Assembly (NCBI GenBank): GCA_021797635.1
Contig: JAJZZI010000110.1
Coordinates: 1-33,763 of the forward strand
Direction: 5' to 3'
Length of the DNA stretch: 33,763 nucleotides
DNA from: Bacillota bacterium
Lineage (GTDB): Bacteria; Bacillota; Sulfobacillia; Sulfobacillales; Sulfobacillaceae
Position numbers and translations under genes: made by a program. This document shows positions 1 through 33,763 of this stretch, one piece after another (position 1 is the first letter of the stretch; each line of letters starts with the position of its first letter). The notes below the pieces were generated by a model. That model saw only the letters and a program-made list of their open reading frames with translations, did no database searches and was not told the DNA's origin.

Positions 1-138
1 GATGCGAATAACCACATCTAGCGACCTTGGGGCATCGTGACCAAGAATTTGGTCAAACCACAGGGCTTTAGCATCCGCCATGATCACCGCCGGCCGGGCC
101 GACGCTTCCATCTTTTCTCGCAACATAGCTAGTTTCAA
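1..138 (-). CDS. Hypothetical protein, N-terminal part only
   Basis: An open frame runs off the left edge on the minus strand. The proposed start is TTG at 138, with GGAAG about 9-10 bases upstream. The 46 visible residues begin MKLAMLREKMEAS and continue to SLDVVIRI with no stop. Composition and codon choice look coding, with charged residues and a hydrophobic AVIMADA stretch. No family is recognised. An ATG five codons in is an alternative start but has no ribosome binding site. The gene is divergent from the lytic transglycosylase at 596. Confidence 0.5.
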   Translation of the reverse strand, partial: MKLAMLREKMEASARPAVIMADAKALWFDQILGHDAPRSLDVVIRI

Positions 139-595
139 AACGACTCACTTCCTTATTCCCACGAATGAGCAGTCTCAAATCTTCTGCTTAGGTAAGGCTA
201 TCATGAATACGAACGGGGAGACATAACCTTAGTTAAAACAGGGCTTGCTTGGATTCTGTTTCTAAACGTATTTTTAAGGGCTATTGGTCTTCCGATGAAC
301 GCAGGCTGAGCCGCATTAGGGATTACGACGGCCCAGGGCCGGGCATTTTCCAAAATATTCCTCATCTTGCATTCCAGGCAGGATTCTTTCGCGTGAAACG
401 CGAAGTACCTAGGTGAACCCATCCCGTCAAGGGAGGCAGCAGCCCATCCTCCCTTAAGGCTTTTCCCTCGTTGACGCGCCTTGACGCCCGTGGGCCGCAA
501 AGCGCCCAACGGAAATGGGGTCGGTGGCCCCGATGTGGATGGAGATTCTGTGGCGGGGAACTCCTCGGGCCACATTGGGACAAGGAGGATGTTTT
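139..595. other. Divergent intergenic region with leader hairpins
   Basis: About 450 bases lie between the left-edge gene and the lytic transglycosylase. Short open frames here overlap one another and show no convincing ribosome binding site or protein character. The part nearest the transglycosylase holds two clear inverted repeats, listed separately. No -35/-10 pair could be assigned with confidence. Confidence 0.5.
388..455 (+). other. Two hairpins in the leader of the lytic transglycosylase gene
   Basis: TTCGCGT at 388-394 pairs with ACGCGAA at 398-404 around a GAA loop. AAGGGAGG at 429-436 pairs perfectly with CCTCCCTT at 448-455, followed by AAGGCTTTT. The second hairpin with its short T run resembles an attenuator. 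The pair sits 140-210 bases upstream of the GTG start, so it could belong to a structured 5' leader. No known riboswitch consensus was matched. Confidence 0.4.
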
Positions 596-2059
596 GTGCC
601 ACGCTTAAAGCCTGTCTGGTATCGCCTGGCTTTGATTGGCAGCGCCGCGGCTCTTACAGGAACCTTTAACGCGGTGCTGGGTAGTTCCATCGCCGTAGCC
701 AAGATACGGCCAGTTATCGCTGTTCATAGGCTTGGCACCCCCTATCAACAGCAACTAGCAGGAAAAGCCATGGGCACTTGGCTAGCCCAAGGTCCGTCTA
801 AAAAGCCCCTCTCTCCAGCCAAACCCACGAAAGCGCTCCACCAGGTTCAAGGCAGCATTCAGATTGTCCGTTCCAACTTGACTTGGCTTAATCAAAAGAT
901 TTCCGCGGAGACGGCGGTGATCAATCTCAATCGTGCGCATCTATTAGCCCTCCAGCAAAAAATTAAACATGAAAATCTGCGGCTCCATAGCACCCAGTCG
1001 AAGTATCACGCCATGTCCTTAAAGCTGGCACGCACCCAAGCCACGCTCCATCAAAAGCTGCAGGTGTTCGCCAATGAGATGCAATTTATGCAAGAACACG
1101 GAGCCGTATCCTATCTATCCGTATTCGTGGGTGTCCACAGTTTTTCTGATTTCATCAGTCGGCTCTTTCTCTTGGTCGAAGTCGATCAGATTCTTAGCCG
1201 ACAAGTCATACAAGTCAAGCGCATCCAGCAACAGCAAAAGGTACTCAAATTTACCCTGGCTGCGTCGATTCGCCACATCACGCGCATGGCCAAAGAACTC
1301 GATGTTAAGGCGAAAGCCATGAAGGCCACCGACAAGGCGGACGCTCAGCGTGCCGTCGTTTTATTCAGCCTGCGCAAGAAGGCCTTAAGCGATCTGCACC
1401 AAAGCGTGGCTGAGGCCGTCAATTGGAAGAAGTTGAGCAAACGCCAGCCAAAATTTTTAGCCACGCTCTCGCACCGCCTAGGCGCGATTAACCAAACCTT
1501 GCAGGACCTTTTGGCGATGGGCGTTGGTGGTCCCATGAGTCGACAGCACTTGTACCAAACGCTGTATCCCGTGGTTCGCCCGATCGCCAAAACCTTTTCA
1601 TTGCCCATTCCTCTCGTTCTAGCCATTATTACCGAGGAGTCGGGCGGCCATCAGGCGGCCATCAGCCGCACTGGGGCCATCGGACTCATGCAGCTGGAGC
1701 CTAAAACCGCTCACTGGCTCGGCCTCAACCCTTATAACCCGGAGACGAACATTGTGGGTGGATGCCTATATCTCCATCAACTATTGCAGCTCTTTAACGG
1801 GAGACTAGCCTTAGCACTCTCCGCCTATAACGCCGGTCCCAAATACGTGATTCAGACGCAGCAGGTCCTCCCCGCAACCCATAGCTATGTAGACGCCGTA
1901 AAATCCCTGTACCAGGCCTATCGGGCCATGGTCTACCTTCCTCCTGCACCCATCCCGATAGCGACTAAAGCTCCCCACGACAAGCCGTCGCCCCACGTCT
2001 CTGCTCCTTCCTCGCCGATTACCTTGGCCTACGGGGATGTACGCACCACTCGGCGGTAA
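596..2059 (+). CDS. Secreted coiled-coil protein with C-terminal lytic transglycosylase (SLT) domain
   Basis: This is a predicted peptidoglycan lytic transglycosylase of 487 residues acting outside the membrane. The GTG start at 596 is chosen because AAGGAGGA lies 6 bases upstream. The open frame extends further 5', but without a ribosome site. Residues about 8-35 are hydrophobic and form a signal peptide or anchor. Residues about 80-290 are rich in Lys, Gln, Leu and Ala in a heptad-like pattern, as in PcsB-type amidase regulators. The C-terminal third has the SLT fold signature: IITEESGG with the catalytic Glu near residue 347, then GAIGLMQL, a run of Asn/Pro turns, and ALSAYNAGP. The tail after about residue 440 is Pro-rich and low complexity. 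It converges on the 3D-domain gene at 2388. Family membership is firm; the substrate context (growth, sporulation or germination) is unknown. Confidence 0.88.
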   Translation: MPRLKPVWYRLALIGSAAALTGTFNAVLGSSIAVAKIRPVIAVHRLGTPYQQQLAGKAMGTWLAQGPSKKPLSPAKPTKALHQVQGSIQIVRSNLTWLNQKISAETAVINLNRAHLLALQQKIKHENLRLHSTQSKYHAMSLKLARTQATLHQKLQVFANEMQFMQEHGAVSYLSVFVGVHSFSDFISRLFLLVEVDQILSRQVIQVKRIQQQQKVLKFTLAASIRHITRMAKELDVKAKAMKATDKADAQRAVVLFSLRKKALSDLHQSVAEAVNWKKLSKRQPKFLATLSHRLGAINQTLQDLLAMGVGGPMSRQHLYQTLYPVVRPIAKTFSLPIPLVLAIITEESGGHQAAISRTGAIGLMQLEPKTAHWLGLNPYNPETNIVGGCLYLHQLLQLFNGRLALALSAYNAGPKYVIQTQQVLPATHSYVDAVKSLYQAYRAMVYLPPAPIPIATKAPHDKPSPHVSAPSSPITLAYGDVRTTRR

Positions 2060-2270
2060 GGCGTAGCCGGGATCACGCCAAACCGGAGTTTAAGGTAGCC
2101 ATCGTGCCCGCGTGAAGGACCGCTCTTGCAGCACTATCTAGACATCGCGTGCTAAGAGAAATCCTTAAAATCAGCGCTGCTGCTGTTCGATTTTGGACGA
2201 AAGCGTCGAGTGCCCCCGACCCGCCTCCTCGCCGCCGTAAAGCCCATCGTCCGCCCCGCTTGTGGGTAGC

Positions 2271-2310
2271 ATCAAAGGGGACCGGCGGTATTTTGCCGAT
2301 CCCCTTTGAT
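2271..2310. terminator. Long inverted repeat between convergent cell-wall genes
   Basis: ATCAAAGGGGA at 2271-2281 pairs perfectly with TCCCCTTTGAT at 2300-2310. An inner CGGC/GCCG stem at 2283-2286 and 2295-2298 closes the loop. It lies between the convergent stops at 2059 and 2388 and probably terminates both strands, although neither side has a strong T tract. Confidence 0.65.
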
Positions 2311-2387
2311 CACCATGGTGCTCTAGCTGTTGCTCACTGGGTCTAAGACTCCCCAGCACCAGTAGCAAGTGCTTTAAGCCCCCTTAA

Positions 2388-3293
2388 TTATTTGCCCAGC
2401 ACGTAAACGGTCACTTGCTGAACACCAAAATCTGAGATCACGGTAGGATTGGCATTGATAAACAGGTCCACGCGGTCTCCCTTGATGGCTCCTCCGGTGT
2501 CCATAGCCTGTCCCAAAAATCCTCCCTGAGGCAGATAGTTATCGTGATATCCTTTGACGTAGACCACCGAATGGAGTGGAATCACACTAGGATCGACTGC
2601 CACCATTCCGTTCTGCAGGGGTTGACCGAAAGCGTCGGTGGGACCATAGGGGTAGTTGTCTTGCAAGCTTGGGCCGTACGAGGTCGCAACCATGTGGTAC
2701 GCCTTCAGAACCGGTCGACCATCGATAGTCTTTACCGATGGCGTGAACGGTCCCATGATCCCTGAAGCGGCACTGCGCAGCCCCGGTTCAGCCACGGGGG
2801 TGCCCCCTTTAGGAAACGTGGCGGGCAAGACCGGGGTATTCGGGAAAGACGAACCTGTACCCTTGGACGTCGAGGTTCCTTGCGCAGCACTTACAGAACT
2901 CTGGGTTGGATTAGGAGTGGTGGTAGTCGTTCCGGCGTACGGTGGAGTAATGCCCAATCCAGCTAGGATGTCTTGCCATACGGCCGCCGACGTGACTCCC
3001 GTCGGCGAAAACCCGTGGCGGGTTTGGAACGCCTCTAATGCGGCTTGGGTCTTTGGCCCAAATATTCCGTCCACCGGGCCGACTTGGGTATAGCCCAAAA
3101 GGCCAAGGTCGGCCTGCAAAGTCATGACCCAATGGTTTCGGGATCCGCGTTGTAGGACCTGCTGCATGGCCGGGTGGATAGCTGTCAACTGAGCCGTGCT
3201 AGGTGGACTGGCAGCAAAACTAGACGCGCCTAGCAAAACGGCGGCGATGCTTAGGCCCCCCCCGAATATGGCGCCTAGACTCAAACGATGCAT
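2388..3293 (-). CDS. Secreted peptidoglycan-binding and 3D-domain cell-wall protein
   Basis: A 301-residue exported protein, ATG start at 3293 with GGGGAG about 9 bases upstream. Residues about 5-28 are a signal peptide ending near FAAS. Residues about 45-110 match a PG_binding_1 domain (WVMTLQADLGLLGY, then VDGIFGPKTQAALEAFQ). A Thr/Ser/Pro-rich linker covers about 120-180. The last 100 residues form a 3D domain, the double-psi beta barrel shared with MltA and YocH-type proteins. It is recognised by MVATSYGPS, GMVAVDPSVIPLHS and the conserved MDTGGAIKGDRVDLF with its Asp residues. The protein probably binds and cleaves peptidoglycan or acts as a resuscitation/remodelling factor. A c-di-AMP riboswitch lies directly upstream, as is known for cell-wall hydrolase genes in other Firmicutes and Actinobacteria. 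Confidence 0.88.
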   Translation of the reverse strand: MHRLSLGAIFGGGLSIAAVLLGASSFAASPPSTAQLTAIHPAMQQVLQRGSRNHWVMTLQADLGLLGYTQVGPVDGIFGPKTQAALEAFQTRHGFSPTGVTSAAVWQDILAGLGITPPYAGTTTTTPNPTQSSVSAAQGTSTSKGTGSSFPNTPVLPATFPKGGTPVAEPGLRSAASGIMGPFTPSVKTIDGRPVLKAYHMVATSYGPSLQDNYPYGPTDAFGQPLQNGMVAVDPSVIPLHSVVYVKGYHDNYLPQGGFLGQAMDTGGAIKGDRVDLFINANPTVISDFGVQQVTVYVLGK

Positions 3294-3315
3294 TCAACAA
3301 TCTCTCCCCTCAAGT

Positions 3316-3432
3316 CATAGTGCCTCCGAGGTTAGCTGACGGGTTCGGGCGACGAGAGGTAGGCCCTACGATCTAGTGATCGATTCACCCCGTAGTTGGG
3401 TTCCCCAGTTGTCAAGTAGCGACAATTTGGCC
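3316..3432 (-). promoter_or_regulatory. ydaO/yuaA-type c-di-AMP riboswitch
   Basis: Read on the minus strand, this leader contains the hallmark blocks of the ydaO motif in the right order. First is GGGGAACCCAA, next GGGGTGAATCG, next an AGGGCC/ACCTCTC arm. Last is the near-invariant CGAACCCGTCAGCTAACCTCG, ending in GAGGCAC. It starts just after the promoter at 3438-3466 and ends about 25 bases before the ATG at 3293, so it can act on translation or early transcription. In known examples c-di-AMP binding switches expression off. The 3' expression platform was not resolved. Confidence 0.9.
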
Positions 3433-3437
3433 TGGCC

Positions 3438-3466
3438 ATCATAGGAAACTGTATACTTATTGTCAG
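3438..3466 (-). promoter_or_regulatory. Sigma-A-like promoter for the riboswitch and 3D-domain gene
   Basis: On the minus strand, CTGACA (3461-3466) and TATGAT (3438-3443) are separated by exactly 17 bases. Transcription would begin about 3431, precisely where the riboswitch aptamer begins. Nothing else was recognised between here and the glycosidase stop at 3677. Confidence 0.75.
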
Positions 3467-3676
3467 TCCCCGGATTTCCCATTCAGGCTTCCTTAAGTCA
3501 AAGCATCTAAGCCAGCCTGCCCCGCTGCTTGGTCCCTCGCAAGATTTCAGCTTAATTCCAGGCTTGGCCAAAAATCCTGCGTTTGCCCCTTGTCGGCCTG
3601 GTGGGCGATCAGCCGTAGATTCGCTGGCATCTTGGGTCCTGACCGAGAAATGTTGACGAGTTGTCTAGCTGCCTCT

Positions 3677-5893
3677 TTAGAGATGCCGAGCCTCCGTCAT
3701 ATCCCACCGGACGCACACTCGTCCTCGCGCTGGCAAGAAAATGGTCGCTTCCCCATCAAATAGAACTCCCTCAGAGGATTCGCATATGCCTACGGCGTGG
3801 TCGAATATGACCGTCCAGCTCTCATCTGTGACAATGGTAAGCTGATTTTCCGTTGCCTCTCGAGCGAAATGGAAATCCAAATAATTCTCTGCCATTTTGA
3901 CACGCGTTAACTCCGCCCACGGCCAAGCCCTAGGCATCCGGCAGCGAATGTTCACACGGCGCTGATCGGCCCTCGGGTCAAGCCCAAAGAAGAATTCGGT
4001 CACGGGCACCGCTAATCCATAGAGCGTCCACGCTTGAACAAAGCAACCACCGTCCGGCGACATCTCACTCATCGATCCTGGCATACGCCAATCCATGGTC
4101 GATGCCATGCGTCTCATCCAGTCCAGTGCATCATCGGCGTAGCCGTATCTCGCATCAGCTACTGCCTGCACTCCGGTCGAAATCGTCATCATCTGCTCTT
4201 TCCATCGTCCGGACAAGTAAAGGCCATAGGGTCCGCGAAAGTCCGGCTCGCGCATTCTGGCCAACGCCGCGTTGGCCAGAACAGCCCCAGCAAGTCCTGC
4301 CTCCATCGGGGTATTGATCACCCAGTTGCGCAAGGCGTATGCGCGCTCCTCGGTATTGCCTGCAGCCATGCCGGCGAAAACCTCTACCAAATCCGATCGA
4401 CCAGCCTCTCGCGCCTTTTCGGCCCACCGGGCCAAGCGCTCGGCCATGGCGTCCGGCGATCCGATGATATCACCAAAGGTCTGCTCCTCGGCCATCCAAA
4501 AGCGCTGGTCAATAGTCTCTCGCAACCTTATCGCCCGTTGTTCGTACTCCTCGGCCGCGTCTTCCATCTTTAACACGCGGCTTAGTTCGGCAAGCGATCC
4601 CAAAGCCGTCCATGTATACACGGCGGTGTCGATGAGTTTTAGATTGAGATCTTCGACTTCAATGATGCCGTAGCCGTAGGCTAGATCGTCGCCGTCTGGT
4701 GCCTGCTGCAACACCCAATCCAGGGCCTTCTGAGCATACGGCATCATTTCACGTACGAAGGCGACATCACCGCTCCAGCGGAATATCTCCCAGATAAGCT
4801 GGCAAAACTGTGCCGATTCTTGAGTGTTTCCAGGGTTATAGATCTTGCCGGTGGTCGACATTTCATGGATAATGCGGCCGTTGCCATTTGTTCTGTCCGA
4901 GGCGTGAGCTAAGAGTCGCACGGTCTCTTTAGCTATGTCGAACCGGCCCGTATCCAAAGCCCCCCTGAGCGCATAGCCACTGTCGCAACCAAACCACCAC
5001 GGGTACTCAGGCACACCTGCGCCGAGGCCTCGGCCCAGTCCCGGCACCTCGCGCACCAACCAATCCAGTTGACACTTGGCCCACTGAAAAGCGTGTTGGA
5101 TATCGGCATCGGGGACGTTTAAGGTGCTTAGTCTTTGGATCTGAGCCAGGCGCTTCTCCTTCGCGGTCAACAACTCATCTCGGTAGGCGCTCATGCGCTC
5201 CTGAATCTCAGCGAGCGTCCAATCCTGCGTGGACGCCGCAATCCAAAATGTGAAGCGCATGGCCTGGTCCGGCTGGATTATCCGACTGACCTCGATACTC
5301 CCAATCGCCCATGCCCCGTCGCCGCGGCGCGGTCTGGGCTCGTTCCCGTCCACAGCCCATTTGGCATCCGCCTCGGTTGCGGCTACCAGGACCTGCCAGG
5401 GATGGTTCTGGTTATAAAACAACAGGCCGGAGCCACTGTCCTCAAAAGTCACGCGGTCCCGACCCCGCTCCTCTTCGGCAAGCCATCCCGGACGTAGGTT
5501 GCTGCGAAACCATAGCGTTAACACCGCAGACTTCGGCAGCTTCTGTCGGTTACGAAGGGAAATATCCACAACCAAAACGGGCATTCCATCGGGAATCCAT
5601 TGCTTACGAGTCATCTTCCAGTCGCTTGACGATTCATAGATATGTTCCGTATGCGAGGGGGCAACTCGAAAACTCGTTGCTTGAGCAACCACGGTCTCCT
5701 CTTCTCCCCAGGCTATGCCCAGCCAAAAGCCGTCCATCACCTTCTGAGGGTGAACCCAAAGTCCTCCCATCTCTCCGGGAATATGACCACCCAACGCGGG
5801 AAAGTCTCCATCCTGGCTGCCAATTGCATAGAGGCGATCCCCGGCCGTGATATACAAGTCGTTAAGGCGCGCGCCCTTGACGAGTGATTCCAT
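3677..5893 (-). CDS. Six-hairpin glycosidase, glycogen-debranching-like
   Basis: A 738-residue cytoplasmic protein with no signal peptide. ATG at 5893 is preferred because a GGAGAGGA site lies 9 bases upstream; an ATG eleven codons earlier has none. The N-terminal 250 residues are beta-rich. The middle and C-terminal parts (about 265-620) have the repeated helical hairpins of an (alpha/alpha)6 barrel: WWFGCDSGYALRGALDTG, NTQESAQFCQLIWEIFRWSGD, DTAVYTWTALGSLAEL and MEAGLAGAVLANAALARM. A small beta domain closes the chain. Proteins like this are annotated amylo-alpha-1,6-glucosidase or glycogen debranching protein. The true substrate cannot be read from sequence. It is the last gene of the sugar-transport operon, 407 bases after the permease stop, so it may also have its own promoter. 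It appears only distantly related to the glycosidase half of the repressor fusion. Confidence 0.75.
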   Translation of the reverse strand: MESLVKGARLNDLYITAGDRLYAIGSQDGDFPALGGHIPGEMGGLWVHPQKVMDGFWLGIAWGEEETVVAQATSFRVAPSHTEHIYESSSDWKMTRKQWIPDGMPVLVVDISLRNRQKLPKSAVLTLWFRSNLRPGWLAEEERGRDRVTFEDSGSGLLFYNQNHPWQVLVAATEADAKWAVDGNEPRPRRGDGAWAIGSIEVSRIIQPDQAMRFTFWIAASTQDWTLAEIQERMSAYRDELLTAKEKRLAQIQRLSTLNVPDADIQHAFQWAKCQLDWLVREVPGLGRGLGAGVPEYPWWFGCDSGYALRGALDTGRFDIAKETVRLLAHASDRTNGNGRIIHEMSTTGKIYNPGNTQESAQFCQLIWEIFRWSGDVAFVREMMPYAQKALDWVLQQAPDGDDLAYGYGIIEVEDLNLKLIDTAVYTWTALGSLAELSRVLKMEDAAEEYEQRAIRLRETIDQRFWMAEEQTFGDIIGSPDAMAERLARWAEKAREAGRSDLVEVFAGMAAGNTEERAYALRNWVINTPMEAGLAGAVLANAALARMREPDFRGPYGLYLSGRWKEQMMTISTGVQAVADARYGYADDALDWMRRMASTMDWRMPGSMSEMSPDGGCFVQAWTLYGLAVPVTEFFFGLDPRADQRRVNIRCRMPRAWPWAELTRVKMAENYLDFHFAREATENQLTIVTDESWTVIFDHAVGICESSEGVLFDGEATIFLPARGRVCVRWDMTEARHL

Positions 5894-6300
5894 ATAATCT
5901 AATCCTCTCCCTCTATACTGCTTCATGGCACGTCGGCTTACCGACCTACCGCCTGCTCAATCACATCCGATCCATAACCGCCCGTGAAAGGCACAGCCCC
6001 CCTTCCTCCCGACAGCCTCCAACAAAATGGCGGCCAACACCGTGTATGAGGGCGACATGACGCGGTACGAAAGACGCAAGTCCATGTTAAGCCCCCAAAG
6101 AAAGGCCCGCCGTCCCCAACCAAGACCTAGCAGCGCCCGACCACGGCCTATCCGTTTATCGTGGGCATGGGGCACGTCTGAAGACGCGCCCCTGTTTCGA
6201 AGGTGTTCTCTAAGGAGAGCCCATGGGCCTTCACCATGACCTAACACGACCGGTGCCGTGCCCATGACTGACACCACACCGACGCTTGGACCCCCTTACG
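5894..6300. other. Intergenic region inside the sugar operon
   Basis: Between the permease stop and the glycosidase start I see no credible gene. The overlapping short frames on both strands lack ribosome sites. The clearest structure is a hairpin at 6169-6192: GGGGCACGTC against GACGCGCCCC, loop TGAA, one mismatch. It has no T tract and may attenuate or protect the transcript rather than end it. Confidence 0.4.
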
Positions 6301-7140
6301 CTATTTAATTCCACTCATCACGATTCCGCGTACAAACCATCGCTGGAAGATAAGAAAGAGCACGGCCACAGGGATCGTGATCAGCACACTACAAGCCATC
6401 AAAAGCGGCCATTGCGTAGCGTATTGCGATTGAAACTCCACGATCCCCAACTGCAGTGTCCAAAGATGTGGCAAGTTCGCCACCAACAAAGGCAATAGAA
6501 AATTATTCCACGAACCCACAAAGGTTATTAGAGCCAGGGTAAGCATCGTCGGTGTTACTTGAGGAAGGGAAATTTGCCAGAACATGCGTAGGCGTCCGCA
6601 TCCATCCATCGTCGCAGCGTCATCCAACTCCTGCGGCAAATTCAAAAATGCTTGACGCATGAGAAAGATCCCCATGGATGACACTAAGGTTGGTAAGATC
6701 ATGCCCCAGTAGGTGTTTAACAGCCCCAATTGCCGGAGTAACAAGTAAACGGGAAGCATCACCGCCTGAAACGGCACCATCATCATCGCCAAGGTTCCAA
6801 TATACAAGAAAGTTCTGCCCTTAAAATCAATGCGAGCTAGAGCATACCCGGCCAGCGAGTCCAATATCAGGTTGCCGACCGTAACCGCTCCAGCCACAAT
6901 CGTGCTGTTAAGAAACCAATGAGCCAGCGGGACCTCCTGAAACACGGCCGAAAAGTTGCCCCATTCAAACGGATGCGGCCACCACACGGGTGGAAAGGCC
7001 AACGATAAACTTAACGGCTTAAGCGACGTAGAAACCGTCCACACAAACGGGATCAACATGACTACCGCTCCACCCACGAGAATCACGAAATAAAGCCCTC
7101 GAGACAAGACGTGGAAGAACCCACGATGTTGTCCTGCCAT
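6301..7140 (-). CDS. ABC sugar transporter permease, MalG/UgpE type
   Basis: A carbohydrate ABC importer inner-membrane subunit of the CUT1 family, about 279 residues. ATG at 7140 has AAGGGG 8 bases upstream. A GTG three codons earlier sits against the same site and is less likely. Six hydrophobic segments are visible; the first is VILVGGAVVMLIPFVW at about residues 15-35. The cytoplasmic EAA loop, which contacts the ATPase, is present as ELDDAATMDGCGR with FWQISLPQ downstream. It is paired with the permease at 7180, 39 bases upstream. No ATP-binding subunit is encoded nearby, so a shared ATPase of the MsmK/MalK type from elsewhere is expected. Confidence 0.92.
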   Translation of the reverse strand: MAGQHRGFFHVLSRGLYFVILVGGAVVMLIPFVWTVSTSLKPLSLSLAFPPVWWPHPFEWGNFSAVFQEVPLAHWFLNSTIVAGAVTVGNLILDSLAGYALARIDFKGRTFLYIGTLAMMMVPFQAVMLPVYLLLRQLGLLNTYWGMILPTLVSSMGIFLMRQAFLNLPQELDDAATMDGCGRLRMFWQISLPQVTPTMLTLALITFVGSWNNFLLPLLVANLPHLWTLQLGIVEFQSQYATQWPLLMACSVLITIPVAVLFLIFQRWFVRGIVMSGIK

Positions 7141-7179
7141 CTTGTTCACCCCTTTTTGTCACTCATCAGTTCGTGGCGG

Positions 7180-8130
7180 TCAATATTCGACCGACTGACC
7201 GAGCCATTTGTTGGTGGCCAGTGTCGCCCCCATGATAAAGATGAACCACAGCACGGTAGCCGCAGCACCGTAGCCCACATTGCCGTAGTTGAAGATAAAA
7301 TTATAAATTAGCAACACCACCGTTGTTGTCGAGTGCAGAGGTCCCCCGGTACCGCCGGACATAATGAAGGACTGGTCAAACATTTGCAAGGTGCCAATTA
7401 CTCCCATGACCACGACAAAAAACATGGTTGTACGCAAAAGGGGTAGCGTGACGTTGCGAAATGTTTTCCACGATGTAGCTCCATCTACGGCCGCCGCCTC
7501 AATCAAATTCATCGGGATACCTTGCAGACCCGCCAGAAAGATGATCATAAAGGCGCCTGAGGTGGTCCAGATGTTCATGATCATGATGGTCGGCAGGGCA
7601 AAATGGGGCGATCCCAACCAGTCCGGTTGAGGCAAACCCAACCAGCTTAAGAAACTATTGAACAAGCCCAATTGGTTAAACATCCACATAAAAATCAGGG
7701 TAATAACGGCCGACGAACTAATTGAAGGGAAATAAAAGGCCAGCCGGAAGAATCCCCGTGCCGGAAGGTTCTGATTCAGCATTACCGCCAACGCCAACGC
7801 AATGGCGGTCTGAACGGGAACCACGACACAAGCAAAAATTACGGAGTTTCTGACGGCAATCCAAAACACCGAGTAGTGCAATAGGCCCCAGAAATTTGAC
7901 AAGCCAACGAAATGCATATGGTTCAGCAGTGACCAAGAGAAGAAGCTGAGGTAAAACGCTGCCAACGCGGGTCCCAGAGTAAAGACGAATAGCACAATGA
8001 CCGAGGGAAGACTAAAGGCGTATCCCGCAAAGAGGTCGTTTAGTCGCATGCGCGACATTTTCTGGCGTAAAGGGCGGGGGCCAAGGCCCCGCCCTTTATC
8101 GGCAGAAGCGAAATCCGCTTCCATTTTCAT
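7180..8130 (-). CDS. ABC sugar transporter permease, MalF/UgpA type
   Basis: The second CUT1 permease, up to 316 residues, with six hydrophobic segments beginning with LPSVIVLFVFTLGPALAAF. The EAA loop is present as NLIEAAAVDGATSWKTF with VTLPLLR. The start is uncertain. ATG at 8130 lies 6 bases after the binding-protein stop and is probably translationally coupled to it. However, the first 25 codons contain a very stable hairpin and look unlike permease N-termini. An ATG near 8058 (MSRMRLNDLF) would leave the hairpin in a spacer but has no clear ribosome site. The permease forms a heterodimer with the product of 6301-7140. Confidence 0.9.
   Translation of the reverse strand: MKMEADFASADKGRGLGPRPLRQKMSRMRLNDLFAGYAFSLPSVIVLFVFTLGPALAAFYLSFFSWSLLNHMHFVGLSNFWGLLHYSVFWIAVRNSVIFACVVVPVQTAIALALAVMLNQNLPARGFFRLAFYFPSISSSAVITLIFMWMFNQLGLFNSFLSWLGLPQPDWLGSPHFALPTIMIMNIWTTSGAFMIIFLAGLQGIPMNLIEAAAVDGATSWKTFRNVTLPLLRTTMFFVVVMGVIGTLQMFDQSFIMSGGTGGPLHSTTTVVLLIYNFIFNYGNVGYGAAATVLWFIFIMGATLATNKWLGQSVEY
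8068..8098 (-). promoter_or_regulatory. Stable hairpin at the binding-protein/permease junction
   Basis: TAAAGGGCGG at 8068-8077 pairs perfectly with CCGCCCTTTA at 8089-8098. A further GGCC/GGCC stem closes inside it, leaving one bulged base and a minimal loop. It lies 40-70 bases after the binding-protein stop. Hairpins in this position are known in mal-type operons to stabilise the upstream message and lower permease expression. There is no T tract, so full termination is unlikely. Confidence 0.6.
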
Positions 8131-8136
8131 CGTCGA

Positions 8137-9414
8137 TCACTGCCCCTGCGACCGAAAGACCTGCTGGCCTGCCTGCTGCAAATGCTTTAATGCTGCCGCC
8201 GGCGACTCCTGTCCTTCAACCGCCAGCAAGGTCTGGTTATTTAAGGTAGTGCTGGCATACTGGTCGAATCCGTTCGGAAAGGTCCACGCCCGGGCTACGG
8301 GCAGTGAAGCCAAGAAGGGCTTCCAGATCGGATGCTGCTTAAAGTAGTTGATGCTGGTTACGCTCGGCCGCGTCGGCAGCGCTTGGGTTCCAGCTACCCA
8401 CGCGGGTTGCCCCTGATTGGTCATATAGTTGACCAAGTCCCACGCAGCTTGCTTGTTTGGCGCTGTCTTGCTAATGGCCCAACCAACGGGGAAGCTTAAC
8501 GTCGCGCGATTCACCGGGCCTTTGGGCAACGGAGCTACGCCGTATTTAATTGACGGCCAATCTTGCTTCAGACTGCCGTTGAGCCATCCTCCCTCAATGG
8601 TCATAGCCACGCGCCCAATTCCGAACGATTGGCCGCTCCAAGTTGCTCCTACCTGGCTTGGCTGAGCCGCAATCCCCCTGCGATATAGGCTCACGTAATA
8701 GCTAAAGCCTCGTAGGGCCGCCTTAGTGTTTAGAGTCATCTGATGTTTGCCGGCGTTGAAAATTGTTCCTCCCGCTTGGATCACGAACTCGCCCCAATAG
8801 GCTTCTGACGGGTCAATGCCCAGCCCATATACATGGGCCTTAGCATCGGTCAAAATTTTGGCATCCGTCGCTAGCTGAGCCCAGGTCTTTGGTGGACTTT
8901 TAATGCCCGCCTTGGCGAACATCGTTTTGTTGTAAAAAAGCGCCAGTACGTCTTGGTCCCTAGGAATAGCATATAGTTGGTTATGATAGGTGAATAGGGA
9001 CGTCGTTCCTTGATAAAAGTTATTCACCCGCTGGTGAGACGCGGCCAGAAAATGGTTCAAGGCCACCACGTCGCCGGCGTCAATAAAGGGGCTGGCTTGG
9101 CCTCCGTTGTTCAAAGCGACGACGTCGGCCGCATCCCCGGCCACATACTCTGTCTTCAGGATGGTCTCATAGTTACCGGCCACGGGAAGATATTTCACAT
9201 GAATCCAGGGAAATTCCCGCTCGAACGGCTTCAGAAAATTGTACATCTGCTGCACGTTGTTTTTGGAGTAGGCTGCCCATCCTCCTAGCGTAACGGTCAC
9301 AGCCTTATGCTTCGCCACGAATTGACGAGGTGCCTTGCCCGCAGCGAGACCGCTGACTCCTCCAATAAGTAGGGCCGCCGTTCCCACCGCCATGATTGCA
9401 TGTTGCTTTGCCAA
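8137..9414 (-). CDS. ABC sugar transporter extracellular solute-binding protein
   Basis: A family-1 solute-binding protein of 425 residues that captures a sugar or oligosaccharide outside the cell. TTG at 9414 is the start because AAAGGAGGAG lies about 6 bases upstream. The N-terminus has a hydrophobic signal (AIMAVGTAALLIGGVSGLAAG). Typical features follow: VTVTLGGWAAYSK, FLKPFEREFPWIHVKYLP, ADVVALNNGG, LYAIPRDQDVLALFYNKTMFAKAGI, PPKTWAQL, and a C-terminal WDLVNYMTNQGQPAW. Unusually for a Gram-positive binding protein there is no lipobox cysteine; the only export signal is the hydrophobic stretch. It lies 28 bases after the repressor-glycosidase gene and 6 bases before the permease start, so it is in the same transcript. 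Confidence 0.93.
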   Translation of the reverse strand: MAKQHAIMAVGTAALLIGGVSGLAAGKAPRQFVAKHKAVTVTLGGWAAYSKNNVQQMYNFLKPFEREFPWIHVKYLPVAGNYETILKTEYVAGDAADVVALNNGGQASPFIDAGDVVALNHFLAASHQRVNNFYQGTTSLFTYHNQLYAIPRDQDVLALFYNKTMFAKAGIKSPPKTWAQLATDAKILTDAKAHVYGLGIDPSEAYWGEFVIQAGGTIFNAGKHQMTLNTKAALRGFSYYVSLYRRGIAAQPSQVGATWSGQSFGIGRVAMTIEGGWLNGSLKQDWPSIKYGVAPLPKGPVNRATLSFPVGWAISKTAPNKQAAWDLVNYMTNQGQPAWVAGTQALPTRPSVTSINYFKQHPIWKPFLASLPVARAWTFPNGFDQYASTTLNNQTLLAVEGQESPAAALKHLQQAGQQVFRSQGQ

Positions 9415-9442
9415 GTGCTTCTCCTCCTTTATTTGCCAAGCA

Positions 9443-12400
9443 CTACGTATGAGACTGGACTATGCGTTCAGGAACAGATACCGAGATCCGCTCCACCACC
9501 TCCTTTGCTGCAAGAACCTTCCACCCTCGAGGAAGTTCCTTCACCTGTACCACCCCGCCCGACCACGCAAGAGATAGGATCCCCCCAGGGAGGGTAATGG
9601 AAGTTAAGCGAACGTTGGGGAAGTCTCCAAGCACCGGGTCTAGTTTGATGGTTTGATGACCCGCGTCAATGTCCAATCCCAAAAGGGCCGTCCAAACCAG
9701 CCAGGGGGCACCTGCCGCCCATGCCTGGGGAGCGCAGGCGCCAGGATAGGGCACGGGGGCGTCGTTCGTTTGGCGGTCGATTCCGGAAAAGAGCTCGGGC
9801 AGGCGTGCGAAAGGGCTTTTAGCGGCCGCATCGATCAACCCGCGCGCAACTTGCAATGCCGCCTCACCGTGGCCTGAGGCCGCCAGTCCGGCAATTATTA
9901 GGGCCGTGTCATGAGGCCACACCGACCCCCGATGATAGCTAAACGGATCATAGGCCGCTTCTGAACTCGCCAACGTGCGAATGCCCCATCCATTAAATAG
10001 CTCTTCCGACAGTAGATGTTTTACCACATGAGGCCGATAGGTCTCTGGAATAATCCCCGTCCAAAGACACTGCCCCGGATCGGAGCTGACCACATCGAGT
10101 GGAGCACCTCGACCATCCACGGCCATGGCATAATACTTGAGAGAGGGCATCCAAAAGGTGCGCTGGAAGGTTTCCCTAAGGGCAAAGGCCTCCGCTTCGA
10201 GGCGATCTTGCGCTCCGGTTTTACCGATAGCACCATACAGCGTGGCCATCGCCCGCTTGGCCGCGTAGACATAGCCTTGAACTTCGGCCACCGCCAAGGG
10301 CGGCTCTGCTTGACGCCCGTCGCCGTAGACCATCGAGTCTTTAGAATCCTTCCACGACTGCACCGCAAGCCCCGCGCTACCCTGAGGGTTAAAATGGTAC
10401 AATCCATCGGTCCCCGGCCCGCCGGCTACGTCCATCCACGCCAACGCCTTTTCTGCCACTGACAGGTACCTCTTCAGCAGTTGGTTGTCTCCCGTTCGCC
10501 GCCATGTGGCTACTAACAAAATCAAAAAGAGTGGGGTTGCGTCGACCGAACCATAGTAGCGACCGAACGGCACGACCCCTACATTTGTCAGTTCACCGCT
10601 TCGAATTTCGTGTACCATTTTCCCTGGCATTTCTTCACGCTCGGGCGAGATGGAACGTCCCTGCCAGTAAGCCAAACTGGCCAAAACGCGTTCAGCTAGC
10701 TCGGGAAGATACGGCAATAGTTCGTACGCGGAAATGATAGCGTCGCGTCCGAAAAAGCTTCCATACCACGGCAACCCCGCCGCAGGCAACGGGCCCTGGC
10801 CAAAATCCATCAACAGCATTTCAATGTCCGCACGGGATCGTTCCAGCACTTGCTGCCATTGAGGGTCTGCAACATCCACTTGCGGCCAGGCCAAATCGGG
10901 GAACTCTCCCTGCCGACAGTCCGGCACGGAGCTATCCTCCCAGCTCACCGAAATGGTGAGTGCGCCCCGCCTAGACCCTCCAGGTATGGTCCATCGCCCA
11001 TCGCCGATGCTACCTTGGCGGAGCTGCGGCTGACTGCGCAAGGTAAGAGTTCGGTCAATGCCATCCCGGCCTCGATAGCGATGGACCTCCACCGCCCCCA
11101 ATTCCGAGATGATCGCACGATGAGGTTCGGAAGCCATACCTCGAATTTCAAAAATATCACGGAAGTCCGGAGCCGCACGCAACTCGATAACGAACTCCCT
11201 TGCGGTCCCAAACCCCTGCCATTGCCACGTATCTTCAAAGTGATCTGCGAACAGGTCAAACCCACGCGTAAGGTGAAGGGTCCCGCCTGTTGGCGCGGAG
11301 ATCGCATAGGACATCTTAAATCGAGAATCCTCCAGGACCATGGCTAGCGGCTCCAATCGTTGGCCATCCACTAGCACCTGATACACATTCACCCAATGCG
11401 TGTCTCGAAAGAATACCCCGTGTGTACCCACAACGGGATCGACCATGCCTTGAGACGACAACCACGCAAACGCTCCTCCGCTCTTCAGCATTATGCCTTG
11501 CCCAACCTCGGGGGCCGACACATACGGGCAGGCCGTAGCAGTCGTCTTACGCACTTTAATCACTGGCTTTACCATCACCTGTTCGATCACTTGTTCCTCG
11601 AGGCATGCCACCATCAAATCGGCAACCCGTTCCCCCACCTGGTAGGCATTTTGTGATACCGTGGTGAGAGGCGGAAAGGTCTGCTGGGCCAGTGGGCTAT
11701 CGTCGAAGCCCACCACGGACAACTGCTCTGGAACGCGAATTCCCAATTCTAAGGCAGACCGAATAACTCCTTCGGCCATCACATCACTAGCGACAAAAAT
11801 GCCTGTTGGCGGCCCTCCGTGAGTCAGAAGCTGGCCCCCCAGAGCGTAGCCCGATTGGACCGTGAGGTCGCCTTCAACGATCCAAGGCACGAGCCCCCGG
11901 CCCTCGTCACGAAGTGCTTTTTCATATCCCTCCCGCCGTAACCGGGCATATTGGTACCGATCGGGAGCGGCAATATGGGCAATACGGCGGTGGCCAAGTT
12001 GCAGCAAGTGCCGTGTGGCCAAAAATCCTCCCAGCGTATTATCAACATCCACCCATGACAGCGCGAGCGACGAGCGCCCAAACAGAACTACTGGAATTCC
12101 CTGCTCTACCATAAATTCGGCTCGACTATCGTTCGGTTCCACTTCCAATAGGATGACACCGTCGACCCGTTTGCTGCGCACCGCTCGAACGATGGCCCTT
12201 TCCGTCTCGCCAGGCACCATCTCGGGCGATAGCAATACGAGTTGATATCGCGCTTTTCGACTCGCCTCCAATACGCCGGCGAGAAATAGCGCAAAAAACG
12301 GATCCGAAACCGCTGTAGCACGTGGAGCTAATAAACCGATGGCGCGAGCAGAGTCCGTGGCCAAGGACCGCCCCGCAGCATTTGGCTGATAGTTGAGATC

Positions 12401-12544
12401 TTTAATGGCCTGACGCACACGATCTCGAGTCTCCTCGGAGACGTGTCCACGCCCGTTGAGAACGTACGAAACCGTCGCTGTGGAAACCTTGGCCGCTCTC
12501 GCCACATCCATGATGTTGATGCCCCTGTTTCGACCCCTGCCCAC
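9443..12544 (-). CDS. LacI-family repressor fused to a glycogen-debranching-like glycosidase
   Basis: A single uninterrupted 1033-residue frame. Residues 9-60 are a LacI helix-turn-helix and hinge helix (IMDVARAAKVSTATVSYVLN, then NYQPNAAGRSLAT). Residues about 65-335 are a periplasmic-binding-protein-like effector domain (AIGLLAPR, DGVILLE, VDVDN, GHRRIAHIA, VVGFDDSPLAQQTFPPLTTV). After a short linker, residues about 350-545 match the N-terminal domain of bacterial debranching-type enzymes (FFRDTHWVNVYQVLVDGQRLEPL). Residues about 565-1000 are an (alpha/alpha)6 glycosidase with WYGSFFGRDAII near 593-604, YYGSVDATPLF near 664 and QSWKDSKDSM near 729, all family signatures. The GTG start at 12544 has GGGGG about 7 bases upstream. 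It is first in an operon with a sugar transporter and lies just downstream of a palindromic operator-like site, so it probably represses itself and the operon. Sugar specificity is unknown. Confidence 0.9.
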   Translation of the reverse strand: MGRGRNRGINIMDVARAAKVSTATVSYVLNGRGHVSEETRDRVRQAIKDLNYQPNAAGRSLATDSARAIGLLAPRATAVSDPFFALFLAGVLEASRKARYQLVLLSPEMVPGETERAIVRAVRSKRVDGVILLEVEPNDSRAEFMVEQGIPVVLFGRSSLALSWVDVDNTLGGFLATRHLLQLGHRRIAHIAAPDRYQYARLRREGYEKALRDEGRGLVPWIVEGDLTVQSGYALGGQLLTHGGPPTGIFVASDVMAEGVIRSALELGIRVPEQLSVVGFDDSPLAQQTFPPLTTVSQNAYQVGERVADLMVACLEEQVIEQVMVKPVIKVRKTTATACPYVSAPEVGQGIMLKSGGAFAWLSSQGMVDPVVGTHGVFFRDTHWVNVYQVLVDGQRLEPLAMVLEDSRFKMSYAISAPTGGTLHLTRGFDLFADHFEDTWQWQGFGTAREFVIELRAAPDFRDIFEIRGMASEPHRAIISELGAVEVHRYRGRDGIDRTLTLRSQPQLRQGSIGDGRWTIPGGSRRGALTISVSWEDSSVPDCRQGEFPDLAWPQVDVADPQWQQVLERSRADIEMLLMDFGQGPLPAAGLPWYGSFFGRDAIISAYELLPYLPELAERVLASLAYWQGRSISPEREEMPGKMVHEIRSGELTNVGVVPFGRYYGSVDATPLFLILLVATWRRTGDNQLLKRYLSVAEKALAWMDVAGGPGTDGLYHFNPQGSAGLAVQSWKDSKDSMVYGDGRQAEPPLAVAEVQGYVYAAKRAMATLYGAIGKTGAQDRLEAEAFALRETFQRTFWMPSLKYYAMAVDGRGAPLDVVSSDPGQCLWTGIIPETYRPHVVKHLLSEELFNGWGIRTLASSEAAYDPFSYHRGSVWPHDTALIIAGLAASGHGEAALQVARGLIDAAAKSPFARLPELFSGIDRQTNDAPVPYPGACAPQAWAAGAPWLVWTALLGLDIDAGHQTIKLDPVLGDFPNVRLTSITLPGGILSLAWSGGVVQVKELPRGWKVLAAKEVVERISVSVPERIVQSHT

Positions 12545-12558
12545 TCGTCAACCCCCGG

Positions 12559-12586
12559 GTTAACCGATTCATCTAAGCGCTTAACC
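12559..12586 (-). promoter_or_regulatory. Operator-like palindromes before the repressor-glycosidase gene
   Basis: TAAGCGCTTA at 12574-12583 is a perfect 10-base palindrome with the central CG typical of LacI-family operators. A second palindrome, GGTTAACC, lies at 12559-12566, and its GGTTAA half is mirrored by TTAACC at 12581-12586. The sites lie 15-42 bases before the GTG start, where a repressor would block initiation. GAGAAT just upstream on the minus strand could be a -10 box, but no good -35 was found. Confidence 0.6.
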
Positions 12587-12653
12587 TATTCTCTGCCAGC
12601 CGTTCGATTCCTTCTCAAAAATGGCGGATGATTGGATAAAATTTTGCGCAAAA

Positions 12654-12690
12654 GTCAAACACCCCGGAAATGTGTCCCGGGGTGTTTGAC
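12654..12690 (-). terminator. Rho-independent terminator of the spore protein gene
   Basis: GTCAAACACCCCGG at 12654-12667 pairs perfectly over 14 bases with CCGGGGTGTTTGAC at 12677-12690. On the minus strand the stem is followed by TTTTGCGC. It begins 10 bases after the spore protein stop and also insulates the downstream operon promoter. Confidence 0.88.
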
Positions 12691-12700
12691 GACGTGGTTA

Positions 12701-12919
12701 CTAACGATTGCGACTAGCCATTTGCTGTTCGGCCATTTCGATCATTTTCTTTACCATTTGGCCGCCGACAGCCCCGCAATCACGGGACGGAACGTCTCCC
12801 CAGTAGCCCGAATCAACCATATGTTCCAAGCCCAGCTCTCGTGCTACTTCGTATTTGAACTGATCAAGCGCGCGCGACGGGACTAAGGGACGGTTGCCAG
12901 AGTAACTACCACGAGCCAT
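12701..12919 (-). CDS. Alpha/beta-type small acid-soluble spore protein
   Basis: A 72-residue DNA-binding spore protein that coats and protects DNA in dormant spores. ATG at 12919 lies just after a GGAGGTGATC site, so the in-frame GTG three codons earlier is not used. The family blocks are complete: PSRALDQFKYEVARELGL, which includes the germination protease (GPR) cleavage region, and GYWGDVPSRDCGAVGGQMVKKMIEMAEQQM. It is monocistronic with its own terminator. Its presence shows the organism forms endospores. Confidence 0.96.
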   Translation of the reverse strand: MARGSYSGNRPLVPSRALDQFKYEVARELGLEHMVDSGYWGDVPSRDCGAVGGQMVKKMIEMAEQQMASRNR

Positions 12920-12951
12920 GTGGATCACCTCCTCACTTCGGAAATTGAGGA

Positions 12952-12981
12952 TAGTGTGACCGCCAGAGGAAATTGCTATCC
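12952..12981 (-). promoter_or_regulatory. Possible sigma-G-like promoter of the spore protein gene
   Basis: On the minus strand GGATA (12977-12981) and CACACTA (12952-12958) are 18 bases apart. This loosely fits the forespore sigma-G pattern expected for this gene class, about 35 bases before the ATG. It is a motif judgement only. Confidence 0.4.
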
Positions 12982-13045
12982 CCGCCGTCAGAATTTTTCT
13001 CCATGGGATCGCTCGCTAAAACATGCTATGGTAGAGGACGAAAAT

Positions 13046-13058
13046 GTCCCCTGGGGAC
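13046..13058 (+). promoter_or_regulatory. Small palindrome before the first Gfo/Idh/MocA gene
   Basis: GTCCCC at 13046-13051 mirrors GGGGAC at 13053-13058 around one base, 22 bases before the ATG. It could be an operator or a leader hairpin close to the ribosome site. Confidence 0.3.
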
Positions 13059-13080
13059 GATTCCAAGAAAGGGTGAAAGC

Positions 13081-14160
13081 ATGTCCTCGTTGAAAGCAGC
13101 CATCGTCGGTTTGGGTGGAATCGCCCATGGCAAGCATCTGCCTGCCTTGGTCAAAATTCCCGGCTTGGAGCTGGTTGGGTTTTGCGACTTGGTCCTCGAA
13201 CGTGCTCAAGAAGCGGCTAAGAAATACGGCCAACCGGGAGCTAAAGTCACCACCGACTACCGCCAGGTGGTATCCATGGATGTTGATATCGTCTATGTCC
13301 TAACCACCAATAATGCCCACGCCGAAATCAGCATTGCCGCGCTGCAAGCTGGTAAGAATGTTCTATGCGAAAAGCCCATGGCCGTCTCTAGTGCGGAGGC
13401 GAAAGCCATGGTGGATGCGGCGAAGCGCTCTGGCAAAATCTTGGCTATCGGCTATCAAAACCGATTCCGACCCGATTCCCGCTATCTCAAAGCGCTCTGT
13501 CAAGAGGGCGAGTTTGGTGACATATACTTCGCTAAGGCTCTCGCCGTTCGACGCCGGGCCGTTCCCACCTGGGGAAGTTTCTTGTCGGAAGAGAAGCAAG
13601 GCGGAGGACCTCTCATTGACATCGGCACGCACGCCCTAGACCTGACGCTTTGGATGATGGACAACTATCGCCCGCGTTCGGCGATGGGTTCAACCTTCCA
13701 CAAGCTGTCCGGCGATCCTCACCCGGCCAACGCCTGGGGGCCATGGGACCCCTCAACCTTTACGGTGGAAGATTCGGCCTTTGGCATGGTGCAAATGGAT
13801 AACGGTGCGACCATTTTATTGGAGTCGAGCTGGGCTCTCAACACCTTACAGATCGGCGAGGCGCAAACTATCCTCTGTGGAACTAAGGCCGGGGCCGACA
13901 TGTTAGACGGCCTTCGAATCAATGGCGAGCGCTTAGGTAAGCTGTACACGTTTAAGCCTGAGTTGCGGAGCGGAGGTGCAGCCTTCTTCGAATCCGATTC
14001 CGATGATGATCCGGGGTTGGCTGAAGCAAGAAACTTCGTCGCGGCCGTCAAGGGCGAAGCCCAACCCGTAGTCAAACCCGAGCAAGCCCTGGTCGTCACG
14101 CAGATCTTAGAGGCCATTTATGAATCGGCCAAGACGGGCCAACCCGTATACTTCAACTGA
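13081..14160 (+). CDS. Gfo/Idh/MocA-family NAD(P)-dependent oxidoreductase
   Basis: A 359-residue predicted sugar or cyclitol dehydrogenase. ATG at 13081 is chosen because AAAGGG lies about 8 bases upstream and the product then begins at the Rossmann fold; the longer frame has no such site. The dinucleotide motif is AAIVGLGGIAHGKHLPAL. The family-typical EKP motif appears as VLCEKPMAVSSAEAK. The C-terminal alpha/beta domain includes GGGPLIDIGTHALDLTLWMM, where Asp and His fit the usual active-site positions. It is convergent with a ThuA-like gene and separated from it by a strong terminator. A second, divergent member lies at 27427. Substrate unknown. Confidence 0.92.
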   Translation: MSSLKAAIVGLGGIAHGKHLPALVKIPGLELVGFCDLVLERAQEAAKKYGQPGAKVTTDYRQVVSMDVDIVYVLTTNNAHAEISIAALQAGKNVLCEKPMAVSSAEAKAMVDAAKRSGKILAIGYQNRFRPDSRYLKALCQEGEFGDIYFAKALAVRRRAVPTWGSFLSEEKQGGGPLIDIGTHALDLTLWMMDNYRPRSAMGSTFHKLSGDPHPANAWGPWDPSTFTVEDSAFGMVQMDNGATILLESSWALNTLQIGEAQTILCGTKAGADMLDGLRINGERLGKLYTFKPELRSGGAAFFESDSDDDPGLAEARNFVAAVKGEAQPVVKPEQALVVTQILEAIYESAKTGQPVYFN

Positions 14161-14162
14161 AC

Positions 14163-14185
14163 CCCTCCTCGCGATGTGAGGAGGG
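14163..14185 (+). terminator. Short hairpin after the oxidoreductase stop
   Basis: CCCTCCTC at 14163-14170 pairs with GAGGAGGG at 14178-14185 around a 7-base loop, directly after the stop codon and followed by TATAA. It may act with the larger hairpin just downstream. Confidence 0.5.
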
Positions 14186-14195
14186 TATAAAGCCC

Positions 14196-14233
14196 AGCAC
14201 GGGCCTGGATCCCCTCGGTTCCAGGCCCGTGCT
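14196..14233. terminator. Bidirectional terminator between convergent genes
   Basis: AGCACGGGCCTGGA at 14196-14209 pairs perfectly over 14 bases with TCCAGGCCCGTGCT at 14220-14233 around a 10-base loop. It lies between the oxidoreductase stop (14160) and the ThuA-like stop (14244), and can serve both. Confidence 0.8.
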
Positions 14234-14243
14234 AAACGGCTAA

Positions 14244-14987
14244 TTATTTAGCGGCGTTGGTCTCTAGGGGTGCCGACCAGCCAAAGGCAGGCTCGGGCCC
14301 ACGCGTTGGAGCCAGCCACTGGCAGGCATTGACCAGCACTTGCTTAACCTCAGGATGATAATACGTGGGAAAGGCTTCATGGCCAGGGCGGAAATAAAAA
14401 ATGCGTCCGCGACCACGATAAAAACCGGCCCCGCTACGGAACACTTCTCCGCCGGGGAACCAACTCACAAATACCAACTCGTCAGGACTGGGGATGTCAA
14501 AGAATTCCCCATAGGCCTCCTCATGGGGCAAATCAATCCAAAGCGGCAGGCCTTTCGCGATGGGGTGTCCCGGATTGACCACCCAGAGGCGCTCGTTCAA
14601 GCCATCTTCCCGCCATTTCAAGTTGCAGCTTGTGCCCATCAATTTTTTGAAGATCTTCGAAAAGTGGCCAGAATGTAGAACTAAAAGGCCCATTCCTTCC
14701 AAGACGCGGCGATGGACCCGCTCCACGACCTGATCGTCAACTTCCTCATGGGCCATGTGTCCCCACCAGGTTAGCACGTCAGTGCGGCTTAAGACTTCTT
14801 CGGTCAATCCATGCTCAGCTTCATCAAGCGTCGCCGTATGTACTTCAAACTGCGGCTCGAGCGCCTGCTTAATGGCGTCGTGGATACCCTTCGGGTACAC
14901 CTCACGAATGGCTTGATCTTTTTGCTCATGGCGATATTCGTTCCACACGGTAACTCGCGGCAATGGCCTAGCCCCCTTCATCATCAT
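14244..14987 (-). CDS. ThuA-like protein (trehalose-utilisation family)
   Basis: A 247-residue ThuA-domain protein, a class I glutamine-amidotransferase-like fold. The start is placed at ATG 14987 because family members begin a few residues before [12 protein letters not shown]. The longer frame to 15077 adds an atypical N-terminus. Family features include [49 protein letters not shown], and a C-terminal [27 protein letters not shown]. In rhizobia ThuA works with a Gfo/Idh/MocA-type partner (ThuB) in trehalose or disaccharide oxidation. Here a Gfo/Idh/MocA gene is convergent next door. The ribosome site is weak, so the exact start is uncertain. Confidence 0.88.
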
Positions 14988-15305
14988 TGTGCCGTAACCC
15001 GTTCCCACCGAAAACAATAGCCGTTTACGATTTCGTTGCATGAATCCAGACCCGGGAACTTCACTACAGCATGGCATAGGCCCGCCTCAATCGCAAGAAG
15101 CGCCTCCCCGTAACGGTCATCGCCCCCTTGCCAGCGGTTTCATGGCATGGCAGGTTCGATCTGAAAGGGCGGCGGCTTCCCTCCATTCCAATCCCCCCAC
15201 TCCCTAGCTTTGATCGAGCATTTGACTACGGTAGAGGATTTTTCCGTCCGATCGAGAAGTTTCTCGGAGCATGGGTTGCATTTGGAGACAGGAGGCACGG
15301 CGGTT

Positions 15306-16250
15306 TTGGAGAACATTAATCATCGCATCTCTCAGCTCTTGGACCAACTGGAGACGGTGGTCATCGGCAAACGGGAGCCATCACGATTTCTCCTTTCGGC
15401 TTTAATTTCGGGAGGGCACGTCCTCCTTAACGATGTTCCGGGAGTCGCTAAGACTCGTTTGGTGCGAGCCTTGGCGCAACTTTCCTCGTTATCTTTTGCC
15501 CGCATCCAGGGGACCCCAGACTTGCTGCCCACGGAAGTAACCGGGGGGATGATATATCTACCTCAAAATGGCAGCCTTTCTTTTCGGCAAGGCCCCGTGT
15601 TTCACAACTTGGTCCTGGTGGACGAGATTAACCGGGCCACGCCCCGTACGCAGGCAGCCCTCTTGGAGTGCATGGAAGAGCACCAGGTTAGCGCCGATGG
15701 TGTGACTCATCGTCTTCCTGAACCCTTCATGGTAATGGCGACGCAAAATCCGGTGGAAATGGAAGGCACCTTTCCCCTACCGGAGGCGCAACTGGACCGC
15801 TTCCTGTTAAGTTTTTCGCTGGGCTATCCAACTTTTTCCGAAGAAATCACCATTGCTGCCAAATTTAGCGGACCAGATTCTTTAGGCGAGCTTTCGCCGG
15901 TGTTGACTGCGTCCGATCTGTTGAGTTTGCGCAGGGCCGCCGACGAAGTAGTCGTCAACGACGCCGTCTTAGATTATGTGGTCCGGCTGTGCCGGGCAAC
16001 GCGCGAATCTACGCGCATTCGCTTGGGAGCGTCGCCTCGGGCCACGATCCAACTGGTCCGCGTGTTGAAAAGCTATGCCCTTACCCTGGGCCGCAGCTAC
16101 GTCACCCCGGACGACGTAAAGACTTTGGCACCCGTCACCTTATCGCACCGCTTGGTCCTCGGTGCTGATGCCGCCATGGAGCGCATGGCCCCCGAGCGGG
16201 CTATCCAATCGCTCTTGGATACGGTAAACGTCCCCGTCGAGTCGGTCTGA
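15306..16250 (+). CDS. MoxR-family AAA+ ATPase
   Basis: About 314 residues. The start is placed at TTG 15306, with GGAGG 10 bases upstream, because MoxR proteins begin about 20 residues before the VIGK block. A longer frame begins at 15210 without a ribosome site. Visible motifs are VVIGKREPSRFLLSALISGGHVLLNDVPGVAKTRL (Walker A, shown here by its GVAKT end), LVLVDEINRATPRTQ (Walker B), MATQNPVEMEGTFPLPEAQLDRF (sensor 1 and arginine finger) and RLGASPRATIQLVRVLKSYAL (sensor 2). MoxR ATPases are chaperones that usually work with an adjacent DUF58 (VWA-related) protein. No intact DUF58 gene follows here. Confidence 0.92.
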   Translation: MENINHRISQLLDQLETVVIGKREPSRFLLSALISGGHVLLNDVPGVAKTRLVRALAQLSSLSFARIQGTPDLLPTEVTGGMIYLPQNGSLSFRQGPVFHNLVLVDEINRATPRTQAALLECMEEHQVSADGVTHRLPEPFMVMATQNPVEMEGTFPLPEAQLDRFLLSFSLGYPTFSEEITIAAKFSGPDSLGELSPVLTASDLLSLRRAADEVVVNDAVLDYVVRLCRATRESTRIRLGASPRATIQLVRVLKSYALTLGRSYVTPDDVKTLAPVTLSHRLVLGADAAMERMAPERAIQSLLDTVNVPVESV

Positions 16251-16579
16251 GATCTTCAGCTATATTTAAGGCCGTCCAGGCATGAATTTTAAGAGGGATG
16301 ATTTCCAAGCGAATCCTCTGGCCAAGGCAGCCTTCGGCATTCCCGGAAAGACGCAGGCGTGCATCGCCGCTTGGTTTGCTTCTACCAACTTTTTGCAGGC
16401 CTATGGTCAAGCGACTGCAAGTATGGTTAAATCGAGGACAACCAAACCTACCGTCCCCAAGTCTTCAGGCGGCAGTGGCGGTGGTGATTGACCGACGCCG
16501 ACGAGGAGAACATCAGCTAGGGGCATCGATCGAGAATTTGAGGTCGCTGTCCCCTTTGACTACCGGGAGGGCGTGTCTG
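16251..16579 (+). pseudogene. Possible decayed DUF58-like gene, or unassigned spacer
   Basis: This 329-base gap follows MoxR, where a DUF58 gene is usually found. Two plus-strand frames hold coding-like but broken text. One reads RRRRGEHQLGASIENLRSL near 16480-16550. The other, after a stop at 16491, reads REFEVAVPFDYREGVSDEHKI near 16525-16590. Together they loosely recall the DUF58 core (EFE, then a Y..G.D..R.I pattern). The first frame runs without a stop into the zinc-ribbon gene, so an N-terminal extension of that protein is the alternative. No intact start or ribosome site was found. Confidence 0.3.
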
Positions 16580-17101
16580 ATGAGCACAAAATCCTCGAGC
16601 ATCCAGTGTCCTAGGTGCTACACGCAGGTGCCCGAAGCATCTTTTCAATATTGTCCCAACTGTGGTTCGGCGGTAAGCGCCAAAACGCCGTCCCGCCTCT
16701 GGCTCGTAGCCCGAATCGTTCCACCGCTGGTGACGCTTTGGGGATCGCTCTTGGCCTGGGTGCGCGTTGCCGCGCTCGCCCCGAACCACAACCGGTGGAA
16801 CGTGTATCACTTCGGCCACGGCGGGCTTGCGTGGCTCGCCGGCGACGTCGTTTGCCTACTCATTGTCGTCGCGAGCTTAGCTCGGCCCGAGTGGGTGTCA
16901 AACGGGTGGTGGACGGCATGGAAAGTGTTTGGCGGCCTCTCGCTTGGCCTAGCCCTCTCCATGATCGTCTCAGCCCACATGGGGGCTACCATTGCGGCCT
17001 TAGTCAATGCCCCAAGTCCATTTCAGCTCGCTTCCGGCGTGTTCGTCTTTGGCCTAGGCTCGCTCCTGTGGATAGGGCTTGGCTTTGCTCCAACCGCTTA
17101 G
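16580..17101 (+). CDS. Zinc-ribbon integral membrane protein of unknown function
   Basis: A 173-residue protein with ATG at 16580 and GGGAGG 9 bases upstream. Residues 10-28 are a zinc ribbon (CPRC, 11 residues, CPNC), expected on the cytoplasmic side. Three or four hydrophobic segments follow at about 40-60, 85-105, 115-140 and 150-170 (for example LAGDVVCLLIVVASLA and GVFVFGLGSLLWIGLGF). No enzyme motif is visible. The open frame continues upstream to 16298 in the same frame, but that part resembles a broken neighbour. It is co-oriented with MoxR. Confidence 0.75.
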   Translation: MSTKSSSIQCPRCYTQVPEASFQYCPNCGSAVSAKTPSRLWLVARIVPPLVTLWGSLLAWVRVAALAPNHNRWNVYHFGHGGLAWLAGDVVCLLIVVASLARPEWVSNGWWTAWKVFGGLSLGLALSMIVSAHMGATIAALVNAPSPFQLASGVFVFGLGSLLWIGLGFAPTA

Positions 17102-17131
17102 CCCAATGGGGGTAAAAGCCCCAGGACAGGC

Positions 17132-18418
17132 TTAGTTCACCAACCTGATACCGGCGACGGAGTCTAGCTGTCCGCCGCTGCCGAACTTTATGGGTTGCCA
17201 TGGCCCCGTAATAGCGAGCCCAAGCTTCAGAGCCTCGTCAGCCAATCCCTCAGAGATGGCAAACTCTTCAAGGCTTAAGGTGTCCCGAATCACCACGACG
17301 CGACTCTCTCGCGTTCCGCGGCCATTAATCGAGCGAATGGCCGCTTCCACGGCCTGTTGATCGTTTCTCAACACCATGGGAATGCGGGCACCAGAGAGTT
17401 CGGTCGAGGTTAAGCCATTCATGTAAGTCTTCTCCCAGTCAATGGCCTCAAACAGGTGCTGAGGAATGGTGTCGGCGGCACCCAGACCTATGGCATTGCC
17501 ATGACTCTCCTCGGTGAGATTAAGCACCGTCAGGCGGGTGGCTTTCAATCCACCGCTGGCGGCGCTGGAAAGCCACCTGCCGGTGACATTAGGATCCATG
17601 GACGACCCCGAAATGTTTTTGCCCAAACGTCCGACCAACAAGAAGTCGATTTCCTCAAAGGGCAAGCGCGCCATCCACTGCCGAGCTTTGTCTAAGAGAG
17701 ACTTCTCCTCCTCCATCATATGCTCTCCCGAAATCGCGTGGATCTCGGCCGTGCGCTCGTAGCCATTTTCCACGATGGCTACTCCAAAGGGCACAGACAG
17801 CCGGCTTAGCAGAATTTCGCCTGCCTCGGGCAACACCTGTTTAAAGGCACCAAACCCTCGGCTATGAATGGACGCCGCACCCCGATGTTTACCAAACCCA
17901 ATGGTTAACATCTTCACCAAGCCGCTCTCATGGGGCCCGTGAAAGTCGGTGTGGGGTTTAATGCGATTTAGTGGAATCAATCCCTCGGTGGCCATCGCGG
18001 CTCGACTAATAAAAAGTGGGGTGCCATCGGCCAACCGACCCACCTCGTCCACCGCCATATCGGCATTAATGCGCGCCCCCATTTGCTTTTCCGTGATTCC
18101 AAAGCTCTCCAAGACTTCCCTTTGCCCCTCGGCCGTGGCTCCTCCATGCGATCCCATCGCAGGAATAATGACGACCTCTACTCCGTGTTGGTAGAGCGCC
18201 GCCACCAAAGCTTTCACGATGACAGCGATCGCATGAATGCCACGACTGCCCACACCTATGGCATAGGTCTTGCCGGGCACGAGGCGATGGCCCATTCGCG
18301 CCACCTCTCGGGCCACAGCCTGTCCCACATCGGCCTCGGTCGGCCCCTTTAAAGCCTGCCGCACGGCGGCAAACTGGGGCCACTTAGTTGCTTCACCTTC
18401 AATGCGAAGATCCCACAT
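17132..18418 (-). CDS. LarA/DUF2088-domain protein (lactate-racemase-like)
   Basis: A 428-residue protein of the nickel-pincer-cofactor racemase superfamily. ATG at 18418 is fixed by AGGAGGGA 5 bases upstream; the longer frame to 18499 has none. PAMGSHGGAT resembles the ATGTH block carrying one LarA metal-site histidine. PHTDFHGPHESGLVKML supplies further histidines and a lysine in the region where LarA attaches its cofactor. The early block (YAIGVGSRGIHAIAVIVKALVAAL) is typical of this subgroup. True LarA racemises lactate, but many relatives act on other 2-hydroxy acids. With an enolase-superfamily enzyme upstream, a sugar-acid or hydroxy-acid substrate is plausible. Cofactor genes larB, larC and larE are not in the window. 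Confidence 0.85.
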   Translation of the reverse strand: MWDLRIEGEATKWPQFAAVRQALKGPTEADVGQAVAREVARMGHRLVPGKTYAIGVGSRGIHAIAVIVKALVAALYQHGVEVVIIPAMGSHGGATAEGQREVLESFGITEKQMGARINADMAVDEVGRLADGTPLFISRAAMATEGLIPLNRIKPHTDFHGPHESGLVKMLTIGFGKHRGAASIHSRGFGAFKQVLPEAGEILLSRLSVPFGVAIVENGYERTAEIHAISGEHMMEEEKSLLDKARQWMARLPFEEIDFLLVGRLGKNISGSSMDPNVTGRWLSSAASGGLKATRLTVLNLTEESHGNAIGLGAADTIPQHLFEAIDWEKTYMNGLTSTELSGARIPMVLRNDQQAVEAAIRSINGRGTRESRVVVIRDTLSLEEFAISEGLADEALKLGLAITGPWQPIKFGSGGQLDSVAGIRLVN

Positions 18419-18563
18419 GCCTTTCCCTCCTGCTCTAATACGTGGCCACATCACGACCTGAACACCGTCGCCTCCCTGGCCCACGCCCGATCCGGCCAAC
18501 TTTCATGATATGCTCGATGCCTAATCCATCCCCTGTCCCTCGGAAGGGGTGCTTGGCGCCCTA

Positions 18564-19538
18564 TTAGTCCAGCACATCTAGGTCGCTTCGAAAGCGAAGC
18601 ATCTCGCTGATACTTTCCCGATGATGAATGCGCTTTATCGCCTCGCCAAACAGAGGCGCCACCGAGATCACCTCCACCTTATCCGACAGGCGCACGGGGT
18701 GATTTTCTACCGTATCCGTAATAAACAGGCGGACGATAGGGCTGTGATCCAGCTTCTCCGCGGCCCCTTGGGCCAATACTCCATGACTCACGGCGGCATA
18801 GACGGTCTTAGCCCCGGCCTCCACCAAGGCCTGGGCCACATTGGTCAGGGTGCCGGCCGAGGCCACGAAATCATCCACGATGATGGCCGACCGACCGCGC
18901 ACGTCGCCAATGATCTGTAAAATCGCCGCATTTTCATCATGAGCTCGACGCTCTTTGTCGGCGATGGCAATGGTGCAGCCTAAGAACGATGCATAGCGCC
19001 GGGCCTGCTTGGCAAATCCCACATCGGGAGATACCACGATCAAATCCTCGTCTAAGGGCAGGGCTTGGATACGATGGCACAGGGCTGGCAGGGCATATAA
19101 ATTGTCAACGGGTTTGCGAAAAAACCCTTGAATTTGAGGAGCATGCAAATCCATCGTCACCACGCGGTCCGCGCCGGCCACCTCAATGGCATCCGCACAC
19201 ACGCGCGCCCGAATCGAGACGCGCGGCTCGTCCTTTTTATCGCCCTTGCCATAGCTAAAGTACGGAATAATCACCGTGACTGCGTCAGCTCCGGCGCGCT
19301 TAAAGGCGTCGATCCAAAACAATAGCTCCATAAAGTGGTCATTGGTCGGGAAAATCGTGGATTGAACCAAATACACTGCCTGTCCGCGCACATTCTCCAA
19401 GATGCGAACGAAAGTGTTTCCATCCGAAAACTGCAAGGTTTCGTTGCGTCCTGGACGAATCCCCAAGTACGCACAAATGCGAGCAGTAAGCTTCAGGCTT
19501 CCGCGGCCAGCAAACACCATCATCGGATTGTCGTTCAT
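18564..19538 (-). CDS. prs: Ribose-phosphate pyrophosphokinase (PRPP synthetase)
   Basis: It makes 5-phosphoribosyl diphosphate from ribose 5-phosphate and ATP for nucleotide, His and Trp synthesis. The product is 324 residues from ATG at 19538 (GAGGG close upstream); an ATG 13 codons earlier is possible. Signatures are AGRGSLKLTARIC, QSTIFPTNDHFMELL, GADRVVTMDLHAPQIQGFF, VSPDVGFAKQARRYA, ADKERR and the PRPP loop IIVDDFVASAGTL. The segment YFSYGKGDKKDEPRVSIRAR replaces the usual Y.YARQDRK block, placing it in the KKDEP-type subgroup of PRPP synthetases. It may therefore be a paralogue rather than the housekeeping gene. It lies between an enolase-family gene and a LarA-like gene on the same strand. 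Confidence 0.9.
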   Translation of the reverse strand: MNDNPMMVFAGRGSLKLTARICAYLGIRPGRNETLQFSDGNTFVRILENVRGQAVYLVQSTIFPTNDHFMELLFWIDAFKRAGADAVTVIIPYFSYGKGDKKDEPRVSIRARVCADAIEVAGADRVVTMDLHAPQIQGFFRKPVDNLYALPALCHRIQALPLDEDLIVVSPDVGFAKQARRYASFLGCTIAIADKERRAHDENAAILQIIGDVRGRSAIIVDDFVASAGTLTNVAQALVEAGAKTVYAAVSHGVLAQGAAEKLDHSPIVRLFITDTVENHPVRLSDKVEVISVAPLFGEAIKRIHHRESISEMLRFRSDLDVLD

Positions 19539-19671
19539 GCGTCCCTCATTTAACCAATTTGTTTGGGCATCGCCCATTCGGGCAAAACCTTAGGTCCTCT
19601 TGCCCATTCTACTCTAAATATCATGCCGGAGGTCGCGCGCGCAGGAGGTCACCATCTGGCGCCCGCTCGAC

Positions 19672-20763
19672 CTATGTCCAACGACTCACCTGATATTCTG
19701 CCTGATCCAACCAGCCGGGATTGACCTCGACCCCCCAACCGGGTCCCGGGGGAACCTCAACCGCTCCATCGTGCACCGCCAGCCACGATGGATCAAAGAG
19801 TGGTTCGGTCCAGGCGGTAGGTTCAATCGAATGCTCCATATAGGCTCCGCCGTTATCAATCGCGGCCAAGAGGTGCAGCGTAAACACCGAAAGCAGGGAA
19901 CGGTTGGCGGCGTGAGGAGTGCAGGCCAGCCCCGCCTCGGCAGCCATCTTGGCCACCCTCAGGGCACGGCTGAATCCTCCGACATAGCACACGTCAGGCT
20001 GAACAATATCCACCGCTCGCATGCCAATCATGCGTCGCCACACGGTCATCGACGTGTCTTGCTCGCCACCCGCCACGGCAATCTCGAGCGCATCCGACAC
20101 TTCTTGGGTCCATTCCAACTCTGGGTAGGGGCAAGGTTCTTCATAGTGAGCATAGCCGTAGTCTTCCAGAAGATGGCCCACCTCGATGGCGCGCCTTGGG
20201 CTGAACCCACTATTGGCATCCGCATACAAGGCGACCTGGTCGCCAAGCCTCTGCCGCACAAGGGCGATCACGGCTTCCGTACGACCCGGCCATTGGTCGC
20301 GATCATGGCCAAAGGGCATGCCCACGCGAATTTTAAAGGCTTGGTATCCCTCTACCTCGGTCAGGCGCTGGAGGCGGTCGGCTTCCGCTTCGGGACTGAT
20401 GTCGCGGCGCATGCTAGAACCATACACGGGGATCGCCCGAGGTTTTCCGCCGATGAGTTCGGCAACACTGAGATCTCGCGACTTTGCCCGGGCATCCCAA
20501 AGGGCGGTGTCCAACCCGGCCAGCGCCCGGCAAAGGTATGACCCCGGAAATTTATGCTCGTGTTCGACAATTTCATCGGAAAACACTGAGATGCTGTCCA
20601 CCTCCCGCCCTAAAGCCAGAGGGGATATCTGCTGGTGCAAGACAAGCGCCGAAATATTAGCATGATAGGGGGCAATTTGACCATAGCCCTGCCCTTCATC
20701 GGTGGTCACGCGTACAAGGCTCACGGGATTTTTGGTAAACGTTTCAATCGCTAAAATCTTCAT
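19672..20763 (-). CDS. Mandelate racemase/muconate lactonizing family enzyme (enolase superfamily)
   Basis: A 363-residue predicted sugar-acid dehydratase or racemase. ATG at 20763 is preferred over GTG two codons earlier. The capping domain begins KILAIETF. The barrel has FKIRVG (K144, R146: a K-x-R in place of the usual K-x-K), metal ligands D182 (YADANSG), E208 or E209 (YEEPCP) and E234 (GGEQD), and a histidine at 284 (CTPHAAN) as the second base. K-x-R with a C-terminal His suggests a sugar-acid dehydratase-like subgroup rather than a muconate cycloisomerase. It may be first of a minus-strand unit with the PRPP synthetase and LarA-like genes; the gap to the former is 133 bases. Confidence 0.9.
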   Translation of the reverse strand: MKILAIETFTKNPVSLVRVTTDEGQGYGQIAPYHANISALVLHQQISPLALGREVDSISVFSDEIVEHEHKFPGSYLCRALAGLDTALWDARAKSRDLSVAELIGGKPRAIPVYGSSMRRDISPEAEADRLQRLTEVEGYQAFKIRVGMPFGHDRDQWPGRTEAVIALVRQRLGDQVALYADANSGFSPRRAIEVGHLLEDYGYAHYEEPCPYPELEWTQEVSDALEIAVAGGEQDTSMTVWRRMIGMRAVDIVQPDVCYVGGFSRALRVAKMAAEAGLACTPHAANRSLLSVFTLHLLAAIDNGGAYMEHSIEPTAWTEPLFDPSWLAVHDGAVEVPPGPGWGVEVNPGWLDQAEYQVSRWT

Positions 20764-20870
20764 CGGCACTCGCTTTCTTTTGCTTGCTTTTGGTTTTTAT
20801 TATCGACCTTGGCTTCATCATAGCAAGCATTCGATGCCTATGGCATACCCAGTTTTTGTCAAACTCTGAT

Positions 20871-20885
20871 ATCCTAGCATAGGAT
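20871..20885. promoter_or_regulatory. Operator-like inverted repeat in a divergent promoter region
   Basis: ATCCTA and TAGGAT flank GCA, giving a 6+6 inverted repeat between the divergent enolase-family and SGNH genes. A TTGTCA that could be a -35 for the rightward gene lies just upstream, and the repeat covers its expected -10 position. A second small repeat, ATGCC/GGCAT, lies near 20834-20846. Confidence 0.35.
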
Positions 20886-20950
20886 CGAACCATCTTCGCG
20901 AAGACGGATTTCTGTTCTGGATCGATGATAGAAAGTGAGGCAATTCCCCA

Positions 20951-22213
20951 ATGAGAAACTCTACCCGGTCGATACACGCATTGACGCTGGTCGTAGCCGG
21001 CCTGATGGCCACCTCGAGCATAGCCTTGGCGGCGCCGGTCACGGCGCCCACGGTACGTATTGTCGGACCCAGCGGCGACATCCCTGCTGGAGCCAGCATT
21101 GCATGGACCGTCAAGACCAGCCTGCACGGCCCCCTTCAGTATCAATTTTGGAGTCAATTCAAATCGGGCGTGCGCCGCATTTTACAGCCCTACTCTTCCA
21201 ATGCGCGCGTGATTGGAACGGTGGCTCCAGGTCCCAGTGTGCTCGGGGTGAGCGTAAAATCGCTGGACACCTCTAAGCCATGGGTGGCGTCGCGCACCAT
21301 TATGGGCATTCAGCCAACGAAAACCCCACGCACCACCGTCATCCCAGTCGACGCCGCTTCACGCCTGGGCAGCAAGAAACTAGGCCGTTTTTGGCTCGCC
21401 AATCCCGTAAAACAATGGATCACGCTCGGCCCCTACCTAAATGGCCCTAGGGCTTGGGTTCCACGCTTTCCGGGACGCTACCAGATTGTGTCGATGATTA
21501 AATCCCCAACGGGCACGGTCAAGGCCACTGAGAGAACGGTAACGGTCGTCACCCGCCCGCATGCCTTGGTTGCCCTAGGAGACTCGATTAGCTTTGGTTG
21601 GAACCTCGGCAATAACTGGAACCCTTCACCCTATGCCTTTCCCTTCCTCATGGGAAAAGCCATGCATCTTCCCGTGGATGACTTGGGATACCCCGGCTGG
21701 ACCACCGCCAACCTGCTTCAAGCTCTCTCCTCGAAGACTTATATGGCTGCCCTCTCGACGGCGTCCGTGGTCACGATTGACATCGGCAACAACGATTTGG
21801 TGCAACCCGCGTTCAAAGACGGGCTTTTGGGCCAAGCGCCGCCCTCTTCCATCTCGCCGTCCACCATGGCCGGGCTCGAATCGGACGTCTCCCTAATGGG
21901 ACACAACCTGGGCCTCATCCTTCAAGACGTGCATAAAGAGGCTCCTCACGCTCGAATCATCGTCTATAACCTCTATGATCCCCTTGCCACCAGCGGTACC
22001 GTCGTGGGTCAAGCGGCCAGCTTATTGATCGATGCGGCAGACACACTCATCGCCAAGGCTGCCGCAAACAGTCAGGTTGCCTTAGTGAATGCCAACCTGG
22101 CCTTTCAGGGACATCAAGCGGTCGATGTTCAGCCCGTCAACTTCCATCCCACGATAACCGGTCAAGAAGTCCTGGCTAAGGCCGGTGAAGCTGCCTTGGC
22201 TTCCGTCAAGTAA
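20951..22213 (+). CDS. Secreted SGNH/GDSL-family hydrolase
   Basis: A 420-residue predicted extracellular esterase or lipase. ATG at 20951 has GTGAGG 10 bases upstream. Residues 1-28 are a signal peptide (basic start, TLVVAGLMATSSIALAAP). Residues about 30-200 look like one or two beta-sandwich modules. The catalytic domain follows: block I ALGDSISFGW with the nucleophile Ser near residue 211, block II Gly in GYPGWTT, block III Asn in IDIGNND, and the final base in VNFHPT near residue 398. It probably deacylates polysaccharides or lipids, but the substrate is not readable. A terminator follows. Confidence 0.88.
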   Translation: MRNSTRSIHALTLVVAGLMATSSIALAAPVTAPTVRIVGPSGDIPAGASIAWTVKTSLHGPLQYQFWSQFKSGVRRILQPYSSNARVIGTVAPGPSVLGVSVKSLDTSKPWVASRTIMGIQPTKTPRTTVIPVDAASRLGSKKLGRFWLANPVKQWITLGPYLNGPRAWVPRFPGRYQIVSMIKSPTGTVKATERTVTVVTRPHALVALGDSISFGWNLGNNWNPSPYAFPFLMGKAMHLPVDDLGYPGWTTANLLQALSSKTYMAALSTASVVTIDIGNNDLVQPAFKDGLLGQAPPSSISPSTMAGLESDVSLMGHNLGLILQDVHKEAPHARIIVYNLYDPLATSGTVVGQAASLLIDAADTLIAKAAANSQVALVNANLAFQGHQAVDVQPVNFHPTITGQEVLAKAGEAALASVK

Positions 22214-22244
22214 CGTCAATGCTCCCGAGTCCTAGCCTTTACCT

Positions 22245-22276
22245 CTGGAATGAAGGAATGGCATCCTTCATTCCAG
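22245..22276. terminator. Terminator between the SGNH hydrolase and ADP-ribosylglycohydrolase genes
   Basis: CTGGAATGAAGGA at 22245-22257 pairs perfectly with TCCTTCATTCCAG at 22264-22276 around ATGGCA. TCTCTTTTT follows on the plus strand within 12 bases. It serves the rightward gene and may also serve the convergent gene ending at 22306. Confidence 0.82.
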
Positions 22277-22305
22277 CCAGTCTCTTTTTGCATTTCGTGC
22301 TGGTG

Positions 22306-23319
22306 TTAATGTGGACGGCGCGGCGTCGCCATCAGACCGACTAAGCCTCGCACGAGCTCTTGGTAGCCCCCGGGCCAATAGCGTTCTGGGCGTGGCCGAC
22401 GGGCGTCTTCGGCTGCATCGGGACGGCACTCCTCGATGGCTCGAATCCAATCGGCCGGAATGTTGCCTTTCCCGTGCACGGCACCAGCCAACGCCCCCGC
22501 AATGGCCGCGTTGGTGTCCGTGTCCCCCCCCAACTGGGCGGTCTCCACAATGACGCTTTGAAGATCCGCTGCGTAAAGCAGTTGATAGAATGCATTATGC
22601 AGCGCAACCAGTACATGGCCCGAATGTGGTGAAAAGGGAGGCGTGCACAGCGAGGGTTCTTGGGCCGCCAGAAGGCACTCACGAACGGAGGGCTCCGTAC
22701 CTTCTTGATTTTGAAAGTCCAGCGCATATTGATAGGCCGCTTTCGGGGTTAGGCCCTGAGCGATGATTTCAGCCAAGGTCGTGACATAAACCGCCGATGC
22801 CTCTTGGCACACGCCATGGGGATGGGTCAGTCGGGCGTCCTGGCGCGCCGCTTCGGCGAGCCGCGACCGCTCGATGCCGTAGCCCCATATGCCAAGGGGG
22901 CTTTGACGCATCAAGGCTCCGTTGGCTTGACTCTCCTGATTAGCCTGCCGCTCTATACTGCTCGCTAAAGACGACAGTCCCACGCTGAAATGGCCGGTCA
23001 AGGCCTTGGCAATGCTGTGGCCGCAGGAAAAAGGGTCGCTTTCCATCCAATTGCGATAGTGAAAGGCAATGACGTTAATGTCGAAATGGGGATACGACTC
23101 CTGAAGACTATAAGCCAGCTCCATGGCCATTTCCGAATCATCCGTAGGTTGGCCCGGGGCCGTGTGCCAGCGAGGACTCCCCTCCATCTGTTTAACGCCA
23201 TCGGGCCAGCGTTCTTGAATCTCGGTGGGGGACAGGCCCTCCGTCATGCTGCCCAAGGCATCGCCCGATAGCTGACCCAGCCAACAACCTAAAGCGCGCT
23301 CCATTTGAGCTGCCTGCAT
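22306..23319 (-). CDS. ADP-ribosylglycohydrolase-family protein
   Basis: A 337-residue DraG/ARH-fold protein. ATG at 23319 has AGGAGATGAGG directly upstream. Metal-binding motifs are complete: GDALGS near residue 20, TDDSEMAMEL near 60 (the D-D pair) and GGDTDTNAAIAGALAGA near 265. Family members remove ADP-ribose from Arg, Ser or nucleic acid, but many bacterial homologues in carbohydrate clusters act on other N- or O-glycosides. The protein lacks a signal peptide. With sugar genes on both sides, the second role is possible. Confidence 0.9.
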   Translation of the reverse strand: MQAAQMERALGCWLGQLSGDALGSMTEGLSPTEIQERWPDGVKQMEGSPRWHTAPGQPTDDSEMAMELAYSLQESYPHFDINVIAFHYRNWMESDPFSCGHSIAKALTGHFSVGLSSLASSIERQANQESQANGALMRQSPLGIWGYGIERSRLAEAARQDARLTHPHGVCQEASAVYVTTLAEIIAQGLTPKAAYQYALDFQNQEGTEPSVRECLLAAQEPSLCTPPFSPHSGHVLVALHNAFYQLLYAADLQSVIVETAQLGGDTDTNAAIAGALAGAVHGKGNIPADWIRAIEECRPDAAEDARRPRPERYWPGGYQELVRGLVGLMATPRRPH

Positions 23320-23688
23320 GCCTCATCTCCTATCCCGTCGATCTCTGCATGGGTTCTGATCCATCCCTGTGACGACGCTTCGGTTCCATCCGAGCCCCAT
23401 TGCTCGGCCTTTATCCGCCCCGGGCGCCGGTCAAGCTTAACGGTTCGAAATCGCCGTCCGTCTCCACCAGCACCTGGTATGGATACCCCAACCCAAAGTT
23501 GCAATCAACCGTACACCGTATCGCTTAGCAATTCGCGATAGGGCTCCATCTTCCTGTTGCAGGTCTTCTTTTTTTCGCCGGCCTGGCACCTTTTTCCGAT
23601 CCGACCATACCTTACCGAATAACGGCATATCCTCCCGCAAAAGGGTGTCCATGTGGTAGTCAGAGACGGAGGAGGTCACCTAAACGCC
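23320..23688. other. Divergent intergenic region with a possible broken small gene
   Basis: This region separates the ADP-ribosylglycohydrolase-family gene from the flavoprotein gene. A minus-strand frame from about 23650 (MDTLLREDMPLFGKVW, later RIAKRYGVRLIATLGWG) looks partly protein-like. It then turns into Arg/Trp-rich text, while the adjacent frame reads YPYQVLVETDGDFEPLSL to a stop near 23420. One indel near 23480 would join them into an ORF of about 80 residues. No family is recognised and no clear ribosome site was seen. Confidence 0.25.
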
Positions 23689-25164
23689 ATGCGCATACCA
23701 TCCACCCTCACCGGCCTCGTTGTCGCACCCGACGATCCCGCCTACCATTTGGCACGGACCAACTACAACTCCCGTTTCGCCCCCTTTTCCCCGTCCTACA
23801 TCGTCTACCCCAAGACCTCAGACGACGTGGGCCGAGCGCTCATGTGGGCCCGGCGATATCGCATTCCCTTTCGGGCAAGAAGCGGCGGCCACAGCTACGA
23901 AGCCTATTCGCTCCTCAATGGCGGATTAGTCATCGACCTCAGTCTCATCAATCACATCTACCAGAGCCAGAGCACAGGTTTTTGGCATATTGGAGCGGGT
24001 GCCCGCCTGTTAAATGTCTATCAAACGCTCTGGGACAAAGCCAATGTGACCATCCCCGGGGGATCTTGTCCCAGCGTCGGCCTCTCGGGGCTAACCTTGG
24101 GCGGCGGCTATGGTCTGATTGCCCGCCAACACGGTCTCTGCATCGACGCCTTAGTGGCCGTGACCATGGTTGACGCCCAAGGTCGAACCCTCGTGAGTTC
24201 ACTGGATCAGCATGCCGATCTGTTCTGGGCATTACGGGGCGCTGGGGCGAACAATTTTGGCGTCGTCACGGAGTTGGTCTTTTGTGCCGTCCCCGTCGGG
24301 CTGGTGACCATCTTTTCGATAACGTGGCCATGGTCGCACCTGGCCGCGGTCATCCAGGCCTTTCAATGCTGGGCGGACCCCTCTGGACTCGACCACCGGA
24401 TCACCTCCATCTTGACCTTGCCTGCCCGGAGCCACGGCTACATTCGCCTGGTCGGCCAATTTCTAGGCACCCCCGCCCAACTACAACCGATGCTAAGACC
24501 CCTGCTAGAGATTCCCGACCACTCTGAAATCGTGCAAGTGAAGAGTTACATCGAGGCGGTCCGCCACTTTGCCGGTTTAGGCAGCGATCCTGAATGTTGG
24601 CTAGCTCAGGGCGTGCCTAACCACGACACCTTTAAAAACACCTCCGCGTACGCTCATCACATGTTGCCTGGCTCGGCGATCGCTGCCATCGCCCAGGCCC
24701 TCAACGACACGCCCGGACCCGCGTCGTTAGTACAACTTGGCCAAATGGGCGGACGAATCGGCGAGATCCGACCGGAAGACACGGCCTTCTACCATCGTCG
24801 GGCGCGGTTCGACCTCCAATATCAGGCGTACTGGACGGACCCCACACAGGCCGAAAGCCACATCCGCTGGGTCGAAGATTTTCGCCAGCGGATGTCGCCT
24901 TGGACGGTGGGCGCCTATGTCAACTACTGTGACGCCCGCATCGAAGATTGGCCCCGAGCGTACTACGGAAAAAACCTAGACCGTCTGATGCACGTCAAGC
25001 GCCGCTGGGACCCCCGCCTGGTCTTCCGCTATCCCCAGGGATTAAGCCAAATCATGGCTCCTGGCTGCCATCTTGAAGATGCCTCGAGCTTTTGGACTGA
25101 CGCGCTGCCAACCGCCTGGCCCACCGAAGTGAAGAGCCAGTGGACGATGGGGCCGTGGCTATGA
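23689..25164 (+). CDS. Berberine-bridge-like FAD-linked oxidoreductase
   Basis: A 491-residue oxidase of the PCMH/vanillyl-alcohol-oxidase superfamily. ATG at 23689 follows GGAGGAGGTCACC at an unusually long 13-base spacing; no other in-frame start fits better. The FAD domain has RSGGHSYEAY with His near 68, and GGSCPSVGLSGLTLGGGYG with Cys near 127. These match the two residues that attach FAD bicovalently in berberine-bridge and oligosaccharide oxidases. The C-terminal BBE motif is YYGKNLDRLMHVKRRWDP. Related enzymes oxidise the reducing end of oligosaccharides to lactones, which would suit the surrounding sugar genes. No signal peptide is evident. The 3' end overlaps the convergent alpha-galactosidase gene by 6 bases. 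Confidence 0.9.
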   Translation: MRIPSTLTGLVVAPDDPAYHLARTNYNSRFAPFSPSYIVYPKTSDDVGRALMWARRYRIPFRARSGGHSYEAYSLLNGGLVIDLSLINHIYQSQSTGFWHIGAGARLLNVYQTLWDKANVTIPGGSCPSVGLSGLTLGGGYGLIARQHGLCIDALVAVTMVDAQGRTLVSSLDQHADLFWALRGAGANNFGVVTELVFCAVPVGLVTIFSITWPWSHLAAVIQAFQCWADPSGLDHRITSILTLPARSHGYIRLVGQFLGTPAQLQPMLRPLLEIPDHSEIVQVKSYIEAVRHFAGLGSDPECWLAQGVPNHDTFKNTSAYAHHMLPGSAIAAIAQALNDTPGPASLVQLGQMGGRIGEIRPEDTAFYHRRARFDLQYQAYWTDPTQAESHIRWVEDFRQRMSPWTVGAYVNYCDARIEDWPRAYYGKNLDRLMHVKRRWDPRLVFRYPQGLSQIMAPGCHLEDASSFWTDALPTAWPTEVKSQWTMGPWL

Positions 25165-27381
25165 TCGCTCCGAAGGCCATTGAAGATACCACGACTTGGC
25201 CCCGAAATCCGATCCGTACTGCCGGTTCAAGCCGAGCTCCATGAGCCCGTCGCCGCCCCGTCTGCATGAAAACTCCCAGGCTCCCTCTGCCCCCTGGACA
25301 AACACGTCATAGTCGCGTTCTGGCGAAAGTCCTCGAAGGCACATCCAACGCACCGGTGCTCCGACTTCGGCCAGGCGATTGACCCAGACGACGAAGGCAC
25401 GCGACCGCTTGTCATCAACAAACATCCAGCCTGCCGCATTGGTCTCATGGGGGTCGATCAGGCGATAAAAGGCGCCAAACTGCACCAGCGGGCGAAGTTG
25501 CTTATACATCGTAATCTGTTGGCTAATCGCCTGTTTTTCTGCATCCGACAATTGCGTAAAGTCTAATTCATATCCAAAGTTCGCGGACATGGCCACGAGG
25601 CCGCGGGTATTCAAAGGGGTGGTTCGTCCTGCTTGGTGGTTGGGCACGGCCGACACATGGGCGGTCATGGCAATGGCTGGATAGGCTAGGCTGGTCCCAT
25701 ACTGGATGCAAAGTCGCTCAATGGCATCCGAGTTGTCGCTCGTCCAGGTTTGCGGCATATAGTAAAGCATCCCCGGATCGAAGCGGCCGCCGCCCCCCGA
25801 GCAACCTTCGAAAAGAACCTCGGGGAATGATCGCGTCAAGTGGTCCAAGACCCGATAGAGACCCAACATGTATCGGTGCTGCACCTCGGGTTGGCGCTCT
25901 GGCGGTAAAAGCTCAGAGCCTGCCTCGGTCATATGCCGATTCATGTCCCATTTAATGTAGTCGATTCCGCCTTCCTTGAGGAGCTCCGTCATCCACGCGA
26001 TGATCCAGTCGGTGACATCGGGACGCGCGAGATCAAGGACCAGTTGATGCCTTCCCAGGCTTAGCGAACGGTTCGGGATATGAAGACACCACTCTGGATG
26101 GCGACGATACAGGTCGCTTTGGGGAGACACCATTTCCGGTTCCACCCACAGTCCGAACTTGAGGCCCCTTTGATGGATCTTTTGCGACAATCCTGAAATT
26201 CCATCAGGCAACTTCTTGAGATTGACGGTCCAATCCCCTAAAGAGGTGCGGTCGTCATTTCGGGCACCAAACCAACCGTCGTCTAAAACGAGCACCTCCA
26301 CCCCCAGGGCCGCCGCTGAATCGGCCAGATCGAGGAGTCTCTCCTGGTTGAAGTCAAAGTACGTCGCCTCCCAGTTGTTCAAGACGATGGGGCGCTCGCG
26401 CCGCCGCCAGGGCTCGGGCATGAGGTGGTCGCGGTAGAGGTGGTGAAACGTCTCCGACATCTGGCCTAGGCCCGCGTCAGAAAAGACCAACACCGCTTCC
26501 GGGGTCTGAAAAGATTCCCCCGGTTCTAGCCGCCATTGAAACTGAAAGGGATGAATGCCGATGGCCATCCGGGTCGTGTCGAATTGGTCCACTTCAGCCA
26601 TCGCCACGAAATTTCCGCTATAGACGAGGTTCATCGCGTAGACCCGGCCGGTCGTCTCGTCCCCTTTGGGATCGACTAACGCTATGAAGGGATTGGCTTG
26701 ATGGCTAGAAGCCCCACGTCGACTGCCAAGCGAGGACAGTCCATGAGCCAGCGCACTACGTTGGACATGACGCTCTCGCCCCCATGCTCCGGTCAGGCGA
26801 ATCCAATCCCAATCCGCATGGGAAAAATCCACGCTGGCAGAGAGCGCCCGTTCGATGGTTAAGGGCATCTGACTGTGATTATGGATAGTGGCGGAGCGCA
26901 CCAGAGCGTTTAACTGGGAAAATACCGTGTACGAAAGCTCAACCGTCATCCCCCCTAGCGTATCCTCCAGAACGATCACCAGGGTGTCGGCGTCAAGGGG
27001 ATTGTCGAGCCAAAGGTGAGGCAGCCCGCTTAGCCTCGGTTTTCCGGGAAGGAGGCGATGCTCTCGAAAGGCTAGGTCGGTTATGGCACTGCCGTCGCTG
27101 AGCCGGATCTGATAGGCGGGAGAACGATAGTCGCCCCGTCCCCAGGTCGGATACTCTTGGGGGGCCACATCAAACGAAAAGCGTTCGTCGTTGGACACGG
27201 GGTTAGGCGAGAAGGCCCGCGGAGTCAAAAGCGCCCGACGATCTAGACCAGCGTCGGGGCGAATTTTAGGTCCCCAGTACCAATGCGCTAGATTTCCCTG
27301 CGGGAGTGCCTCAAAGATGTAGCTCATGTTGGAAGCGTCGAGATGAAAGCGCTTCCTGCCAGCATCAACGTAGATGGCCAT
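25159..27381 (-). CDS. Alpha-galactosidase, glycoside hydrolase family 36
   Basis: A 740-residue intracellular enzyme that releases terminal alpha-galactose from melibiose, raffinose or larger oligosaccharides. ATG at 27381 has GGAGGAAG 3-4 bases upstream. The beta N-terminal domain (1-330) is followed by the TIM barrel: RPIVLNNWEATYFDFN, LDDGWFG, LKFGLWVEPEMVSP and IKWDMNRHM with the nucleophile Asp near 477. The acid/base Asp is in TSDNSDAIER near 548, and FEGCSGGGGRFD supplies the substrate-binding Cys/Gly block of bacterial GH36 enzymes. It is last in a minus-strand operon with the ThuA-like and Gfo/Idh/MocA genes, 45 bases after the latter. Length and motifs are typical of the family's longer tetrameric members. 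Confidence 0.95.
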   Translation of the reverse strand: MAIYVDAGRKRFHLDASNMSYIFEALPQGNLAHWYWGPKIRPDAGLDRRALLTPRAFSPNPVSNDERFSFDVAPQEYPTWGRGDYRSPAYQIRLSDGSAITDLAFREHRLLPGKPRLSGLPHLWLDNPLDADTLVIVLEDTLGGMTVELSYTVFSQLNALVRSATIHNHSQMPLTIERALSASVDFSHADWDWIRLTGAWGRERHVQRSALAHGLSSLGSRRGASSHQANPFIALVDPKGDETTGRVYAMNLVYSGNFVAMAEVDQFDTTRMAIGIHPFQFQWRLEPGESFQTPEAVLVFSDAGLGQMSETFHHLYRDHLMPEPWRRRERPIVLNNWEATYFDFNQERLLDLADSAAALGVEVLVLDDGWFGARNDDRTSLGDWTVNLKKLPDGISGLSQKIHQRGLKFGLWVEPEMVSPQSDLYRRHPEWCLHIPNRSLSLGRHQLVLDLARPDVTDWIIAWMTELLKEGGIDYIKWDMNRHMTEAGSELLPPERQPEVQHRYMLGLYRVLDHLTRSFPEVLFEGCSGGGGRFDPGMLYYMPQTWTSDNSDAIERLCIQYGTSLAYPAIAMTAHVSAVPNHQAGRTTPLNTRGLVAMSANFGYELDFTQLSDAEKQAISQQITMYKQLRPLVQFGAFYRLIDPHETNAAGWMFVDDKRSRAFVVWVNRLAEVGAPVRWMCLRGLSPERDYDVFVQGAEGAWEFSCRRGGDGLMELGLNRQYGSDFGAKSWYLQWPSERS

Positions 27382-27426
27382 AGCTTCCTCCGTTCCGTGT
27401 CTGCCTCAGCCGCATGCTTCCCGCTG

Positions 27427-28515
27427 TCATCGCGGTAGGTCTCTTCCGCTCAACTCCATGGCTGGAGGGCGCGTCGGACGGCTGAGGATGTCTTGGTGCT
27501 TGCCCTGCCTCGAGGACTCCAGCAAAGCTTCCATAATTTCGACGACATGCAGACCAATGGTGCCGTCGGTCCGAGCCATGGTGCCCTGTGCGATGGCGTC
27601 CACTAAATCGATGACGCCTAGGCCGCGCGCATTGTCGCTGGGTGAAAACGGCATGGCCATCTCCGTCCATTCGGCCGCATCGAATCGGCGAATGCGAACG
27701 GGTCCCCCAAAGGTGTTGGGATCGGGCACCGACAGGCTGCCTTCGCTCCCGTAGACCTCGATGCGCGGCAGGTTGGCATGCCAGACATCAAAGGACATGA
27801 CCAGACTGGCCACCGCTCCTGCGGCGAATTCTAGACTGCCGGCCACGTGCGTTGGCGTATTGACCACGATATGCTCGCCCCGGCGAGGCTGGCTCAGCAC
27901 AATCCGTTCCGCAAAAGCCTGAGAGGCGATTCCGGTCACCCGGGCTACCGGTCCCAACAGTTGAAATAGTGCGCTCAGGTAATATGGGCCCATATCAAAC
28001 AAGGGACCTCCCCCGGCCTGGTAGTAGAAGGTTGGGTCAGGATGCCAGCCTTCGTGGCCGTGACCGGTCATAAAGGCGGTGGCCGCCACCGGTCGGCCAA
28101 TCCAGCCATCATCGATCAACTTGCGAGCCGTCTGTATCCCTGCGCCAAGCACGGTATCCGGTGCCGACGCAATCCGAAGGCCCATTTTTTGGCTCAACTC
28201 GATGAGTTCGCGCGCAGATCGGCTCGAAAGCGCGAGCGGCTTTTCTCCATAGACATGCTTGCCGGCTAACAGTGCCTTCGCGGCCACGCTATGATGAGCC
28301 TCGGGAATGGTGAGGTTGATAACCGCAAACACATCCTGGTCAGCCAACAGGTCCTCCACCGACTTCGATTGGATGCCGTACTGCTCCGCCTTGGCTCGGG
28401 CCCGCTCATCGATTTGGTCGGCCACCATGACCACCTGGCAATTTTCCGCGTGATGCAAGTTTTTCAGGTAAATATCGCTAATATTGCCACAGCCAATAAT
28501 CCCTAAGGATTTCAT
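27427..28515 (-). CDS. Gfo/Idh/MocA-family NAD(P)-dependent oxidoreductase (second copy)
   Basis: A 362-residue predicted sugar dehydrogenase. Its ATG overlaps the stop of the ThuA-like gene in a TAATG arrangement, so the two are translationally coupled. The Rossmann motif is LGIIGCGNISDIYLKNL, the signature is HVYGEKPLALSSRSA, and the active-site region is GGGPLFDMGPYYLSALFQLL. That last block carries Asp-Met-Gly-Pro-Tyr-Tyr in place of the D-x-G-x-H of the first copy, so the catalytic His is apparently replaced by Tyr, as in several family members. Sequence similarity to the copy at 13081 looks limited to family motifs. Alpha-galactosidase lies downstream, so the substrate may be galactose-derived or a ketosugar. 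Confidence 0.92.
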   Translation of the reverse strand: MKSLGIIGCGNISDIYLKNLHHAENCQVVMVADQIDERARAKAEQYGIQSKSVEDLLADQDVFAVINLTIPEAHHSVAAKALLAGKHVYGEKPLALSSRSARELIELSQKMGLRIASAPDTVLGAGIQTARKLIDDGWIGRPVAATAFMTGHGHEGWHPDPTFYYQAGGGPLFDMGPYYLSALFQLLGPVARVTGIASQAFAERIVLSQPRRGEHIVVNTPTHVAGSLEFAAGAVASLVMSFDVWHANLPRIEVYGSEGSLSVPDPNTFGGPVRIRRFDAAEWTEMAMPFSPSDNARGLGVIDLVDAIAQGTMARTDGTIGLHVVEIMEALLESSRQGKHQDILSRPTRPPAMELSGRDLPR

Positions 28516-29168
28516 TAAAGCGCCGCCTCCCCTTGGCTTCGGGCCGCATAGACCATTCCTCGCCGGATCAAGCTTCGCACATCGGGCCGCTTGACGATAT
28601 CCGGGCTATGGCCCAAAGAACAGTAAAAGATTCTGCCCTGACCAAAGGTTTTGGTCCAAGCCACGGGCATAATCACTTCGTCAAACTGGGTGGTGGCTAG
28701 GACCCGGTTGGCGGGGTCGACATGCATATAATACTGTTCGGTGGTTACCGTGAAATCTTCCATCCCTTCGGTTAAGGGGTCGCTTGGGTCTACGATATGT
28801 ACGTTATACGTCACCCCACTGTCGCCTGGGTGGGCCACCCACTGCCCACCTACCATCCATTGATAGGCCGGTTCCTTCCGAAACGCATCGCCCATGCCGC
28901 CGTGCAGCCCGGCCACCCCGATGCCTGAGCGGACCGCGCTAAGCCAAGCGCGGAGCGCCTCCGACGAAATTTCCCCCATCGTCCAATTGGGTACCACCAA
29001 ATCTACGTCCATCAAGGCCGGGTCGCACAGTTTCTCCAAGTCCCTCACGATCTCCACCCGAAACCCTTCTTGCTGCAGGTCTTCCGCTTGAATCTCTGCC
29101 ACTTCCTCAGGCTGATGGCCGGGCCACCCGCCGACCAAGACCCAAGCCTGCCTCTGAGAATTCACCAT
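28515..29168 (-). CDS. ThuA-like protein (second copy)
   Basis: A 217-residue ThuA-domain protein. ATG at 29168 has GAGGGTG 9 bases upstream; a GTG four codons earlier is within that site. Typical features are AWVLVGGWPGHQPEEVAEI, LVVPNWTMGEIS, SGIGVAGLHGGMGDAFRKEPAYQWMVGGQW, TVTTEQYYMHVDP, PVAWTKTFGQGRIFYCSLGHSPDIV. It starts the operon with the Gfo/Idh/MocA and alpha-galactosidase genes. The biochemical role of this family is poorly defined; association with keto-disaccharide metabolism is established for rhizobial ThuA/ThuB only. Confidence 0.9.
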   Translation of the reverse strand: MVNSQRQAWVLVGGWPGHQPEEVAEIQAEDLQQEGFRVEIVRDLEKLCDPALMDVDLVVPNWTMGEISSEALRAWLSAVRSGIGVAGLHGGMGDAFRKEPAYQWMVGGQWVAHPGDSGVTYNVHIVDPSDPLTEGMEDFTVTTEQYYMHVDPANRVLATTQFDEVIMPVAWTKTFGQGRIFYCSLGHSPDIVKRPDVRSLIRRGMVYAARSQGEAAL

Positions 29169-29180
29169 TGCCCGCTTCAC

Positions 29181-29547
29181 CCTCTACACCGTTTTGTCCG
29201 GAGTCATCCATTGCACTCGGGACATAGAGCCATTATAGCCTGGAAATCCCCACATCCATTCGACTTTCTTTTCTCACCCCTAAAGAAGATGGCTACCTGT
29301 GCCCCAAACGAGGTTGCCCCAGGCTTCGTAGATTTTGATTCCTGACGCTTTCGCCGATTTGCTCGGTTTCGGGTCGGTTTACAGGAGGTCGTGTTAGGTG
29401 ATGAGAATCCCTCCGGCTGAAAGTGTGGGCCCCATTGTTCCGGGACCATGAAGGCGCGGTCACGTTAGCGAACTTCCGCAGGGTTCCGGGACCCTGTGTT
29501 GTCATCACACGGGCGGCGCCGCGACGGTCGTGCCGCGGAGAACTTTC
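29181..29547. other. Intergenic region before the mobile-element zone
   Basis: No credible gene is seen between the second ThuA-like gene and the truncated membrane-protein gene. An inverted repeat CAGGGT/ACCCTG at 29479-29496 could terminate the latter. The block GTTCCGGGACC occurs twice, near 29437 and 29484. Confidence 0.4.
29232..29237 (-). promoter_or_regulatory. Likely -10 box of the ThuA-Gfo-galactosidase operon
   Basis: A perfect TATAAT on the minus strand lies about 65 bases before the ATG at 29168. No convincing -35 is seen at 16-18 bases, only AATGGA, so activation or an alternative contact may be needed. Confidence 0.5.
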
Positions 29548-29765
29548 TCAGGACGGCATTACGTTATCGCTTTGCGCGGCAATTCGCCGAAACTTGATCA
29601 GACAGGCAAGGCGCCACGGCACAAAATAAGCCAGAAACACCACGTAGTCTAAAAATCCAAAAGTTCCTGCGCTAACATGGGTCGCAAGAAGGAAGGTTGC
29701 TAGCAATCTAATGACGATTAAGCCGACAAAACTAAGGAGCCCTATAGTATGAACTCTCCCGCCAC
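29548..29765 (-). pseudogene. C-terminal fragment of a small membrane protein cut by a mobile element
   Basis: On the minus strand a frame ending at TGA 29548-29550 reads GLLSFVGLIVIRLLATFLLA, then THVSAGTFGFLDYVVFLAYF, then VPWRLACLIKFRRIAAQ and SDNVMPS. That is two hydrophobic segments with a basic tail. It has no ATG; a TTG exists inside the first segment. Upstream the frame runs straight into the end of tnpB in a different phase. The simplest reading is a host gene whose 5' part was lost when the element inserted. The family is not recognised and the missing half was not found in the window. Confidence 0.45.
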
Positions 29766-31290
29766 CTAACCACCAGTACTCGCTGTAAAGCTCGCCTGAC
29801 GGATTGAGGTGGGGGTTTCCCGGATTACTCCGAGAGGTTCCTGGTTCTGCGACTTTTGCGTGCGAGCCGTAGGCTTCGCATGTCTTATGTCGGTCTCCCC
29901 AGGCGTGACTTCGGACCGTTCCGGCCCTAGTTTCTGAAAAACCCGCGTAGTTTTATGAGATTTCGTGAGCGGATCACCGGAAAGAAGTTTTTTGATCCCT
30001 CGCCCGGCGATCACCACGGCGGCATTGTGGTCCGCGTTATCCGTGTGTCCGCAGCGTTGACAGACAAACTCGGCTTGGGTCAGCCGATTGTCCGGGGAAG
30101 TGAAGGTGCAAACCGCACATTCCTGCGAACTATACGCATAGGGGACGGTGATGACCAACTTGCCTTGACGCAAAGCTTTATAGGTGGTAAATGACACGAC
30201 TTGTGCCCATGCGGACGACAAGATGGCCCGATGGAGACCTGCTTTGGCTTTCGCTCCATTGGGCAGAAACCGACCGGACGCATCCCGTTTAGCTTTCGGG
30301 CGTTTGGTCATATTCTTGATCCGTAGAGCCTCGAACACGTATAGATCGTACTCCGCGTGGACCGCGAGAGCATGGCTGGTCTGGTGCGCATACTCTTGAC
30401 GCACATTGACTTCATACTGCTGATGCTGGGCTGCTTTCCGATAGGCTTTCTTTTGGTTTTGGGAACCCTTCTTGCGCCGACTCGCCTTCCGCTGCCAACG
30501 CTGGCGTTGGCGGCGCGTCTTCTTGATCCGTTTTTTCTGCACAGGGAGGAGGTCAAAGACCTGCCCATTCGATGTCGTCAAAGGCTGCGCGATGCCCCGA
30601 TCTCCGCCGAGCGTCCGCTTGGCAAGCTGATCGAGGGACAAATGCCGCAAGTCTTCGGCGATCTGTTCCGTGGCGGCGTCTGCCGTGTTCTTTGGCATCG
30701 TAACCTCGGCATCTTCGGCGGAGAAAGACAGCCACCAGCGGCCGCCTTCCACGCTGATATGGATCGAAGATGGCGCGGAGTGTAGGCGGTGCGCCCGATA
30801 TGCAACGTTCCCGACCGGGAACTTTTTCGTGCCCAGGCGTAGTTGATAGGAGACCACAGGGCCGATTTGATCCTCAATTTGGGGGATAAACTCAAACAAC
30901 TCGCGACTCAGCCACACCGCCTGGCGGCCCGACTTCTTCTTGAATTTCGGGCGACCGCTCAGTTTCTTGAAAAAACGTTGGTACGCTTGGCGAAACTGAA
31001 CGGCACCGTTGCGCAAGATCTGAGACGGCACCTCGCGAAGAAAGGGCGTACGTTCGGTAATGAACTGGCGGTATCGTTGGTCAACGGGGACTTTTTCGCC
31101 AGCGGTCCCGACCATCCGCCGCTGAAAGCGGCGAAAATAACGATCTTCTTGCACTTTGGCGTTATAAATCAGGCGTTGGCATCCGATCCAGCGGAGCAGC
31201 GTCTGTTGTTGCTCCGGGTTGAGATACAGCCGAAATCGATAGCCATCCAGCATGGCAAAATCCTCCGAAGAACAAACATTCTAGGATAAG
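29760..31290 (-). mobile_element. tnpB-only IS200/IS605 element, ends approximate
   Basis: The element is inferred from tnpB and from the fact that both neighbours are truncated: a membrane-protein fragment on the 3' side and an Rpn nuclease gene on the 5' side. The left end should lie between 31254 and about 31390, the right end near 29700-29800. IS605-type elements have no terminal inverted repeats, so the ends cannot be fixed from this sequence alone. Confidence 0.55.
29766..31253 (-). CDS. tnpB: TnpB, IS200/IS605-family RNA-guided nuclease
   Basis: A 495-residue TnpB. ATG at 31253 follows TTCGGAGGA by 6-7 bases. The N-terminus has the wedge-like MLDGYRFRLYLNPEQQQ and CQRLIYNAKV. RuvC residues are readable as Asp in GGDRGIAQPL, Glu in VFEALRIKNMT, and Asp in DNADHNAAVV. 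The zinc finger is CAVC and CQRCGHT. A long Lys/Arg-rich helical stretch lies near 245-290. All three catalytic carboxylates seem present, so the nuclease may be active. There is no tnpA beside it, so it would need a transposase in trans. In this family the omegaRNA comes from the 3' end of tnpB and the right end, here expected around 29700-29900 on the minus strand. The C-terminal 60 residues are poorly conserved, as is usual where the RNA overlaps. Confidence 0.93.
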   Translation of the reverse strand: MLDGYRFRLYLNPEQQQTLLRWIGCQRLIYNAKVQEDRYFRRFQRRMVGTAGEKVPVDQRYRQFITERTPFLREVPSQILRNGAVQFRQAYQRFFKKLSGRPKFKKKSGRQAVWLSRELFEFIPQIEDQIGPVVSYQLRLGTKKFPVGNVAYRAHRLHSAPSSIHISVEGGRWWLSFSAEDAEVTMPKNTADAATEQIAEDLRHLSLDQLAKRTLGGDRGIAQPLTTSNGQVFDLLPVQKKRIKKTRRQRQRWQRKASRRKKGSQNQKKAYRKAAQHQQYEVNVRQEYAHQTSHALAVHAEYDLYVFEALRIKNMTKRPKAKRDASGRFLPNGAKAKAGLHRAILSSAWAQVVSFTTYKALRQGKLVITVPYAYSSQECAVCTFTSPDNRLTQAEFVCQRCGHTDNADHNAAVVIAGRGIKKLLSGDPLTKSHKTTRVFQKLGPERSEVTPGETDIRHAKPTARTQKSQNQEPLGVIRETPTSIRQASFTASTGG

Positions 31291-31294
31291 TGTA

Positions 31295-31959
31295 TCATAT
31301 GCGGAGCGTTATCTGGGAAAATGACGCACCTACGGAAGAAAAAATCGGGCGGCCTTCACGGCCACCGGCCACTTGACCCCCTCCCGGCTTCGCCTGGGAA
31401 GGGGAATGCGCGGCTATTACGTTCAAAAAGGCGAGCCAGCGAATGAGTGCGGTCTGTTCGTGGAGCATCGCTTGAGCGAATTTCGGCACTTCGAGAAAAT
31501 GTAACGTCAAATGGTCCGTGAACAATGCCCCGTCTTGATTGCGCAGTTGAAACACATTATGCACCCGATCGTTGGGTATTTCCACAAAGTCGAGCACGTT
31601 AATCGCAATGGTAGGCCGCAGGGTATGATACGTGTCGCTTTCGTGCAACTGCCCTTCGTAGAGTTTGGCCCAATAATACAGGCTGCGCTCGCGCATTTCC
31701 CCGGTGTTGCGGATTTGGATTTCGATATCGATGAGGATCGCCTGGTCCGTACGGGCAACAATGTCCAAGACCGACATCTTATCCGTTAGCGCATCCTTGT
31801 CGATGTAGGGATTCAGGAGTTGGACCGACGTTACCCGTGGTGCGCCGGCATCCTCAAAGATGCCGTTCAAAAACGCAATGAGAATGTCGGTTCTTCGTCG
31901 CCAAACAAGCGTTTAAAGAGAAAGTCCACTAAGGGACTTAACTGCCGCTCATCCGCCAT
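31295..31959 (-). pseudogene. Rpn/PD-(D/E)XK nuclease family transposase, frameshifted and truncated
   Basis: The true start is ATG at 31959 with AGGAGGTGG 4-5 bases upstream. The N-terminus reads MADERQLSPLVDFLFKRLFGDEE and stops early in that frame. The next frame continues ILIAFLNGIFEDAG, VLDIVARTDQAILIDIEIQ (nuclease core) and RSLYYWAKLYEGQL. A one-base loss near 31885 separates them. After WLAFLNVIA near 31410 the text becomes unlike the family (Gly/Arg-rich) and the usual C-terminal region is missing. Rpn proteins promote recA-independent recombination. This copy is probably dead: one frameshift plus loss of the 3' part next to the tnpB element. Confidence 0.8.
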
Positions 31960-32487
31960 GGGGCCACCTCCTGTGGTGTTTCTATTGTACCCGATGTGCG
32001 CCATACCGTACGATCCGGCCACCACGTCGCAACCCGCGCCAGCACCCTCAGTTCTTCGCTGGGGTGATCGGTGATCGGACGCATCGCCTGTCCTAGCAAC
32101 CCCGCCAAGTTCCGGAACCGCCGGTCAGACAGCCCCTGCGTTGGCGTAGCGGCTAAGGCTCTACCCTCGGTTCCATCCTCAAAACGGCGCACGATGGGTC
32201 TAAGACTCCTCTCGCGACCAATGCGGCGATTGCAGCCAATCTAAGGCGATTTCAGCAGACGTATCATCTAACCATGCCGATAGACTTCTGCTTGCATGGA
32301 CAGGCTCCAAGTTCGTGGGATGTCACATCTTTTCCTAGGTTTATCTATACTGCCCGCAGATCAGTTTTGATGGTTTGATTTTCCGGTGTCGAGCATTTTC
32401 GTGAAAAATGCTGGACTAAAATTTCCTGCTCGATTAGGCTGAATGGGGACATGGAGGTCCGCCATTCCATGCGAGGAGGAAGCATCG
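31960..32487. other. Intergenic region between Rpn and IS630 remnants
   Basis: About 530 bases without an assigned gene. A minus-strand frame at 31938-32192 contains a passable stretch (LSDRRFRNLAGLLGQAMRPI) but no ribosome site, and it overlaps the Rpn start; it may be a remnant. A perfect 8-base hairpin AGCATTTT/AAAATGCT at 32392-32412, 75 bases before the IS630-like gene, could be part of that element's left end. Confidence 0.4.
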
Positions 32488-32862
32488 ATGATCCAGGTGT
32501 CCATTTCAGCCACCGACATGGAAGTGTTGCAGGAAGAGCGGTATACCCATCCGCACCCCCGCGTGCAACGGAAACTACACGCCCTCTATTGGGTGGGACT
32601 CGGCCTTCCGCGCCACGTCGTGGCGCGCATTGTTGGGGTGTCCGAGGGCACGGTGCGCAATGACCTTCACGCCTACGAGCAGGGGGGCCTCGAGGCGCTC
32701 CGTCAGTGTAATCCTCATCCTACGTCCGCCGCACTCCATGCGTATGCGGACACGATTCGCCAAACCTTTATCGCCGAGCCTCCGCATCCCGTGCAAGAAG
32801 CGATCGAGCGTATCGAAGCGTTAACGGGTATTCGGCGGAGTCCCACGGCAGTGCGAAGAGAG
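32488..32862 (+). pseudogene. N-terminal fragment of an IS630-family transposase
   Basis: ATG at 32488 follows GAGGAGG by 8 bases. The first 125 residues are the DNA-binding part of an IS630-type transposase: a helix-turn-helix (PRHVVARIVGVSEGTVRNDL), then LEALRQCNPHP and ALTGIRRSPTAVR. The DDE catalytic domain is absent. After about 32857 the frame runs on to 33027, but that text is the antisense of a different gene, so the transposase is truncated there. It cannot transpose by itself; it could still bind its ends. Confidence 0.75.
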
Positions 32863-32956
32863 GAACAAAATCCCGTCTCGCACCTCGCAAAGTCGCTTCG
32901 TTGGATAACGCGTTCCAGTCGGGCGTACCATGTCGAACGAGATAGAATTGTGTCAT
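32859..32956 (-). pseudogene. N-terminal fragment of a histidine phosphatase family protein
   Basis: ATG at 32956 has AAGGGGAG 4 bases upstream. The product begins TQFYLVRHGTPDWN, the RHG phosphohistidine motif of the phosphoglycerate-mutase-like superfamily, and continues to RRDFVPL. At about 32860 the frame passes into the antisense of the IS630 fragment and loses similarity. The gene was therefore cut by the transposase fragment. It starts 20 bases downstream of the GrpB-family stop, as if once in the same operon. Confidence 0.7.
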
Positions 32957-32975
32957 GCTCTCCCCTTCTTTTCAG

Positions 32976-33503
32976 TTACCGCTGCGTGTTATTGAATTCC
33001 TCATGCGCTTGTGCAAGTACGTTTTGAATAAACGGTGCTTTGCGCAACGTGTATGTTTGCCGGTCTGGACAGATCTCCGCCAATTCACGTTTTAAGTTCA
33101 AGTAGTTAGCGGCAACGTCGGGATACTTAATTAGATAGTCCCGGAAGAAAATAATGTTCTTCCATTCCTCACTTTCATATTCGTACACATGTAGATGATG
33201 TGTGCCGTTCCCCCATTCGCCTCTTCGAAAGAACATACGATTTGGGAACTCCTCTTTCGGCACGTATTCGAAGCCGATTTGGCTAAGAAGTGCGATTGCA
33301 CAATCATCGATAATGGAAAGATGCTCTACCGCCACGGCAATATCTATAATCGGTTTCGCCGCCATGCCAGGAATTGAAGTGCTACCGACATGTTCAATTC
33401 GCTTCAGTTTATCACCGAGCAATGCCAGAATGCGATTACGATCTTTCTCAAATTCCTGAGTCCAAAGGTTACTATAGCTACTGAGTGTCACTTTGTTTGT
33501 CAT
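32976..33503 (-). CDS. GrpB/UPF0157-family protein (nucleotidyltransferase-like fold)
   Basis: A 175-residue GrpB-family protein. ATG at 33503 follows AGAGGTGAT by 4 bases; the frame extends upstream to 33590 without such a site. The family signature is IEHVGSTSIPGMAAKPIIDIAVAV, followed by HHLHVYEYESEEWKNIIFFRDYLIKYPDVAANYLNLK (shown here by its HHLHV start). The fold resembles nucleotidyltransferases; members are sometimes fused to dephospho-CoA kinase, but the reaction is not established. The gene is noticeably AT-richer than the rest of the window, which suggests recent acquisition. Confidence 0.9.
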   Translation of the reverse strand: MTNKVTLSSYSNLWTQEFEKDRNRILALLGDKLKRIEHVGSTSIPGMAAKPIIDIAVAVEHLSIIDDCAIALLSQIGFEYVPKEEFPNRMFFRRGEWGNGTHHLHVYEYESEEWKNIIFFRDYLIKYPDVAANYLNLKRELAEICPDRQTYTLRKAPFIQNVLAQAHEEFNNTQR

Positions 33504-33620
33504 GAATATCACCTCTGTTCCGAAAAACCCTCGGGGAGATCTCCAAAGGGGCATAGAAACCCAAGCCCAGGTCATAGTAAAACTTGGCATGGACGCCGGA
33601 GACTGCCGAGCGGTCGTCGT

Positions 33621-33763
33621 TTAGGCGGGCGCTTGAGACCATTTCACGTGATAACCGAGCCCTTCCAACCGCTTGACCGCCTGTTGCTTCGCCCGCTCCT
33701 GGTCGCGTCGGTCAAAGTAGTCCACCCCAAGGTCGACATAGGGAGTGCGATGACGCAACACAT
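33621..33763 (-). CDS. Transposase C-terminus, partial
   Basis: The last 46 codons of a minus-strand gene that enters from beyond the right edge. It ends LRHRTPYVDLGVDYFDRRD and VKRLEGLGYHVKWSQAPA before TAA. The YxDLGxDYFxxR pattern with a final basic helix is common at the end of several bacterial insertion-sequence transposases; I cannot assign the family from this piece. The 117 bases between its stop and the GrpB-family start hold no gene. Confidence 0.6.
   Translation of the reverse strand, partial: VLRHRTPYVDLGVDYFDRRDQERAKQQAVKRLEGLGYHVKWSQAPA

Follow-up and report, generated by a model that had tools for sequence, protein, structure and literature searches.

A c-di-AMP riboswitch ahead of a 3D-domain cell-wall protein gene in a Sulfobacillaceae genome, with a pseudoknot that probably masks the Shine–Dalgarno sequence

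The 3D-domain protein gene and the aptamer in its leader

The window, by which we mean the whole stretch of 33,763 nt that was analysed, carries at 2388..3293 on the minus strand a gene for a 301-aa protein with a PG_binding_1 domain (residues 56–107) and a 3D domain (residues 231–299; PF06725, 55.5 bits against a cut-off of 23.8). By sequence, the protein was matched to solved YuiC (PDB chains; E = 5.5e-6) as well as to PG-binding domains. Its N-terminus looks like a signal peptide, and the 3D protein would presumably act as an enzyme. Its closest relatives are found in Sulfobacillus and in Bacillota MAGs (35 loci), which makes a Sulfobacillus-like source of the window most likely. Three genes with a 3D domain are present in the genome itself, and only the one at 2388..3293 shares a contig with a match to the riboswitch family RF00379.

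RF00379 (c-di-AMP, ydaO/yuaA) was the one Rfam family that exceeded its gathering threshold in the whole window (cmscan). The match lies on the minus strand at 3442..3306, scores 75.1 bits against a cut-off of 38 (E = 6.8e-16) and covers model positions 1–134, that is, the full length; the whole-genome search returned the same score of 75.1 bits. Thus, the Rfam search that had been proposed as a check in the preliminary description of this DNA, with a score below the threshold as the outcome that would speak against a riboswitch at 3316–3466, put the element well above that threshold. The conserved blocks, which had also been pointed out there, are all intact on the minus strand: GGGGA, TGAAT, GTAGGG, CCCGA and CCCGTCAGCTAACCTCG. 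The crystallised aptamer of T. tengcongensis shares them except for TGAAT, which reads CGAAT in its sequence as given in PMC5393176. The first paired base of the window aptamer is 3432. A hairpin, GGGC-CUACCUCUCGUC-GCCC, occupies 3347..3366 on the same strand according to the covariance match and the analysis of its loop, which holds the anti-Shine–Dalgarno strand described below. As indicated by the covariance match and the family comparison, P1 and the other core helices take their 3′ strand from the conserved CUAACCUCGGAGGC at 3322..3335 (minus strand). By its covariance score, the element is a member of the c-di-AMP riboswitch class, and it presumably binds c-di-AMP.

The aptamer (3442–3306, minus strand) is located in the 5′ UTR of the 3D-domain protein gene (3293–2388, minus strand), and only 12 nt separate the end of the match (3306) from the ATG (3293). 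The control of a PG-binding/3D protein by the riboswitch, as put forward in the preliminary description, was supported. The span 3316–3466 itself was right for the promoter and for most of the aptamer, but it leaves out the tail, which includes the Shine–Dalgarno (SD) sequence and extends to 3306 and further, and it was given without the minus strand.

The adjoining gene on the other side, at 515–2059 on the plus strand, encodes a lytic transglycosylase with an SLT domain, and a link between it and the riboswitch had been proposed as well. This link was rejected. As the gene is convergent to the 3D-domain protein gene (515–2059, plus, versus 3293–2388, minus), the riboswitch cannot drive it; moreover, it is not conserved next to the relatives of the 301-aa protein, since a tblastn comparison (E ≤ 1e-6) with the loci of all 35 relatives, taken with up to 5 kb of flank per side, gave no match to it. 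Upstream of the aptamer, at 3677–9414 and on the same strand, lie genes for a glycosidase and for a sugar ABC transporter, the latter comprising two permeases and one binding protein; as far as can be seen, they are outside the riboswitch unit.

Aptamer copies in the family and a shared promoter pattern

All 34 genomes of the family carry RF00379, with 1–10 matches each. The comparison comprised 151 extracted copies out of 177 (the sum of the match column), that is, 150 listed ones and an additional one, L003. Wall proteins that form one similarity cluster are encoded downstream of 84 aptamers, and the cluster is present in all 34 genomes; the domains among these proteins are PG_binding_1 (57), 3D (52), NlpC/P60 (26), LysM (22) and GH18 (8). 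The other 67 copies precede genes for glycosyltransferases (29), ABC permeases (17), amidohydrolases (5), ComA-like proteins (5) and ABC-CBS proteins (2), together with single cases such as KdpA and a GT20, and unassigned genes. These non-wall target domains were read from one representative per cluster, and the 67 include three copies with a wall-type look (L055, L066 and L127) whose reading frames did not cluster. The distance from P1 to the start codon is 17–33 nt in 73 of the 84 wall copies, some start codons picked by the script being surely wrong (10/84 at 5–10 nt and one at 227 nt).

Outside the wall group, the gene most often controlled in the family encodes a glycosyltransferase of the GT4 type (29 similar loci, among them L080). 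At L134 the gene downstream of the aptamer encodes a GT20, which we take to be of the trehalose-phosphate synthase type; this is consistent with osmolyte control.

In the genome under study there are three RF00379 matches: L001 (83.2 bits), which precedes a gene clustering with the glycosyltransferases, the copy in the window, and L003 (36.5 bits). The last one, at 1501–1655 of its locus on contig C121, scores below the cut-off of 38 and lies upstream of a PG_binding/NlpC-P60 gene. It shows an insertion of 15 nt as well as a deletion of one base in the conserved CAGCUAAC block, and it is possibly a divergent aptamer.

The promoter named in the preliminary description, CTGACA-17-TATGAT, is present at its claimed place, with the −35 element at 3461..3466 and the −10 element at 3438..3443 of the minus strand. 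It agrees with the consensus at 10 of 12 positions, and 5 nt separate the last base of the −10 element from the first base of P1. Taken alone, it is weak, because a simple promoter scan found 3 such sites in 2.8 kb and 1.2 would be expected from shuffles. What makes it credible is its conservation in the family: the pattern NTGACA-17-TANNNT occurs just upstream of 55 of the 84 wall-gene aptamers and of 2 of the 67 others, with 69 occurrences in total over the 328,762 bases that the 151 loci comprise. The distance from the −10 element to P1 is 5 or 6 nt in 33 occurrences of the pattern and 15–16 nt in 14. The promoter is therefore well founded. Judging from its spacing, the first transcribed base would be at or near the beginning of P1 (3432), and the riboswitch probably forms the start of the mRNA. 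The pattern is absent upstream of 29/84 wall-gene aptamers (e.g., L071, L119, L137, L146 and L153), for which a different sigma factor might be used, or transcription might start elsewhere.

A pseudoknot between the aptamer loop and the Shine–Dalgarno sequence

At its apex, the GGGC/GCCC hairpin has a loop with the strand CCUCUCG (3359–3353, minus strand), which can form an uninterrupted helix of seven base pairs, including two G-U pairs, with UGAGGGG in the tail (3312–3306, minus strand). The tail strand overlaps the SD stretch UGAGGGGAGAG (3312–3302). No terminator-like site was found on the minus strand from 3306 to 2800, in a scan of the region 2800–5600. Both this absence and the pseudoknot with the SD sequence were missed in the preliminary description. 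The scanned part thus does not show the intrinsic terminator of terminator-type ydaO platforms such as those of kimA and kdp. As would be expected of a translational type like that of C. glutamicum nlpC, the aptamer and the gene are not separated by an intrinsic terminator, and an aptamer strand is complementary to the SD sequence with covariation, to which the caveats on composition and register given below apply.

Transcription attenuation could still operate if c-di-AMP stopped RNA polymerase early, either without a canonical terminator or through Rho-dependent termination coupled to the loss of translation. Premature termination is reported in PMC10117811 for S. coelicolor rpfA, which is described in PMC9960051 and PMC10117811 as having no canonical terminator. 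Terminator platforms also exist in the related genomes, as a T-run lies within 110 nt past P1 in 52 of the 67 non-wall copies. However, the corresponding count for the wall copies is just 13/84, and the scanned part downstream of the window aptamer, where only 12 nt separate the match from the ATG, holds no terminator-like site. We regard attenuation as unlikely here.

To score the helix across the family, a fixed 16-nt loop window was compared with a 26-nt tail window at a threshold score of 13; this version is parse-free except for L003, L096 and L185, whose anchors were set by a rule in the script. A score of at least 13 was reached by 79 of the 84 wall-gene aptamers, and an SD-like core lies within the tail strand in 75/84. 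The mean score of 58 non-redundant copies was 16.33, versus 13.88 (sd 0.35) when the tails were permuted among copies, and none of 500 shuffles reached the observed mean, although relatedness among the copies remains in this test. Looser (64 copies) and stricter (37 copies) redundancy cut-offs gave the same outcome (z = 8.1 and 6.0, respectively). In the controls, pairing the loop with a window in the coding region gave 12.18, and pairing another aptamer segment with the tail gave 10.34. Part of the complementarity is compositional, as the tail is purine-rich owing to the SD sequence and the loop is pyrimidine-rich by class; even the permuted pairs average 13.88, and a score of 13 is reached by about 35 of 58 of them. 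A first fixed-window version, with 71 non-redundant copies of the 95 that had a start within 35 nt, gave 16.04 versus 13.65 (sd 0.31; 0/500 shuffles). Weaker numbers came from parsing the hairpin loop automatically (38/59 at a score of at least 13, permuted mean 25); by eye, the hairpin had been placed wrongly in about a quarter of the rows. The later fixed-window version was used because it does not depend on a parse.

Loop and tail strands co-vary, as in CUCUCG/CGAGAG, CUCGCG/CGCGAG, UCCUUCA/UGAAGGA, UUCCUG/CAGGAA and CCUGU/ACAGG. Among the 47 copies with a CUC[U/G]C loop, pair 4 is U-A in 28, U-G in 10 and G-C in 9, with no mismatches, but the tail register was picked for maximal pairing and such mismatch-free counts lean towards the model. 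The replacement of the loop U by G is accompanied by a tail C in 9/9 copies from eight genomes. L076 and L077 contain CGCGAG besides the GGGGAG that was counted.

Five wall copies (L118, L147, L167, L173 and L177) have no strong helix. Their loop is GCCUCCA or ACCUCCA and their tail GGAAGGAAGG, and the helix found in them is either limited to the four pairs of CUCC/GGAG or off target; they may use a different register.

We consider it likely that the window element is a c-di-AMP riboswitch that acts on translation and whose ligand-bound fold hides the SD sequence. With transcription starting at about the first P1 base, the aptamer would constitute the 5′ end of the mRNA. Upon binding of c-di-AMP the aptamer would fold, and the loop CCUCUCG would pair with the tail strand UGAGGGG just past P1, which in the window, as in most wall-gene members of the family, coincides with the SD sequence. 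The ribosome site would then be hidden and less of the secreted 3D/PG-binding wall protein would be made, while at low c-di-AMP the site would be released. The OFF direction is suggested by the known behaviour of the class and by the solved construct being a ligand complex.

The opposite direction would require that, in the ligand-free RNA, CCUC of the 3′ core strand pairs with GAGG of the SD sequence, and that c-di-AMP sequesters CCUC and frees the SD sequence. CCUC is indeed near the SD sequence and complementary to it, and the minimum-energy fold pairs parts of the CCUC-bearing strand with the tail. Plain energy folding of the leader, in which the SD sequence is paired with the start of the coding region, misses the native aptamer (z = +1.05), a point against the SD-masking model; overall, such folding was uninformative. 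The CCUC strand is near invariant, so covariation cannot support this pairing, whereas loop and tail do covary; an ON switch thus appears very improbable. We give slightly less weight still to an aptamer that has decayed or does not switch and persists as a structure of the 5′ UTR. In favour of this, the core helices contain a few pairs marked as non-standard, and the score of 75.1 bits, 24 bits below the best, ranks near the middle of the family copies listed. Against it, the conserved blocks are intact, and across the family both the promoter and the pseudoknot have been retained.

For the family as a whole, we lean slightly towards a sorting of outputs. Genes for wall remodelling (3D, NlpC/P60, LysM, GH18) would almost all have their SD sequence masked by the pseudoknot of the class, without a separate expression platform and often with one shared promoter layout, so that the translational switch would be nothing other than the aptamer's structural pseudoknot; for glycosyltransferase, transporter and osmolyte genes of the same genomes, terminators would prevail. 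This suggests that, in one genome family, the same sensor has two outputs for two groups of genes.

The pseudoknot outside the family and the source of c-di-AMP

Of 30 copies that belong to other families of the phylum, 27 also showed the loop–tail helix, with a T-run downstream in most of them. Since it is likewise found in the T. tengcongensis construct, the pseudoknot is class-wide, and wall genes differ in that the tail strand is the SD sequence. Among eight genes scanned outside the family, the one wall hydrolase (L204, NlpC/P60 and LysM) starts 21 nt past P1 and has no T-run. A short gap without a T-run is likewise seen at a non-wall radical SAM gene (L193), and the sorting of outputs by gene function is therefore not strict outside the family. 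The aptamer of L193, like those of L192 and L213, lies 17–28 nt ahead of radical SAM genes of the lysine-2,3-aminomutase type, which we assume might belong to a beta-lysine osmolyte route.

The ydaO aptamer of T. tengcongensis (PDB 4QLM) was solved with its ligand, in a construct that contains the loop CUCCUUCG and the tail CGAAGGAG (PMC5393176). It resembles the window aptamer in the consensus blocks, the core helices and the pseudoknot strands (CUCCUUCG/CGAAGGAG there, CCUCUCG/UGAGGGG here); in the window, the tail strand lies on the gene's own SD sequence and no terminator follows.

Control of wall hydrolases by c-di-AMP through ydaO RNAs, which the preliminary description had taken as established in other bacteria, is indeed documented for Streptomyces and Corynebacterium (PMC10117811, PMC9960051). 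Streptomyces has c-di-AMP RNAs ahead of several wall hydrolases in one genome, which is similar to the situation described here, but the control reported for rpfA is premature transcription termination (PMC10117811). With the nlpC leader of C. glutamicum, raised c-di-AMP lowers the reporter protein and not the transcript, and a pseudoknot in which CUCC pairs with GGAG of the RBS was proposed by the authors (PMC9960051). This leader and that in the window share a wall-protein gene, the lack of a canonical terminator and translational control, which for the window is our proposal; they differ in phylum and in the protein, NlpC/P60 there and 3D in the window copy. The idea that the pseudoknot of an aptamer also serves as an anti-SD element, so far put forward for a single RNA of Corynebacterium, now has comparative support from 84 RNAs in many genomes, at the level of sequence. 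Masking of the SD sequence is proposed only in PMC9960051 among the consulted parts of PMC9960051, PMC5393176, PMC7266159, PMC6488665 and PMC10117811, and other literature may already state the overlap of pseudoknot and SD sequence. The element is thus of an ordinary kind, and its output mechanism is somewhat more interesting than had been noticed, with a novelty limited by PMC9960051.

Finally, the preliminary description had connected the riboswitch with osmotic or DNA-integrity signalling. The latter was not supported: the only gene with a DAC domain found in the genome encodes CdaA according to NCBIfam (241.1 bits against a cut-off of 188.8), and the DisA model gave 49 bits on it against a cut-off of 201. 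DisA input was thus rejected, with a missed DisA being possible in a genome that is 95.85% complete. The CdaA gene is followed by a gene with a YbbR domain (CdaR-like), and its identity and neighbourhood together point to wall or osmotic input rather than DNA damage.
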